Assembly: GCA_019637915.1 (NCBI GenBank)
Contig: JAHBUV010000001.1
Span: forward strand, 1,644,565-1,708,564
DNA: 64,000 nucleotides
From: Pseudobdellovibrionaceae bacterium
GTDB taxonomy: Bacteria; Bdellovibrionota; Bdellovibrionia; Bdellovibrionales; Bdellovibrionaceae
Direction of reading: 5' to 3'
The notes under the pieces are model-generated. The model was not told the origin of the DNA, made no database searches, and saw only the letters and a program-made list of their open reading frames with translations. Shown here piece by piece: positions 1 through 64,000 of the stretch; positions within the stretch are counted from its first letter, which is position 1, and each line of letters starts with the position of its first letter. The position numbers and the translations under genes were made by a program.

Positions 1-449
1 ATCTCGCGCTCGCCCTTTTCGATGCGGCGGGCGATCTCCACTTCCCCTTCGCGGGTGAGCAGGGAGACGGAACCCATTTTGCGCAGGTACAGACGGACGG
101 GATCGTTCGATTTGACGTCCTCTTGCTCGGCCGCCTCGTCCTCGTCGACTTCTTCGTCCTCTTTCGCCGGATCCGCGAGGAAGGAGTTCTCGCCCTCTTC
201 ACCGCTGCGGACCTCCGACAGATCGGTGATGACGACACCGTTCTGCTCGAGGGCGCTCATGAAAGCGTCAAGGGCGCTCACCGCCAGGATTTCGGGCGGC
301 AGCAGTTCGTTGATCTCTTCGATCATCAACGAACCCTTTTCTTTCGCGAGCTTGAGGAAACGCTGGATTTCCTCTTTGATCAGAGCTTCCTGCTCCACCA
401 GTGACAGAACCTTCGTCGGTTCCTTGGTATTCGGAGTGCCGGATTTCAT
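1..449 (-). CDS. rpoD: RNA polymerase sigma-70 factor RpoD, N-terminal part (cut by window edge)
   Basis: Housekeeping sigma factor that directs RNA polymerase to promoters. Only the first ~149 codons are present; the rest lies before base 1. Translation from the ATG at 449 gives a lysine/glutamate-rich start, a helical sigma region 1.1-like block ending in a long acidic run (about residues 90-120), then the start of region 1.2 (SNDPVRLYLRKMGSVSLLTR), which is diagnostic for RpoD. The ATG is preceded by AAAGGGGG, a good ribosome binding site, 9 bp after the dnaG stop. It is the last visible gene of the rpsU-yqeY-dnaG-rpoD operon, the classic macromolecular-synthesis order. Confidence 0.95.
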   Translation of the reverse strand, partial: MKSGTPNTKEPTKVLSLVEQEALIKEEIQRFLKLAKEKGSLMIEEINELLPPEILAVSALDAFMSALEQNGVVITDLSEVRSGEEGENSFLADPAKEDEEVDEDEAAEQEDVKSNDPVRLYLRKMGSVSLLTREGEVEIARRIEKGERE

Positions 450-458
450 GATCCCCCT

Positions 459-2333
459 TTACCCTTTGGTCAGGCTGCTAATGTCTTTCTGAAGATTCGC
501 TAAACTCTCCAGCTTTTCAGGGCTGGGGTCCCTCGCCAGTTCCGCGCGTAACTTTTGGAGCTGGCCGCGCAGATGCATCTCGCGAACTCTCCTCAATGCA
601 TCCCTCAACCATTTGACCTCCAGTTCGGTATCAACCTCTTCAGGCCCTTTCGGGCCTGACGGCTCACGCGCGAACAGGAGACCAGGTTGGTCCACAGTCG
701 AAACAAGCAGACTGGACAATCTATCAAAACGCTCCTGGTCTTGTCCATAGACCGTCTGCGCTTCGAGAAGAATCTTTCTGACCCCTTCATGGGCGAACCA
801 GTCGAACACCGACTCCCTTGCAAAGATTTCAAAGTTGGCACGACTCTTGAGGGAGAGGGCCATGGCGGTGAGTTCCGCGCTCGGAGCCCCTTTTAAAATG
901 ATCTGAGAGCCTTTCTCCTCCGCCGCCAGCGGGCCGCTCACGGCCCCCCCTCGGGGAGGAGACACCGCGGGACCCCGGCGCGGGTCAATTCCACGAGGAC
1001 CGCTCATGACGCGATCCGGGCCGGCCGCGGCGCTCCCATCCAGGGCCTGGCGGAGCCAGGGCAGCTGAACATTGAGCCGGCGGGCGATCTCCTGCAGGTA
1101 AAGTTCCCGCAGGCGGCGGTCGGCGATGCCGTTCAAAACAGGTTTCAGTTTATCGACCAGCTTGAGTTTCTCGGGCGGCTCGCCGCGGTAGTTCTCCATC
1201 CAGCGATCGAGGACGACGAACAGCAGGTCCTGGGCGCGATCCAGGAGCTCGCGCAGGGCTTCGACCCCCTGGGATTTCACGAAATCATCCGGGTCCATGT
1301 TGTCCGGCAGGAAAACGCCCTTGGGGTAGAGATCACCCTGCAGGAGGATCGGCAGACTGCGCTCGGCCCCGTCGACCCCGGCGTTGTCGCCGTCCAAGAG
1401 CATCACCACGTTGCGGGTCATGCGCTTCAACAGGCGCGCCTGCTCCGGGGTCAGCGACGAGCTCATCACGGCGGCGACGTTCTTCACGCCCGCCTGGTAG
1501 AGCGACACGGCGTCCATGTAGCCTTCGACGATGACGGCCAGGTCATCGCTGCGGATGTAGCGGGCCGTCTGGTGCAGGCCGTAGAGGACTTTTTTCTTTT
1601 CGAAGACCGGCGTCTCGGGGGAGTTCAGGTATTTCGGGTTGTCTTCCGGATTGAGCACGCGGCCGCCGAAGGCCACGGCCTCGCCCATGGTGTTCAGGAT
1701 GGGGAACATCAGGCGATCGCGGAACATGTCGAAGTGACCCGACTTGCCGTCCTTCCGGGCGACGATCAGGCGCGCCTCCTCCGCCAGCGCCGGCGGGACG
1801 TTTTTCGAAATCAGGAAGGCGAGCAACCCGTCCCACTCGCGGGGGGCGAAGCCGATCTGGAAGGCCTCGACGGTTTCCTCCGTGAGGCCGCGCTTGGCGA
1901 TGTACTGGCGCGAGTAATGATCGGCGCGCGTGCGCTTCAGCTGCTCGGCGAAGAACTGCAGCGCCAGGCGGTTCACCTCGAAGAGTTTTTTTCTTTTCGC
2001 GGCGGCCGCGTCCTCGGCCGAGGAGCGAACGTCTTTTTCGGGCATCGGGATGGAGGCGCGCTTCGCCAGCCATTCCACCGCCTCGGGGAAAGAGTACCCG
2101 TGGTAATCACGCAGGAAGGTGATGAGGTTGCCGCTCTTGTGGCAACCGAAGCAGTGATAAACCTGTTTGTGCTCGGAAACGGAAAAGCTCGGGGTCTTTT
2201 CCTGGTGATCGGGAAAAGGACAGCGCCCCATGAGGCCGCCGCCACTGGGTTTCAGCTGAGTGTATTGCGAGATGATGTCGACGACGTTGTTCGCCTCCAT
2301 CACCCGCCGAATGAACTCATCGGTGAAACGCAT
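459..2333 (-). CDS. dnaG: DNA primase DnaG
   Basis: Primase that makes RNA primers for replication. The 624-residue length is normal. The N-terminal zinc-ribbon ligands are visible as C38, H43, C61 and C64; the first pair is spaced C-X4-H rather than the C-X2-H of E. coli. The KTPSFSV segment, the RNA-polymerase core and a TOPRIM domain (VIVEGYMD near residue 268, MLLDGDNAG near 312) follow. A Pro/Gly-rich linker near 440-470 separates the catalytic part from the C-terminal helicase-binding region. It sits 9 bp after yqeY and 9 bp before rpoD in one operon, so primase, sigma factor and ribosomal protein S21 are likely co-expressed. Confidence 0.97.
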   Translation of the reverse strand: MRFTDEFIRRVMEANNVVDIISQYTQLKPSGGGLMGRCPFPDHQEKTPSFSVSEHKQVYHCFGCHKSGNLITFLRDYHGYSFPEAVEWLAKRASIPMPEKDVRSSAEDAAAAKRKKLFEVNRLALQFFAEQLKRTRADHYSRQYIAKRGLTEETVEAFQIGFAPREWDGLLAFLISKNVPPALAEEARLIVARKDGKSGHFDMFRDRLMFPILNTMGEAVAFGGRVLNPEDNPKYLNSPETPVFEKKKVLYGLHQTARYIRSDDLAVIVEGYMDAVSLYQAGVKNVAAVMSSSLTPEQARLLKRMTRNVVMLLDGDNAGVDGAERSLPILLQGDLYPKGVFLPDNMDPDDFVKSQGVEALRELLDRAQDLLFVVLDRWMENYRGEPPEKLKLVDKLKPVLNGIADRRLRELYLQEIARRLNVQLPWLRQALDGSAAAGPDRVMSGPRGIDPRRGPAVSPPRGGAVSGPLAAEEKGSQIILKGAPSAELTAMALSLKSRANFEIFARESVFDWFAHEGVRKILLEAQTVYGQDQERFDRLSSLLVSTVDQPGLLFAREPSGPKGPEEVDTELEVKWLRDALRRVREMHLRGQLQKLRAELARDPSPEKLESLANLQKDISSLTKG

Positions 2334-2342
2334 TCCCTGATC

Positions 2343-2789
2343 TTAGCTCAACTTGCCGCGGACGACTTCGGAAACCATTTTGTTGTCCGCCGCGCCAGCG
2401 GTGCGCGCCTGCACCTCTTTCATCACCGGGCCCATGTCCTTGACGGTTTTGGCGCCCAGGGCGGCGATGACTTCGGCGACGATCTTTTCCACCTGATCGC
2501 GTCCCAGCTGGGCCGGCAGGTAAGCTTCCAGGATCTTCAGCTCGGCGTTTTCCTGGTCGGCCAGGTCCTGACGGCCGCCGTTTTGATACTGCTCGATGGA
2601 TTCCTTGCGCTGTTTCACGAGCTTTTTGATGACGCCCATGATTTCGTCGGAATTGATCGGGTTCGGGCGCATCTCGATCTCGCGGTTTTTGATCGCGGCC
2701 TGCAGAAAGCGAAGAGTGTTCAGCTTCAGGCTGTCTTTTTCCTTCATGGCGTTTTTCACGTCCGTCATGAGTTGGTCTCTGAGTTCCAT
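2343..2789 (-). CDS. yqeY: GatB/YqeY domain protein
   Basis: A 148-residue protein of the YqeY family, related to the tail domain of the tRNA-amidotransferase subunit GatB that contacts tRNA. The exact role of stand-alone YqeY is not settled. The family pattern is clear: MELRDQLMTDVKNAMKEKD at the start, then a LNTLRFLQAAIKN-type helix, and the AYLPAQL and LGAKTVKDMGPVM segments. I chose the ATG at 2789 because CCGGAGGC lies just upstream; an in-frame extension to 2822 lacks a comparable site. YqeY commonly sits between rpsU and dnaG, as here. Confidence 0.93.
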   Translation of the reverse strand: MELRDQLMTDVKNAMKEKDSLKLNTLRFLQAAIKNREIEMRPNPINSDEIMGVIKKLVKQRKESIEQYQNGGRQDLADQENAELKILEAYLPAQLGRDQVEKIVAEVIAALGAKTVKDMGPVMKEVQARTAGAADNKMVSEVVRGKLS

Positions 2790-2823
2790 GGAAGCCTCCG
2801 GGCGGGGGTGGGAAAATAACAAA

Positions 2824-2846
2824 GCCGGTCGCTGCGCGCGGCCGGC
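2824..2846 (-). terminator. Stem-loop between rpsU and yqeY (attenuator or weak terminator)
   Basis: A 9-bp stem (2824-2832 with 2838-2846, one G-U pair) encloses a 5-nt loop. Read on the minus strand it is followed by a broken T-rich run (TTTGTTATTTT). It lies in the rpsU-yqeY gap. A partial terminator between rpsU and dnaG is known in the E. coli operon and lets S21 be made in excess, so the same role is inferred here. Confidence 0.55.
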
Positions 2847-2885
2847 CTTTAAAGTCTGACAAGAGACTCGAATCGTGAATGGAGC

Positions 2886-3086
2886 TTAGTCGCCCCAGCT
2901 CCGACGCGACTTTTTAGCAGCGCGCTTGCGGGCGGCAATCGACTTTTTCTTCAGACGCACGCTCGGCTTTTCGAAATGCTCACGCTTTTTCACTTCCGAC
3001 AAAATACCGGCTTTTTCACAGGCTTTTTTGAAGCGGCGGAAAGCGGACTCAAAACTTTCACCATCTTTAATACGAACCATCGACAC
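2886..3086 (-). CDS. rpsU: 30S ribosomal protein S21
   Basis: Small-subunit ribosomal protein S21, 66 residues and strongly basic (the C-terminus is a run of Lys/Arg helices ending RRSWGD). The [20 protein letters not shown] core is the family signature. I chose the GTG at 3086 rather than the ATG at 3080. The GTG gives the same N-terminal length as E. coli S21 and has AAGGTGA about 9 nt upstream, whereas the ATG would be about 15 nt from that site. It is the first gene of the rpsU-yqeY-dnaG-rpoD operon. The upstream region (3087-3202) is shared with the divergent tadA and must hold both promoters; I saw no convincing -10/-35 pair. Confidence 0.95.
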
Positions 3087-3202
3087 GAGAAATCACCTTC
3101 CCTTCCACTCTCAGGCTGAATGACAGGGTCTAACAAACAGAGTCATCGAAGACAAGGGTCCTTCTTGCAGGGACCAGCGACTTTCTGGTATTGCCTTGCG
3201 TT

Positions 3203-3688
3203 ATGAGCCGTCTTTCTGATGAGGACTACATGAAAATGGCCCTGAAATGGGCTGAAAAGGCCGCGAAAAGGGACGAAGTGCCCATCGGGGCGGTTTTGGT
3301 GGCGGCGGACGGCACCGTCATCTCCCATGGCTACAATATGCGGGAGAACTGGAAGACCCCCCTCGCCCATGCCGAAATCATCGCCATCCAGACGGCCGCG
3401 AAAAAACTTCAGCAATGGCGGCTGCTCGACACGACTTTGTACGTGACCCTCGAGCCCTGCCCGATGTGCGCGGGCGCCCTGGTGCAGGCACGGGTCGGTC
3501 GTCTGGTTTACGGCGCCACCGATCCCAAGGCGGGCGCCACGGAAAGTCTGTACCGGATCTGTTCGGATGCGCGCCTGAACCACCGCCTGGAAATCACGCG
3601 CGGAGTTCTGGAAAAAGAGTGCGGTGAAATCCTGACGGGATTTTTCCGCCGCAAACGCCAGCAGAAAAAAGACACGTCGAAAAATTAA
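3203..3688 (+). CDS. tadA: tRNA-specific adenosine deaminase TadA
   Basis: Zinc deaminase that converts the wobble adenosine of tRNA-Arg (ACG anticodon) to inosine. From the ATG at 3203 the product has 161 residues, close to the family norm. The catalytic set is intact: H56-A-E58 (zinc ligand and proton shuttle) and P-C86-P-M-C89 (zinc ligands), followed by AGALVQARVGRLVYGA. The C-terminus is lysine/arginine rich. A TTG 12 nt upstream is in frame but less likely as a start. The stop codon overlaps that of the convergent protease gene (3685-3687 and 3686-3688), so the two transcripts overlap. Confidence 0.95.
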   Translation: MSRLSDEDYMKMALKWAEKAAKRDEVPIGAVLVAADGTVISHGYNMRENWKTPLAHAEIIAIQTAAKKLQQWRLLDTTLYVTLEPCPMCAGALVQARVGRLVYGATDPKAGATESLYRICSDARLNHRLEITRGVLEKECGEILTGFFRRKRQQKKDTSKN

Positions 3689-4566
3689 GGGGCAAGCAAT
3701 TGGGCCGAGGCGTCGCGGATCCAGGCCCGGTGGGCGGGGACCGGCGCCACTTTCATGCCGGAGCCGAAGCAAGTCGGCTTTCCCGATCCCGGCAGAAGGT
3801 TGGTCGCCACCGTCACGCCCACGAGCAGCCAGCTGTCGCCGTCTTTGCTCACCAGAGCGCCGCCGGAATCGCCGGAGCAAATGTAAGTGTCGCGCAAATC
3901 ATCGCGCCACAATTCGAAAACATCCCCGGGCTGGGCCGGGCGCGTGCTGAAAAAATCCCGCAAGGCGGAAAAATTCGTCTCGCGGACCAGGCGCTTCGAG
4001 CCCATGTGCGCGCCCGACTGAACCTCGCTGGGTTTGTCGTTCAGATCCGGACGCGGGTTCTGCGAGCCCGCGCCGATGAACATCAGCGAGGACGCGGAAG
4101 CCAGCGTCCAAGCCTCGGGGGCCAGGGGCATGACCCGCAGGGACGGCGTCAGATCGCGGTCCGCCAGGGCGAGGGCCAGGTCGAAGCCATGGGATTCCGT
4201 TTTCGGCCGATAGGACGGATGGATCCGCCAACGCTGAACGACACCCACCTGCAAGGCGCCCACCTCGCCATCCGGATTCAGGCCGCTCTTCAGAATGCCG
4301 ACCGGCGCGCCCCGTTCGAGGAAGGCCACCCCGCAATGGGCGGCAGTCAGGATCAGGCGTCTGTCGATGACGGTGCCGCTGCAGAGAATGCCTTTTTCGC
4401 CTCTCAAAATGACACCGAAACTGGCGGCCGTGAAATCGGACTTGCCGTTCACCAGACCCGCGGCGATCTGGGCCTCAGCCTGACGGGCGGCCTCTGGCGT
4501 GCCGCAAGCACCCAGTGCCAAAGCGCTGAGGAACGCCAATATGAGCCCAAAAACGCGTTGGAACAT
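3685..4566 (-). CDS. Trypsin-like serine protease, lipoprotein
   Basis: A secreted, probably outer-membrane-anchored S1-family peptidase of 293 residues. A signal peptide ends in a lipobox (LALGA|C21). The catalytic triad is complete: H77 in LTAAHC, D129 in GFDLALA and S234 in GDSGGAL. Extra cysteines (62, 78, 230 and one near the C-terminus) could form the disulfides usual in this family. The ATG at 4566 has GGGAGG upstream. No dedicated substrate or partner is evident; the neighbours are tadA (convergent) and a GST (same strand, 105-bp gap). Secreted trypsin-like proteases are numerous in predatory bacteria, so a digestive role is possible but inferred. Confidence 0.9.
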   Translation of the reverse strand: MFQRVFGLILAFLSALALGACGTPEAARQAEAQIAAGLVNGKSDFTAASFGVILRGEKGILCSGTVIDRRLILTAAHCGVAFLERGAPVGILKSGLNPDGEVGALQVGVVQRWRIHPSYRPKTESHGFDLALALADRDLTPSLRVMPLAPEAWTLASASSLMFIGAGSQNPRPDLNDKPSEVQSGAHMGSKRLVRETNFSALRDFFSTRPAQPGDVFELWRDDLRDTYICSGDSGGALVSKDGDSWLLVGVTVATNLLPGSGKPTCFGSGMKVAPVPAHRAWIRDASAQLLAP

Positions 4567-4671
4567 GGCCAAGGCCTCCCTCAGCCTGGGATGAGCAAAG
4601 GGCGCACCAGGCGGGGGGCTTTTCAAGAGGAGGCGAGCGTCTAAAAACAAGACACCCGCCGCAAAAAGGCC

Positions 4672-5289
4672 TTACTTCATGAGGCCTTCGGCCCGCATGG
4701 CTGATTGCACGCAAGGGATCTGCGGGGCTTTTTCCACATACCCCATCAATTCCGGCCAAGGGGTCAGGTCCACCTTGAGCAAGCGCGTCCACCCCAGCAG
4801 GGTCACCAGGTAGGCGTCGCAGGCGCTGAACCTGTCGCCCAAAAGGAAGGGTTGCTTTTTCAGGATCGACGCCAGGAAATCGAATTTTTTCGACAGGGTG
4901 CGAATCGTCACCGCCCGCACGTGCTCCATGCCCTCGGGAGTGGTGGCGAGCTCTTTCAAATGCCACAAGGGACCGAAACCCTTGTGCACTTCCGTCGACA
5001 GGAAATTCAGCAGCTCCATCGCCTGGTAGCGCTCCCAGGTCCCCATCTTCGGGAGCAGGTGCTTTTCCGGTTTCTGATCCGCCAGATACTGCAAAATCAC
5101 CTGAGCCTCCGTCAGGACCTTGCCGTCATCCAACTCCAAAACAGGCACGTATCCCTTGGGATTCGCCTTCAACAATTCCTGGGGTTTGTTGCGAAGGTCC
5201 ACTTTGACGCCTTCGTATTTCAGACCCAGTTCCTCGAGCACGATGTGGGGCGCCAATGAGCAGGCGCCGGGGGAAAAATAGAGCTTCAT
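4672..5289 (-). CDS. gst: Glutathione S-transferase, bacterial beta-class type
   Basis: Cytoplasmic glutathione S-transferase-like enzyme, 205 residues. The start MKLYFSPGACSLAPHI matches the E. coli GstA/beta-class N-terminus, with the conserved cysteine at position 10. The thioredoxin-like domain ends near residue 80 after a VLTEAQVILQYLAD segment (glutathione-binding region). The helical domain carries the FLLGDRFSACDAYLVTLLGW motif found in GST C-terminal folds. The ATG at 5289 is preceded by AGGAGG; an in-frame upstream extension is not needed. It lies 104 bp after yciH and may be read from its own promoter. The physiological substrate is unknown. Confidence 0.9.
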   Translation of the reverse strand: MKLYFSPGACSLAPHIVLEELGLKYEGVKVDLRNKPQELLKANPKGYVPVLELDDGKVLTEAQVILQYLADQKPEKHLLPKMGTWERYQAMELLNFLSTEVHKGFGPLWHLKELATTPEGMEHVRAVTIRTLSKKFDFLASILKKQPFLLGDRFSACDAYLVTLLGWTRLLKVDLTPWPELMGYVEKAPQIPCVQSAMRAEGLMK

Positions 5290-5393
5290 CGCCAAGCCTC
5301 CTTTGAGAGACCTTGAGATTGCTCTTGAGCTTTCGCCCAGGCAAGGCCAGCCGCACGGCGGCTGGAGCTCCATGGACTTTGTTGAATAACAAT

Positions 5394-5756
5394 TCACATT
5401 CCCTTGAACGGGATGCCTTTGGCGGTCAGGATTTTTTTGAGGGCGTCCCTTTTATCCCCTTGGATCTCGATGATCGATTTGTCCTTTTCGAGGATGTAGG
5501 TGCCGCCCGAACCGCACTTGTTCTTGAATTCTTTCGTCAGTTCTTTGAGCAAACTCTCGTTGCGCGGCCAACCGTCCATCACCGTCACGGTCTTGCCGCC
5601 GCGGCCGCTTTTCTCCAGGCGGAAGATCACCGTGTACTTCTTGTCGGCCTTTTCCTCGCGGATGCACTCGCACTCGTCCCGGAATTCCCCGCACTTCGGG
5701 CATTTGGCCCGCAAATCGCGGGGATCGGTGGAATAAACCAGGCGCACTTTGCTCAT
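5394..5756 (-). CDS. yciH: SUI1/eIF1-family translation factor YciH
   Basis: A 120-residue bacterial homologue of eukaryotic eIF1, thought to influence start-codon fidelity. The first ~35 residues carry a possible zinc-binding set (C19, C22, C29, C31). The SUI1 fold follows from residue ~40 with the characteristic GRGGKTVTVMDG and KNKCGSGGTY segments and the C-terminal IEIQGDKRDALKKILTAKG. Its ATG overlaps the stop of the upstream TIGR02147 gene by 4 bp (ATGA), so it is translationally coupled to a regulator and two exported proteins. That is an unusual setting for a translation factor. Confidence 0.92.
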   Translation of the reverse strand: MSKVRLVYSTDPRDLRAKCPKCGEFRDECECIREEKADKKYTVIFRLEKSGRGGKTVTVMDGWPRNESLLKELTKEFKNKCGSGGTYILEKDKSIIEIQGDKRDALKKILTAKGIPFKGM

Positions 5757-6601
5757 AGATCCTTCTTTTCGAAAACCATCAGGTAAGTCCCCAACTGCAC
5801 CAATGTCTCATTGTTCTCGAAAGATTGCACCCAGCCGATGATTTCATCCTGGAACTGGCGGATCTTCAGGCGCAGTTCGGGGATCTGGCTCGCCGGCACG
5901 GGGATGTTCAGAAGGCCCAGCTCCTGATCGCGGGGGGAGAGCTCGCTCAAGTGCCCACTCCACAGGCCCAGCACTTTGGAATGAAAGCGCTGCATGCGTT
6001 CGTGCATGAAAATGTCGTTGCCCGCGTCCAGCACCGGGTCCTTCACCACGTAACGTCCGCCTTGATGAACCAAGTAGCCCTGATCGATCAAAAATTTCAG
6101 CGCCCTCTCCCCTTGCTGCGAGGTGATGAGCCCGGACAGGCGACTGGCCACGTACTCCCCGGTCGCTTCGAAATCCTTCAGCAGGGCGAGTTCACGGACG
6201 GCGAAATAATGCCAGTCCTCGAACACCGCCATCTCATTTTTTTCCACGAAGCGGGTCTTGAGCCCCTTGATGGCGCGATGGAGCTCTTTTTCCGCCTGTT
6301 TTTCCTCTTCCGGGTTGCGGGCGGAATCCCGCTCCACCAAAGCCACGAAGTAATTCATCTCGGCCGAATTCAATTTCATCGCCTTGGCGATCTGCGCCGC
6401 CGTGTCCGGCGTCAGACTGCGTTTGCCCTGGATCACCAGCTGCAGGTAGTTCGGGCTTTTCAAGCCGCACAAACCCGCGAAACGGCGGAATGAAAATCCC
6501 GCCCGAGTGCTTTTCTTGAACTCGAAAAAATCGCGCAGGAACGCGCGATAATCGGAAAACTCACTCACTCTCGGCAAAGGCCGCGAGGCCTGGGCTTTCA
6601 T
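5753..6601 (-). CDS. TIGR02147 (DUF4423) family putative transcriptional regulator
   Basis: A 282-residue protein of the TIGR02147 family, known mainly from Bdellovibrio relatives and Fibrobacter; its biochemical role is unproven. The N-terminus (about residues 10-75) has the signature FSDYRAFLRDFFEFKK and a helix-turn-helix-like stretch (SPNYLQLVIQGKRSLTPDTA), followed by the DUF4423 region. There is no signal peptide. The start is the ATG at 6601, which forms a 4-bp ATGA overlap with the upstream gene; an ATG at 6607 is an alternative. It is the middle of a tightly coupled set of two exported proteins and YciH, so it may regulate this operon. That is inference. Confidence 0.88.
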   Translation of the reverse strand: MKAQASRPLPRVSEFSDYRAFLRDFFEFKKSTRAGFSFRRFAGLCGLKSPNYLQLVIQGKRSLTPDTAAQIAKAMKLNSAEMNYFVALVERDSARNPEEEKQAEKELHRAIKGLKTRFVEKNEMAVFEDWHYFAVRELALLKDFEATGEYVASRLSGLITSQQGERALKFLIDQGYLVHQGGRYVVKDPVLDAGNDIFMHERMQRFHSKVLGLWSGHLSELSPRDQELGLLNIPVPASQIPELRLKIRQFQDEIIGWVQSFENNETLVQLGTYLMVFEKKDL

Positions 6602-7101
6602 TTCCATCCACAGGCCCCGTCGGTGAGTCGGATCGTCGCAAAAATGCTGTCCAAACCCTCCAGCGACATGGGAGTCGCGGTGGCTGTCGCCACGACTCCT
6701 CTGTCTGGCCCCCATATCATCAGAAGAATCTCCGAGTTGGAAGTGCGCTTCAGCCAAGCTTGAATACACGCCTGGCGATGCGGAAGGGATTTGAAGCCCC
6801 GTTCCTCAAAAAAGGCGCGCCGCGCGCGCTCATTCCTGTTGATCAAATCCGGGTATTGCAGATCAAGATCCTTCAACACCAACCACTGCGGCATGACGCC
6901 CTCGCGGGTGGGGCTTGGCGGTCCCGACAGAATCAGGGCTTGAATTTCCTGATCGAAGTTCGAAACGAAAGCCGGCGAGACTTGGGACTCAAAACCCATC
7001 CTCAAACTCGCCACCGTTCCGCCGCCGATCCGCGACACTGTCTGCCCCCACAGAGGCCAGCAACAAGCCCCCGCGACAAGGAGATGGCTCCAGGTTTTCA
7101 T
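6598..7101 (-). CDS. Exported protein of unknown function (second of pair)
   Basis: A 167-residue protein I do not recognise. The first ~20 residues form a signal peptide (MKTWSHLLVAGACCWPLWG, cleavage probably after Gly-Gln), so it is likely periplasmic. It contains one stretch with two Trp (PSPTREGVMPQWLVLKDLDL) and few cysteines (C109 and one four residues from the end) that might pair. No catalytic motif is visible. Its ATG overlaps the upstream exported protein by 4 bp and its stop overlaps the TIGR02147 start by 4 bp, so the three are translationally coupled. The low-complexity segment VVATATATP is noted. The function is unknown; it could be cargo or a sensor tied to the regulator. Confidence 0.75.
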   Translation of the reverse strand: MKTWSHLLVAGACCWPLWGQTVSRIGGGTVASLRMGFESQVSPAFVSNFDQEIQALILSGPPSPTREGVMPQWLVLKDLDLQYPDLINRNERARRAFFEERGFKSLPHRQACIQAWLKRTSNSEILLMIWGPDRGVVATATATPMSLEGLDSIFATIRLTDGACGWK

Positions 7102-7673
7102 TCTTGCGTCTCGATCGTAATACCCAAGGCTTCCGGCTTACCCGCATTGCAATCCTGGCTGCGGTTGCAGATCCATTCATGCCGAGGTGGCATGCTGACG
7201 ATAAAGCTTTTTTGATTCAAGTCTCTCGTTCCTGCTCTCAGATAGGTGCTGTGCGGATTAAGTTCTGATGGAGACTGGGCAGGATATACCATACTGCTCA
7301 CCCAAAGATCCTTGCTCTGCCTTCCCTGCCCCGCTTCATCAGATGAATGATAAATAATATCCGCATAAACTTTCACTTTCATATCATGGCCATCGAGAGT
7401 GGTTTCACACTCAGCTGAACTGCTGAAAGTGCTGTCGGACATACCATGGCGAAGATCATAAATATTCACCTGGATTTCCTTTTCGCAGATTGTTTCGCTA
7501 TCAAACTTGAAATCACCACCAGCTGTTCGGCGCACCACACTTTTGGTCACCTTCATTTTCCCTTGAGCCACACCGACCGGCTCCATTCTCGGCCGATCGA
7601 TCGGTCCCTGCTCGCTCGCAGACACCGGGGCACAAAAAAACCCCACCAGACTCATCAACAAAATCTTTTTCAT
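7098..7673 (-). CDS. Exported protein of unknown function (first of pair)
   Basis: A 191-residue protein with an N-terminal signal peptide (MKKILLMSLVGFFCAPVSA, probable cleavage after ASA). I do not recognise the mature part. It has paired cysteines (one in ETICEKE, one in SSAECETTL, and two in the C-terminal EWICNRSQDCN) that suggest a disulfide-stabilised periplasmic beta protein. The ATG at 7673 has GGAG 5 nt upstream; a GTG two codons earlier is less likely. It is the first gene of the exported-exported-TIGR02147-yciH run, with a 4-bp overlap to the next gene. Its DNA is visibly more AT-rich than the neighbouring spoVR and dnaG genes, which may indicate relaxed selection or later acquisition. 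Confidence 0.78.
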   Translation of the reverse strand: MKKILLMSLVGFFCAPVSASEQGPIDRPRMEPVGVAQGKMKVTKSVVRRTAGGDFKFDSETICEKEIQVNIYDLRHGMSDSTFSSSAECETTLDGHDMKVKVYADIIYHSSDEAGQGRQSKDLWVSSMVYPAQSPSELNPHSTYLRAGTRDLNQKSFIVSMPPRHEWICNRSQDCNAGKPEALGITIETQE

Positions 7674-7810
7674 ACTCACTCCACTTTTTGTTTAAAGAAC
7701 CAAGTCTCCTTGCAAGTTGAACCCAGCATGAAAGGAGAAGACCCGCGACGTCAACGCAGGCAGAATACATTTTGAAGCCATCTTGTCTTCACTTGATCGA
7801 GCGCGGCAGT

Positions 7811-7852
7811 CGGGAAAATAAAAAACGCGTTACTTGGTCAAGATAACGCGTT
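7811..7852 (-). terminator. Rho-independent terminator after spoVR
   Basis: A perfect 9-bp inverted repeat (7824-7832 with 7844-7852, AACGCGTTA/TAACGCGTT) with an 11-nt loop is followed on the minus strand by TTTTTTATTTT. It lies 36 bp past the spoVR stop and should end the prkA-yeaH-spoVR transcript. The rest of 7674-7887 is the upstream region of the next minus-strand operon; no clear promoter was found there. Confidence 0.85.
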
Positions 7853-7887
7853 GTTCATTTTTGCCATTTTGAGAGGCCTGCCGGCGT

Positions 7888-9408
7888 CTATTCTTCCGGC
7901 TTCGGCGGTTCCTGCTGAGGACCCTCGCCCAGTTTGTGGGTCGTGTACTGGTTGCCGTCGAAGCGGTACAGATGCGGTTCGTTGTCCATCACCGTGACCA
8001 GGTTCACGGGGCGGGTCCAGAGTTTCTGGACGTTTTTGAGCGTCGCCTGCATGAAGTCCGGCTGCATGTCGATGCCCTCGTGCAGGTGCTGCAGCAGCAG
8101 CTCGCCGCGGTTTTCGAAGTTGGCGTCCTCGATGCGGATGATGGGCTGGCCGAAGTTCGTCATGTGGAACAGCAGCTTCGCCTTGATCGCCTTGAAGTCC
8201 CGCGTGTCGACCTCGAAGCGGTTCGTGCGTTTGTTGAATTTGTACACGAAGAGCTTGTTGCGCACGCAGAAGTCTTCCGTCAGGAACTCGTCGATGAAGG
8301 TGACGTCGTTGTAGATGCGGCGCACTTCGAAGATTTTCTGGCGGCCCAGGCCCGTCTTGCGGTCCCAGTGCTTGCGCTCGTTGACGTCGTCGCACTGTTC
8401 CCACTCGCGCCCGAACTGGCCCTTGTCCCAGCGCTCTTCGATGTCGCGCAGAAGCTCGATGCCGACCTTGTAGGGGTTGTAGCCGTTCGGCGCCATGGCC
8501 ATGGTGCCGCTGTGATGGTCGGCGAAATCGATGATCTCGGCGTCGGTGAGGATCTTCTGGGTCATGATCTTCGAGTGCCAGTACGAAGCCCAGCCCTCGT
8601 TCATGGTCTTGGTCATCCCCTGGGGGGAAAAGTAATAAGCCTCGTCGCGGATGATGGACAGGATGTCCTGCTGCCAGTCCTCGAGGGGGGCGTGATGGAT
8701 GAGGAAACGCAGGATGTCCTTTTCGGGCTCGGCCGGGAAGCGGTTGTGCTTTTCGGCCATTTTTTCGATCTGCTTGCGCTTTTGCTCCGCCACGAAATCC
8801 GGCGGATTGATGTAGTCGCGCATGTAGGGGCGGTTCACCTTCAAAAGACCCAGGTTCTGGTCCGCATCCTGGGGTTTATCCGCCTTCACCACCGACTTTT
8901 CCACATAGGGGCTGTAACGATCGATGAGGTTTTCCACCGACAGGCAGAGGTCGATGAAGCTTTCCACCGTGTCGTAGCCGTGACGGTCGATGTAGCGGCG
9001 GATGCGCGTGGCGTGGTTCGCCATCTCGTCCATCATCTTGCGGTTGGTCTTCGAGAACCAGATGTTGTTCTTGAAGAAGTCGCAGTGCCCGTAGACGTGG
9101 GCCATGACGAGTTTCTGGTCCATCAGCATGTTGCCTTCCATCAGGTAGGCGTAACAGGGGTCGGTGTTGATGACCATTTCGTAGATCTTCGACAGGCCGT
9201 ACTCGTAGGACTTCGACAGGTGCTCGTACTCCATGCCGAACTTCCAGTGCGGGTAGCGCACCGGGAAGCCGCCGTAAGCGGCGAACTGGTTGATCTGATC
9301 GTAGGTGATGAGCTCGAAAATCGTCTCGAAGCAATCAAGGCCGTACTCTTCGGCGACTTTTTTGATCTTGATGCGCTCGGCGTCCAGTTCGGGGGTGAGA
9401 TTCGCCAT
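7888..9408 (-). CDS. spoVR: SpoVR family protein
   Basis: Homologue of Bacillus SpoVR and E. coli YcgB, 506 residues, the usual length. The whole-length pattern is clear: MANLTPELDAERIKIKKVAEEYGLDCFETIFELITYDQ at the start, then FPVRYPHWKFGMEYE, INTDPCYAYLMEGN, a HVYGHCDFFKNN segment and the GMTKTMNEGWASYWHSKIM segment. The Glu/His-rich motifs look like metal ligands, but no enzyme activity is established. It acts in the cytoplasm. It starts 1 bp after yeaH ends, forming the conserved prkA-yeaH-spoVR set that is common in non-sporulating proteobacteria and linked to stationary-phase and nutrient-stress responses. Confidence 0.96.
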   Translation of the reverse strand: MANLTPELDAERIKIKKVAEEYGLDCFETIFELITYDQINQFAAYGGFPVRYPHWKFGMEYEHLSKSYEYGLSKIYEMVINTDPCYAYLMEGNMLMDQKLVMAHVYGHCDFFKNNIWFSKTNRKMMDEMANHATRIRRYIDRHGYDTVESFIDLCLSVENLIDRYSPYVEKSVVKADKPQDADQNLGLLKVNRPYMRDYINPPDFVAEQKRKQIEKMAEKHNRFPAEPEKDILRFLIHHAPLEDWQQDILSIIRDEAYYFSPQGMTKTMNEGWASYWHSKIMTQKILTDAEIIDFADHHSGTMAMAPNGYNPYKVGIELLRDIEERWDKGQFGREWEQCDDVNERKHWDRKTGLGRQKIFEVRRIYNDVTFIDEFLTEDFCVRNKLFVYKFNKRTNRFEVDTRDFKAIKAKLLFHMTNFGQPIIRIEDANFENRGELLLQHLHEGIDMQPDFMQATLKNVQKLWTRPVNLVTVMDNEPHLYRFDGNQYTTHKLGEGPQQEPPKPEE

Positions 9409-9409
9409 C

Positions 9410-10504
9410 TTATTTCCCCTTTCCCAGGAATTCCTTGATCGAGTCGAGGATCTTGTCGCGGTTTTCGATCTGGCTGAGGATGATGCGCTCGTCGTCGGGG
9501 AATTCCTTCTGCAGGTCCTTCAGGAACTGACCGCTGCCGTACTTGGATTCCACCTGGCCGTAGGAGAAGACGTTCACGTTCGGCAGGAAGAACTCGTTGA
9601 TCAGGCGCACGCACAGGCGCGTGTCCTCCCCGCTCCAGTTGTCGCCATCGCTGAAATGATAGGGGTAGATGTTCCACTGGCTCGGCGGGTAATCGGCTTC
9701 GATGATCTGCTGGCAGAGCTTGTAAGCCGAGCTGATGAGAGTGCCGCCGGATTCGCTGGTGCGGAAGAACGTGTTCTCGTCCACCTCTTTGGCGGCGGCG
9801 TCGTGGATGATGAAGCGGGTCTCAAGCCCCTTGTAGTGCTTCTTCAACCAGGCGTTGATCCAAAAGGACTCGATGCGCACGATCTCCTTCTGCTCGTCCC
9901 CCATGGAACCGGAGACGTCCATCATGTAGATGACGACGGCCTTGGTCTGCGGTTGCAGGACTTTTTTGAAGGTGCGGTACTGGAAATCGCGGCGGATCGG
10001 CACGATGACCGGGTCTTCGGGGTTGTATTGCCCGGAGGTGATGTAGCGCCGGAGGGCCTTTTTGTAGGTCTGACGGAACTGCCGCAAGCCCTCGGGACCC
10101 ACGGGGGCGATGCCCGAGTACTTCGTTTTGACGGTGTCGATGTTCTTATGGCCTTTGGGAAGGATGCGCGGCAGCTCGAGCTTCTCGCCCAGGATGTCGG
10201 CGAGCTCGTCCATGGACAATTCCACTTCGACCAGGTGCTCGCCCGGCTGATCGCCGGCCTGCCCCTGGCCTTCCCCGGGCTCACCGGCCGCTTCGCCGGG
10301 CTCGCCCTCGCCCTGACCGACGCCGCCCTGCTGTTTCGGGCCGTAACGGAAATTGGGGATATCGATCTGCGGGAGCGGGATCTTGACGAACTCGTTCTCC
10401 CGCTTGCCGATCATCTCGCCCTGGGAAACGTATTTCCGGAATTCCTCCTTCACCTTCCCCTTGACGATGTCTTTGAATCGGTTGTTGTCTTCCCGGATCG
10501 ACAT
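9410..10504 (-). CDS. yeaH: YeaH/YhbH (DUF444) von Willebrand-type domain protein
   Basis: A 364-residue DUF444 protein. The N-terminus (MSIREDNNRFKDIVKGKVKE) and the C-terminal von Willebrand A-like domain are clear. That domain has an intact metal-ion-dependent adhesion site, D196-V-S-G-S200-M, and a later YHFSDGDNWSG. Between residues ~57 and 90 lies a Gly/Glu/Gln-rich low-complexity linker built on GEGEPGE-type repeats. In the E. coli system YeaH works with the kinase YeaG/PrkA in nitrogen- and stationary-phase stress; the same partnership is inferred from the gene order. An 8-bp gap separates it from the prkA stop, and one base separates it from spoVR. Confidence 0.96.
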   Translation of the reverse strand: MSIREDNNRFKDIVKGKVKEEFRKYVSQGEMIGKRENEFVKIPLPQIDIPNFRYGPKQQGGVGQGEGEPGEAAGEPGEGQGQAGDQPGEHLVEVELSMDELADILGEKLELPRILPKGHKNIDTVKTKYSGIAPVGPEGLRQFRQTYKKALRRYITSGQYNPEDPVIVPIRRDFQYRTFKKVLQPQTKAVVIYMMDVSGSMGDEQKEIVRIESFWINAWLKKHYKGLETRFIIHDAAAKEVDENTFFRTSESGGTLISSAYKLCQQIIEADYPPSQWNIYPYHFSDGDNWSGEDTRLCVRLINEFFLPNVNVFSYGQVESKYGSGQFLKDLQKEFPDDERIILSQIENRDKILDSIKEFLGKGK

Positions 10505-10512
10505 TCCATGTC

Positions 10513-12588
<2,076 letters not shown>

Positions 12589-12672
12589 GATGACTCCTTC
12601 GAAAAAATGAAATCCCCTACCTAAGATTATGCCTCAAGTCGGGACGGTTAGCGAAATAATGTGTCAGAAATC

Positions 12673-13293
12673 TTAGAGTCGTATCACCTTGAAGCCACTC
12701 GGCGTCTCGAGACGGAAGGTGCCGTCCTTGAACTGGACTTCGGTCTGGGGATGATCAAAGGCCCAATCCATCTCGAATTCCGCGCCCCTCACTTTCACGG
12801 TTTTTCCCGATTCGTGACGGTTCCAAGCGATCGTGAGCCCGCGGCGGGCCGAACGGCACTCGCTCACCAGGCGGTCCTCACCGGCCTGACAGACCCAGTC
12901 GGTCCCGCGGATCGGCTCGTCGAAGGCGATGTGGCGCAGGATCTGGGGGGACAAGGCGATTTTCACCAGCGGCCGCAGGGCGTTTTCGGTGAGGGGACCC
13001 TCGTAAAACTGTTTTTGTGGGTAAACCGCGCAACGGAAGCCCTGCTGGTCCATGACGTAGCTGGCGACCGGGTAACCCATGATCGCGGTGGCCTCCAGAC
13101 GCAAGGGCCCGGTCTTTTCACCCAGGACGTCCACCGACAGGGACTGGGATTTGTTGCGGCTCAGATCCTTGACGCGCATTTTGGTTTCCCAACGGGCTTT
13201 GTCGATGGGGCCGGACACCGCTTTTTTCGGGGAGGTGCTACAGGCCGCCAGAAAGAACGCGAAAATTCCGAGGGAAAATATCTTGAGCGTCAT
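12673..13293 (-). CDS. Lipoprotein of LolB-like appearance, unknown function
   Basis: A 206-residue lipoprotein: a signal peptide with lipobox FFLAA|C18. The mature part resembles the half-barrel LolB/DUF4292 type of fold: RWETKMRVKDLSRNKSQSL then LRLEATAIMGYPVASYVMD, and a C-terminal EVQFKDGTFRLETPSGFKV. That assignment is by sequence feel only. If correct it would bind lipid or lipoprotein near the outer membrane. Its start region and that of the divergent membrane protein (13323) are only 29 bp apart. It lies 84 bp after the prkA start on the same strand; the prkA promoter must lie in 12589-12672, where I see no convincing -35/-10 match. Confidence 0.7.
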   Translation of the reverse strand: MTLKIFSLGIFAFFLAACSTSPKKAVSGPIDKARWETKMRVKDLSRNKSQSLSVDVLGEKTGPLRLEATAIMGYPVASYVMDQQGFRCAVYPQKQFYEGPLTENALRPLVKIALSPQILRHIAFDEPIRGTDWVCQAGEDRLVSECRSARRGLTIAWNRHESGKTVKVRGAEFEMDWAFDHPQTEVQFKDGTFRLETPSGFKVIRL

Positions 13294-13322
13294 GCAGACT
13301 GGTATCCATACTGGGGGAAGAA

Positions 13323-13919
13323 ATGTCAATGAAGCGCACGGGCGAGTGGTTCGGCCTCGCCATTCAGGAAATCCGCCGCCGGCCGCTCTTTTGGTTCGGT
13401 TTCGGCGCCGCCCAGGTTCTGGTTCTGTGGAGCCAGGATCTGGTCGCCTATCTCGGCACCCTCGTCGCGTCGAGCTTGAGCGTGCTGCTCCTGGCGCGCC
13501 AGTTCACTCCGCGCTGGCGTCCCTTCGCGCGCCCCCTGCTGGCGCTGGGCCTGCTCAATTTCCCCTTCACGGCCCTGTGGTTGATTCTTTCTTCGCTTTA
13601 CGAAAACGCCGGCTGGCTGTCGGCGATCTCGCCGCTGTGGTCTTTGCCGATCCTGTTCTGCATGTGCTGGGCCCTGTGGGCGCTGGCCTTCACCGTGGCC
13701 CGCATCACCTCGGGCACTTTGTCCCTGGATGAAGCCCTGAAAGGGGCCTGGCGCGACCTGCGCGCCGACCTTCCCACGTTCTTCTGGTCGTCCTTGCTTC
13801 TGGCGATGATGTTTTCTTTGTCGTTTTACGCCAAGGGCCTGGGCTTTTTCCTCTCAGCGCCCCTGGTCTTGGCGTACCTGAAAGTCGGGCTTGAGAACGC
13901 GCGGGCCGCGAGGTCTTAG
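13323..13919 (+). CDS. Integral membrane protein of unknown function
   Basis: A 198-residue inner-membrane protein, rich in Leu, Trp and Phe, with about five hydrophobic segments (around residues 22-40, 42-58, 70-90, 100-125 and 155-185). A short loop between segments 4 and 5 (LDEALKGAWRDLRADLPT) resembles the linkers of glycerophosphoryl-diester or YciC/DUF975-type membrane families, but no firm match can be made. The ATG at 13323 has GGGGGAAG upstream; an ATG two codons on is also possible. It is convergent with the TPR lipoprotein gene, with stop codons overlapping by 4 bp. No operon partner is visible. Confidence 0.75.
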   Translation: MSMKRTGEWFGLAIQEIRRRPLFWFGFGAAQVLVLWSQDLVAYLGTLVASSLSVLLLARQFTPRWRPFARPLLALGLLNFPFTALWLILSSLYENAGWLSAISPLWSLPILFCMCWALWALAFTVARITSGTLSLDEALKGAWRDLRADLPTFFWSSLLLAMMFSLSFYAKGLGFFLSAPLVLAYLKVGLENARAARS

Positions 13920-15763
13920 CGTCCCGACGCGGCGGCGGGCGCGCGACCCTGCCACTTCTGACCGTTGATGGCGCCGATTTTCAGTTTGATCTCCTCGATC
14001 TTTTTGCTGTCGGTCTCGAGCTGCAAGGCCTTGTTGTACATGTCGAAGGCTTTTTCCGACATGGCGGTCTTCATGTAAGCGTCGCCCAGGTGCTCGGCGA
14101 TGACGCTGACCGTGGGCTGATAGCGGACGGCCGCCTCCAGCAGGCGCACGGCTTCGGCGTATTCGCCCTTTTTGAAGAGGATCCAGCCCAGGGTGTCCAG
14201 GATGTAACCGTCTTTCGGCTCGAGATCGGTGGCGCGGCGGGCGAGTTTTTCGGCCTCGTCCAGGCGCTCGTTCGACTCCGCCCAGGTGAAGGCGAGGTAG
14301 TTCAGGCCCTGGACGTGGTTGGGATCGAGCTCGATGACTTTTTCCATGTGCTCGATGACTTTCGTTTTGTTGCCCAGGCGGTCGTTGATCGTGCCGTAGT
14401 AAAAACGCAGCTGCGCGTTTTCCGGGAACTTGGTGATGGCTTGCGCGAGGCTCGCCTCCGCCTTCTGGAACTCGCCCTTTTCATCGAGGAGCGAGGCGTA
14501 CATGGCGTACATCTGCGGCGCCTCTTTTTTGGCGGCCAGGCCCTTTTCGAGGATGGCGATGGCGTCGTCGAGACGGTTTTTGCCCTTCATCAGGTAGGCC
14601 GCGTGGATGGTCGCCTCCTCGAAGTAGGTGCTGTCCGCGGGAATGCGGCGGAAATGGGCGATCGCCTTGTCGTCCTGCTTCGTTTCCTCGTAAACGGCGG
14701 CCAGGTAGAAACGCACCTTGTCCGATTCCGGGGCCTCTTTCAGGATGTCCTCGAGTTTCGCGGTCGCCTTGTCGTAGATTTTCTTTTCGATCAGGATCAG
14801 GGCCATGCGCAATTTGGCGGACAACGGATCATCGCCGTTCTGCTCGAGCGTCTCGAGCTGCTCGTAGGCCTCGTCGAATTTGTTCTTTTCGATGAAATAC
14901 TGGCTCAACAGCTCGGCCACGCGCACGTTCGGGCCCTGCTCCTTCTGGAAGCGCAGCAGGAACTGCACACCTTTGTCCTCTTGCTTGCGCTGCTGGTAGA
15001 GGGAATTCAGCGCCAGCGCGCTGTCGGCGTGGTCCGGCTTGATTTTCAGGGCCTTGTGGAAGGCTTCCTCCGAAGCCTTCTGGTACTTCGCCTCTCTCTG
15101 CTCGGAGCGCACGCGGCCGATGTAGTACCAGGCCAGGTGCGGCGAAGCGTAGTCCGGGTTTTTCGCCAGGGACTCGAAAGACTTCACGGCTTTGTCGAAC
15201 TGCTTCTGCTCCGACCACACGGCGCCGAGGTACAGCGGCGCCTCGAGATTGTCGGGCTTGATCTTCATGACCTGCTCGTATTGCACGACGGCTTTGTCGT
15301 AGTTCTTCATCGCCGAGTACAAACCGCCCAGCAACAAACGGGCGTCGACGTTTTTCGGGTCTTTCTTCGCCACTTCCTCGGCCTGCTCGATGGATTCGGA
15401 GATGAACCCCGCCCGCAGGTACTCGGTCGCCAGGCGCAGCCGCACGGCCAGCGAGGCGGGATCGTAAACCAGGGTCATCTTGAAGGCCTCGATGGCCTTT
15501 TGCCGCGAACCGTCCAGCGAATAGGCCTCGCCCATCGAGAAATGGTAGTCGGCTTGGGTGCGCATGTAAGTGGGATCGATGGTGGAGGCGGCATCGCTCG
15601 AGGGGGTCGGCGGGGTCATCGAAGCGGGGGCGCGGTTGTGATCGTTGTAGGCGGAATCGTAGTAGGAAGCCCGACCTTCGTTGTCCGGGGTGGTGGCGCA
15701 GGAGGTGATCAACACCGTCATCGGGATCAGCAGGGCGGCAAGGCCTTTGAATGCGCGCGACAT
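13916..15763 (-). CDS. TPR-repeat lipoprotein
   Basis: A 615-residue lipoprotein: signal peptide with lipobox LITS|C22, a Ser/Pro-rich spacer to about residue 65, then tandem tetratricopeptide repeats to the C-terminus. Repeat signatures include AIEAFKMTLVYDP, VVQYEQVMKIKPDNLEA, AFHKALKIKPDHADSALAL and DEAEKLARRATDLEPKDGYI. TPR solenoids bind protein partners, so this is likely an outer-membrane or periplasmic scaffold. The ATG at 15763 has AAGGAG upstream. A pseudopilin-like gene lies 60 bp upstream on the same strand, so an assembly role for an envelope machine is possible but unproven. Confidence 0.88.
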   Translation of the reverse strand: MSRAFKGLAALLIPMTVLITSCATTPDNEGRASYYDSAYNDHNRAPASMTPPTPSSDAASTIDPTYMRTQADYHFSMGEAYSLDGSRQKAIEAFKMTLVYDPASLAVRLRLATEYLRAGFISESIEQAEEVAKKDPKNVDARLLLGGLYSAMKNYDKAVVQYEQVMKIKPDNLEAPLYLGAVWSEQKQFDKAVKSFESLAKNPDYASPHLAWYYIGRVRSEQREAKYQKASEEAFHKALKIKPDHADSALALNSLYQQRKQEDKGVQFLLRFQKEQGPNVRVAELLSQYFIEKNKFDEAYEQLETLEQNGDDPLSAKLRMALILIEKKIYDKATAKLEDILKEAPESDKVRFYLAAVYEETKQDDKAIAHFRRIPADSTYFEEATIHAAYLMKGKNRLDDAIAILEKGLAAKKEAPQMYAMYASLLDEKGEFQKAEASLAQAITKFPENAQLRFYYGTINDRLGNKTKVIEHMEKVIELDPNHVQGLNYLAFTWAESNERLDEAEKLARRATDLEPKDGYILDTLGWILFKKGEYAEAVRLLEAAVRYQPTVSVIAEHLGDAYMKTAMSEKAFDMYNKALQLETDSKKIEEIKLKIGAINGQKWQGRAPAAASGR

Positions 15764-15823
15764 TGGAACTCCTTCGCTCCAATCGCTATCGGCCTTTCCG
15801 GAGAGCCACTTGAGGCTGGATGC

Positions 15824-16264
15824 CTAAAAGGCGAGCACGAGAACCACATCGTCATCGGGCTCGGAACCCGGCACTCCGTCCGGGCCGGCGGAGCGCATTT
15901 CCACCCGGATTTTTCCATCCGGAATCGACTGAAGTCGGTAACTGTAAGCGTGGCCCCACGGGTCTTGGCCCATCAGGCCCTCGGAAGGCGTGCCGGGGAT
16001 GAAGCGCTGCTCGGTGGACGCGGAAGCAGGACCTCGGGACAGGGTCAGCGCCTGACCTTCGTCCGGACTTGAAACCAACGATTCTTTGTAAAGTTGAGCC
16101 ACTTGATAAGCCAAAACCTCGGCCTTGGCCCGGGCGCGCACGACGCGCTCTTCCGGAGATGTTCGACTGACAGGCAGCACCGCAAGTCCCAAAAGAGCCA
16201 CGAGTCCAACGAACGGAAAAATCCAGGACTTTGCTATAACTTCTTGATTTTCTTCATTTTTCAT
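15824..16264 (-). CDS. Pseudopilin-like (GspG-type) membrane-anchored protein
   Basis: A 146-residue protein with one N-terminal membrane segment (about residues 12-32) followed by an amphipathic helix (EERVVRARAKAEVLAYQVAQLYKESLV). Its C-terminus looks like a type II secretion major pseudopilin: DPWGHAYSYRLQ, then SAGPDGVPGSEPDDDVVL, the calcium-binding-type tail of GspG. It lacks a clear prepilin-peptidase site (no G|FTLxE before the hydrophobic stretch), so it may be a non-pilin protein that kept the GspG tail. The ATG at 16264 is chosen; one at 16273 is possible. It stands upstream of the TPR lipoprotein, with no other secretion gene nearby. Confidence 0.65.
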   Translation of the reverse strand: MKNEENQEVIAKSWIFPFVGLVALLGLAVLPVSRTSPEERVVRARAKAEVLAYQVAQLYKESLVSSPDEGQALTLSRGPASASTEQRFIPGTPSEGLMGQDPWGHAYSYRLQSIPDGKIRVEMRSAGPDGVPGSEPDDDVVLVLAF

Positions 16265-16425
16265 AAAACCCATCAGGTCATCCGATGCCCTTCCTTAAGA
16301 CTTTCGGCCTGTTGGAGATAAAACTTAAGGCACCGCGACGAAAAGAGGAACCGGGGCAAGATGGAACTTTGTCCCACTCTGAGAGAAATGCCGCTTTGCC
16401 CCTAAAGAAGCTGAAGTGGCCCTGC

Positions 16426-16454
16426 TTGACAAGGGGTGTCTGCGGGGCTAAGTT
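16426..16454 (+). promoter_or_regulatory. Sigma-70-type promoter for the PhaR-like gene
   Basis: TTGACA at 16426-16431 is a perfect -35. After a 17-bp spacer comes TAAGTT at 16449-16454 (3 of 6 matches to the -10 consensus). Transcription would start about 90-95 bp before the ATG at 16555. The gap 16265-16554 holds no gene that I can support. It also holds a GGGGCAA/TTGCCCC inverted pair upstream of the promoter that could be a regulator site. Confidence 0.55.
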
Positions 16455-16554
16455 GCCGCCATTCGTCGACACCTGGGGTTTGAAAGAATCTCGGAATGTC
16501 CACAAAGGTTTTAAAAACAAGGGGTTAGGAACTCCCTAAACACAGGGGGTCCAT

Positions 16555-17115
16555 ATGGGAGGCACTTTGATCAATCAAAACGAAAGCACGATGACGGCGA
16601 AGCCGAACTCCAAAGTGAAGATCATCAAGCGCTATCAGAACCGCAAGCTCTACGACACTCAGCAAAGCTGCTATGTCACGTTGGACGATATCGCCAAAAT
16701 GATCCGCAGCAATGAGGAAGTGATGGTCATCGACAACAAGTCGAAGAACGACATCACGGCCGCCACGCTGACCCAAATCATTTTCGAATCGGAAAAGAAA
16801 GCGTCGCAATACGCTCCCCTTTTCACGCTGCGTGAAATCATCCAGAACGGCAATGGCTCGATCTCGAGCTACCTCGCCAAGCTGGGCGCTTTCCCGCTCG
16901 ACTACATGGCCAAGCAGGTTCAAGCCGCCGCCGAGCGCATCTCGACCGACGACGTGAAGCAGAACTTGGAAAACCGCGTGGCCTCCGCCGCCACCCGTTA
17001 CGCCGGTGACACCACCGCGAAAGCCGCCGCTGAAAAAGCCACGGTTCTCCCGGGCGGTCAGCAGGACGAGGAAACCCCGAACCTGCCCATCAGCACCCAA
17101 GGTCTGAACAACTAA
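16555..17115 (+). CDS. phaR: PhaR-type polyhydroxyalkanoate synthesis regulator
   Basis: A 186-residue DNA-binding protein of the PHB/PHA accumulation regulator family. The N-terminal domain is recognisable from KIIKRYQNRKLYDTQQSCYV (residues ~22-41) through LDDIAKMIRS and VIDNKSKNDITAATLTQII; this is the PHB_acc_N DNA-binding domain, which in other bacteria also binds PHA polymer. The C-terminal ~70 residues are Ala/Thr/Gln rich and probably disordered. A ribosome site (AGGGGG) precedes the ATG at 16555. It has its own promoter and terminator, so it is monocistronic. No PHA synthase or phasin gene is visible in the window. Confidence 0.85.
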   Translation: MGGTLINQNESTMTAKPNSKVKIIKRYQNRKLYDTQQSCYVTLDDIAKMIRSNEEVMVIDNKSKNDITAATLTQIIFESEKKASQYAPLFTLREIIQNGNGSISSYLAKLGAFPLDYMAKQVQAAAERISTDDVKQNLENRVASAATRYAGDTTAKAAAEKATVLPGGQQDEETPNLPISTQGLNN

Positions 17116-17144
17116 GTTCATTGCACTGAAGTTGTTTTTGAGCG

Positions 17145-17178
17145 AAACCCCGGCCATCCGCCGGGGTTTTGTTTTTTT
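17145..17178 (+). terminator. Rho-independent terminator of the PhaR-like gene
   Basis: A 10-bp perfect stem (17145-17154 with 17160-17169, AAACCCCGGC/GCCGGGGTTT) with a 5-nt loop, followed by TGTTTTTTT. It lies 30 bp past the stop and abuts the 3' end of the convergent COG3014-like gene, so it may also limit read-through from that side. Confidence 0.9.
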
Positions 17179-18433
17179 AACGCAAAGCCCGCCACACCAC
17201 GAAAGTCTTTTGTCCCGGGCGGATCTTGATCTCCCGGGATTCGAGGCGGTCGGCGGTGGGGCGGTCGTCCGCCCCGAGTCCCTGCAGGCTGATCTTGTAA
17301 TCGCCGGCGCTCAATGGAACGCGGATGAATTGAACGGACTGCGGCAGTGTGGACCACTGCCGCAGATCTGCGCGGTCCGAGGCATGCATGGCGAACCACG
17401 CCACGAACCCCAGAAGCTCGTTCTTCTGGCGAATCTGATCGGCGGCCACTTCCTTCGCCGCGAAAGCGCCCACCCGGCGCGCGAACAACGAGGCGCGATC
17501 ATCGTTCAAAGTCTGGATCGCCGCGGATTGCACGTCATAAACTTTTTTACTTTCAACTTCAGGATGTCCCGGAATTTCCAGTCGCGCGCTTTGCGTCCGG
17601 CTGTCAACCGGCGCGAGATCCGGCCAGCGCGCGTCGCCGGCGCTGAAGACTTTGCGCGGGCCCCATCCCTGCTGGACGATCACGACGAGCTCGCCCTTTT
17701 TCTTGTCGTACCAGGCGGGATTTTCCTTCACGTGGGGGAATGTTTTTTTCCACTTCTGGTATTCATCCGGACGCTGCGCGAGCTTTGAGGCGCGGATCAG
17801 ATCTTCCGGCAAGCCTTGGATGGACGGGGAGATTTTATAAGCTTCGCGGTAAGCGATCAGCGCGTCGTCGTACTTGCGGTCCGCCTCCCACACCACGGCG
17901 GACAGGTATTTCGCGAAAGGATTGAGTTCGAAGTCTTTTTTGTCCTCGCCCCGCAGTTTGACGTATTTTTCGTTCATGCGGCGGGCCTCGACCAGGGCGT
18001 CGTCCAGCTGGCCAAGCTCGAGGAAATTCAGGGCCAGCTGCGCGTTGATGTAGATCTTCTCGAAGGTGTCGCCTTTGTATTGCTTCATCTCTTCGCTGAG
18101 CAGGAGGGAGCCGGCGACGCGGCTGACGGATTGGTAATCGACCGCTTCCGCCAGGCGGTCGGCCTGCAGGAAGGCCTTGCTGCTCTCTTTGTACTGACCG
18201 TTGATCTGCAGGGCACTGGCGTAATCGAGCAGGTAAACGAGTTGATCGCCGTCGGCGGTCCTGGCCAGGGGCTCGAGCTTTTCTATCGCCTCTTTGCCGC
18301 GTCCTTCCTCCAGCAGCGAACGCGCCTGCGACACCTTGCTTTGGTAGGTGGCGCACGCCGCGAGCAGGGCCGGAAAAAGAAAAAGACCCGCCACCGGGGC
18401 GAGTCTTTTCAGCAAAGAACGAACGGCTTCCAT
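17177..18433 (-). CDS. COG3014-type lipoprotein with TPR-like N-terminal region
   Basis: A 418-residue lipoprotein (lipobox LLAA|C27) of the COG3014 type. Residues ~30-210 form TPR-like helices (QARSLLEEGRGKEAIEKLEP, LALNFLELGQLDDALVEARR, DDALIAYREAYKISPSI). The middle has a KGELVVIVQQGWGPRK beta stretch, and the C-terminus is all-beta with RVPLSAGDYKISLQGLG and GQKTFVVWRA. It starts 1 bp inside the lpoB stop (TAATG), so the two are coupled. COG3014 genes are known to cluster with LpoB-type genes, which points to peptidoglycan-synthesis support at the outer membrane. That role is inferred. Confidence 0.85.
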   Translation of the reverse strand: MEAVRSLLKRLAPVAGLFLFPALLAACATYQSKVSQARSLLEEGRGKEAIEKLEPLARTADGDQLVYLLDYASALQINGQYKESSKAFLQADRLAEAVDYQSVSRVAGSLLLSEEMKQYKGDTFEKIYINAQLALNFLELGQLDDALVEARRMNEKYVKLRGEDKKDFELNPFAKYLSAVVWEADRKYDDALIAYREAYKISPSIQGLPEDLIRASKLAQRPDEYQKWKKTFPHVKENPAWYDKKKGELVVIVQQGWGPRKVFSAGDARWPDLAPVDSRTQSARLEIPGHPEVESKKVYDVQSAAIQTLNDDRASLFARRVGAFAAKEVAADQIRQKNELLGFVAWFAMHASDRADLRQWSTLPQSVQFIRVPLSAGDYKISLQGLGADDRPTADRLESREIKIRPGQKTFVVWRALR

Positions 18434-19029
18434 TACAGTCCGATCGATTTTTTACGGAAGGTCTTGCGGATCTGTTTCTGATCCGACCAAGTGATCCGGC
18501 TGGTTTTCAGGTTGGTCAGGTTGAGCGTGAGTTTGTAGTACACGCTTTTGTCCTTGCCCACTTCCTGGACGATGGAATCCAGGCGCCCGTTGATGATGAA
18601 GTCGGCGCCGGTCTGACCGCCCGGGCCCTTCTTCGATTCGTCCGCCACCATGCCGGAGTTCTGATAGTTGTACTCGTCGGCGATGTCCTGGCGGGCTTCC
18701 TTGTCGATGAACTCCACGCGGCCCGAGCGCATCAGCTCGACGCGGGCCATGTCCATGATGCTTTGGGTGTCGATGTGCTCGCTGGTTTTGTTCTGCAGGC
18801 CCGTCACCATCACCACCGGGGGCGTTTTGGCGTTGGCGATCGCCGGGTGCTTCATCATGCTGGCCACCAGATCCGCGACCGCTTTCTGCATGTCGGTTTC
18901 CGACCATTGATCGTTCATCAGATTTTCGCGCTCGACGTCGTCGTACTGACCTTTGACAAAGGCTTTCGGACCGCAACCCGCCGCGAAGGCGGCGCACAGG
19001 AACAAAGCCATCAAACCTTGCAACTTCAT
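18433..19029 (-). CDS. lpoB: LpoB-like penicillin-binding-protein activator lipoprotein
   Basis: A 198-residue outer-membrane lipoprotein (lipobox FAAG|C19) of the LpoB/YcfM family. In E. coli LpoB crosses the periplasm and stimulates PBP1b. Family signatures are present: WSETDMQKAVADLVASMM, then the PPVVMVTGLQNKTSEHIDTQ strand-turn, RVELMRSGRVEFIDKEARQ and GADFIINGRLDSIVQ. A start with AGGAGG just upstream supports the ATG at 19029. It is the first gene of a two-gene unit with the COG3014 lipoprotein. A cognate class A PBP is not in the window; the mtgA gene at 61.2 kb is a different, monofunctional enzyme. Confidence 0.9.
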   Translation of the reverse strand: MKLQGLMALFLCAAFAAGCGPKAFVKGQYDDVERENLMNDQWSETDMQKAVADLVASMMKHPAIANAKTPPVVMVTGLQNKTSEHIDTQSIMDMARVELMRSGRVEFIDKEARQDIADEYNYQNSGMVADESKKGPGGQTGADFIINGRLDSIVQEVGKDKSVYYKLTLNLTNLKTSRITWSDQKQIRKTFRKKSIGL

Positions 19030-19050
19030 AAAACCTCCTGAACACGTCCG

Positions 19051-19080
19051 AGTTTAGTCGTGGGCGCGGCGCAGCCGCAA
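19051..19080 (-). promoter_or_regulatory. Candidate promoter of the lpoB unit
   Basis: On the minus strand TTGCGG (19075-19080) is followed after 18 bp by TAAACT (19051-19056, 4 of 6 matches to TATAAT), about 22 bp upstream of the lpoB ATG. The -35 match is weak, so this is tentative. Confidence 0.35.
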
Positions 19081-19169
19081 GCAAATCGACCGGAAGCCGG
19101 ACGTCATGCCTGCCGCCACGTCCCTTAAGGACGGAAGAACACGTGTTTCTTTTGCAACAGGGCCTTTTT

Positions 19170-19580
19170 ATGCAAGACGAGATCACCTGCAGCCGGACAC
19201 TGGAAGAACGCCTTCGCCCCCTGATCCGTTTCGACGTGGAGGAAGTTTGGGCCGTCGCCTTCAGCTCCCGCCTCGTCCCCATCGCCACGGAGCTGATTTT
19301 CCGCGGCGACGCCTCGGGCTGCCAGGTGCATCCCCGGGAGATCTTCCGTTTCGCCCTCCGCCAGAACGCCGTGAGCGTCGCCATCGCCCACTCCCACCCG
19401 AGCAATGATCCGGAACCCTCCCTGGAGGACCTGCACGTCACGCATCGGCTATGCCTGGTGGGCCGCCTGGTGGGCATCGCCCTGATCGATCATCTGGTGA
19501 TGAGCGAAAGCGGCGCGGTCAGCATGGCCAACCGGGGCTACTTCCGCGAGTGGCGGAAGAAAAGATCGATCCGGATCTGA
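19170..19580 (+). CDS. RadC-like MPN/JAB metalloprotein lacking the helix-hairpin-helix part
   Basis: A 136-residue protein made only of the RadC-type MPN (JAB) domain. The metal-binding core is intact: AHSHPSNDPEPSLEDLHVT, with HxH-PS and the downstream Asp. The upstream ELIFRGDASGCQVHPREIFRFAL and the following LVGRLVGIALIDHLVM segments also match RadC. Standard RadC proteins have ~220 residues with an N-terminal helix-hairpin-helix; that part is missing here. The function of RadC proteins is uncertain, since the original repair assignment was withdrawn. The start is the ATG at 19170; a GTG at 19143 would add nine residues. It sits alone between lpoB (divergent) and a convergent membrane-protein gene. 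Confidence 0.85.
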   Translation: MQDEITCSRTLEERLRPLIRFDVEEVWAVAFSSRLVPIATELIFRGDASGCQVHPREIFRFALRQNAVSVAIAHSHPSNDPEPSLEDLHVTHRLCLVGRLVGIALIDHLVMSESGAVSMANRGYFREWRKKRSIRI

Positions 19581-19596
19581 AAACCTGGTGGAAATC

Positions 19597-20163
19597 TCAC
19601 TGACCGAAAAGCTGGTACTGATTCGAGGGCTGGCGCAGGCGGCGGACCGAGATCACCTTGTAATCGTCGTCCAAACGGATTTCCCAACCGCCGCGCCGGG
19701 CGTTTTCAACGAACTGGCGGGCGTATTCCTTGCGGTAAGCGGCCGACTGCTGCCGCGAATTCTGCTCTTCGAACAACTGATGGTGGATGAGATCCGCCGG
19801 ATTCGCGGGCAAGGCTTTGGCGCCGCCGTTGTCGCGCCCCAGATCGCGGGCGACGTCGTTGGCGATGCCTTCCTCGACCAGTTCCGCGCCTTCTTTCGGG
19901 GGCGTGTAAGCGCGCTCGGGCACGGTCCGGTTGAAGTCGTTGGCGAGCTGCCAGCTGCGGATCGCCATCTGGCGCTTCTGCATTTCGATCTGCTCGGCCG
20001 TTTTGCGCAGATGCTCGTTGGCGGAATGGCGGACCTGCTCTTTTTTCTCGGCCGAGATTTTCGGGGATGAATCACCGCCGCCCAGACCAAGGTACAGCAA
20101 AAAACCCGCCGCGACGACGAGTCCCAGGGGCAAGATTTGCTGCAGATCCGGCTTTCCTGACAT
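19597..20163 (-). CDS. Single-pass membrane protein of unknown function
   Basis: A 188-residue protein I do not recognise. One membrane segment lies at about residues 11-28 (LPLGLVVAAGFLLYLGLGG). It is followed by a long charged helical stretch (KKEQVRHSANEHLRKTAEQIEMQKRQMAIR) and a compact C-terminal part ending GGWEIRLDDDYKVISVRRLRQP. The orientation is probably cytoplasmic N-terminus with the bulk in the periplasm. It lies 31 bp after the histidine kinase gene on the same strand and is probably the last gene of the mreB operon. Its stop is 17 bp from the convergent RadC-like gene. Confidence 0.72.
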   Translation of the reverse strand: MSGKPDLQQILPLGLVVAAGFLLYLGLGGGDSSPKISAEKKEQVRHSANEHLRKTAEQIEMQKRQMAIRSWQLANDFNRTVPERAYTPPKEGAELVEEGIANDVARDLGRDNGGAKALPANPADLIHHQLFEEQNSRQQSAAYRKEYARQFVENARRGGWEIRLDDDYKVISVRRLRQPSNQYQLFGQ

Positions 20164-20194
20164 CGACTTCTTATCGGCCGCCCGGGAGGAGGAC

Positions 20195-22138
20195 TCAAGC
20201 GTCGTTTTGCAGGGGCGGGCGCACGGGCAGGACGATGATGAACTCCGTCCCCACCCCGACCTCCGACCGGACCTGCAGGTCGCCGCCGTGGCTGTGGATG
20301 ATCCCGTAGGAAATACTCAAGCCCAGGCCCGTTCCCTGCCCCACCCCTTTGGTGGTGAAGAAGGGGTCGAAGATCTTCTCCAGCACCTCGGGGGGCATGC
20401 CCCTGCCGTTGTCCTGGATGGAAACCTGCACGGCCGCCTCGGCCCCTTTGCGGCCCTTGAGGGGCATCGTCGACACCCAGATCTCCCCGTTGCCTTCGAT
20501 CGCCTGCACGGCGTTCGACAGGATGTTCATGAGCACCTGGTTGATCTGGCTGGTGTAGGCCTTGATCATGGGGATCGATTCGTAGCTCCTGTGGACCTGG
20601 ATGCGGCCCTTGATCTCCCCTTGCAGCAGGTCCAGCGTGGCGTCCAGGCAGGCGCGCAGGTCCACCTCGCTGACCCTGGCCTCCTCGAGCCGCGAGAAGT
20701 TGCGCAGGCCCAGGACGATGTCACGCGTGCGCCGGGCCCCGTCCTCGCACGAGGTGATGAGCTTCGGCAGGTCCTTCACGACGTAATCGTACTCGAGCTC
20801 CTCTTTCATCTCCTTCAGGCGCTTCGGGTTCTTTTCCGCCGTTTCGACGAGTTTCATCAGGCGGCCGGCGTAATCCTTCAGGTGGGTCATGTTGCTGTAG
20901 ATGAAGCCGATGGGGTTGTTGAGTTCGTGCGCGACGCCGGCCACGAGCTGACCCAGGCTCACCATCTTCGCCGAGTGCACGAGCCGCGACTGCGTCTCTT
21001 TGAGCTCGGAGTTCGCGGCCTCGAGCTCGGTGATTTTCTTGCGCAGGTCGCTCCGCGCCTTCCAGATCTTTTTGCTCATTTCATTGAAGCTCTCGGTGAG
21101 AAGTCCGATCTCCGTGTCGTTCTTCACCGGGATGGTGACGGCCTGCTCCTCGCTCTCGAAGGACTGCAGGGCCTCCACCAGATCGTCCAGGGGGCGCAAC
21201 ACCCAGCTGGAGGCCACGAAGGTCGTCAGCGTCAGCAGGACCACCAGGGCCCCCACCACCGTGACGAAGGCGTAATTGATGTTTTGCAAAACACCTTCCG
21301 CATCGGCTTTCGAGGCCCCGAGCGCGATGAAAAAAGGCGTCTGGTCCCACTCCAGCGGATAAGCCAGGAACCCGTAGGGGGCGCCGCGGATGCTCAACTC
21401 GAAGAAAGATTGCGAGGCGGTCTGGAAGTGCGGCCGGAAGAAATCCTTGCGGTAGAGCTGGAAGTCCGGATGGCTGCCGATGATCAGCTGCGCGTTGTCC
21501 CGGAAGATCATGACTTCCGATTTGGTGCGGCTCTTCAGCTTCGCCAGGAAATTCCGGTCCAGATCGATCATCTGCTCGAGATAACCGACGATGCGGCCCG
21601 AGGAGTTGCGCACGCGGGAGATCAGCACGAGGCTCGCCTTGGAATTCTCGGTGAATTCCGCGAGGCCGAGATCGGGTTTCTTTTTCAGGGCGGAGATGTA
21701 CTTTTCCGACAGGAAAACCGCGTCCCGGGTCGGCTGGAACGTGCGGGGCTCGCCCTTTTGGTCCTTGAAGACCGACAGGATCATCCGCCCTTCGCGGTTG
21801 AAAAACGTCAGGCCGCTCGCGAAATCGCGGCGCAACCAGTTCGTCGCCACCCCCCGCAGGGAGTTCCCGTCGCTGATCCCCAGGTGATAGATCAAAGTGG
21901 GGTCTTTGACGTACTGGTCGCGCTTTTGCTGCAAGCCCGCCATGAAGTCCGTGAGGATGCCGCTGATCTCGCGCGCGTTGCCGGCCAGACGCTGCGCCAG
22001 CTCGCGGTCGATGGCCCTTTCGAATTTCGACAGGGAATACCAGGTCACGAAAGCCAGCGGCACGATCGAAAACATCAGGAACCACACGATCAGGATCGTG
22101 CGCAAAGACCGGCGCGGCTTTCGGCGGGACTTCTTCAC
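20195..22138 (-). CDS. Membrane sensor histidine kinase (no receiver in window)
   Basis: A 647-residue sensor kinase. The domain order is: membrane segment 1 (about 14-36); a long periplasmic Cache-type sensor (40-285) with a [15 protein letters not shown] beta stretch; membrane segment 2 (289-310); HAMP (311-365); a coiled-coil linker; a dimerisation helix with phospho-acceptor H404 in [13 protein letters not shown]; and a HATPase domain with [21 protein letters not shown] and [12 protein letters not shown]. All kinase motifs look intact. Its ATG overlaps the anti-sigma-like gene by 4 bp (22135-22138). No response regulator is adjacent, so the phosphate acceptor is unknown; it may be encoded elsewhere. 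Confidence 0.93.
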
Positions 22139-23157
22139 TTCTTCGCCTCTTCGACGGTGAGGATCAAACGGATGATCCCGTCGGGCATCACGCGCGGGTG
22201 CTTCTGCTTGCTGATGTTGGCGGCCCCGTACTCGCGCAGGAACTGCGTCAGCTCCTCGTACTTCGCCTCGGGCATGGTGAAGTGGAAGTAAGCCGACGTC
22301 GGCGTTTTCTTCCAGCCGAGCTCCACCTCACCGGCCTTGCGGCCGCCGAGTTCGATGATCTTATCCTGGATCTTCGGGCTCGTGGCGGTGAGGTTCGTGA
22401 CCGCCAGGTCGCCGCGGAACAAAGCCCCCTCACCCGGCTTCTTCGATTTTTCCGCCACCGTCTCCGCGACGGGGGCCTTTTCCCCCTCCCCGGGGGCCGC
22501 CGTTCCCGCCGCCACCGCCGGGGCCTTGGGCGCTGCTGGCGGCGGCGCGGTCGCCGCCACGGAAGGCGCCGCCGCGGGCTCTTTCCCCGTTTCCGGCACG
22601 GCCACCGTCGCCGGCGCGGACGGTTTTTTCGCATCCTCGTCCTCGAAGGCGATGGTTTCCGAGGTTTCGGAAACGCCGTCCGTTTGCTGCGCTTCCGGGG
22701 CTTTTTCGCGGCTGACTTCCGCGAGGATGATCTGGCGCCCGCGCGGCGACAGACCGAACTTCAGGGCCTGGTCCCAGGGCACGACGACGAGGACGATGAG
22801 CAAAGCGCTCAAAACGATCAGCGCCTCCATCCCCCACTTCACCGTGAGGGGCCAGCGTTCGTAGTTCGTTTTTTTCAGGAGCACGGACATGTAGGTGTCC
22901 GGTTCATCGATGGCTTCCAGGGCCGCGGGCGGCACGCGCAGGGCCTTCAGGGATTCCGCGTAACGCTGACCCTGCGAGATCTTGTCGAGGTCTTTTTTCA
23001 GGTCGCGGTTTTCCGCCAGGACTTTTTCCACGGCGGTCCGGCGTTCCTCATCCAGGCGCTCACTCAGGTAATCGTAAAGCATCTCCTCGGCGAAGAAGTC
23101 GCTGACCGTGCGGCGGTTTTTCCGCGACAGGGGAATTTCTTTTTCCCATTTTTCCAT
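22135..23157 (-). CDS. Anti-sigma-factor-like single-pass membrane protein
   Basis: A 340-residue protein. The cytoplasmic N-terminus (1-100) is helical and acidic, with a zinc-less anti-sigma look (FFAEEMLYDYLSERLDEERRTAVEKVLAENRDLKKDLD). One membrane segment lies at 109-127. A long Ala/Pro/Glu-rich periplasmic linker (about 155-245) precedes a small C-terminal domain (250-340). This layout fits membrane anti-sigma factors, and the gene directly follows a sigma region-4-like gene (8-bp gap), which is the usual order. No HxxxCxxC zinc motif is present, so it would belong to a non-ZAS class. It is coupled to the kinase downstream by a 4-bp overlap. Role inferred. Confidence 0.7.
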   Translation of the reverse strand: MEKWEKEIPLSRKNRRTVSDFFAEEMLYDYLSERLDEERRTAVEKVLAENRDLKKDLDKISQGQRYAESLKALRVPPAALEAIDEPDTYMSVLLKKTNYERWPLTVKWGMEALIVLSALLIVLVVVPWDQALKFGLSPRGRQIILAEVSREKAPEAQQTDGVSETSETIAFEDEDAKKPSAPATVAVPETGKEPAAAPSVAATAPPPAAPKAPAVAAGTAAPGEGEKAPVAETVAEKSKKPGEGALFRGDLAVTNLTATSPKIQDKIIELGGRKAGEVELGWKKTPTSAYFHFTMPEAKYEELTQFLREYGAANISKQKHPRVMPDGIIRLILTVEEAKK

Positions 23158-23165
23158 CTTTCACC

Positions 23166-23612
23166 TCAGATCAATTTCGGGTGAAAAGACGTCAGACCAC
23201 CGAGTTTGCGCAAAGCTTTGCCGAGACGGAAGCTGATCGTGCCTTCCGTTTGACCGAGACCGACGGCGATGTCCCCCTCGGAATAACCGACGATCTTCGA
23301 CCAGATGACGACCAGGAGCTCTTCGCTCGTGGCGTTGCGCTGGAATTCCTTCCAGGGACGCAGGTCGAAGCCCTCCGGCATCGCCCAGGACGACATCGGC
23401 ACGACGCGATTGCGGTTCAAACCGCCGGCCCATTTTTCCCAGACGTGAAAGGTCGCCATGACCACCGCCGAACTGTTTTTCAGCGCGGGATCGCGTTTCT
23501 TGCGGTCGCGGGCGTAATTCAACGCCTCCGCCCCCGCTTCGATCGCCTTTTGCTCGTCGAGCAGGGCGAAGTAGTAGAAGAGAGCGATCGATCGAATGTC
23601 GTTTTCGGTCAT
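23166..23612 (-). CDS. Degenerate sigma-70-family (region 4-like) protein
   Basis: A 148-residue protein. Residues ~94-140 read as sigma region 4: SEELLVVIWSKIVGYSEGDIAV then GQTEGTISFRLGKALRKLGG, equivalent to the helix-turn-helix of ECF sigma factors. The N-terminal half should hold region 2 but shows no good match (IALFYYFALLDEQKAIEAGAEALNYAR is at most a distant relic). It may therefore be a very divergent ECF sigma factor or a sigma-derived DNA-binding protein. It begins 10 bp after the mreB stop with GAGGGAG upstream, and is followed by an anti-sigma-like gene. No signal peptide is seen. Confidence 0.68.
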   Translation of the reverse strand: MTENDIRSIALFYYFALLDEQKAIEAGAEALNYARDRKKRDPALKNSSAVVMATFHVWEKWAGGLNRNRVVPMSSWAMPEGFDLRPWKEFQRNATSEELLVVIWSKIVGYSEGDIAVGLGQTEGTISFRLGKALRKLGGLTSFHPKLI

Positions 23613-23622
23613 GAAAACTCCC

Positions 23623-24730
<1,108 letters not shown>

Positions 24731-24785
24731 TTCCGATATTTCGGCGAGCTTCCCGAAGATTTTTTATGCGCCGCTTAAGAGAGAC

Positions 24786-26411
24786 TTATTTCCAGGCGAG
24801 TTCGTGTTCCATGAAACGACGAAGTGTCGCCTTTTCCTCGAGGGCCTGCGCGTCCGTCCAGAGCAGTTTCTTCTGGAAAACCTCCGTCACCGCATCGAGC
24901 TGGCTCAAGCCATGGTCGGGTTCCGCCAGGAAGAGGGGCACACGACGGCGATAGAAGTCCGTGAGATGCAGACACATCGTCATATCCACGGCCTGCGCGG
25001 CTTCCAGCTGCCAGAGGCTCCATCTCGAATCGTAACGCGCCAGGATTTTTTCCGCCTCACGGCCGTAACGCTCGCACAGCGGAAGAACTTCCGCCTCGGG
25101 GCGACCGGAACTTTCCGCCAGCGACGACACGGTGAGCAGAGCCTGGTGGTAGGCCTCCGGCGAGGTGTCCTCGTTGAGGGGCACCGCCGTGTCCGTGGCT
25201 CGAAAGCGGATCCGATCCTCCTGCGGAAAATGCCGCAAGACCTCGTCCACCACCTGCTTCGCCATCAGACGATAGGTCGTGTATTTGCCTCCCGCCACGA
25301 AGGTCACTCCCCGCGGGTCCGTGAAGATGGTGTGCTCGCGGCTGGTCTTGCCCTCGCTCCCGGAATTGTCATTCACCAAAGGCCGGACCCCGGCGTAGCT
25401 GGCGATGATGTCGCTTTCCCGGATGCCGGCGCCGGGAAAGTAGTGTCCGGTGATATCCAGGAGGTAATCCACATCCTCGCGGGTGGCGACAACGTCGTCC
25501 GGGGAGCCTTTGTAATCCGTGTCCGTGGTCCCGATGATGATCATCTCGTGGCGGGGGATCCCGAACACGATGCGATCGCTTTTTTCCGCCCCCATCACCA
25601 CGGCGCTCGACAAAGGCAGGCGGTTTTTCGGCAAGGTCAGGTGAATGCCCTTGGTGGGGCGCAGGATTTTTTTCCAATCATGGAAGAGCTTCGCGCCGAA
25701 CTCATCGGTCCAGGGTCCCACCGAGCTGATGACGTGCCGGGCGCGGATCGCGAACTCCCGTCCCGTCAATTGATCTTTGACACGGGTTTCCCGCAGTCGG
25801 CCGTTTTCCCCGAAGCTCGCGCCGGTCGCGGCGGTCCAATTGGCGATCACCGCGCCGAGTTCGGCCGCCGAGCGCATGGTTTCATGCACCAGGCGGTCAT
25901 CGTCCATGTACCCGTCGGAGTAGATGTAACCGCCCTTGAGGCCGTCGGCGCGCAGGGCCGGCATGCGCCGCAGGCTTTCGCGGCCGTTCAGGCGCTCGTG
26001 CAGTTCCGGCGCCTGAAACAAGGAAAGCGCGTCGTACAACCACATGCCCAGGCCCATCTTGAACATGCCGACGCGGCTGTTTTCATAAAGCGGGATCATG
26101 AAGCGCAGATGGTGCACGAGGTGGGGGCACATCTCGAAAAGCTTGGTGCGTTCGTTGAGGGCCTCGAACACCAGCTTGAATTCCATGTTCTCGAGGTAGC
26201 GGATGCCGCCGTGGATGAGCTTGCTCGAGCGCGAGGACGTGCCCCCGGCGAAATCGCCGGCTTCGATCAAGGCCACCTTCATGCCGCGGGCCGCGGCGTC
26301 GCGGGCCGCGCCGGCGCCGGTGATGCCGCCGCCGATGATCAGAACGTCGTACTCCTGACTTTGCATGAGGGTCAGGTTTTTCAGACGTTCCATGAAGGAG
26401 AATTTTTTCAT
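24786..26411 (-). CDS. glpD: Glycerol-3-phosphate dehydrogenase, FAD-dependent
   Basis: A 541-residue membrane-associated flavoenzyme that oxidises sn-glycerol 3-phosphate to dihydroxyacetone phosphate and feeds electrons to quinone. FAD-binding motifs are visible: VLIIGGGITGAGAARDAAARG near residue 24, then SSRSSKLIHGGIRYLE. Later come RPTKGIHLTLPKNRLP, IIGTTDTDYKG and the C-terminal VTFVAGGKYTTYRLMA. The length fits the family. Four base pairs separate it from the upstream orphan gene on the same strand, so they probably share a transcript. No glycerol kinase or glycerol facilitator gene is nearby. Confidence 0.95.
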   Translation of the reverse strand: MKKFSFMERLKNLTLMQSQEYDVLIIGGGITGAGAARDAAARGMKVALIEAGDFAGGTSSRSSKLIHGGIRYLENMEFKLVFEALNERTKLFEMCPHLVHHLRFMIPLYENSRVGMFKMGLGMWLYDALSLFQAPELHERLNGRESLRRMPALRADGLKGGYIYSDGYMDDDRLVHETMRSAAELGAVIANWTAATGASFGENGRLRETRVKDQLTGREFAIRARHVISSVGPWTDEFGAKLFHDWKKILRPTKGIHLTLPKNRLPLSSAVVMGAEKSDRIVFGIPRHEMIIIGTTDTDYKGSPDDVVATREDVDYLLDITGHYFPGAGIRESDIIASYAGVRPLVNDNSGSEGKTSREHTIFTDPRGVTFVAGGKYTTYRLMAKQVVDEVLRHFPQEDRIRFRATDTAVPLNEDTSPEAYHQALLTVSSLAESSGRPEAEVLPLCERYGREAEKILARYDSRWSLWQLEAAQAVDMTMCLHLTDFYRRRVPLFLAEPDHGLSQLDAVTEVFQKKLLWTDAQALEEKATLRRFMEHELAWK

Positions 26412-26415
26412 CGCC

Positions 26416-26892
26416 TCACGCTTTCGACGTTTTCACGCAGAGCACCTGGGAGTTCCAGGCCTCCGGCTTGAAGGTGGCGACGGAATTCGCCACGCCGGAT
26501 TGGTTCGGGAAAAAGACCCGCTGGAAATGTTTTTCCCGCGACAGGCGGTAAGCGAGGGTCGAGAGTTCGTCGCGGGCCTGCAGGGAGGAGTAAGACAGGT
26601 GCTCCACCCACAAAGACTGGGTCTGCCCGTCGAAGAACAACAAAGGCTGGGCGATGAAATACCCGATCAACTGGCCTTCGGGGGAAAAGGGGCTTTGCAC
26701 GTCGCGGTCGCGGACCAGGAAACTCCAGCCCAGACCGAGATAATGCTCCAAAGCCTCTTTGCGCCAACGCGCGTGCCATGACTGCAATGTTCTTTCATTT
26801 TCATCGGCCACCGACTCCGCGAGTTTGCGGTTTTCATAATCGATGATTTCATCCAGGTCGGTGCTTTGGATAATGCGGCAATAAAAACTCAT
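26416..26892 (-). CDS. Protein of unknown function, possible N-acetyltransferase-like fold
   Basis: A 158-residue cytoplasmic protein. The pattern (SFLVRDRDVQSP, then QLIGYFIAQPLLFFDGQTQSLWVEHLSYSS, then DELSTLAYRLSREKHFQRVFFP) resembles a GNAT acetyltransferase core, but the acetyl-CoA-binding R/Q-xx-G-x-G/A loop is not clear. I therefore do not assign an activity. It lies 4 bp before glpD in the same direction, so it is probably co-transcribed with it. The ATG at 26892 is preferred over an in-frame start at 26916. The divergent HAD gene starts only 34-40 bp away, so promoters of both genes overlap. Confidence 0.7.
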   Translation of the reverse strand: MSFYCRIIQSTDLDEIIDYENRKLAESVADENERTLQSWHARWRKEALEHYLGLGWSFLVRDRDVQSPFSPEGQLIGYFIAQPLLFFDGQTQSLWVEHLSYSSLQARDELSTLAYRLSREKHFQRVFFPNQSGVANSVATFKPEAWNSQVLCVKTSKA

Positions 26893-26932
26893 GGCCCTTG
26901 GTTTCCTCGGGCCCATTTGATACGAAATGGGG

Positions 26933-27685
26933 ATGAATTACAAACAGTATTCCCCCGAAATGTGGGCGCGGATCGAGTCCGCGGTCGATCGCGCCTTGGC
27001 CCTGGACCCCGCCCCCGTCGCGGCTTTCGACGCCGACGGAACTCTGTGGGACACCGATCTCGGCGAAGCCTTTTTCCAATTCAAAATCGATCGCCGGCTC
27101 GTGCCCCTGCCGCCCGAACCTTGGGACCATTACGTCAAGCTCAAGGCGGTCGATGCCCGCGCCGCTTACCTGTGGCTGGCGCAAATACTCAAAGGCCAGA
27201 CGCTGGAGCAGGTGCGCCAGTGGGCCGATCAGTCCCTGAGCGCCCATCATCCCGTGCCGGTTTTCAGCGAGCAGAAAAAACTCATCGATTTCCTGCGCGG
27301 CAAGGGCGTGCGGGTTTTCATCGTCACGGCGTCCATCAAATGGGCGGTTGAACCGGGGGCGCGACTCCTCGGCCTGACGAACGACGACGTGATCGGCATC
27401 GAAACCGTCGTGGAGCAGGGACTGATGACCGATCTCCAACAGGGCATCCTCACCCACCACGAGGGCAAGCCCCTCGCCCTGCTCAAGGCCACGGGCGGGA
27501 AAAAACCCTTCCTCGCCGCCGGCAACACCATGGGCGATCTCGAACTGATCGAAAGCTCGAGCGACGTGCGCCTGGCCGTCAGCGCCGCCGCGCGGGACGA
27601 TCGCCTTTTCAAAACCGAGGATGAATTACTGAAGCTTGGGCGCGAGCGCGGATGGCTCACGCACCGTTTTATCCAAGGCGAGTAG
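26933..27685 (+). CDS. HAD-superfamily (phosphoserine phosphatase-like) hydrolase
   Basis: A ~250-residue HAD hydrolase of the IB subclass. The nucleophile motif is D33-A-D35-GTLWDTD. A helical cap follows (about residues 45-105). Motif II is FIVTASIKW, the motif III lysine lies in the HHEGKPLALL region, and motif IV is AAGNTMGDLELI. This set fits phosphatases related to SerB or to PhoN/phosphocholine-type enzymes; the substrate cannot be told. Starts at 26927 and 26933 (ATG-GGG-ATG) are both possible. The 3' end overlaps the convergent pepP stop by 17 bp. It is divergent from the glpD-side orphan. Confidence 0.88.
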   Translation: MNYKQYSPEMWARIESAVDRALALDPAPVAAFDADGTLWDTDLGEAFFQFKIDRRLVPLPPEPWDHYVKLKAVDARAAYLWLAQILKGQTLEQVRQWADQSLSAHHPVPVFSEQKKLIDFLRGKGVRVFIVTASIKWAVEPGARLLGLTNDDVIGIETVVEQGLMTDLQQGILTHHEGKPLALLKATGGKKPFLAAGNTMGDLELIESSSDVRLAVSAAARDDRLFKTEDELLKLGRERGWLTHRFIQGE

Positions 27686-29009
27686 GTTCCCAGCCGGTGC
27701 CGATGATCTTTTCCAGATCGGCCATTTCCTTCGGCACCGTCGAGGTCATGTTCTCGCAGCCGTTCGAGGTGACGCGCACGTTGTCCTCGATGCGCACGCC
27801 GATGCCGCGGTAATTCTTCGGCACGGACTCATCGTCGGCGGGGATGTACAGGCCCGGCTCGACGGTGAAGCACATGTTCGGCTCGAGGGGACGGGGCTCG
27901 CCCTTCTTCATGTAAAGGCCGGCGTCGTGCACGTCCATGCCCAGCCAGTGGCCGATGCCGTGGGGATAGTACTTGCGGTGCTTGTTGGCCCCGATGACAT
28001 CGTCCTTGCGGCCCGACAGGAAGCCCAGCTCCAGCATGAGGTCCGTCAACAGGGAGGCCCCCATCTCGTGGAGTTCGCGGAAAACCACGCCGGGCTTCAC
28101 GAAGTCGATGATCTGTTTCTGCACGTTCAGAACGCCCTCGTAAACGCGGGCCTGCTCGTCGGTGAACTTGCCGTTCACGGGGAACGTGCGCGTGATGTCG
28201 CCGGTGTAGTAATTGTACTCGGCGCCGGCGTCGATCAACAGCAGGTCGCCGTTGCGGCAGGGCTGATCGTTGAAGTTGTAATGCAGGGTCGTGGCGGCGT
28301 CGCCGCTGGCCACGATGTAGTTGTAACCCTCGCGGGCCGAGCCCTTCATCAGGAAATTGTAAGCGAGCACGCCCTGCACCTGGCGCTCGGTGACGCCGGG
28401 CTTGGTGAATTTCATGGCGGCCAGATGGGCTTGGGCCGAAATCTCACAGGCTTCGCGCTGATCGGCGAGCTCGGCCTCGGATTTGATCAAACGGGCTTCC
28501 CCCAAAAGTTCATCGGCGTCCATGATCGGCAGCAGACCCTTGCCGGTGCGACCCTGCATGTTGCGGGTCGCCTCCATCCCGGCCAGCACGCGCTGATCCA
28601 TGGCGGGGTTTTTCCCGAGGCGGTAGTGAACGCCGTCCACCTCCCGCAACAGGGTCGGCAGTATTTTGTCGAATTCATCGATGGGATAAACTTTTTCGAT
28701 GCCGAACTCGCGCTCGACCCCCTCGGGACCGTACCGGAAACCGTCCCAGGTTTCGCGCTCGCGATCGCGGCGGCGCACGAACATGACGGTCTCGGGCTGG
28801 CGGCCGGGGCGCAGAACCAGCACGCTCTCCGGCTCTTCGAAAGCGGTCAGGTAATAAAAGTTCGAATCCTGGCGGTAGGGAAAATGCACGTCGTGATTGC
28901 GAATGTGCTCGGGATGGGCCGCGACGATGAGGGCCGCCCCCGGAATCTGCTGTCCCACCTGCCGGCGGCGATCGGCGAACACCTTCAGATTGACGGTCGG
29001 CTTTCTCAT
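27669..29009 (-). CDS. pepP: Xaa-Pro aminopeptidase (PepP, M24B)
   Basis: A 446-residue metallopeptidase that removes N-terminal residues preceding proline. The N-terminal creatinase-like domain (PGAALIVAAHPEHIRNHDVHFPYRQDSNFYYLTAF) is typical. The catalytic pita-bread domain has LLIDAGAEYNYYTGDITRTFP (two metal-binding Asp), HGIGHWLGMDVHD (metal His), MCFTVEPGLYI (Glu) and GIGVRIEDNVRVT (Glu). The ATG at 29009 is supported by AAGGAG and by family length. It is the last gene of the xseA-xseB-ispA-tlyA-patatin operon, 10 bp after the patatin-like gene. It overlaps the convergent HAD gene by 17 bp. Confidence 0.95.
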   Translation of the reverse strand: MRKPTVNLKVFADRRRQVGQQIPGAALIVAAHPEHIRNHDVHFPYRQDSNFYYLTAFEEPESVLVLRPGRQPETVMFVRRRDRERETWDGFRYGPEGVEREFGIEKVYPIDEFDKILPTLLREVDGVHYRLGKNPAMDQRVLAGMEATRNMQGRTGKGLLPIMDADELLGEARLIKSEAELADQREACEISAQAHLAAMKFTKPGVTERQVQGVLAYNFLMKGSAREGYNYIVASGDAATTLHYNFNDQPCRNGDLLLIDAGAEYNYYTGDITRTFPVNGKFTDEQARVYEGVLNVQKQIIDFVKPGVVFRELHEMGASLLTDLMLELGFLSGRKDDVIGANKHRKYYPHGIGHWLGMDVHDAGLYMKKGEPRPLEPNMCFTVEPGLYIPADDESVPKNYRGIGVRIEDNVRVTSNGCENMTSTVPKEMADLEKIIGTGWEPTRLG

Positions 29010-29019
29010 CTTCAACTCC

Positions 29020-30009
29020 TTACAGACCCAGACGCTGGGCCAACTGGCGCACCAACGGCGCGCCTTTTTCAGAACCTTTTTGCAGGATTTCGCGACGCCC
29101 GTCAAAGGCCATCACGCTGGTGTTTCCCAGGGGAATGGTCAGCACCTGGTCCACGCCCGGCAAGGGGCGGGAGTAAAAAGCCGAGATTTCATTCCACATC
29201 ACGCTTTCGGCGCTGCCTTCGCCGCCCGCCACGGGGCGCGACACGTTCGGCAGTCCCAGGACGTTCACGAGGACGATGGTCGTGGCGCCGCGGGCGCGCA
29301 GGTGATCGGCGAGCATTTTCACCTCGCGGACCGCGCTGACATTGCCCTGCCAGGGACGGAAAGCCGGCGGATAGGCCAAACAGAAGGGCAGCATCTGCTC
29401 GAAGGTTCCCTTGTTCATCAGGAACACCTGGTTCTTCGAGAGGTTGTTGGCGGGGCAGGCGAAGGGCAGGCGCGCCTCTTCCGCCTTGCTGCGGCCGAAA
29501 GCGAGCTTCAAAAAATCCCCGAGACCGCGCAAGTCGCCCGGCGCGCCGCTGCCGCCGATCAAGGACTTGCGGACCACATCCTCACTTTTGAGCTTGGACA
29601 TCTGCCATTCGGCCTCATTCGCCAGCCCCTTGTTGACGTAAAGCGCCGCGATCACGGCCCCCCACTCCACGCCGCCGGCGGCGACCACCGGGATTTTTTC
29701 TTTCTGAAATTCCTGCAGCACGCCGATGTGGGCGTAGGCGCGCGCCCCGCCCGGCCCCAGAATCAAACCCACTTTGGGAATGCGGGTCGGCGGCGGCGTC
29801 GGCATGGACGAGAGGTCCGGCAAGCTGGTCGCGCCCTCCTCCTCATCCTCTTGGGTCATGGTTTCCGGCGGCGGATGCCCCCCGCCGGGCGCCGTCGTCA
29901 CGGGCGTTTTGGGCCGCGAGGTGCGGACCTGATCGCGGGTTTGCAAGGTGGAACAGCCCGCCAGAGCGATCGCGAGGAGAAGAACGAGGGATTTATTGCC
30001 AGACACCAT
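29020..30009 (-). CDS. Patatin-like lipoprotein lacking the catalytic serine
   Basis: A 329-residue lipoprotein (lipobox ALAG|C19) with a Pro/Glu-rich spacer (30-75) and a patatin fold. The oxyanion-hole motif is present in modified form (GLILGPGGARAYAHIGVL, residues 81-98). The nucleophile elbow, normally G-x-S-x-G, reads G113-V-E115-W-G117, so the catalytic serine is replaced by glutamate. The DNA codon is an unambiguous GAG. The Asp partner region DGRREILQKG is still recognisable near the C-terminus. It is probably a non-enzymatic or altered patatin anchored in the envelope. It overlaps tlyA by 17 bp and precedes pepP in one operon. Confidence 0.8.
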   Translation of the reverse strand: MVSGNKSLVLLLAIALAGCSTLQTRDQVRTSRPKTPVTTAPGGGHPPPETMTQEDEEEGATSLPDLSSMPTPPPTRIPKVGLILGPGGARAYAHIGVLQEFQKEKIPVVAAGGVEWGAVIAALYVNKGLANEAEWQMSKLKSEDVVRKSLIGGSGAPGDLRGLGDFLKLAFGRSKAEEARLPFACPANNLSKNQVFLMNKGTFEQMLPFCLAYPPAFRPWQGNVSAVREVKMLADHLRARGATTIVLVNVLGLPNVSRPVAGGEGSAESVMWNEISAFYSRPLPGVDQVLTIPLGNTSVMAFDGRREILQKGSEKGAPLVRQLAQRLGL

Positions 30010-30756
30010 GGATAAAAAACTCCTTGTTGCCGTCTTTGCCCGTCAAGGGAGACTCGAAATAACTTAAGACCTTCCAACCGGCCCCGGTCAAAGCCTGTTT
30101 CATCTTGCGCTCGACTTCGTCATACAGCAAGGGATCCTTGACGATTCCGCCCTTGCCCAAGCCCGAGGGACCCACTTCAAATTGCGGTTTCACGAGGGAC
30201 AGGAGCCGGGTGCCGGGACGCGCGAAAAAATCGAGAACGGGAAACACGAGGGTTTGTGAAATGAAAGACAGATCCATCACGATCAGATCCGCGGATCCCT
30301 GAGGAAACATTCCCCGCACCTCGTCGCGGCCGCGCAGATCGCGGGCGTTGATGCCTTCAAAGAATTTCAAACGCGGATGGGAGCGCAGGCGCGGATGCAG
30401 TTGATCGCGTCCCACGTCGACGCCCACCACCAACGCGGCTTCCGCCTGCAGCAGGCAATCGCTGAATCCCCCCGTGGATTGCCCGACGTCCAGGACCGCG
30501 AGGCCGCGGGGGTCGAGGGAAATCCGCCCGAGGGCGCCCGCGAGCTTGAGCCCGCCGCGCGAGACGAAGCGATCGGCTTCGCCCTCGGCGATCTCGAGGC
30601 GCTCGTCTTCGGCGATTTCCAGGGAGGCTTTGCGCAGCACCTCGCGGCCTTGCGCGGTCAAGCGCGACACTTGCCCCGCCTCGATCAGATCTCGCGCGCG
30701 GGTGCGCGAGGGAGCCAATCCTTGTTCGACGAGAAACTGATCCAAGCGACGGCGGC

Positions 30757-30760
<4 letters not shown>
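29993..30760 (-). CDS. tlyA: TlyA family rRNA (cytidine-2'-O)-methyltransferase / S4-FtsJ protein
   Basis: A 255-residue protein with an N-terminal S4 RNA-binding domain (RRRLDQFLVEQGLAPSRTRARDLI) and an FtsJ-like SAM-dependent methyltransferase domain (VSRGGLKLAGALGRI, LDVGQSTGGFSDCLLQ, VMDLSFISQTLVFP, LVKPQFEVGPSGLGKGGIVKD). TlyA proteins methylate 16S and/or 23S rRNA. The ATG at 30760 overlaps the ispA stop by 4 bp, and its own stop overlaps the patatin-like start by 17 bp. The position after ispA in an xseA-xseB-ispA operon is a common arrangement, although dxs, often found between them, is absent. Confidence 0.94.
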
Positions 30761-31625
<865 letters not shown>

Positions 31626-31626
<1 letters not shown>

Positions 31627-31847
31627 CAGGATTCGGAACGGAAATCTTCCGTGACGGCTTTGCCTTCGCCGTTGAAACCCACCAGGGTCTTCACTTTCTC
31701 CTCGGCCTCGTTCAGGCGCTGATGGCATTCGCGGGAGAGCTTCACGCCCTCCTCGAAGATCTTCAGGGACTCCTCGAGAGCGAGGTCGCCTTTTTCCATT
31801 TTCTGCACGATCTCCTCGAGACGCCCGAGTTTTTTCTCAAAGTCCAT
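31626..31847 (-). CDS. xseB: Exodeoxyribonuclease VII small subunit
   Basis: A 73-residue helical protein, partner of XseA in the single-strand exonuclease VII complex. The family signature FEKKLGRLEEIVQKMEKGDLALEESLKIFEEGVKL is complete. It overlaps the xseA stop by 11 bp and the ispA start by 1 bp, so all three are translationally coupled. Confidence 0.96.
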
Positions 31848-33243
31848 CCTCTTTCCTTTCCGTCGCCGTCACTTGCGCGACCATGCCCCCGTCCGCCAGA
31901 CGGATCCGGATCTCATCGCCGACTTTCACCTGCGAGGAGGATTTCACCACCTCGCCGCCTTTGCTGACGATGGAGTAACCGCGTTCAACGACTTTCAGGG
32001 GGCTCAACGAATCCAGCAAAGACATCAGACGCTGCGTCCGGGCTTTGCGTTTTTCCAGCAAGAGCTCGAGGGATTTCCCCAGGCTCACGGTCTTCAATTG
32101 CAATTTCTGGCGGCGCTCGCGGATTTTTTCCTCGGGCGAGCCGACGCACTGACGGACCATCTGCACGCGGTGGCGGCGGTCCTTGATCAGGTTGCGCATC
32201 GCCAATTCCAGGCGCGTGAAGAGATCATCGTTGCGCAGAGCCAGGTCCTGGAGTTTTTTCCGTGGATCCACCAGCTGACGGTGCAAACCGCCCAGCGCCT
32301 GCGCGAGGGTTTTCAGCTTGCGGTCCAGGGAAACGCGCAGCAGGCGTTCCAGCTGCGAGATGCGCGCGCCCAACTCCGTCGAGCTCTTCGCCACCAATTC
32401 CGCCGCCGCCGAGGGGGTGGGCGCGCGCAGGTCGGCGACGAAATCGCTGATGGTGAAATCGATCTCGTGGCCCACGGCCGAAATGATCGGCACGGGACTC
32501 AGCACCACGGTGCGCGCCAGGGTCTCGTCGTTGAAGCACCACATGTCTTCCATGGAGCCGCCGCCGCGGCCGACGATGATGACATCGACGTCCGGCAGGA
32601 GATAAGCCTTTTTCAAAGCCTCGACGATTTGAGGCGCGGCGCTCTCGCCCTGAACCACGGTGGGCACGACGGTCACCCGCACGGACTTCGCCCGGCGGGA
32701 CATGATGTTCAGGATGTCGCGGATGGCGGCCCCGGTGGGGGACGTCACCACGGCCACATGGCGCGGGAAGGACGGGATCGCGCGTTTGCGTTCCGGCGCG
32801 AACAGGCCTTCGCTTTTCAATTTGTCGCGCAGCTGTTCGAAGGCTTTTTGCAGGGCCCCGGCCCCGACGGGTTCCATGGAATCGCAGACGATCTGGTAGT
32901 TGCCCCGCGGTTCGTACACCGTCACGCGGCCGCGCACGATGACCTCGAGGCCGTCCGCGGGTTTGAACCTCAGGCGCGAGTTGCTGCCACGGAACATCAC
33001 CGCGGAAATCTGCGCCTTGGAATCCTTCAGGGAAAAATAAAAATGTCCCGACGAGTGGGCTTTGAAATTGGAAAGCTCCCCCTGCACCCACACCGTGCCG
33101 ATCTGTCCTTCGATGACCTGTTTGATCTGCTGGTTGAGTTGCTCGACGCTTAAAACGGCCGCGTCCGACGGCGCCGTCGTCAGGGCGGCGCTTTGTGTTT
33201 TCACATCGGTTTTGACGAGGGGCTTCGGGGATAAATCGGACAT
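31837..33243 (-). CDS. xseA: Exodeoxyribonuclease VII large subunit
   Basis: A 468-residue nuclease subunit. The N-terminal OB-fold (VWVQGELSNFKAHSSGHFYFSLKD) and the catalytic domain (RHVAVVTSPTGAAIRDILNI, DVIIVGRGGGSMEDMWCFNDE, PIISAVGHEIDFTISDFVADLRAPTPSAAAELV) are standard. A coiled-coil region (330-410) and a C-terminal segment (VVERGYSIVSKGGEVVKS) follow. The first ~40 residues are a poorly conserved Thr/Ala-rich leader, and the start at 33243 (ATG) is chosen over an upstream in-frame site at 33279. It heads the xseA-xseB-ispA-tlyA-patatin-pepP operon. Confidence 0.95.
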   Translation of the reverse strand: MSDLSPKPLVKTDVKTQSAALTTAPSDAAVLSVEQLNQQIKQVIEGQIGTVWVQGELSNFKAHSSGHFYFSLKDSKAQISAVMFRGSNSRLRFKPADGLEVIVRGRVTVYEPRGNYQIVCDSMEPVGAGALQKAFEQLRDKLKSEGLFAPERKRAIPSFPRHVAVVTSPTGAAIRDILNIMSRRAKSVRVTVVPTVVQGESAAPQIVEALKKAYLLPDVDVIIVGRGGGSMEDMWCFNDETLARTVVLSPVPIISAVGHEIDFTISDFVADLRAPTPSAAAELVAKSSTELGARISQLERLLRVSLDRKLKTLAQALGGLHRQLVDPRKKLQDLALRNDDLFTRLELAMRNLIKDRRHRVQMVRQCVGSPEEKIRERRQKLQLKTVSLGKSLELLLEKRKARTQRLMSLLDSLSPLKVVERGYSIVSKGGEVVKSSSQVKVGDEIRIRLADGGMVAQVTATERKEDGL

Positions 33244-33311
33244 TCCGAGCAAATTACGGGAGGGGATCAGTCGAGTCAATGGCGGACGCGGGACGTTTCA
33301 GGGCGAAAAGC

Positions 33312-33572
33312 TCAATGAAACCAGAGATTCTGCAGGGACCACAGGCCGCCGATGAAAAAGCTCACCCAGGCGAGGTTTTTGCGGCGGGAAATGCCTTCCC
33401 ACGCCTCGCTCATGCGCTCTTTCCCCAGACGCGCCAAAGCCGGGGTTTCCAGCACAAGGACGGCCAAAAATCCATAGAAAAAAACGACGAATGGGAAGTA
33501 AAAATCAAGTTCACTCACGGTCATGATCCAATAAATCGGCACCCGCGTCCCATCCCTCAAGTCCGGTTCCAT
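33312..33572 (-). CDS. Small membrane protein of unknown function
   Basis: An 86-residue protein with two hydrophobic segments (about residues 23-43, FYFPFVVFFYGFLAVLVLE, and 70-84 near the C-terminus) joined by a charged loop (ALARLGKERMSEAWEGISRRKNLA). The ATG at 33572 with GGAA upstream is possible; an internal ATG at 33524 would give 70 residues that still contain both segments. It is on the same strand as xseA but 68 bp upstream of it, and may belong to the same transcript. No function can be assigned; the bias towards membrane residues supports a real gene. Confidence 0.5.
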   Translation of the reverse strand: MEPDLRDGTRVPIYWIMTVSELDFYFPFVVFFYGFLAVLVLETPALARLGKERMSEAWEGISRRKNLAWVSFFIGGLWSLQNLWFH

Positions 33573-33902
33573 TGCGGATTCCGGACGATGGGGATAGAAT
33601 GGTGCTTGAGAGGTTCGATTGGCGTCAAGCTCATCGAAAATAGAACCTTACAAGCATATTTTTCGGGGACTGTCCCTGACGATGGTGTGAAAGCCCAGCA
33701 CCGACTGGGAATCCTAAAGTCGTTATCATGGTCACCCACTTTGTGCACCGAGGTTCTGTTTCAGAGTAGCCGGTCGAGCCTTTTTTTATTGTCCCTTCTT
33801 GAGACGAATCGCCTTTTCTTTTCACGATGCCCGGCCGATTTTCCAGTCTTTCCGCCGGGGTTCCCCGTACAGTTCCCCCCCTGAAAACCCGATAAGTCCG
33901 GT
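33573..33902 (+). other. Intergenic region without a gene
   Basis: This 330-bp gap between the divergent small membrane protein and metalloprotease genes is more AT-rich than its surroundings. It contains a small perfect hairpin (GGGACTGTCCC near 33669) and a seven-T run at 33781-33787. I compared the stretch with known riboswitch and tRNA patterns from memory and saw no match; no clear -10/-35 pair was found. Confidence 0.4.
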
Positions 33903-35783
33903 ATGGTTTTGCTTTCTTTCCGGAACCGCATGCCGCGGCTTTCTTTTGTTTTTCTGGCGCCGCTTTTGGTGAGCGCCTGCGGCGGCGGCTTCAGCGGCGA
34001 CACGGGCGACGACAATCAACAGCAAAGCGCGGAGCCCGCTTACTGCGCGGCCACACAAAGTTACAGCGGCGGCGTCGCGGTGACGGGCGTGGCCCGTTAT
34101 GAATTCCGCGCCGTCGACACGGCCCTGGGCCTGAACGGCAATCCCATCGACGACACGATCCCCATGGCGGAAATTTCCGTGACCAACGCCGCCGGCGCGG
34201 TCGTGCAATGTGGCGCCACGGACGCGAGCGGCAACATCGCCCTCACCCTGCCCGCCGGCGCCGACACCTACACGCTGCGCGTGTTCTCGCGCTCGGAAAC
34301 GACCAAGCTCAAAATTTCCGTTCTCGAGGACTACTACGTCAACGCCCCCTACGCCCTGACCTCCACCTTCGCGGTCGCCGCCAACGACACGGCGAAGAAC
34401 ATCGGCACAATCACGGCCCGCGCCCGACTCAGCCAGTCCGCGAAACTGGAGGGCGGCGCTTTCAACATTTACAAGCAGATCTGGCGCGCCAACGAGTACC
34501 TGCGTTCCGCGACGGGGAACTCCTCCTTCGTCGCCCCGAAAGTCGCCGTGTACTGGAAAAAAGGATACAACCCTTACGACTACTTCGGCGGCGGCCCGCT
34601 CCTGTCCTTCTACCGCCCGGGTTACCGACAGCTTTTCATCCTCGGCGGCAACGGCGGGGCGGTCCACAACGTCGACACCGATCATTTCGACAATTCCATC
34701 ATCCTGCACGAGTACGGTCATTTCCTGGAGGACGCCTACGCGAAATCCGATTCGCCGGGCGGCAGTCACGACGGCGACTTCATCATCGATCCCCGCCTGG
34801 CGTGGTCGGAAGGCTGGGCCAACTACTTCCAGGCCGCCGTCATGCGCTCTTACGACAGCAACTGGCGCTATTACATCGACACCATGGGATTCAGCGGCGA
34901 CTCCGTCGAGAGCGGCACGGGCCGCCTCGTGATCAAGGTCGACATGACCATGACCAACGGCCGGTGCGCCGCCAGTCCCTGGCCCTTCGACAGCATCGAC
35001 TGCGACCCGGTCAGCGTGGCCGGCGAAGGCACCTACCGCGAAATGTCCATTTCCCGCTATCTGTTCAAAACCACCTCTTCCACCGGGGCCAATGTTCCCT
35101 TCAGCTCGGTCTGGCAGGCCTTCTCGAGCGGCAACAGCGGCGGCGTCGCGGTGGGCCTGGCCTCGCCGCTGGCGGCTTTCCGCAACGTCGGCCTGTTCAA
35201 CAGCTTTCTGAAAAACCTGATCACCGATCCGACCATGACCTCGGACTGGAACACCTTGCGCAACGAGGAAAAACAGGCCGACACGACCCACTACTACGCC
35301 GATAACCTCACCCGCACGACGGTGAACACCTGCGCCACGCGCGCCTTGAGCCCGACGGTGGACCTGGAGGACAGCGAGGAGATCATGCGCTCGAATCTCT
35401 TCACCTCGAATCACTTTTACCGCTTCGAACACGACGGCTCGAACAAATCCATCCGCGTCGAGTACACCGGCGGCTCCGTCAACATGGATCTGGATCTGCT
35501 GATTTATCAGGAAGACCACTACTACCAGGAAGAGCGCTATTATGAGAATTGGTGCAGAAGCGGCGGTGGGGGTATCATCGGCTGCTCTGCAAGGTCCTAT
35601 AGCACAGAGACTCCTCAAGGGTCCGAGCAGATTTCCCTGAACGGTCTCGCCGCCGGACGTTATCTGATCAACGTCAAAGCCCACACCATGGATAAGGCTT
35701 CCTATCAACTGAACGGGACCGCCCACTACCGCTTGAAAGTCATCCAGAACAGCACCACGGAGGATTTATGTCCCGCGCACTGA
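33903..35783 (+). CDS. Zinc metalloprotease-like (HExxH) lipoprotein
   Basis: A 626-residue secreted lipoprotein: lipobox LLVSA|C26 (or C17 if the ATG at 33930 is used). Residues ~55-170 look like a beta sandwich domain, with ISVTNAAGAVVQCGATDASGNIA suggesting a carboxypeptidase-regulatory-like fold. The catalytic site is H269-E-Y-G-H273 with a candidate third ligand E303 in SEGWANYF, a spacing that fits gluzincins. A C-terminal beta domain (about 480-620) with an aromatic, Gly-rich insert (YYQEERYYENWCRSGGGG) ends at DLCPAH. Its substrate is unknown. The 3' end overlaps the next gene by 16 bp. The insert region has lower GC than the rest. Confidence 0.8.
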   Translation: MVLLSFRNRMPRLSFVFLAPLLVSACGGGFSGDTGDDNQQQSAEPAYCAATQSYSGGVAVTGVARYEFRAVDTALGLNGNPIDDTIPMAEISVTNAAGAVVQCGATDASGNIALTLPAGADTYTLRVFSRSETTKLKISVLEDYYVNAPYALTSTFAVAANDTAKNIGTITARARLSQSAKLEGGAFNIYKQIWRANEYLRSATGNSSFVAPKVAVYWKKGYNPYDYFGGGPLLSFYRPGYRQLFILGGNGGAVHNVDTDHFDNSIILHEYGHFLEDAYAKSDSPGGSHDGDFIIDPRLAWSEGWANYFQAAVMRSYDSNWRYYIDTMGFSGDSVESGTGRLVIKVDMTMTNGRCAASPWPFDSIDCDPVSVAGEGTYREMSISRYLFKTTSSTGANVPFSSVWQAFSSGNSGGVAVGLASPLAAFRNVGLFNSFLKNLITDPTMTSDWNTLRNEEKQADTTHYYADNLTRTTVNTCATRALSPTVDLEDSEEIMRSNLFTSNHFYRFEHDGSNKSIRVEYTGGSVNMDLDLLIYQEDHYYQEERYYENWCRSGGGGIIGCSARSYSTETPQGSEQISLNGLAAGRYLINVKAHTMDKASYQLNGTAHYRLKVIQNSTTEDLCPAH

Positions 35784-36361
35784 TGTGGAAAATCGCGCTT
35801 TGCAGCCTCTTCGGCATGGCCATCGGTCTGGTGGGAACAGCCCTTTATTTCTCGAACGTCGAGGACACTCCGAAGAGCGGCCGACACCTGGCGGGCGCCG
35901 GCGGCGCGAAGCCCTTCATGATGGGCAAGCAGATGACCCTGGTGCAGGTGAACCTGCGCGCGCCCGAGGGCATCGCCGACCAGGACACCCAGGAAACGAC
36001 CCTGGTGGGCTGGATTCGCCTGAACCAGGCCCTGCCGGGGGCGGATCTGCATTTCAAATGGGAACTCCCCGAAGGCGTGCAGGTCGTGGAAGGCGTCGTC
36101 GAAGACAGCTGGGCCGGCCTGCAAAGCGGGCAAGTCAGCGAAACACGCCTGACGGTGACCGGTTTCAGCAAAGAAAGCCTGAAGCTCGTCGCTTTGCACG
36201 GTTTCCTGAAGTCCGGCACCAGTGAGGTCGGAAATTCCGCCGTCATCACCAGCCGCCCGGAAGACTCCTACGAGATGGTGAATTCCTCGGGGCTGGCCAC
36301 GGGCTTTCAAAAAACGACCAACAAAGAGCGGGCGCCCCTGAAGGGCCGCATTCTGCGCTAA
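35768..36361 (+). CDS. Membrane-anchored periplasmic protein coupled to the metalloprotease
   Basis: A 197-residue protein with one N-terminal membrane segment (about residues 8-27, IALCSLFGMAIGLVGTALYF) that may be an uncleaved anchor. The periplasmic part has an all-beta look (MTLVQVNLRAPEGIADQDTQ, LVGWIRLNQALPGADLHFKWELPEGVQVVEG) of the kind seen in immunoglobulin-like domains. No catalytic motif is visible. The start overlaps the metalloprotease gene by 16 bp, so the two are translationally coupled and may act together as protease and periplasmic adaptor or inhibitor. I do not recognise the family. Confidence 0.72.
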   Translation: MSRALMWKIALCSLFGMAIGLVGTALYFSNVEDTPKSGRHLAGAGGAKPFMMGKQMTLVQVNLRAPEGIADQDTQETTLVGWIRLNQALPGADLHFKWELPEGVQVVEGVVEDSWAGLQSGQVSETRLTVTGFSKESLKLVALHGFLKSGTSEVGNSAVITSRPEDSYEMVNSSGLATGFQKTTNKERAPLKGRILR

Positions 36362-36379
36362 ATCCCGTTTGAACGGGCC

Positions 36380-37228
36380 CTAAGGTTTCACGGCGCGATC
36401 AAGGGAAGTCAGGTAATCCAGGAATTTCCGGCGGTACACGAGGTCGTGCGACCAGAAGGTGCTGCCGTGAACGCCGCCGGGAATCCGCCAGATCTCCTTC
36501 GGATCGCCGGCCAACTCATACAGGCGCTCGCCGTACTCGGGCTCCACCGCCAGATCACTTTGCCCGTGAATGATCAGCATCGGCACCGGGGACAGCTGCT
36601 GAATGCCCTTCGGGGCGTAGGAATCGGAAACCAGCAGGTAAGCCAGGGGCTGAAACGGCCACGTGATCCAGAATTGCGACAACTTGTTCGCGGCGATTTT
36701 CTGATAGGACGGAAAAGACGCGTCGATCACGATGGCCTTGTAGGGAATCTCCCCGCGCAATTCCAGGGCCGTCCGCAAGGCGACGTTGCCCCCCAGGCTG
36801 TGGCCATAAATGATCAAGGGCCGCGGATCCTTGTTCCGATGCACCCACTCCAACGCCGCGTGCCCCGCCTCCACCGTGCCTTTCGCGGTGGTTCGTCCCG
36901 TCGACCGCCCGTAACCGGGATAATCAAAAATCAGGTAGGAATAACCTTCTTTGGGCAGCCACATCAACGACGCGAAATGCGACGTCAGGTTTTCGGCGTT
37001 GCCGTGGAAAAAAACGATGGTGCCCTTGGAAGGCCGGACCGCGGACTCGAACCACCAGGCATGGATTTTCTCACCCGACCCGGTCGTGAACGTCACGTCT
37101 TCGGGCCGCAGGCCCGCTTGGGCCGGATCGAAATACGTTTTCGACGTCGGATAATAGAAAAACGTCATGCAGCCGCTGAGACCGAGGGCGAAAGCGCAGA
37201 AACAAACCCGCCCGAGCAAAACGCCCAT
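36380..37228 (-). CDS. Alpha/beta-hydrolase lipoprotein
   Basis: A 282-residue lipoprotein (lipobox GLSG|C20) with a complete alpha/beta-hydrolase fold: oxyanion HGNAENL near residue 75, nucleophile elbow G142-H-S144-L-G, acid D224 (HGQSDLAV) and catalytic H253 (GGVHGS). The sequence resembles serine hydrolases related to BEM46/YfhR; the substrate may be an ester or lipid. Its ATG overlaps the stop of the upstream DUF4105 gene by 1 bp (TGATG), so both are produced together at the envelope. The ATG at 37228 is preferred because it gives a proper signal peptide; a longer reading upstream would lie inside the other gene. Confidence 0.88.
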   Translation of the reverse strand: MGVLLGRVCFCAFALGLSGCMTFFYYPTSKTYFDPAQAGLRPEDVTFTTGSGEKIHAWWFESAVRPSKGTIVFFHGNAENLTSHFASLMWLPKEGYSYLIFDYPGYGRSTGRTTAKGTVEAGHAALEWVHRNKDPRPLIIYGHSLGGNVALRTALELRGEIPYKAIVIDASFPSYQKIAANKLSQFWITWPFQPLAYLLVSDSYAPKGIQQLSPVPMLIIHGQSDLAVEPEYGERLYELAGDPKEIWRIPGGVHGSTFWSHDLVYRRKFLDYLTSLDRAVKP

Positions 37229-39147
37229 CAGTAATACCCGAAAAGCATGAGTTCCCCGCTTTGCGCGCCGAACGCGTCCTTCGCGCTGGCGCGCAAGCCC
37301 CAGTCGCGGGCGAACTGCCATTGCACCGTGGCCGAGATCTCGCGGAAGTCTTTGTCCTCGCGCCGCCTTTCGCGGCGCCACCAGCCTTCCGCCCCCGTCA
37401 CGAAACGCGGCGAAATCCTCGCCCGCACGCCCAAGGCGGGGCCCGCGGTGACGCGGAAATGATCAAAGCGCCCTTGCAAATCGTTTTTCAATCCGCCTTT
37501 GAGGCCGCCGAACAAAGACAGGCTATCGGAGGCGTTCGCCAGGGTCCAACCGCCGCCCAGCTGCAGGTTCATCACCGTCGTCGCGGGTTTTTCATCCCAG
37601 GGTTCACGCTCCCCGGCCACCTTCATCGACCAGGAATAATCCGGCGTCAGCCTCCGCCAGGGCGAGCGCGAGATCACCTCGAAGAGGGTCAGTTGTTCCA
37701 ACTCCAGACGGCGGATTTTTTCAGTCCAGGAGAAATTCCCCTCGAACATGGTGATTTGCGCGGAATCCGGGAAGCCCGGCTTGGGGTCGTAAAAATCATG
37801 CAGGGCGAAGCGGTAACTGAAAAGAAGGGACTCACGGCCCTCGCGGACTTTCCGGCCGCCCAGGCCCCACCTTCGCGAACCGTGGCCTCTGTGAGGCTCC
37901 TCTTCCACGGGCAGAGGGATGTCCAGCGGCGTTGAAATCGTGGGATTGTCGCCGCGACGGGATAGAACGCGGTTCTTGAACTGCGTGATCTTTTCCTCCG
38001 GCAACTGGATTTCATAAGGAAAGCGGTAATCGATCAAATCGACGGCGGCATCCAGAACGGCGCTTTGCCTTTCGAGGGCGGCGATCTCGTTCAAAGGCGC
38101 GAGGTCCCGGTCGTTCACGATCTTCAACACCGCGTTTTGCTCCGTCGCGGAGAGTGCGTCGAAACGCGCGAAAAGCTGGGTGCGCAAACTGGGCCGGTAG
38201 GTGACCGTTTTCACCAGGCCCGGCGTTTCCACCACCGCGTGCACGGTGTCCGCGGGCAGCACGAATTTTTTCAACTTCGCGACGATCTCCAGATCCGGGG
38301 CGGCGGCTTCGAGCGCCGTGAGGATGTGGAAACTGCAGTTTTCCGTCATGTACCAGTAGTCGGCGTAGCTCGAACCCAGTTCCCACAGGTGGTCCACCAG
38401 CATGCTCACTTGCGCGGGCGTGAGGCTTAGTTCGTACTGCCACAGATCGCGGGACTCGTGGTTGTTGTACTCACGGACTTTGTAATAATAAGGCACGCTG
38501 GTGAAGGTGCCCTTGAAACCCCCGAAAAGACCCTTCACGCCGTAAACGAAGGCGTTGTCGGTGTCGGGATCGGCGGCGTAATTGAACCCGTAATCCAGGA
38601 GTTCGTAGCGCCGCCCATCGCTTTGCGCGGGAACCTTGTTGACGCGCAAAAAGGTGTGCCCGAAAGCGGAAGAGGGGTTGTTCAGGTAGAAACTGGAAAA
38701 AACCAGGGACACGGAGGGGCCGGAGACGGCCTGACGATAGCGCTGCAGCAAGCCGCACTCGCGCCCGGGCCAGGTGATTTGCGGAAAACGTTCCCGCAAA
38801 AAGCGCTGACGGGCCGGAAAGCGGCAAAGCGCGCTGTCCTCTTCCTTGGAGGCCATGGCCTGGGGATCGAAAAAGGCCGTCAGCGTGGCTTGAAGCTCCG
38901 CTTCCGGGCTGGTTTTCCCCCGCGGGCTGAGAAAGAACTTCTCCCCGTCGATATCGCTTTCGGCTCCGAACAAGGTCGGGCGGAAATGCATGAGCTTCAG
39001 CCAGGCCTTGCCGTCGGAGGTCTTGTCGCTCCGGACGAGGCCCCGCGCCTGCTCCAGGGAAGAGGCCCGGGCTCCTTCCAACGGAAGAATCAGGAATGAA
39101 AGAAAAAGCAGAAGGGGCCAAAGGCCCCTTCCCGTGGAACGGATCAT
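37228..39147 (-). CDS. DUF4105 protein with C-terminal beta-barrel-like region (Lnb-like)
   Basis: A 639-residue exported protein. The signal peptide covers about residues 1-29 (cleavage near ARAS). The DUF4105 domain spans ~90-330 and shows the conserved NNPSSAFGHTFLRV (H164) and MTENCSFHIL (C271) motifs, which would form a papain/NlpC-like Cys-His pair. DUF4105 defines Lnb, the lipoprotein N-acyltransferase described in Bacteroides; that function is transferred here only by family. Residues ~440-639 have alternating beta strands ending in Tyr (LMLFGYY), consistent with an outer-membrane barrel. It is coupled to the downstream alpha/beta-hydrolase lipoprotein. Confidence 0.85.
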   Translation of the reverse strand: MIRSTGRGLWPLLLFLSFLILPLEGARASSLEQARGLVRSDKTSDGKAWLKLMHFRPTLFGAESDIDGEKFFLSPRGKTSPEAELQATLTAFFDPQAMASKEEDSALCRFPARQRFLRERFPQITWPGRECGLLQRYRQAVSGPSVSLVFSSFYLNNPSSAFGHTFLRVNKVPAQSDGRRYELLDYGFNYAADPDTDNAFVYGVKGLFGGFKGTFTSVPYYYKVREYNNHESRDLWQYELSLTPAQVSMLVDHLWELGSSYADYWYMTENCSFHILTALEAAAPDLEIVAKLKKFVLPADTVHAVVETPGLVKTVTYRPSLRTQLFARFDALSATEQNAVLKIVNDRDLAPLNEIAALERQSAVLDAAVDLIDYRFPYEIQLPEEKITQFKNRVLSRRGDNPTISTPLDIPLPVEEEPHRGHGSRRWGLGGRKVREGRESLLFSYRFALHDFYDPKPGFPDSAQITMFEGNFSWTEKIRRLELEQLTLFEVISRSPWRRLTPDYSWSMKVAGEREPWDEKPATTVMNLQLGGGWTLANASDSLSLFGGLKGGLKNDLQGRFDHFRVTAGPALGVRARISPRFVTGAEGWWRRERRREDKDFREISATVQWQFARDWGLRASAKDAFGAQSGELMLFGYY

Positions 39148-39169
39148 CGATTCGCTCTCAAAAACCCGA

Positions 39170-39622
39170 TCAAGCGCCGCAGACGTTGTGGGTCGCGGAC
39201 TGGATGCGGTTGCGGATCTCGGTCGCTTCCATTTTGGATTCAACGAAGATCGTGTTGTAGTTGGCTTTCACGGTCTTGCCGAACACGACGGTTTCGCAAC
39301 CCATCAGCTGGGAGAGACCGGCGAGGGTCTCGCCTTCACCGCGGGCGGCTTCTTTCGCCAGGGCGATTTTGTTCAGCTCGATGTAAGCGGGAACCTGCTC
39401 GGCGGATTTGAAGATGCCGCCTTCGGTGCAGTTCGAGGTTCCGGTGGTGATCCCGAAAGTCTGGCTGCCCGAGGTGCCGTTGGTGGTGGAGGCGAGAACT
39501 TGCTTCAAGCCTTTTTCCGAACCCATCACCATCGCGCCCAAACCGCAACCGGAGTCACCGTAAGCGGCGGCCATGGCGGAACCAGCGAACAACGTCACAA
39601 GAGAGAAAAGAATGGATTTCAT
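39170..39622 (-). CDS. DUF3015 exported protein (copy 1)
   Basis: A 150-residue exported protein of the DUF3015 type. The signal peptide ends at about residue 19 (GSAMA|A). The mature part contains the family pattern AYGDSGCGLGAMVMGSEKGLKQVLASTTNGTSGSQTFGIT, with cysteines that may pair. It is a paralogue of the gene 19 bp upstream (39642-40115); the two share the GCGLG, SEKG-KQVLA-TTNG and QTFGI blocks. DUF3015 genes occur in predatory Bdellovibrio-like genomes and some gammaproteobacteria. Their function is unknown. Confidence 0.85.
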   Translation of the reverse strand: MKSILFSLVTLFAGSAMAAAYGDSGCGLGAMVMGSEKGLKQVLASTTNGTSGSQTFGITTGTSNCTEGGIFKSAEQVPAYIELNKIALAKEAARGEGETLAGLSQLMGCETVVFGKTVKANYNTIFVESKMEATEIRNRIQSATHNVCGA

Positions 39623-39641
39623 ATGTCAACCTTCCTTGATT

Positions 39642-40115
39642 TTAGATGTTGCAGCTACCGGCCGCGAGAGCCGTGATTTGTTCCGACGAAGCGCCACCGT
39701 GGGGGAAGCTTTTGCGGTAGTTGTTTTTCAGATTGCTGCCGAACTGCTCGCTGTCGCACTCGAGCATCCGGCCGAGGGTGGCCAGGGTCTCGCCTTGACC
39801 GCGGGCGATGTCGGTTTCCAGCGCGACTTTGTTGGTTTCAACGAAGTCGTTGGTTTTGGCGAAAATTCCGGCGCTGTCGCAGTTCAAGGAGCCCGTCGAG
39901 ATCCCGAACGTCTGGTTCCCGGAGATGCCGTTGGTGGTGGCGGCGAGGACTTGCTTCGCGCCTTTTTCGCTGCCGAACACCACGGAGCCCAAACCGCAAC
40001 CGGCGTCGCCGTAGCCTTGGCCGCTGAGGTCTTGGATCAGAGGTCTTTTTCCTTGAGCATGGGCCACGCCGAAGGCGAGGACCAAAGCCGCGCTGACAAA
40101 CAATTGCTTTTTCAT
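39642..40115 (-). CDS. DUF3015 exported protein (copy 2)
   Basis: A 157-residue DUF3015 paralogue. The signal peptide covers about residues 1-21 (cleavage after AHA). The mature part has YGDAGCGLGSVVFGSEKGAKQVLA, then TTNGISGNQTFGISTGSLNCD. The ATG at 40115 has AAAGG upstream. It is the first of two same-strand copies and ends 19 bp before the next begins, so they are probably in one transcript. The pair looks like a local tandem duplication with moderate divergence. The gap 40116-40279 upstream holds no gene that I can support. Confidence 0.85.
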   Translation of the reverse strand: MKKQLFVSAALVLAFGVAHAQGKRPLIQDLSGQGYGDAGCGLGSVVFGSEKGAKQVLAATTNGISGNQTFGISTGSLNCDSAGIFAKTNDFVETNKVALETDIARGQGETLATLGRMLECDSEQFGSNLKNNYRKSFPHGGASSEQITALAAGSCNI

Positions 40116-40279
40116 TGTTGAACCTTTCCCGACCGCGCATCAATGCGAGTCATTGTTGAATTCACAGTGTGAGGGGGAAAAGCGGGAAGACGCCAGTCTT
40201 GACCAATGGCATCAAAATTTGTTTTTAAAACTCTTCCAGAGAACTTCAAAAGAAACAATAAAATCAGTTGCGAGTCCCT

Positions 40280-40836
40280 TTAGACCGGCAGGACTTCGAT
40301 CGCCGGATCGAACTCATCGCGCAGGATGCCTTCGATGGCCATCAGGGTGCCGCTGGTGGCGCTCGGGCAGGTGCCGCAAGCGCCTTCGTAAAAGACATAC
40401 AGCTTATTGTCCTCGTACTTGAGAATGGTCAAATCCCCGCCGTCGCCTTGCAGGCCGGGACGCACGGTGCGATCCAGGATTTCCTCGATCTGACGGACTT
40501 CGGGAGAGAGGTTTTCCCGGGCCATCTTCTTTTCGTCGGTTTTGGTCTGTTGCGGATTGTGAACCGGCAGGCGCGTCTGGATCACGGAGCAGACGGCTTT
40601 TTGCACTTCCTCGACGTCGGCGTCGAAATTGTGCGTGATGGTGATGACGTTCTGGAAGAAGTGCACCTGACGGACGCCGTTCACTTCGAACAAGGACCGC
40701 GCCAGGGGGTTGTGGGCGGCCTCGCTTGAATTGGCGTAAGTGGCCTTGCCATCCGCCAGGACGGGACGATCAAGGACGAACTTCCAGGCGTTCGGATTCG
40801 GGGTGGGCTGAATGCGGATGAGCACTTCGGAGGTCG

Positions 40837-40840
<4 letters not shown>
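40280..40840 (-). CDS. nfuA: Fe-S cluster carrier NfuA-like protein
   Basis: A 186-residue iron-sulfur carrier. Residues ~5-80 are the Nfu N-terminal domain (IRIQPTPNPNAWKFVLD, then LARSLFEVNGVRQVHFFQ) and residues ~105-180 the NifU-like C-terminal domain with the cluster-binding C-x-x-C in GACGTCPSATSGTLM. The ATG at 40840 overlaps the sufS stop by 4 bp (ATGA), so it is part of the SUF operon. A longer in-frame reading upstream is out of register with the operon and was not used. It would deliver clusters to targets after SufBCD assembly. Confidence 0.94.
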
Positions 40841-42056
<1,216 letters not shown>

Positions 42057-42060
<4 letters not shown>

Positions 42061-43313
42061 AGGCCCTCCGTTTTGAAGCGCTCGAAGTTGCGGCGCAAGC
42101 GCGCCTCCAACCAACGGCGCAGGAACTCGTGATCCAAGCGCTCGATGACGTCCGCGAGGAAGGCGTAAGCCAGAAGCGGCACGGCCTGACGGCGCGACAG
42201 GCCCCGGCTCTGCAGGTAGAAAATCTCCTCCGCCGACAGGTGCCCCACGGTCGAACCGTGGGCGGCTTTCACGTCATCCGCCTCGATCATCAGTTGCGGC
42301 TGGCTGTCGGCTTCGGCTTTGGAGCTCAGGAGCAGGTTGTTGTTGAGCTGCTCGGAATTCACCTTCTGGGCGTTCGGGCGGATGTAGATGCGGCCGTTGA
42401 AGACGGCGCGCGCCTCCCCGTCCAGCAGGCCTTTGTAGATCTGCGTGGTCGTGCATTCGCCCACCTGATGGTCGATGTCCGTCGTGTTGTCGATGTGCTG
42501 TTGGGCATCGCCGGCGTACAAACCGAAGGAGCGCGTCGTGACGTTTTTTTCCTTCAAGGTGATCTGCAGATGATGGCGCGACAAGCGCGCCCCCGTGGAA
42601 TAAACGAGGCTCGTGAAATCGCTGTCTTTCGCGGGGGCCACCACCGTGCGGCCGATATGCAGGGCCCGCGGCGACTCCTCTTCCAGGCGCGCGTGCACCA
42701 GCTTCGCCGACGGGTCCAGACGAATGGACGTCTGGGCGTTGGTGAAACTCTTTCCCGCGCCGAAACTCGCGTAGGATTCCACCACGACGGCGGAGGCGCG
42801 GCTTCCCACCTCGATGCTCACCCGCGGGTGCACCATGAGGGACTCCGTCGCCGCGCCGTTCGTGACGTAGTGGACGCGCAAAGGTTTTTCCAGGGAGGAT
42901 CCGGCCTGGATTTTCAAGGACAGCGTTTGCGTGAGATAAGCGACGTTCAAGGCCTCGAAGGCGTCGATGAACTCGCCGTCCGCCGCCGTCGGATCCACCG
43001 ACCACCTCACCGTGCCGGGCAGGTCCTCCAGGCAGGAGAGCGTGTGATCAAGAACCCCGTTCACGAAAACGATGTTCCAGAATTCGCCGTTCAGGTCCTG
43101 CGCGATGGCCTTCATCGTGTCGTGGGACGGACGGCCTTCGGGAGGCAGCGAGAAAGCGGTTTCCCCCAGGAGCCTCACGCTGGTGTATTTCCAGTTCGGA
43201 TCCTTGCGCGTCGGCAAACCGCGGGCGCGCACGAACTCCGCCCCGCGGTTCCGCCAATTCTGCAGCTCCGGGGCGAGGGGTTTCAGTTGTTGCGAAGCGC
43301 TCAGCAGGTCCAT
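42057..43313 (-). CDS. sufD: SUF scaffold protein SufD
   Basis: A ~418-residue SufD, partner of SufB in the SufBC2D scaffold. Recognised by DPNWKYTSVRLLGETAF near the start, the beta-helix core and the C-terminal AAHGSTVGHLSAEEIFYLQSRGL followed by LLAYAFLADVIERL. Two adjacent ATGs lie at 43316 and 43313; the second is chosen because the GAGGGG site is too close to the first. It ends with a 4-bp overlap with sufS and starts 7 bp after the sufC stop. Confidence 0.95.
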
Positions 43314-43320
43314 CATCCCC

Positions 43321-45513
<2,193 letters not shown>

Positions 45514-45521
<8 letters not shown>

Positions 45522-45966
45522 GCAGGGCCTCCCGACGGGGGGAGGCCTTGACCCCCGGGGCGTCGAGCACGAGATCGCGCAGGGAAACGCCGCGATAGAA
45601 GTCATGCAAACGATGGTTCAGGCGCGACAGCGGGCTCGCGATGTTGCAGGTCGAATGGATTTCGCAGACGTCGCTGGCGCGGTGAATGCACTTCACGATG
45701 GCTTGCGGGCCTTCGATCATTTCCAGCAGCTCGAGGAGATTGATTTTGCCGAGGTCCTTCAGGATCTGGTAACCGCCCGACGCCCCTTGTTCGGAGCGCA
45801 GCAGACCTTTGCTGGCCATGATCTGCATCACGCGCGCGGTGGCATCGAAGGGGGTGCGCAAGGTGTCGCAGACCTCCTTGGCGGTGGTGAGTTCACCGGG
45901 CGTTTTTTGACTCATATACTTCAGAGCCATCAGCGCGTACTCAAGCTTCCGATTGATGCGATTCAT
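45514..45966 (-). CDS. Rrf2/IscR-type iron-sulfur regulator of the suf operon
   Basis: A 150-residue Rrf2-family DNA-binding protein. The winged-helix N-terminus is clear ([53 protein letters not shown]). Three cysteines in [15 protein letters not shown] (about residues 91-105) probably bind a Fe-S cluster; their spacing is C-X7-C-X5-C, unlike the C-X5-C-X5-C of E. coli IscR. The start ATG at 45966 is supported by GAGG upstream. It is the first gene of the SUF operon (overlapping sufB by 8 bp) and is expected to sense cluster status and repress its own promoter. The symbol iscR or sufR cannot be chosen from sequence. Confidence 0.93.
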
Positions 45967-45991
45967 GGGAACCTCGTAGAATTGCGACTGA

Positions 45992-46054
45992 AAACTAAAT
46001 GAAATAGCGCCCTCTGGCAAGGCGAATTACGTTAAAAAAAGGCGTATTTCATTT
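45992..46054 (-). promoter_or_regulatory. suf promoter with candidate Rrf2 operator
   Basis: On the minus strand TTGCCA (46015-46020, 5 of 6 to -35 consensus) is followed after 17 bp by TAGTTT (45992-45997, 3 of 6). A perfect 10-bp inverted repeat, AAATGAAATA (45997-46006) and TATTTCATTT (46045-46054), brackets the -35. A related GGCG-AATTACGTT copy lies at 46021-46033. The left arm sits inside the spacer, where a bound regulator would block transcription. The operator role is inferred. Confidence 0.6.
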
Positions 46055-46129
46055 TTTGACAGATTTGACCCAGGGAGTTCTAAAAATAGATGCTGATTTC
46101 ATAGACTTAAGTTGCTATGGAAAGAAGTC

Positions 46130-46981
46130 ATGCGAGTCCTTCTCATCAGCTTTTTGACGGTGTTTTTTCTGGCTTTTGCGCTCTTGGGCATCCGGTTTTG
46201 GGGCCTTTCCATGCCCTATCAGAAATTTGATCATGAATTCCTGAAAACCCCGCCCCTGTCGGCGGTGCGGGTGTTGACGGCGGACGAGGCGCGGCCCCTC
46301 ATTCAGCGGCAACCGAACATCATTTTGTGGTTGGACATCCATCAAAGCCGCGACCGCCAACTGGTGGTGATCCCGACGGGGCAGCTTGAAAAAGCCCTGA
46401 CGCCGCAAACTCTGGGCGACAAGTGGCGCGGGGGCGCGATCCTGCATCGCTATGACTTGAGCGAAGTGCGGCCCCTCATTCCGCAAGCGCCTTTGCTGCA
46501 GGACATGCTGAAAGCCTTCCCGGATCAGCGCGTGATTTTGAACGTCGCCGCCAACGTGGAGGGCGTCGATCTCCTGCTCACCGAAGCGGTGAAGGATTTT
46601 TCGCCGCAAAAACGCCTGCTCATCCAGAGCGACACCGATGTGATCCTGCGCAGCCTCAAGGACCTGCATCCGATGTGGCTCTACGGCACCAGCTGGGCGG
46701 ACATCACGAAGCTCCTGTCCTTCGACTCCATCGGCCTCGGGCCGGCCATCGAATTCAAAGGCGATGTTTTCATCGTTCCTCCGCGCATCAACGGACGGCC
46801 CGCTTACACCGACAGCATCGTCACGGAAATGCACCGCCGTCTGAAGAGCGTTTTCATCGGGCCTTTGCAGAACGCCGATGACTTCGCCAAAGCCCGCGAA
46901 GCGAAGGCGGACGGATTGATCTTCGCGACGCCCGAGTTGTGGCGGGAAATCGAAGGCGTCCCCGCGTCTCCCGCGCGCTGA
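46130..46981 (+). CDS. Membrane-anchored degenerate glycerophosphodiesterase-like protein
   Basis: A 283-residue protein with one N-terminal membrane segment (about residues 4-25). The rest resembles a GDPD TIM barrel by overall pattern: NIILWLDIHQSRDRQLVVIPTGQLEKAL, later FPDQRVILNVAANVEGVDLLL and ADGLIFATPELW. The catalytic HRG, the metal-binding E-x-D and the H-D pair of true enzymes are missing, so it is probably inactive or has another role. The ATG at 46130 has GGAAAGAAG upstream; a TTG at 46112 is less likely. It is divergent from the suf operon and ends 144 bp before tolQ. The match is by eye and unconfirmed. Confidence 0.6.
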   Translation: MRVLLISFLTVFFLAFALLGIRFWGLSMPYQKFDHEFLKTPPLSAVRVLTADEARPLIQRQPNIILWLDIHQSRDRQLVVIPTGQLEKALTPQTLGDKWRGGAILHRYDLSEVRPLIPQAPLLQDMLKAFPDQRVILNVAANVEGVDLLLTEAVKDFSPQKRLLIQSDTDVILRSLKDLHPMWLYGTSWADITKLLSFDSIGLGPAIEFKGDVFIVPPRINGRPAYTDSIVTEMHRRLKSVFIGPLQNADDFAKAREAKADGLIFATPELWREIEGVPASPAR

Positions 46982-47062
46982 AACCACGCGGGATCTCACC
47001 TCGACCTTCGTCGATATCCGGGCGCTCTCCCAAGTGCCGCCATGCGCTGCCCGTGACGGCGG

Positions 47063-47085
47063 AAAAGCCGAAAGTCGGGGCTTTT
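47063..47085 (+). terminator. Possible terminator before the tol operon
   Basis: A 7-bp stem (AAAAGCC 47063-47069 with GGCTTTT 47079-47085) and a 9-nt loop end in four T. It could stop transcription of the GDPD-like gene. Downstream, TTGCAT at about 47092 and TATCCT at about 47114 (16-bp spacer) form a weak tolQ promoter candidate. Confidence 0.45.
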
Positions 47086-47125
47086 CACTTTGCATCGACC
47101 CCCCGCCTGCGTATCCTATCCACCT

Positions 47126-47833
47126 ATGAATCAAGTCAGCGTGAACACCAATGCTTTCGATGCCATTTTGCAAGCTGGACCCATCGTCCAGTTGACCCTG
47201 CTCATCCTGGTGGGACTGTCCATCCTGTGTTGGGCCATCGGCTGGACCAAGTGGCGCCAGCTGAAGAACATCCAGGAAGCCAACGAGGTGTTCAGCGCCC
47301 GTTTCTGGAAATCGAATTCCCTCGATTCCCTGTACGAGGAGGTCGACACCTTCCGCGACAGCTCCCTCGCCCGCGTTTTCAAAGCCGTGTACGTCGAGAT
47401 GAAAAAGCTGGCCGAAAGTCCGCACCTCAACAAGTCCGGCGACGACAGCGACAAACCGCAACTGGCCGGCATCGACAACCTCGAGCGCGTTTTGCGCAAA
47501 TCGACCGAGATCGAGATCGCCGCCATGGAAAAGCGCCTGCCCATCCTGGCCACCACGGGCAGCACCGGCCCCTTCATCGGTCTGTTCGGGACCGTGTGGG
47601 GGATCATGAGTTCCTTCCATAAGATCGGGCAGACCGGCTCGGCGAGCCTCGCGGTCGTCGCCCCCGGCATCTCGGAAGCCCTCGTCGCCACGGCCATCGG
47701 GCTGGCCGCCGCCATCCCCGCCGTCGTGTTGTACAACAACTTCGTCTCGCGCATCCGTCACGAGGAAATCGACCTGAACAATTTCAGCGCCGATTTCCTG
47801 AACATCGTGAAGCGCAACTTCTTCAAGCAGTAG
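47126..47833 (+). CDS. tolQ: Tol-Pal system inner-membrane protein TolQ
   Basis: A 235-residue TolQ/ExbB-type proton-channel protein with three membrane segments (about residues 18-38, 130-155 and 172-195). Motifs: IVQLTLLILVGLSILCWAI, the ERVLRKSTEIEIAAMEKRLP helix, and ATTGSTGPFIGLFGTVWGIMSSF. It powers TolA and outer-membrane constriction. The ATG at 47126 is chosen; upstream in-frame codons are not conserved. First of tolQ-tolR-tolA-tolB, 13 bp before tolR. Confidence 0.94.
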   Translation: MNQVSVNTNAFDAILQAGPIVQLTLLILVGLSILCWAIGWTKWRQLKNIQEANEVFSARFWKSNSLDSLYEEVDTFRDSSLARVFKAVYVEMKKLAESPHLNKSGDDSDKPQLAGIDNLERVLRKSTEIEIAAMEKRLPILATTGSTGPFIGLFGTVWGIMSSFHKIGQTGSASLAVVAPGISEALVATAIGLAAAIPAVVLYNNFVSRIRHEEIDLNNFSADFLNIVKRNFFKQ

Positions 47834-47846
47834 TGGGGAGCGGGCG

Positions 47847-48266
47847 ATGGGCATGAGCGGCGGCGGAAAATCCGGTTCGCGGGCGACGATGAGCGAGATC
47901 AACGTCACGCCCCTGGTGGACGTGATGCTCGTGCTCCTGATCATGTTCATGGTGACCGCGCCCCTCATGCAGCAGGGCATCGAGGTGGACCTGCCGAAGA
48001 CCTCGTCCACCGGCGTGGAAGTGAACGAAGAGCCCTTCATCATCGTCATCCACGGCGACCGCCGCATCACCGCCGCGAAAAATCCCATCAAAGTGGATGA
48101 CCTGCGCATCAAGCTGAAGGCCATTTTCAAAAACCGCAAGAGCAAGCAAGTGTACATCCAAGCGGATCGCAAGGTGGATTACGGGCTGGTCGCCGAGGTG
48201 ATGGCTGAGATCCGTTCCGCCGGCATCCTGAACATCGGGTTGATCACCCTGCCGAAGGAACCGTGA
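47847..48266 (+). CDS. tolR: Tol-Pal system protein TolR
   Basis: A 139-residue TolR/ExbD protein. One membrane segment follows the conserved MSEINVTPLVDVMLVLLIMFMV, which holds the proton-carrying Asp (D26). The periplasmic part has VYIQADRKVDYGLVAEVMAEIRSAG. A Gly/Ser-rich N-terminal leader (MGMSGGGKSGSRA) is noted. It overlaps the TonB/TolA-like gene by 4 bp (GTGA). Confidence 0.94.
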   Translation: MGMSGGGKSGSRATMSEINVTPLVDVMLVLLIMFMVTAPLMQQGIEVDLPKTSSTGVEVNEEPFIIVIHGDRRITAAKNPIKVDDLRIKLKAIFKNRKSKQVYIQADRKVDYGLVAEVMAEIRSAGILNIGLITLPKEP

Positions 48267-49054
48267 ACGCTGAAGAACGGCTGCGCGCGCCAGATGAATT
48301 CAAACTCGGGCTGATCGTCAGCCTCTGCGCCCACATCGCCATCGTGGTGCTTTTCATCGTGCGCGCCATCGTTTTCACCGGCGACGCTTTCGAAAGCCTG
48401 CCCGCCATCCGCGTCGACATCGTGGGCCTGCCGGAAAAAGACCAGCCCCGGGAAATGCCGCCGCCGGCGAAACCCGAGGAGCCCGCGGGCAAACCCGCGC
48501 CCGCGCCGGAACCCGCCAAACCCAAGGCCGAACCCCTGCCCGCGAAAACGACGCCGGACGCGATCAAGCTCGACAAATCGAAGAACAAACAGCAGGAGGC
48601 CCTCGAGCGCCTCAAGAAAATGCAGGCCCTCGACCAGATCCGCGAGGACGTGAAAAAGGCCGAGGAACGCCAGCGCCTGGAGGCCGCCCGCGCCAAGGCC
48701 GGCGCCATGAAGATCAAGGGCAATCAACTGGCCCCGGGCACGGAACTCACCGGCATCGACAAGCTCCAGCACGAGGATTACCGCAACGCCGTCGACCGCC
48801 ACATCAAACCCTACTGGCAACTGCCGGAGTGGCTGGCGAGCAAGTCCTACACCGCCCTCGTCCTCGTGAAACTCGACCAACAAGGAAGATTGATTTCAAA
48901 ACAGCTGATGAAAACCAGCGGCAACCCCGATTTCGACGCGAGCGTCCTCGACACCGTCGATCGGGCCGTCCCCTTCCCGGCCCCGCCGGAAAAGTTCGTC
49001 GCCAAGGCGGCGGTGGAAGGCGTGTTGCTGGAATTCGGCGGCGTCAACCAGTGA
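48263..49054 (+). CDS. tolA: TolA-like protein with TonB-type C-terminal domain
   Basis: A 263-residue energy-transducing protein. A membrane anchor lies at about 16-38 ([24 protein letters not shown]). A Pro/Lys/Ala-rich linker (50-95) and a charged coiled coil (100-150, [29 protein letters not shown]) span the periplasm. The C-terminal domain (165-263) has the TonB/TolA fold ([18 protein letters not shown], then [32 protein letters not shown]). Start GTG at 48263. Position between tolR and tolB makes TolA the best reading. Confidence 0.9.
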
Positions 49055-49061
49055 GGTGATC

Positions 49062-50468
49062 ATGGCAAAACGGATGGCTTTTTTCCTTCTCTTCCTCGTG
49101 GCGGCCTTCGCCGCTTCTTTCGCCGCGCCCACGACCGCCCAGGCGCAGAACTCGCCTTTGCTCATCAAACTCGGCGAAGCCCGCGCCAAGAAAAGCCTGA
49201 TCGCTTTCCCGCCCCTGCAGTTCCTGGGCACTCCGGGAGCCGGCTCCAATTACCAGGCCGTGGGCACCGAGCTGTTCAACGTCATCATGAACGATCTCAG
49301 CGTCTCGAGCTATTTCCAGTTCCTGCCGCAGTCGGCTTTTCTCGAGGACACCGCCAAGACGGGGCTGCGTCCGGCGCCCGCCGACCCGAAAGGTTTCAGC
49401 TTCCAAAGCTGGTCGCAGATCGGCGCGGACTTCCTGATCCGCGGCGCTTTTTCAGTGGCGGGCAAGGACGTGGAGCTCGAGATCTATCTGTACCACGTTC
49501 CGAAAGCGAATCTCGTCTTCGGGAAGAAGTACAAGGGCACGACGAACACCATCCGTCAGATCGCCCACACTTTCTCCAATGACGTCCTGGAACAGCTCAC
49601 CGGCGAAAAAGGCCCTTTCCTGTCAAGGCTCGTCGTCGCCAGCGACCGCGGCGGCGGCCAGTGGCGCGAGATCTACACCATGGATTGGGATGCCGCGAAT
49701 CCGGAACGGATCTCCAGCCACAAATCCATCGCCATGTCGCCGGCCTGGTCGTGGGACGGCAAAAAGATCGCCTACACCGCGGCCGTGCAACGTCGGCGCG
49801 GCGCCCCCCGCAACCACGACATGTTCCTTTATGACGTGGCGTCGGGAAAACGCTCGCTGCTGTCTTTCCGCCAGGGCATGAACTCGGGGGCCAGCTTCGA
49901 TCCCGATGGCAAGTCGATGTACCTGACCGTGTCCCAGGGCAATTCGCCGGACATCTACAAGATGTCGCTGAACGGGGATCTGGAGCTGCGCATGACCAAG
50001 GGACCGAACGGCGCCATGAACGTCGAACCCAACGTCAGCCGCGACGGCAGCAAAATCGCCTTCTCCTCGGACCGCAGCGGCCGCACCATGATCTTCTCGA
50101 TGAATGCGAGCGGCGGCGACGTGAAACGCCTGACCCAGGCCGGTCAGTTCAACGCCTCCCCGAGCTGGTCGCCTGACGGCAAGAAGATCGCCTTCGCCGG
50201 TTTCGAGAGCAATCACTTCGACATCTTCGTGATGAACGCCGACGGCACGGGAATGATCCGCCTGACGAAGGCGACCAAACCCAACGGCCGCGAAGCCAAC
50301 AACGAAGACCCGAGCTTTTCGCCCGACGGCCGCTTCGTCATGTACACGTCCGACCGCACCGGGAAGAATCAGATTTACATCTCGACGGTGGACGGCTCCG
50401 AAGAACGTCGCGTGACCAACGACAACTTCAACTACTACAAAGCCCGCTGGTCCCCGAATCTTGACTGA
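49062..50468 (+). CDS. tolB: Tol-Pal system periplasmic beta-propeller TolB
   Basis: A 468-residue periplasmic protein. The signal peptide ends near residue 28 (cleavage after AQA). The N-terminal domain is followed by a six-bladed WD40-like (PD40) propeller with repeated [35 protein letters not shown] and [15 protein letters not shown] motifs. TolB links TolA and Pal. An ATG at 49062 with AGGTGA upstream is chosen over the GTG six bases earlier. Its stop overlaps glnE by 8 bp. No pal gene follows, which is unusual. Confidence 0.95.
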
Positions 50469-52848
50469 TCCGCGAGCGCCCTTCACGACGGCCGATCTCG
50501 AAAAGGCGGACAGCCTTTCGGGAGCCGTCCGGCGCTACCGCTCTTTTTCCCCGGAACAAACCGGTTCGGACCTTGCCCCGCGGCTGCGCCAGGAGCGCCG
50601 CCGCGCCTGGCTCGAGGCGGCCGTGCCCGCCCTGACCGGATCGCGCCCGGCCGAAGACATCTGCCGGCTTTGGAGCGAAGAGGCCGACCGGCTCTTGCGG
50701 GAGGCTTTTCAGGAATGCTTTCAAGGCGACATCGCGCTTTTCGCGCTCGGCAAACTCGGTTCGCGCGAACTGAACCTCAGCTCCGACGTCGATCTTTTGC
50801 TGGTCGCCCGCCACGACGATCCCGCGCACCTGAACTCCATGAGGCGTTTCCAGAAACTGCTCGGCGAGGGCACCCGCGAAGGCTTCGTGTTCCGCGTCGA
50901 TTTCGACCTGCGGCCCGGCGGCCGCCACGGACCCTTGATCCCGACGGTGGATCATTTCATCGATTACTACGGCAACTACGGCGAAACCTGGGAGCGCATG
51001 GCTTTCGTGCGCCTGCGCGACATCGCGGGCGCCGCGGACGTGATCCGCGAGGTGCGCGAATTCGCCGAGCGCTTTTCCTTCCGCAAGCACCTGGATTTCA
51101 CTTTGCTCGAAGAGCTGAAATCCCTGCGCGCGAAAATCCACGCCGAGCATTGGAAGCGCGCCCAGGGCGGGCGGATCGACTTGAAACTCGGCATCGGCGG
51201 CATTCGCGACGTGGAGCTTTTTTTCCACGCCCTGCAGGTGATCCACGGCGGGAAGAACCGCGCCTTGCGGGTGAAGGGCACCGGCGAGGCCGCCCGTCTT
51301 TTATCCGCCCAGCAACTCCTGCCGGCGGCGGACGCGGATTTCCTGCTCGAGCATTACTGGCGCCTGCGCGCCCTTGAGAATTTCGTGCAGGCCCTGGAGG
51401 ATCAACAAACCCACCTCTTGAATCCCGCCCAGGCGCTGCCGGAATTCCTGCGAGACCAGGCGCGGGATCTGCCGGCGCGCATGGAAAAAGCCAGCCGCAT
51501 CGTCGCGACCCTGCTCGGCGAGCCCCCGCCCGTCTCCCGGGACGAGGACGTCATGGCGGCCTTCGGCGACGAGGAATTGAAATCCGCCGTGGAGGGGATC
51601 CTGCGCATCCCCCTGCTGTCACGGCATCGCGAGCGCGACGAGCACACGCGCCGGGCGCTCCTGAAGCGCTTCTTCGAGCTGATCGACGAGCAAAAAGCCA
51701 ACCGCCGCATGGCGGTCGAGCAGCTCCAGGACTTCCTCAAATCCACCCGCGCCAAAGGCAGCTTCTTCACCCTGCTCCTCCGGGAGGAAAAGCTGCTGCG
51801 CGAACTCTCCTGGCTCTTCGGGCACTCCCGCTACCTGGGCGGCATCCTGTGTTTTCGCCCGGAGCTTCTGGATTCCTTCATTTACCGCGCCCAGGATCTC
51901 AGCACCCCGGACACCGAGGCCCTGCTCGAATCCCTGGCGGAAAAACGCCTGCTCGGGGAGATCATCGAGGGCAGCCGTTTCCTCCGCGATCCGGACCTGG
52001 AAAAGGCCAACCGCCATCTGACCCTGGCGGCCGACGAGATCGTCACGACGCTCGCCGATCATTTGCGCCGGGAAATCCCCAATGACGTGCACATTCTCGC
52101 CCTCGGCAAATGGGGCGGGCGCGAGATGGGGTTCCGCTCGGACCTCGATCTGATTTTCGTGACCGCGTCGGTCCCGCGCGAAAACGATTTGAAATTCGCC
52201 AAACGGCTGTTCTCGCGCCTGACGGAAACCCATCGCGCGGGCCGCATCTACCCCGTCGACCTGCGCCTGCGCCCTTCCGGCAAGGCCGGTCCCCTGGTCA
52301 TCGCTTGGGAGGAGTTGCAAACCTACCTGCGGGATCAGGCGGCCCCTTGGGAAAGGCAGGCCTACCTGCGGGCCCGCTGGCTCGTGCCCCATCTTCCCTC
52401 CCCGCTGCCGCTGCTGGCGGAAAAGGCTTTCAGTCTCGAGGACCTCCGAGAACTCAACCGGATCCGGCAAGAACTCCTGCCCAATGACGATCGTTTGGAC
52501 CTGAAACAGTCCGCCGGTGGTTTGATCGACATTGAACTGAGCGTTCAAACTTTGGCTTTGCAGGCCCGTCTGATCCCCGAATCAGGGAACACCCTCCACC
52601 TTCTGCAGGAGTTGGGTCTTTCGGAACTGCGTGAGGCATATTATTCATTGCGTCAAATCGAGCAATGGGCGCAATTGATCAGCACGCAATCCGTCACGCG
52701 AGTTGACCAAAATAGTGAGTTGATCCAGGAACTTGCCGCACTGCTTAATATTCCTTCAGCGAATGCGCTGCAGGATCATTTGCGAGCTCTTCTTCGGCGC
52801 AGTGAAGCTCTTCTCGAGCGTCTTGACCCCCGTCGGGGGGCAGGATAG
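50461..52848 (+). CDS. glnE: Glutamine synthetase adenylyltransferase/adenylyl-removing enzyme GlnE
   Basis: A 795-residue bifunctional regulator of glutamine synthetase. Two nucleotidyltransferase centres are intact: [20 protein letters not shown] (about residues 96-115) and [22 protein letters not shown] (about 545-565), each with the GS/GG-x10-D-x-D pattern. It is ~150 residues shorter than the E. coli enzyme (946), with the shortage mostly at the N-terminus. The TTG start at 50461 overlaps the tolB stop by 8 bp; no better upstream start exists because TolB occupies that frame space. Lying behind tolB is unusual. The last ~100 codons are less GC-rich than the rest. Confidence 0.92.
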
Positions 52849-52872
52849 TCCAGGAACGTTGCTCGAGGTGAA

Positions 52873-53547
52873 ATGATGCAATTAGCAAAGAAGACCCCCC
52901 TCCAAAAGATCTTCTGGATCTACTTCGTGGCCTTCGTTCTCGTCGCCCTTGGCTTCAATGCCGAAGCCAAGGACGCCCCGAAAAAAGCCACGGAGACCAA
53001 AGCGGAAAAGAAAAAAGACAAGTCAAAGAAGGGACAACCGATGTTCGCCACGTTCGAAACCAATCAAGGCACGTTCAAAATCAAACTCTTCGCCAAAGAA
53101 GCCCCGAAAACCGTCGAGAACTTCGTCGGCCTCGCCGAAGGCACCAAAGAGTGGACGGACCCGAAGAGCGGCGAAAAAGTGAAAAAGCCCTTCTATGACG
53201 GCCTCAAATTCCATCGCGTGATTGACGGCTTCATGATCCAAGGTGGCGACCCGCTGGGCAACGGCACGGGTGGCCCCGGCTTCCGCTTCGAGGACGAATT
53301 CGGCGCGGGCCTCAAACACAGCAAACCCGGCATGCTGTCCATGGCGAACGCCGGCCCGAACACCAACGGCAGCCAGTTCTTCGTGACCGTGGCCCCGACC
53401 CCGTGGCTCGACAACCGCCACGCCATCTTCGGTGAAGTCATTGAAGGCATGGACGTCGTGAACAAGATTTCCAAAGCCAAAACCCTTCCGGGCGACAAAC
53501 CCGCCGAAGACATCGTGATCAAAAAACTCACCATCATCCGCGACTGA
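52873..53547 (+). CDS. Periplasmic cyclophilin-type peptidyl-prolyl isomerase
   Basis: A 224-residue cyclophilin with an N-terminal membrane anchor or signal (about residues 12-30, IFWIYFVAFVLVALGFNAEA) and a Lys-rich linker (KKATETKAEKKKDKSKKGQ). The catalytic domain has FYDGLKFHRVIDGFMIQGGDP (active-site Arg) and MANAGPNTNGSQFFVTVA plus TPWLDNRHAIFGEV. Two adjacent ATGs (52873, 52876) follow GAGGTG. A periplasmic foldase role is inferred. Monocistronic by position, ending before a hairpin terminator. Confidence 0.92.
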   Translation: MMQLAKKTPLQKIFWIYFVAFVLVALGFNAEAKDAPKKATETKAEKKKDKSKKGQPMFATFETNQGTFKIKLFAKEAPKTVENFVGLAEGTKEWTDPKSGEKVKKPFYDGLKFHRVIDGFMIQGGDPLGNGTGGPGFRFEDEFGAGLKHSKPGMLSMANAGPNTNGSQFFVTVAPTPWLDNRHAIFGEVIEGMDVVNKISKAKTLPGDKPAEDIVIKKLTIIRD

Positions 53548-53563
53548 TTTCCCTCGAGAGCTG

Positions 53564-53606
53564 TGGTGGTTTCGCGACGACGCGAACCACCATGACACCA
53601 GTTTTT
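53564..53606 (+). terminator. Terminator after the cyclophilin gene
   Basis: A 12-13 bp stem (53564-53576 with 53581-53592, one bulged base) with a 4-nt loop (ACGA), followed after some 9 nt by TTTTT at 53602-53606. Located 16 bp past the stop codon. Confidence 0.6.
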
Positions 53607-53669
53607 GTTGGCACAGATTTTTCAGTCTAGGGTCTCTTGTGTGCAACCAACAACCACAAGGAGACCATC

Positions 53670-54077
53670 ATGAAGTTCCTGACCCACGCTCTCGCCATCG
53701 GCCTCATTTCCCTTTCCGGAGCTTTCGCTTCGGCGCAAGACAACCTCTCGACGCCCGTCGATCAGGATGCTTACGCCCAACAACAAGATGAACTCGCAGT
53801 CCAAAACGAACAGGGCTTTGAAGTGGAAGACACGGCCCGCTGGGGACGTCCTGGATACCCGGGCTACGGCCGCGGATACCCGCGCTATCCTGGATACCCG
53901 CGCAACCCGGGCTATGGCTATCCTGGCTACCCGGGCCGTGGCGCCCCGAATGACTGCCGCTGGAATCCCACGGGTTCGAGCTTCTGCCGTTCGCGCAACT
54001 TCTGCCTGACTGATCGCTTTCACCCGAAATGCCAAAGCTACTGCTCGGCCGTGCCGGGCGACAGCATCTGCTGGTAA
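53670..54077 (+). CDS. Secreted Gly-Tyr-Pro-rich, cysteine-rich small protein
   Basis: A 135-residue secreted protein of unknown function. The signal peptide ends at about residue 23 (FASAQ). After an acidic, Gln-rich segment, residues ~60-90 form a low-complexity Gly-Tyr-Pro repeat region (GYPGYGRGYPRYPGYPRNPG). The C-terminal ~40 residues have six cysteines (DCRWN, SFCRS, FCLTD, KCQS, YCSA, SICW), suggesting a disulfide-knotted module. The ATG at 53670 has AAGGAG upstream. It is flanked by two strong hairpins, so it is a separate transcript. Repeat type and Cys module suggest an extracellular or cell-surface adhesion or matrix protein; this is inference. Confidence 0.85.
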   Translation: MKFLTHALAIGLISLSGAFASAQDNLSTPVDQDAYAQQQDELAVQNEQGFEVEDTARWGRPGYPGYGRGYPRYPGYPRNPGYGYPGYPGRGAPNDCRWNPTGSSFCRSRNFCLTDRFHPKCQSYCSAVPGDSICW

Positions 54078-54085
54078 GTGAAGCC

Positions 54086-54120
54086 TCGAGGTGGTGTCAG
54101 ATTTTTTGACACCACCTTGA
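54086..54120 (+). terminator. Long stem-loop after the Gly-Tyr-Pro-rich gene
   Basis: A 14-bp stem (54086-54099 with 54107-54120, one G-U pair) with a 7-nt loop (GATTTTT). No T-run follows, so it may be a factor-dependent terminator, an mRNA-stability hairpin or an operator. Located 9 bp past the stop. Confidence 0.5.
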
Positions 54121-54218
54121 CTCGTTTGGTTCCTGTCTCATTTTGAGACGTCTTTTTTGCCCCCATCTCCCCGCCAATTCGTTCCCATCGGGCATCCCCC
54201 TTGCTCTTTGCGGAAGGC

Positions 54219-57209
54219 ATGAACAAGCTTCGCTCGTGCTTTCTCATTCTTTGCGGCTTCCTCGTGGCCTGGACCCCGTTCGGCTCGACCTACGCGCAAG
54301 TGGCCCCGATGGTGCCCTTGAACAACGAGCAGATGGCCATGAATTTCCAGCACGGGCCCTCCTCGATTCTCGTCACGGCCCGCGATCAGAACCTGCAAGA
54401 GCGCCGCTTGGAAATCCCCTACACGCCGAAAGAAGAGCTGAAAAAACACTCCCCGAGCGCCCTTAAAAAATACCTGCTGCAACCGGCCCTGCACACCACC
54501 ATGCGCTTCCCTTTGGAATCGACGATGTTCTTCACCGCCATCGGCGCCGTGACCCTGTTCCAGCTGACCACGGATTATTCCGGCAACCCCATGCGCATGG
54601 CCCAACACATCGAGCACTCGGTCTCCCCGCTCGGCATGTTCTCGTTCCTGATGTTCATGCAGGCGAACAACATCACCAGCAACGCCCTGGGGTCCGTGGT
54701 CAAGAACCCGCATTTCCACAAGTTCATCCCTTACCTCGGCATGACCGCCGGTTTCTTCGTGCAGTCGACGGTCTCAACCCTCGCCGCCGACCCCAACGTC
54801 AAAGCCTGCGTCGCCGGCATGCTGGGAAAAACCAAAAAAGCGTCCGAGGAAGAGAGCGTCGCCAAAGACCCTTGCGAAGCGGCCTTCAATTGGTACGTGA
54901 TCAAAAACCACATTTACACCCTCGCGCCGGGCCTGGTTTCCATGCTGGCCTCGACGGCCCTGGCCGGCGCGATCGGCATCGCCGCCCATCAGGCTTTCCG
55001 TGTCACGGGCTACCAATTCCTTCTTTATCTCGTGCCCGGTGGCGGCATGATGCTCACCGGCGGCCGGTTGATGATCGCCTCCATGGTGAACATGGGCCTG
55101 TTCTATTACATTGATGTCGGCTTCCTGAACCGCCTGATGATGTCGGGCTGGAAGAACCTCGTCGACGGACGGCGCCTGCTTTCCTACGAGCAGGAGATCA
55201 CCGGCATGATCGCCCGTAAAAAGGCCACGGCGTGGGCGGATGTCCCGCAGCCGAAAGCCGCCCAGTGCGAGGTGTTCGGTGGAAAACATTGCGAGCGCGA
55301 TCTGTCCGTCGCCCTCAAGGAATTCCACGAGCAGATGGCCAACTGGCGCATGGCCAACCTGATGCCCGTGTACGAAGCCCATCAAGGTTGGCAGGACCTC
55401 GTGGCGAAGGTGGGCGGACAGTACCAGGTCGCCTACGAATTCTACCGCGACTTCATCGAAGAGGCGCGCAACTCCAAATGGAGGATCCGCGCCCCTTACC
55501 GCCTCGACATGGCGGACCCGCTGTACGGCGTGCACGCCGTGAGCCCGAAGCGCATCACGCCCCTGACCTCCTCCTACCTGTACGGCTCCCCCCACATCGT
55601 GACGACCTTGTCCTCGAATTTCGCCCGCCATCTCGGCCAAAAACTCCAGAAGTCCCTGGACGCGGGCAAAGAGTGGACGAACCTGAACCCCTATGAAAAA
55701 GGCGTCGTCACGGACATCATCTCCAAATTGCAATCGGAAGACGTGAACGTGCAGGGGCAGGCGATTCAAATCATGAATCGCGAGATCAATCTTGGCCGCG
55801 GCCAAGGCGTCGGCTCCGTCGCCTTCATCACGTCCCTGGACCGGATCCGCTCGCAGCTCGGCCCCGATCCCCAGGCTTTGACGGCTCCCGGGTTGGGATT
55901 CCTGAGACGCTTCGAAAATCACTCCGACAGCGCCAAGAACCTGAAGAGCGTCAACTACACCGGCACGGGTCTTTACACCAAAAACATCACGGATCAGCTG
56001 GTCCTTCAGATGCTCTGCGGACCCGACGTGGACCGCGGTGAGGAACTGCTGAAAGGTTTCCGCGGTTTCAACGTCGATTTCACGCCGCCGAGAATCACCG
56101 ATTGGAAGGCCAAAGGGCTCGACATCTGCACCCGCGCCGCGGGCAAGAACATCGCCCGTTTGCTCTACGAAACGCCGGTCACCGACGGCAAGAACAACTA
56201 CGCGAGTTATCTGGACGCCCTGAAACAAAACATCCGCCCGCAGATCCTCGGCGACGAAAACGAAGAGTCCGCCTCGTTCCTGAACTGGTGGGAAAGCGTC
56301 ACCGGCGAGCGCATGAAAAAGACCTATGAATCCCTGGCCGAGAAGTACGACGGCATCATCATCCAATTGGTGAGGACCCTGCGGCAACAGGAGGATTCCT
56401 CCATCAACATGGGCCCTCTCGCCAACGGCACCATCGAATCCGCCCGTCAGCAGGTGCGGCTGGACCTGCTGATCCTCGGGGAAATGCTGAAAGACCTCTA
56501 CGAGGACCAGAACAAACAGGCCCTGCCCGCGACCCTGTTCAATTCGAACCCGGAACCGGTCCCGGCCCTCAGCGCGTTGAAGAAATCCGGCCAGGCCCGT
56601 TTCGAGCGCCCGCAGATCCTCTCGATGCTGAGATACGGCGGCTTGCCCGCCAACGAGACGCCCGAGGCCAACACGCCCATCCGCCGCAGCATCCTCGAAT
56701 GGGATCGCCTGGCGGCGGCGACCCCTCTCGGTGAAGGCGACCAAACCGGCGGCAAGGCGCCTCGCGGTCACGCCCTGCAGCTGCAAAAAGAAGTCGAGTT
56801 CGAATTCGAAAAACTCATGTACCTGGTTTCGCAGATCCAGATCGTGACGGTCGACGGCCGCAAACGCATCCAGAGCCCCCTGAAGAACAAGGACTACGAG
56901 GAGCAGAGCAAGCTCGCGACGGAAAAAGCGCAAAGTTTCGCCGCGCTTCTCCTCCCCGAGGAAGGGAAAGCCGGGAGCCTGCTCAAACCCTTGAGCCGTG
57001 AAAAGCGCGAGCTGGTGCAAAACATCATCGAATCCCTGAACGCCGTGGCCCAGGAACTGTCTCTTTACGGGACGATGGCGAACGCGGTCAGCTGGGACAA
57101 GATCCGCGATCTGGACAACGCCTCGGAACAACAGCAGAAGTTCCTCGAGAGCCAAAATCGCAAAATGAAACAGATGGGCGCGGGCTCGGCCCGCCCCAGT
57201 GGCATGTAA
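54219..57209 (+). CDS. Large exported/membrane protein of unknown function (996 aa)
   Basis: A 996-residue protein I do not recognise. A signal peptide or first membrane segment (1-26) is followed by about five hydrophobic segments between residues ~95 and 300 (MFFTAIGAVTLFQLTTDY; LGMFSFLMFMQANN; FIPYLGMTAGFFVQ; LAPGLVSMLASTALAGAIGI; FLLYLVPGGGMMLTG). The remaining ~690 residues are soluble and largely helical, with no visible catalytic motif, and one long charged helix near the C-terminus. The ATG at 54219 has GGAAGG upstream. It is followed by a smaller exported helical protein. Large orphans of this layout are typical of Bdellovibrio-like genomes. Confidence 0.82.
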   Translation: MNKLRSCFLILCGFLVAWTPFGSTYAQVAPMVPLNNEQMAMNFQHGPSSILVTARDQNLQERRLEIPYTPKEELKKHSPSALKKYLLQPALHTTMRFPLESTMFFTAIGAVTLFQLTTDYSGNPMRMAQHIEHSVSPLGMFSFLMFMQANNITSNALGSVVKNPHFHKFIPYLGMTAGFFVQSTVSTLAADPNVKACVAGMLGKTKKASEEESVAKDPCEAAFNWYVIKNHIYTLAPGLVSMLASTALAGAIGIAAHQAFRVTGYQFLLYLVPGGGMMLTGGRLMIASMVNMGLFYYIDVGFLNRLMMSGWKNLVDGRRLLSYEQEITGMIARKKATAWADVPQPKAAQCEVFGGKHCERDLSVALKEFHEQMANWRMANLMPVYEAHQGWQDLVAKVGGQYQVAYEFYRDFIEEARNSKWRIRAPYRLDMADPLYGVHAVSPKRITPLTSSYLYGSPHIVTTLSSNFARHLGQKLQKSLDAGKEWTNLNPYEKGVVTDIISKLQSEDVNVQGQAIQIMNREINLGRGQGVGSVAFITSLDRIRSQLGPDPQALTAPGLGFLRRFENHSDSAKNLKSVNYTGTGLYTKNITDQLVLQMLCGPDVDRGEELLKGFRGFNVDFTPPRITDWKAKGLDICTRAAGKNIARLLYETPVTDGKNNYASYLDALKQNIRPQILGDENEESASFLNWWESVTGERMKKTYESLAEKYDGIIIQLVRTLRQQEDSSINMGPLANGTIESARQQVRLDLLILGEMLKDLYEDQNKQALPATLFNSNPEPVPALSALKKSGQARFERPQILSMLRYGGLPANETPEANTPIRRSILEWDRLAAATPLGEGDQTGGKAPRGHALQLQKEVEFEFEKLMYLVSQIQIVTVDGRKRIQSPLKNKDYEEQSKLATEKAQSFAALLLPEEGKAGSLLKPLSREKRELVQNIIESLNAVAQELSLYGTMANAVSWDKIRDLDNASEQQQKFLESQNRKMKQMGAGSARPSGM

Positions 57210-57249
57210 TTTGGATGATTCAAAGATGAAGGATTTAAACCCGAGCAGA

Positions 57250-57282
57250 GGCGTTTTGAGCTCAAAAGGGACGAAAAACGCC
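57250..57282 (+). promoter_or_regulatory. Overlapping inverted repeats upstream of the helical exported gene
   Basis: A perfect 14-bp palindrome (TTTTGAGCTCAAAA, 57254-57267) overlaps a second inverted repeat (GGCGTTTT 57250-57257 with AAAACGCC 57275-57282). The two can form alternative, mutually exclusive hairpins or serve as an operator. No known regulator site was recognised. Confidence 0.4.
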
Positions 57283-57320
57283 ACCGCTTGAAAATTTTGT
57301 AAGCAATCAAAGGAGAGAAA

Positions 57321-58025
57321 ATGAAAAAGCAGTTCATCGCCGGCATGTTGATGATTTCCATGACCGCCCCGGCCTTCGGCGCCGGCATGAAAGGGATGCC
57401 CGAGTACATCAAGACCGTGAAAGAGCACGTCTTGGGTAAAGACGCCGCCGGCAAAGCCCGCACCAACGCGGCCGGCCTCGCCCAGCAAGCCCACACCATC
57501 GCCAACGACAAGATCATCAAGAACTTCGATCTCTCCTCCGGTGAAGCCCGCGGCATCCGCGACAGCCTCACGGTGAGCGCCAAAAACAGCAAAGAGCAGG
57601 TTGAAGCCCGCCTGGAAAACCTGGCCTCCCTGCTGGCCGCCCGCAATCTGGCGAAAGACCGTCTGAGCGTCCAGGCTGAAAAAGAGGAAGCTCAGTCCGT
57701 CCTGGAAGCCACCAACGCCATGGTCCGCATCATGGCCCTGTCCTCGCTGAAGCGCCAGGTGGCCGTGAAAAACAACCTGACCAAAGCCGAAAGCGACGTC
57801 GCCGCCGAAGCCCTGGACAAGTACGAAGCCCTGGGTGAAGCCGTCGTTTCGATGAACAAGGCCGAGCGCGACATGTACACCAAAGTCGCCCTCAAGACGG
57901 ACGAGCTGGTTCAATCCGGCAAGTTCTCCCCGGAAGAGGCCCTGGTCGAATCGATCATGGTCGCCAAGGGCGTCGACAAAGCCAAAGCCCTCGAGATCGT
58001 CAAGAAACTCAAAGAGTGCGTCTGA
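57321..58025 (+). CDS. Exported helical protein of unknown function
   Basis: A 234-residue exported protein. The signal peptide ends at about residue 20 (PAFGA). The mature part is almost wholly alpha-helical and charged, with Ala/Lys/Glu-rich helices (SKEQVEARLENLASLLAARNLAKDRL, AESDVAAEALDKYEALGEAVVSMNKAERD) and one cysteine just before the stop. No family was recognised. A strong AAGGAG precedes the ATG at 57321. It ends before a bidirectional terminator shared with motB. Gene position suggests it works with the upstream 996-residue membrane protein, but it has its own upstream region with palindromes. Confidence 0.8.
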   Translation: MKKQFIAGMLMISMTAPAFGAGMKGMPEYIKTVKEHVLGKDAAGKARTNAAGLAQQAHTIANDKIIKNFDLSSGEARGIRDSLTVSAKNSKEQVEARLENLASLLAARNLAKDRLSVQAEKEEAQSVLEATNAMVRIMALSSLKRQVAVKNNLTKAESDVAAEALDKYEALGEAVVSMNKAERDMYTKVALKTDELVQSGKFSPEEALVESIMVAKGVDKAKALEIVKKLKECV

Positions 58026-58050
58026 TTCCGGATTGAAACGGATACCGCCG

Positions 58051-58082
58051 AAAACCCCGTCACGACGACGGGGTTTTTTTTA
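58051..58082 (+). terminator. Bidirectional terminator between the helical exported gene and motB
   Basis: An 11-bp perfect stem (58051-58061 with 58067-58077) with a 5-nt loop and a T-run of nine (58074-58082) on the plus strand; the minus side has only four T. It overlaps the motB stop region. Confidence 0.85.
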
Positions 58083-58826
58083 TTCCTCCTGATCCGTGGT
58101 GATCAGGATGTCGATGCGCCGGTTCTTGGCGCGATGCTCTTCGGTGTCGTTGGGCGCGACGGGTTGCTGATCGCCGAACGACATCGCCGCCATCCGCCGC
58201 GGCGAAATGCCGTGGTACTTCACCAGGTAGCGCAGCACGCTCGTGGCGCGCAGGCCCGCCAGCTCCCAGTTGCTGGGATACTCCGTCGTGTCGACGGGCT
58301 GGTTGTCGGTGTGGGCTTCCACGACGAGGCGGCGATTCGAGGTTTGCAGGACGCCCGCGACTTTGTCCAGGGTCTCAAGACCGCTTTTCAGGAGCTTCGT
58401 CGAACCGGCCGGGAAAAACGCCGACGAGGCGAGTGAAATCCGCGCGCCCATGGGGTCGCTTCTCACTTCCAGGACGTATTTCTCCTGCTCTTCCTTCGTC
58501 ATCGTCTGCTTGAGTTTGCGTTCGACGAAGTCCCGCACCTCCGCGGGTCCCCCGCGGCGCGGGAAACGGTCGAGGGGGTTCAAAAGGTCCGCGACGATGC
58601 CGTCCGCCCCTTCACCGGGCCCCTGCTGGCCACCGCCCACGACGGCGAGCTTCATCTCGGCGCGGACGGATTCCTCGAATTCCTTCTGTTTCTCCACGTT
58701 GCTCGTGGAGGTCGCGTACAACACGACGAAAAAGGCGAACAACAGCGTGATGAAATCGGCGTAAGAGACCAACCAGCGTTCGTGGTTTTCATGCTCTTCA
58801 TGCTTCTTTTTTTTGGCAGCTCCCAT
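58080..58826 (-). CDS. motB: Flagellar motor protein MotB
   Basis: A 248-residue stator protein. The membrane segment follows WLVSYADFITLLFAFFVVLYATS with the proton-binding Asp D24. The C-terminal OmpA-like peptidoglycan-binding domain has VEAHTDNQPV and SNWELAGLRATSVLRYLV. With MotA it makes the proton-driven flagellar stator. The gene starts 1 bp after the motA stop. No other flagellar genes are in the window. Confidence 0.95.
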   Translation of the reverse strand: MGAAKKKKHEEHENHERWLVSYADFITLLFAFFVVLYATSTSNVEKQKEFEESVRAEMKLAVVGGGQQGPGEGADGIVADLLNPLDRFPRRGGPAEVRDFVERKLKQTMTKEEQEKYVLEVRSDPMGARISLASSAFFPAGSTKLLKSGLETLDKVAGVLQTSNRRLVVEAHTDNQPVDTTEYPSNWELAGLRATSVLRYLVKYHGISPRRMAAMSFGDQQPVAPNDTEEHRAKNRRIDILITTDQEE

Positions 58827-58827
58827 A

Positions 58828-59586
58828 TCAGAACGTTTCCGCTCCTTCCAAGGCCGCCTTCATCTTGCGTTCGATGATGATCGGGTTGACGGGTGAGTTC
58901 ACTTGCAAAGCTCCTTCGAGCAGGACGCGGCGCTCGCGCATCTGGCGGGCGACGCGTTTTTTCAATTTATTGCCGATAGGCAGGAACAGCAGGTTCGCGA
59001 AACTCACGCCGTACACGGTGGCGACGAAGGCCACCGCGATCCCGGCGCCGAGTTTGCTGGTGTCCGAGAGGTTTCCCATCACGTGGATCAAACCGAGGAC
59101 GGCGCCGATGATGCCGATGGTGGGGGAAAAACCGCCCGCGTCCATCCACACCTTCACGGCCCCCATCAGGTCTTCCTCTTCAGCGTCGATTTCCGTTTCG
59201 CCGATCTCGCGGGTGATGTCGGGTTCGATGCCGTCCACCACGTTCCGCAAAACACGTTGAACGAACGGATCCGAGACCCGCGCCAGGCGGGGCTCCAGGG
59301 CGACCAGGCTCTCCTTGCGGACGACCCGGGCGGCGTCAACGATCTCGTTCAGGGATTTTTGAAATTTCTCTTCGTCCTCCGCGCGGAAAGCGGAGCGGAA
59401 CATTTTCACCCCGCGCGACAGGTCCTTCCACGAACTCGACACCATCACGGCACCGATGGTGCCGCCGAGCACGATCAGAAAAGCCGTCAGCTGCATGAGG
59501 GAACTGACGTGTCCGCCCTCGAGCAGATTGCCCAGAAGAATCGCCCCGAAACCGACAAGAAGGCCGAGCCAAGATGCTTTGTCCAT
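58828..59586 (-). CDS. motA: Flagellar motor protein MotA
   Basis: A 252-residue MotA with four membrane segments (about 5-25, 28-48, 143-165 and 175-195). Motifs include WLGLLVGFGAILLGNLLEGGH, the cytoplasmic loop charges (ALEPRLARVSDPFVQRVLRN) and SPTIGIIGAVLGLIHVMGNL. The ATG at 59586 is used; one at 59595 would add three residues. motA-motB form a two-gene unit, 1 bp apart. The upstream gap is shared with the divergent PAP2 gene; no sigma-28 promoter was found there. Confidence 0.94.
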   Translation of the reverse strand: MDKASWLGLLVGFGAILLGNLLEGGHVSSLMQLTAFLIVLGGTIGAVMVSSSWKDLSRGVKMFRSAFRAEDEEKFQKSLNEIVDAARVVRKESLVALEPRLARVSDPFVQRVLRNVVDGIEPDITREIGETEIDAEEEDLMGAVKVWMDAGGFSPTIGIIGAVLGLIHVMGNLSDTSKLGAGIAVAFVATVYGVSFANLLFLPIGNKLKKRVARQMRERRVLLEGALQVNSPVNPIIIERKMKAALEGAETF

Positions 59587-59677
59587 ACGTGCCATTTTGC
59601 CATAGCGGCGGGAGAGGATCACGGGCACCGTGAGCGCTCTGGACTTTCCGACGGCGTGACACTATCTTCGGAAGGAC

Positions 59678-60256
59678 ATGGACGCTTTGCTGCAACTGGA
59701 TCACTCCCTTTTCACGTTGATCAACTCGACCTTGAGCGGTCCGTTTTTCAACCAATTCTTCCCGGCCGTCACCGACCTGCACAAAACCTGGCCTTTTCAG
59801 GTCTTCGTGCCCGCCCTGGTGCTGCTCGCGCTGTGGCGCAAGTACGGGGCCCGCAGCATCCTGCTCTTCATCGGCTGCCTTCTGTGTCTTGGCATCGCGG
59901 ACGGTTTCAGCGGGCAGCTCGTCAAAAAATCGGTGCGGCGGGAAAGGCCCTTCAAGAATCCCGAAGTGCAGGCCATCCAAAGATCCCCGGCGGGCGGTTA
60001 CAGTTTCCCTTCGAACCATTCCCTGAACATGTTCGCTTTCGCGGTTTACTTGAGTTGTTTCCTGCCGACCTGGAGGATCTTCCTTTTCAGCATCGCGGCC
60101 CTGATCGCCTACAGCCGCGTTTACAACGGCGTTCACTTCCCGTCGGACGTGATCGCCGGCGGCCTTCTCGGGGCCCTTTTCGGTTTGATCTTCTCGAGGA
60201 TCTTCCTGTTCGCCCTGCGCAAATCCTACGGCGCGGAAAAAGAGGCCTCGCCGTGA
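59678..60256 (+). CDS. PAP2-family membrane phosphatase
   Basis: A 192-residue membrane phosphatase of the PAP2 type, likely acting on lipid phosphates such as undecaprenyl diphosphate. The three signature motifs are present: KKSVRRERP, YSFPSNHS and SRVYNGVHFPSDV. About five membrane segments are seen. The gene has a good start at 59678 (GGAAGGAC upstream). Its stop overlaps the SDR gene by 4 bp (GTGA). With mtgA two genes downstream this points to lipid-carrier recycling in wall synthesis; the substrate is inferred. Confidence 0.9.
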   Translation: MDALLQLDHSLFTLINSTLSGPFFNQFFPAVTDLHKTWPFQVFVPALVLLALWRKYGARSILLFIGCLLCLGIADGFSGQLVKKSVRRERPFKNPEVQAIQRSPAGGYSFPSNHSLNMFAFAVYLSCFLPTWRIFLFSIAALIAYSRVYNGVHFPSDVIAGGLLGALFGLIFSRIFLFALRKSYGAEKEASP

Positions 60257-61242
60257 AAGTCGTCGTCACCGGAGCCAATGGATTTCTCGGCAGTTGGGTG
60301 GTCCGGGCCCTGCAAAAAGAAGGCGCCGACGTGCACGCCCTGGTGCGGCCGAGCGGCGATCTGTCCGAGCTGGACGGAACTCCCGTCAAATTCGTCCATG
60401 GTGACGTCACCTCCCTCGAGTCCCTGCAATCCGCCTTCGCCGGGGCCGACAGCGTCTTCCACCTGGCCGGCTTGATTTCCTACAAACGCTCGCAGCGCGG
60501 ACTCATGGAAAAAGTGAACGTGGGGGGGACGCGCCACGTGCTGGAAGCCTGCCGCACGGCCAAGGTCCGGCGCCTGGTGCACCTGTCCTCCGTGACCGCC
60601 ATCGGCGCCGGCTTTTCCCGCCGTGAAATCCTGAACGAGAATTCGCCTTACAACATCGCGCGCCTCCGCCTCGGTTACTTCGACACCAAACGCGAGGCGG
60701 AGCAGCTGGTGCGCGAGGCCGTCTGGAAGGGCGAGGTCGACGCGGTGATCCTGAATCCCAGCACGATCTACGGTCCCGGGGACGCCCGCAAGGGCAGCCG
60801 CAAAACCCAGATCAAAGTGGCGCGCGGCGAATTCCCGTTTTACACGAGCGGCGGGGTCAGCGTGATCCACATCGAGGACGCCATCACCGGCATCCTGGCG
60901 GGCTGGCGCAAGGGCCGTTCCGGCGAGAGGTACATCCTCAGCGGCGAGAATCTCCTGATCCGCGATCTCTTCCGTCTCATCGCGGAGGAGGCCGGCGTGG
61001 AACCGCCGCATTGGCGCCTGCCCTCGTCCGTGCTGTTCGCCTTGGGAGCGCTCGGCGACCTCAAGGAAAAATGCGGCATGTCCTCTTCGGTGAGCGTTGA
61101 AAACGCCTGGTCCTCGACACTTTACCATTGGTTTGATAACTCCAAGGCCAAACGGGAATTCGCCCTGAATCCCCGTCCGGCGCGGGAAGCCCTGAAAGCC
61201 AGCGTCGATTGGATGAAGGAAAACGGTTTGCTGAAGACATGA
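60253..61242 (+). CDS. NAD(P)-dependent epimerase/reductase-like (SDR) protein
   Basis: A 329-residue extended-type SDR. The Rossmann motif is VTGANGFLGSWVVRAL (residues 5-20). The active-site Tyr-Lys is in Y-F-D-T-K (near 140). A Thr/Ser lies in HLSSVTAIG. The C-terminal region has NPSTIYGPGD, as in dihydroflavonol-reductase-like or hopanoid-associated sugar epimerases. The GTG start at 60253 has AGAGG upstream. It overlaps PAP2 by 4 bp and mtgA by 4 bp. Substrate unknown; a cell-envelope or isoprenoid sugar is likely by context. Confidence 0.9.
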   Translation: MKVVVTGANGFLGSWVVRALQKEGADVHALVRPSGDLSELDGTPVKFVHGDVTSLESLQSAFAGADSVFHLAGLISYKRSQRGLMEKVNVGGTRHVLEACRTAKVRRLVHLSSVTAIGAGFSRREILNENSPYNIARLRLGYFDTKREAEQLVREAVWKGEVDAVILNPSTIYGPGDARKGSRKTQIKVARGEFPFYTSGGVSVIHIEDAITGILAGWRKGRSGERYILSGENLLIRDLFRLIAEEAGVEPPHWRLPSSVLFALGALGDLKEKCGMSSSVSVENAWSSTLYHWFDNSKAKREFALNPRPAREALKASVDWMKENGLLKT

Positions 61243-62141
61243 AGAAGACTTTGCTGATTTCTTTCGCCGTCATCATCGTCACCCTCTCCTCCTTCGTGTT
61301 GTGGGTGTGGTTCCAGATCCCCACGGAGCAGCAGATCCGCGGTTGCATCGTCACCACGATGTACAAGGTGGCCCTGTGCCCCGGATCGAAGGATTATGTT
61401 CCGCTCTCGCGCATCTCGCCCTACATCCAAAAAGCCATCGTGCTGTCCGAAGACGCCCTCTTCTGGCAGCACAAGGGTTTTGATTGGGATCAGCTCGAAA
61501 AGAGCGCCGAACGGAACTGGGAAAAGGGCGCCTACCTGCGCGGCGGCTCGACGATCACCCAACAGCTGGCGAAAAACATGTTCCTGAGCAAAGAGAAAAG
61601 CCTGATGCGCAAGGGTCTTGAGGCCCTGATCACCCTGCGGCTGGAGGAAACGCTCAGCAAAAAAGAGATCCTTGAGCGCTATCTCAACGTCGTCGAATTC
61701 GGCCGCAATATTTTCGGCGTCAAGGCGGCCTCGCAACATTACTTCAACAAGACGCCCGCCGAGCTGGATCCCGTGGAATCCGCTTTCCTGGCGATGCTGC
61801 TGCCGAATCCGGTGAAGTACTCGAGTTCCCACCAGCAGAAAAACCTCACGGATTTCGGCCGCAAGAGGGTTTCCAAAATCCTCACGGACATGATGAAAAC
61901 CGGCAAGATGTCGAACGAGGAGTTCGCCGCCGCCGTCGAGCGCATGGAGCATTTCCTGGATCCCGAAGCCGCGGCCGCGGCGCAAGAGCTGTTGCAGGAG
62001 GCGCGGGCCGCCGAGGAAGACCCCTTCGAATCACCGAACCAGCTTGTTCCGGACGCGCCAAATGGCGATGTTCATGCACAACCAGCCGATGAAGAGGATC
62101 AGGGCGACGTGGGCGAAAGCCTGCCAGGTGAAACCGACTGA
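61239..62141 (+). CDS. mtgA: Monofunctional peptidoglycan glycosyltransferase MtgA-like (GT51)
   Basis: A 300-residue single-pass membrane glycosyltransferase. The anchor lies at about 4-24. GT51 motifs are intact: EDALFWQHKGFDW (catalytic Glu), RGGSTITQQLAKN and KKEILERYLNVVEFGRNIFG. It polymerises glycan strands from lipid II. The last ~36 codons run into the convergent ABC-2 permease gene (111-bp overlap, 62031-62141), giving a Pro/Asp/Glu-rich tail unlike the family. The ATG at 61239 overlaps the SDR stop by 4 bp. It is the last gene of the PAP2-SDR-mtgA operon. Confidence 0.93.
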   Translation: MKKTLLISFAVIIVTLSSFVLWVWFQIPTEQQIRGCIVTTMYKVALCPGSKDYVPLSRISPYIQKAIVLSEDALFWQHKGFDWDQLEKSAERNWEKGAYLRGGSTITQQLAKNMFLSKEKSLMRKGLEALITLRLEETLSKKEILERYLNVVEFGRNIFGVKAASQHYFNKTPAELDPVESAFLAMLLPNPVKYSSSHQQKNLTDFGRKRVSKILTDMMKTGKMSNEEFAAAVERMEHFLDPEAAAAAQELLQEARAAEEDPFESPNQLVPDAPNGDVHAQPADEEDQGDVGESLPGETD

Positions 62142-62819
62142 CAAAACACCGCGCACGGCGCTCACGGCGTGCGTGAGGGGCAGAAGCCAGGTCAGGTGGC
62201 GGATGCCGTTCGGCAGTTGCTCGATGGGAAAGTAAATTCCCGAAACCAACGACATCGGGATGATGAAACCTGAAATGTAATAAATGAAGGCGTCGTAGTT
62301 CCTCACCCAGGTCGTCACGATCATCGCGAGGCCCGCGAAGAACCAGGAAACCCCGAATAAAATCAGCAGCACCGGGAAAATGCGCCAGCTGTCGACCAAG
62401 CCCAGGAAACTCGCGACGAGGGCGACGCCGCAAGCGCCGAACAGGCCCTTGCTCGCCGTCCACAGGATCTCGCCCACCACGATTTCCTCCGCCGACACCG
62501 GCGACATCATGATGGTGGCGTAGGTCTTCTGGAAATTCAGTTTCGCGAAGCAGCCGTAGGTGCCCTCGAAAAAAGCCACCATCATGGCGGTCGAAGTGAG
62601 GATCCCGGGAAAGAAGAATTCCACGTAGGAGTGCCCGCCCATGTTGCTCACGTAGGATCCCAACCCGTAGCCGATCGCGCCCAGGTACATCAGGGGTTCC
62701 AGGCAAGTCCACAGCAGCGACACCATCCAGGTCTTGCGGTAGTGCAGGAAGTTACGTTGCCAGACGTGCAGGAAACGCGACGTGATCTTCGGCGGGACGA
62801 AACAGTCCTTGAATTTCAT
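62031..62819 (-). CDS. ABC-2 type permease (NodJ-like)
   Basis: A 262-residue ABC-2 exporter permease with six hydrophobic segments. The signature PGILTSTAMMVAFFEGTYGCFAKLNFQKTYATIMMSPVSAEEIVVGEILW and LVSGIYFPIEQLPNGIRHLTWLLPLTHAVSAVRG are typical of NodJ/lipid or polysaccharide exporters. The end segment (GFTWQAFAHVALILFIGWLCM) is needed for the fold, so the coding of this gene is primary in the 111-bp overlap with mtgA. It overlaps the ATPase gene by 4 bp (62816-62819). Substrate unknown. Confidence 0.92.
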   Translation of the reverse strand: MKFKDCFVPPKITSRFLHVWQRNFLHYRKTWMVSLLWTCLEPLMYLGAIGYGLGSYVSNMGGHSYVEFFFPGILTSTAMMVAFFEGTYGCFAKLNFQKTYATIMMSPVSAEEIVVGEILWTASKGLFGACGVALVASFLGLVDSWRIFPVLLILFGVSWFFAGLAMIVTTWVRNYDAFIYYISGFIIPMSLVSGIYFPIEQLPNGIRHLTWLLPLTHAVSAVRGVLSVGFTWQAFAHVALILFIGWLCMNIAIWRVRNKLVR

Positions 62820-63745
62820 GCTTCATCCCTCAGCTGGTGACCGGAGAGTTTCAAAAAAACGTCGTTCAGCGTGGGCCGGCGCAAGGTGATGCGGTCCCCG
62901 GAAATCAGGTCCAGGACGGCTTTGGAATCCTGCCCTTCGCGCACCAGCACCGAGATGGTGTCGTTGATCACCTGGTGATCGAGACCGGCGGCGCGCAGGC
63001 GCCCCAGGTAGTAGTTCACGTCCGCGGCTTTGCACTCGAACTCCACCACCTCGCGGCCGGCGTGTTCGCGGATCAGATCCGCCGGCGTGCCGATCGCGAG
63101 AATGCGGCCGTGGTCCATGATCGCCAGACGGTCGCACATCTGCTCGGCCTCTTCCATGTAATGGGTGGTCAGGACCACCGAGGCGTTCTGTTTTTTCAGT
63201 TCGCGGAAAAACCCCCAGATCCACACTCGCGCCTGGGGATCGAGGCCCGTCGTCGGCTCGTCCAGGATCACCAGCTCCGGGTTGTTCAAGAGGCTGCGGG
63301 CGATGGTCAGGCGCCGTTTCAGTCCGCCGCTCAAGGTCTCCACGGCGCGCTCGGCGTATTCGCTCAGGCGCAGCCATTTCAGCAGCTCCTGGGCGCGGCT
63401 CATGGCCTCCGTCGGCGCGATGTCGTGGTAGCGGGCGTAGACCAGCAGGTTTTCCAGGACGGTGAAGTCGGGATCGAGGCCGTCCTCCTGGGGAACGACG
63501 CCGATGCGGGATTTGATCTCGCGGATGTGCTCGCGCACGTTCAAACCGAGCACGTACATCTCCCCGCCGCCGATCTGGGCGGAGCCGTACATCATCTTCA
63601 TCGTCGTGGTTTTCCCGGCCCCGTTGGGGCCGAGCAGACCGAAACACTCGCCGCGACGGATCTCGAGCGAGATTCCGTCAACGACGTTTTTTTCACCGTA
63701 GGATTTCACCAATTCCTTGGTTTCAACGATGTTCTGATAAGCCAT
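62816..63745 (-). CDS. ABC transporter ATPase (NodI-like)
   Basis: A 309-residue ATPase partner of the ABC-2 permease. Walker A GPNGAGKTTTMK, signature LSGGLKRRLTIARSL, Walker B LVILDEPTTGLDP and the switch His in TTHYMEEAEQM are intact. The C-terminal ~90 residues form the regulatory domain common in ABC-2 exporters. ATG at 63745 with AGGAGCC upstream. It lies 24 bp after the typA stop and is probably read with it or from a nearby promoter. Confidence 0.95.
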   Translation of the reverse strand: MAYQNIVETKELVKSYGEKNVVDGISLEIRRGECFGLLGPNGAGKTTTMKMMYGSAQIGGGEMYVLGLNVREHIREIKSRIGVVPQEDGLDPDFTVLENLLVYARYHDIAPTEAMSRAQELLKWLRLSEYAERAVETLSGGLKRRLTIARSLLNNPELVILDEPTTGLDPQARVWIWGFFRELKKQNASVVLTTHYMEEAEQMCDRLAIMDHGRILAIGTPADLIREHAGREVVEFECKAADVNYYLGRLRAAGLDHQVINDTISVLVREGQDSKAVLDLISGDRITLRRPTLNDVFLKLSGHQLRDEA

Positions 63746-63769
63746 GTCCTTTTGGCTCCTTCGTCGGGT

Positions 63770-64000
63770 TTAGTCCTCTTTCGCGTTGCGGGCGCGCTTG
63801 TGGGGATCGAGATCGCGGCAGCGCAGGCGCACGTGCTTCGGCGTCACCTCGATCAGTTCGCTGTCGCTGATCCACTCCATGGCGCGTTCGAGCGTCATGG
63901 GACGAACCGGGGTCAGGCGGATCGCTTCGTCCGAACCGGAGGCCCGCACGTTGGTGAGCTTTTTCTCGCGCGTGATGTTCACGTCGAGGTCGTTCTCTTT
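63770..64000 (-). CDS. typA: GTPase TypA/BipA, C-terminal part (cut by window edge)
   Basis: The last 76 codons of the ribosome-associated GTPase TypA (BipA). The reading frame is open to the end of the window. KKLTNVRASGSDEAIRLTPVRPMTLERAMEWISDSELIEVTPKHVRLRCR is the characteristic C-terminal domain. The 5' part lies past base 64000. It precedes the ABC exporter on the same strand. Confidence 0.93.
   Translation of the reverse strand, partial: KENDLDVNITREKKLTNVRASGSDEAIRLTPVRPMTLERAMEWISDSELIEVTPKHVRLRCRDLDPHKRARNAKED

Follow-up and report, generated by a model that had tools for sequence, protein, structure and literature searches.

Our analysis of a 64,000-nucleotide stretch of contig JAHBUV010000001.1 from a Pseudobdellovibrionaceae bacterium (the window) identified a cluster of four neighboring genes. 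In the direction of transcription, these encode two DUF3015 proteins, a DUF4105 (Lnb_N) protein, hereafter the enzyme, and a lipoprotein hydrolase, with a terminator-like hairpin between the second DUF3015 gene and the enzyme gene (Table 1).

Table 1. Genes and features of the cluster, with positions in the window.
Feature	Position	Strand	Description
DUF3015 protein b	39642..40115	(-)	157 aa; Pfam PF11220, E = 5.2e-34; signal peptide by eye
DUF3015 protein a	39170..39622	(-)	150 aa; Pfam PF11220, E = 7.7e-40; signal peptide by eye; four Cys
Intrinsic-terminator-like hairpin, then U-rich tract	39110..39132	(-)	10 pairs, 7 of them G-C; within the signal-peptide codons of the enzyme
DUF7843-Lnb_N(DUF4105)-DUF7840 protein	37228..39147	(-)	639 aa; putative outer membrane-tethered lipid-acyl enzyme
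Lnb_N catalytic domain (H164, C271)	38218..38775	(-)	residues 125-310 as aligned
C-terminal tail, barrel-like sequence	37231..37965	(-)	residues 395-639; aromatic last residue
Alpha/beta-hydrolase lipoprotein	36380..37228	(-)	282 aa; lipobox LSGC; triad S144-D225-H254

The open frame of the enzyme extends to a TTG at 39243, within the DUF3015 gene, and the ATG at 39147 was chosen as the start codon on account of the signal peptide immediately after it. Pfam analysis identified a DUF7843 domain (residues 45-119, E = 8.5e-22), an Lnb_N/DUF4105 domain (PF13387, residues 136-307, E = 6.6e-49, 166.3 bits against a cut-off of 22.2) and a DUF7840 domain (residues 416-624, E = 1.8e-39), and found all three in this order in the enzyme, in its paralogue and in two gammaproteobacterial proteins; DUF7842 gave no match in the enzyme. 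The same domains in the same order make up the Gram-negative Pfam architecture DUF7843-Lnb_N-(DUF7842)-DUF7840 (e.g., Pseudoalteromonas, Acinetobacter), from which the window differs by its two DUF3015 copies and the coupled lipoprotein hydrolase. H164 (in the motif GHTFLRV), C271 (in NCSFHI), C108 and C131 are invariant in all 84 aligned proteins. The Lnb-type domain and the two candidate residues H164 and C271 named in the first-pass annotation were confirmed at their positions. The order of these two residues is the His-before-Cys order of permuted NlpC/P60 lipid enzymes, suggesting that the enzyme, once exported, would use its Cys/His pair as other acyltransferases and phospholipases of that group do. 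A comparison of the Lnb_N profile with solved structures gave no convincing match, and an AlphaFold model built from an alignment of two sequences only reached a mean pLDDT of 35. A hit in Acidobacteria (L007) was dropped, being a short match within a 1203 amino acid protein that by eye resembles a TonB receptor, and scans of IMG/VR for the enzyme domain and DUF3015 returned zero relatives.

The enzyme ends in Tyr (GYY), and an aromatic last residue is found in 65 of the 84 aligned proteins, against 17% of mechanically called ORFs longer than 150 amino acids. The tail has the highest strand-amphipathicity score among the segments tested, a modest one (mean z-score 1.99, above 2 in just 40% of tails), and a TM-helix-like stretch is absent in 81 of the 84 proteins. 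Profile matches of the tail are weak, with five of six to barrels (best E = 0.028). This combination of amphipathic strands, an aromatic C-terminus and no TM helices agrees with the barrel-like C-terminus proposed earlier for this protein; its description as an extra segment does not hold, as DUF7840 is a Pfam domain that is also C-terminal in the Pseudoalteromonas protein, the Acinetobacter protein and the paralogue. Judging from these sequence traits, DUF7840 may form a beta-barrel that anchors the enzyme in the outer membrane and leaves the catalytic domain on the periplasmic side.

Lnb of Bacteroides is a lipoprotein N-acyltransferase (Armbruster 2024, as cited in PMC12994826 and PMC12345273). 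The enzyme shares with it the Lnb_N/DUF4105 domain and the His/Cys pair reported for the clade, and could on these grounds be a true Lnb, a second lipoprotein N-acyltransferase that N-acylates lipoproteins at the outer membrane; PMC12994826 states that DUF4105 proteins have repeatedly been displaced by Lnt. We consider this distinctly unlikely. The enzyme reaches 13.1 bits with the Lnb equivalog model NF051878, far short of the cut-off of 550, which leaves the earlier suggestion of Lnb unsupported, and it differs from Lnb in its DUF7843 domain, its barrel-like DUF7840 tail and its constant DUF3015 partner, which in the window has no lipobox by eye. The general lack of TM-helix-like stretches also argues against a true Lnb, as does the co-existence of lnt. 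A search for lnt in the same genome, run to check for a replacement of Lnt, recovered it at 244.9 bits against a cut-off of 132.9. Within the order, lnt is above the cut-off in 131 of 140 genomes; some match is present in 139 of the 140 and in all 102 of the better genomes, although matches below the cut-off are unspecific, since five control genomes show them as well. The presence of lnt in this genome and across the order therefore rules out the enzyme as a stand-in for a missing Lnt.

The stop codon of the enzyme gene overlaps the start of the hydrolase gene in a TGATG, the A at 37228 being common to TGA and ATG. The hydrolase carries a GHSLGG motif, and its triad was assigned by position and motif. 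Among 44 aligned hydrolases (window included), the lipobox C20, S144 and D225 are present in all and H254 in 43; 34 of the 44 pass a lipobox regular expression, yet the aligned Cys is present in every one. The coupling of the enzyme to a lipoprotein hydrolase, as first annotated, is thus real in the window, and the linkage recurs: the two genes lie within 8 kb of each other in 55 of the 77 order genomes that have both, though a hydrolase is near the enzyme at only 45 of the 84 fetched loci. The layout of these 45 loci requires at least eight changes on a FastTree tree. The hydrolase probably acts on the same lipids as the enzyme, for instance in the clearance of lyso-lipids.

Directly upstream of the enzyme gene, and outside the interval covered by the first-pass annotation, lies the DUF3015 pair, which turned out to be a constant partner. 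The two proteins score 136.5 and 117.6 bits against a PF11220 cut-off of 25, and in relatives one or two DUF3015 genes adjoin the enzyme gene. Each of the four Cys of protein a is kept in 74 to 78 of 80 paired proteins. DUF3015 would be a small exported protein, probably disulfide-stabilized and indispensable to the enzyme. An AlphaFold model of DUF3015 from four sequences (mean pLDDT 62) is confident only in its helical part (residues 61-130, blocks of 78-87), and none of 12 Foldseek matches to this model reached E ≤ 0.001.

In a sample of 290 genomes from the phylum, DUF3015 and Lnb_N (E ≤ 1e-30) are each present in 180, with both in 179, neither in 109 and each alone in one. The resulting phi is 0.985 with this threshold for strong Lnb_N, which was picked once the scores were known, and falls to 0.69 at E ≤ 0.001; DUF3015 without any Lnb_N match occurs in none of the 290 genomes. 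At 80 of 84 fetched loci, no more than 500 bp separate DUF3015 from the enzyme gene; in 70 of these DUF3015 is upstream and in nine downstream, in both cases on the same strand, and in one it is on the opposite strand. Outside the order, we fetched 20 of the 40 enzyme places that had no DUF3015 among the matches listed: 17 have DUF3015 adjacent, and in the remaining three the contig ends upstream. In a plasmid collection, nine records contain DUF4105 and all eight DUF3015 records are among them, each with DUF3015 immediately upstream of the DUF4105 gene on the same strand. The pair is also present in a second phylum; Pseudoalteromonas, Salinivibrio and A. nosocomialis have DUF3015 upstream of the enzyme gene, and the pair occurs in Acinetobacter and Vibrionaceae. 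The distances of DUF3015 and the enzyme are correlated (Mantel r = 0.857; best of 500 permutations 0.142), a value that is no proof of contact because adjacent genes are co-inherited. Such co-travel could by itself place two genes of unrelated function side by side, an explanation that we regard as extremely improbable given the near-complete co-occurrence in the 290 genomes, the varying gene order among loci and the presence of the pair in a second phylum. Among the bacteria surveyed, the probable outer membrane enzyme, which would move or remove acyl groups, is almost always accompanied by a small exported DUF3015 protein.

The hairpin recurs at the same junction. At dG ≤ -11 it is found in 80 of 94 junctions between the last DUF3015 gene and the enzyme gene, compared with 3 of 35 DUF3015-DUF3015 and 0 of 19 enzyme-hydrolase control junctions. 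A strict rule recovers it in 45 of 68 DUF3015-enzyme junctions, 2 of 136 other gene pairs and 8 of 1340 shuffles, and additional loci show it in 13 of 25 junctions. It is absent by both rules from the paralogous pair of the same genome (L048), and 10 further junctions of the 94 lack it even at dG ≤ -9. Where the enzyme gene precedes DUF3015, all 16 junctions are free of a hairpin at dG ≤ -11 (3/16 have one at dG ≤ -9), and an excess of DUF3015 set by the hairpin is therefore not universal. A simple terminator scan of this region gave 16 sites against 7.3 in shuffles, so single sites carry little weight.

The hairpin or its U-tract overlaps the coding start of the enzyme in 38 of 67 loci, among them that of the window, with starts set by a heuristic. 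A hairpin over the first codons means that a transcript bearing the start codon must cross it. If the predicted hairpin works, enzyme mRNA at such loci would need read-through: most transcripts would stop after DUF3015, leaving DUF3015 in excess and yielding little enzyme. The hairpin could instead be an ordinary terminator of the DUF3015 transcript, with the enzyme gene under its own promoter, as might be expected from the eight of 67 loci in which it ends ahead of the start codon and from its occurrence where the last DUF3015 is followed by the hydrolase (4/4 by the looser rule; 0/1 and 1/3 by the strict rule). This we think unlikely in view of the 38 overlapping loci and of a crude promoter scan that found no site on this strand. 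A comparable layout is known from lantibiotic operons, in which a terminator lies between the precursor and the modifying enzyme; the parts of the literature consulted gave no support for this parallel.

DUF3015 may be the substrate or acceptor of the enzyme, or an inhibitor or chaperone made in excess. One version of the latter, resembling an effector and its immunity protein, is that Lnb_N acts in the periplasm as a thiol hydrolase or phospholipase harmful to the cell's own envelope, with DUF3015 as its dedicated excess inhibitor. PMC12994826 describes Tox-Act1, of the sister clade of DUF4105, as a phospholipase with toxicity in the periplasm of E. coli, for which an immunity protein exists. 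According to the same paper, its His and Cys follow in the same order with similar spacing (H43/C151 against H164/C271), but Tox-Act1 is a secreted antibacterial effector, whereas the enzyme described here is an outer membrane-type protein with a conserved partner. The co-occurrence of DUF3015 with Lnb_N and the DUF3015 excess predicted from the hairpin would both suit an inhibitor. We nevertheless judge this version not very likely, as no secretion genes were found among the neighbors (six proteins by Pfam, others by eye) and DUF3015 is a single conserved family that tracks the enzyme distances. Immunity proteins, by comparison, usually diversify and swap.

Taken together, the cluster DUF3015b-DUF3015a-hairpin-DUF4105 enzyme-lipoprotein hydrolase probably forms an envelope lipid-acyl system, a reading to which we assign a probability of roughly 0.6. 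More tentatively, and as a possibility about which we keep considerable doubt, an outer membrane-anchored cysteine acyl enzyme of the Lnb fold could have DUF3015 proteins as its dedicated substrates (or as inhibitors in excess), in an undescribed lipid-modification system of the envelope in at least two phyla, with a terminator hairpin inside the start and signal-peptide codons of the enzyme determining the subunit ratio. A literature search found nothing linking DUF3015 with DUF4105, and a paper naming DUF3015 does so without mention of DUF4105.

PagP and PldA are known acyl enzymes of the outer membrane, and if our proposal is true, a new one would stand alongside them. It would also represent a compact control of the ratio of two partners, in which one stretch of DNA serves as both terminator and signal-peptide code. 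DUF3015 and barrel-type DUF4105 proteins, both without an assigned function, become one testable system, which is also carried by bacteria that can be cultured, Pseudoalteromonas and Acinetobacter among them.

Our analysis identified four closely spaced genes encoding, in order, two DUF3015 proteins (DUF3015b and DUF3015a), the DUF4105 enzyme and an alpha/beta-hydrolase lipoprotein. The source genome (3.3 Mb, 14 contigs, 99.8% complete) encodes a paralogous DUF3015-enzyme pair elsewhere (locus L048, 4399-6743, plus strand), with neither a hydrolase of the window kind in the 11.5 kb inspected nor a terminator-like hairpin under the strict or the looser rule used below. A third, weak Lnb_N match (locus L003, 1387-3180, minus strand) covers just the Cys half of the domain and belongs to a long, differently organized protein. 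L006, related to the enzyme at 55% identity, comes from a MAG named Bdellovibrionaceae. Beside the cluster, 33903-35783 (+) encodes a lipoprotein with a metallopeptidase-like HEYGH motif, read by eye and without a Pfam peptidase match, followed by a small gene (35768-36361, +); both are also kept in L006, just past the hydrolase. A 6S RNA (RF00013, 66 bits, gathering 46.4) lies at 33607-33786 (+), adjoining what by eye looks like xseA.

Features of the DUF3015-DUF4105 cluster in window coordinates
Feature	Position	Strand	Remark
DUF3015b	39642-40115	-	in four-gene cluster
DUF3015a	39170-39622	-	in four-gene cluster
Terminator-like hairpin	39132-39110	-	in enzyme signal-peptide codons, ~40 nt past DUF3015a stop
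DUF4105 enzyme	37228-39147	-	domains DUF7843, Lnb_N, DUF7840
Alpha/beta-hydrolase lipoprotein	36380-37228	-	its ATG overlaps enzyme stop as TGATG

DUF3015 is the constant partner of the enzyme. In 80/84 loci, DUF3015 is encoded no more than 500 bp away, the exceptions being L053 (1,276 bp away), L096 and L099 (both at a contig edge) and L090, a plasmid fragment flanked by insertion sequences. Across a sample of 290 genomes of the phylum, at an Lnb_N threshold of 1e-30 chosen after the scores were seen, 179 encode both families, 109 neither, one DUF3015 alone (G205, with a weaker Lnb_N match of 1.3e-21) and one the enzyme alone (G316); at E<=0.001, a limit that lets in further Lnb_N proteins, the counts are 180 with both, 0 with DUF3015 alone, 45 with Lnb_N alone and 65 with neither (phi 0.69). 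Outside the order, 58/98 enzyme places and 60/96 DUF3015 places among the matches listed are paired within 2.5 kb. Inspection of 20 of the 40 unpaired enzyme places in these matches revealed an adjoining DUF3015 gene in 17, and inspection of 17 of the 36 unpaired DUF3015 places revealed the enzyme in 15; all five misses are cut off by the end of a contig. In a plasmid collection, DUF4105 occurs in nine records, eight of which carry DUF3015, just upstream and on the same strand in 8/8; the ninth corresponds to the L090 fragment bounded by insertion sequences. DUF4105 adjoins blaADC on the Acinetobacter plasmids L090 and L131; DUF3015 is upstream of it in L131, and in L090 (pJ9-3) DUF4105 and blaADC lie between ISAba1 copies without DUF3015.

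DUF3015 has four conserved Cys residues, likely forming two disulphides, and none of its best-conserved residues offers a side chain that would obviously accept an acyl group. Among the papers listed by searches with family names and accessions, none links DUF3015 to DUF4105. DUF3015 is named in one of them, among the genes downregulated in Leptospira (PMC13066512), its accession PF11220 occurs in a fungal secretome paper (PMC11609419), and DUF4105 is named in two papers.

The predicted hairpin is part of the end of the DUF3015 unit, to judge from the junction counts. In an initial scan, dG<=-14 was reached in 42/70 loci vs 0/280 windows within the enzyme gene. Under a strict rule (dG<=-10), it is present at 45/68 DUF3015-to-enzyme junctions, and at 0/28 DUF3015-DUF3015, 0/13 enzyme-hydrolase, 0/9 enzyme-DUF3015, 0/5 hydrolase-DUF3015 and 0/1 DUF3015-hydrolase junctions, 2/136 other co-directional pairs and 8/1340 dinucleotide shuffles. 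Of 25 further DUF3015-to-enzyme junctions, taken from elsewhere in the phylum and from two gammaproteobacterial records, 13 have it, with 0/18 at DUF3015-DUF3015, enzyme-hydrolase and enzyme-DUF3015 junctions and 1/3 at DUF3015-hydrolase ones. With a looser rule on the pooled loci, at dG<=-11 (-9 and -14 in brackets), it is found at 80/94 (83, 76) DUF3015-to-enzyme, 3/35 (3, 2) DUF3015-DUF3015, 0/19 (2, 0) enzyme-hydrolase, 0/16 (3, 0) enzyme-DUF3015 and 4/4 (4, 2) DUF3015-hydrolase junctions, this last count included in our assignment to the DUF3015 unit.

In the window itself, the 86 nt around the hairpin have a folding z of -2.23 (3/200 shuffles equally good), and the terminator scan of the region returned 16 such sites vs 7.3 in shuffles. 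Covariation was assessed in three hand-picked groups: 4/12 pairs changed on both sides in a seven-sequence group (4 pairs broken in some member), 1/10 in a six-sequence group (7 broken), and the window pair showed no variation between sequences. With start codons placed by a heuristic and no energy limit, the hairpin or its U-tract overlaps the enzyme coding start in 38/67 loci (start codon inside the hairpin in 15, hairpin inside the coding sequence in 20, start in the U-tract in 3); the remaining 29 have the hairpin before the start (8) or none by the strict rule (21).

The enzyme alignment comprised 84 proteins: the window protein, three gammaproteobacterial plasmid proteins and 80 loci hand-chosen among 140 listed places, mostly full-length, leaving out fragments and near-duplicates of one genus. 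Residues invariant in 84/84 include H164, C271, C108, C131, R113, Y264, N270, E256 and P298. A 2026 paper places DUF4105 in the permuted NlpC/P60 group, beside the phospholipase Tox-Act1 (PMC12994826); His precedes Cys in the enzyme, an order that fits this group.

The tail corresponds to the Pfam domain DUF7840, common to the other proteins scanned, and its sequence looks like an outer-membrane barrel; we infer the fold because AlphaFold modelling failed. Its strand-moment z-score averages 1.99 (>2 in 40% of proteins), compared with 0.32 (Lnb_N), 0.43 (linker), 0.99 (DUF7843), -0.63 (hydrolase) and -0.28 (DUF3015). The last residue is F/Y/W in 65/84 enzymes vs 17% of mechanical ORFs >150 aa from the same loci, the last four positions are mostly hydrophobic, hydrophobic residues alternate at positions -5 to -10, and just 3/84 enzymes have a TM-helix-like stretch beyond residue 60. 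Five of the six matches of the tail profile to PDB sequences at E<=10 are barrels, none being significant (best E 0.028).

The first-pass annotation had called for a search of the genome for lnt, which is present (244.9 bits, cut-off 132.9). Among 140 genomes of the order, 131 have lnt above the cut-off and 139 some match, matches under the cut-off being unspecific (12/14 control genomes have a match, 7/14 above the cut-off). We therefore rejected the enzyme as a replacement for Lnt; against the Lnb equivalog model it scores 13.1 bits (cut-off 550).

The coupling to the hydrolase, also proposed at first pass, is real and recurs in relatives but is not universal, as co-occurrence, linkage and layout counts indicate. 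At E<=1e-36 for the hydrolase and E<=1e-10 for the enzyme, 76 of the 140 order genomes encode the enzyme and a close hydrolase, 16 the enzyme alone, 2 the hydrolase alone and 46 neither (phi 0.75). When each of the 140 listed enzyme places is compared with the 90 top-ranking hydrolase places, the two lie within 8 kb in 55/77 order genomes having both, the hydrolase being downstream on the same strand in 27 places (window included), divergent in 23, upstream on the same strand in 5 and convergent in 2. At least eight layout changes are required on a FastTree tree of 45 linked loci, in which 25/81 inner branches are weak. Outside the order, 10/35 short loci holding the enzyme gene include the hydrolase. 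Its lipobox Cys is kept in 44/44 sequences and its triad in at least 43/44.

If the hairpin terminates transcription, enzyme mRNA with its start codon would arise only by read-through in the 38 overlapping loci, and the small exported DUF3015 would be made in excess over a putative outer-membrane-tethered acyl enzyme. Such an excess suits two readings: DUF3015 may be the substrate or acceptor of the enzyme, or it may inhibit a lipase that, if left unchecked, would harm the envelope. We favor a role for DUF3015 as substrate or inhibitor, without choosing between the two.
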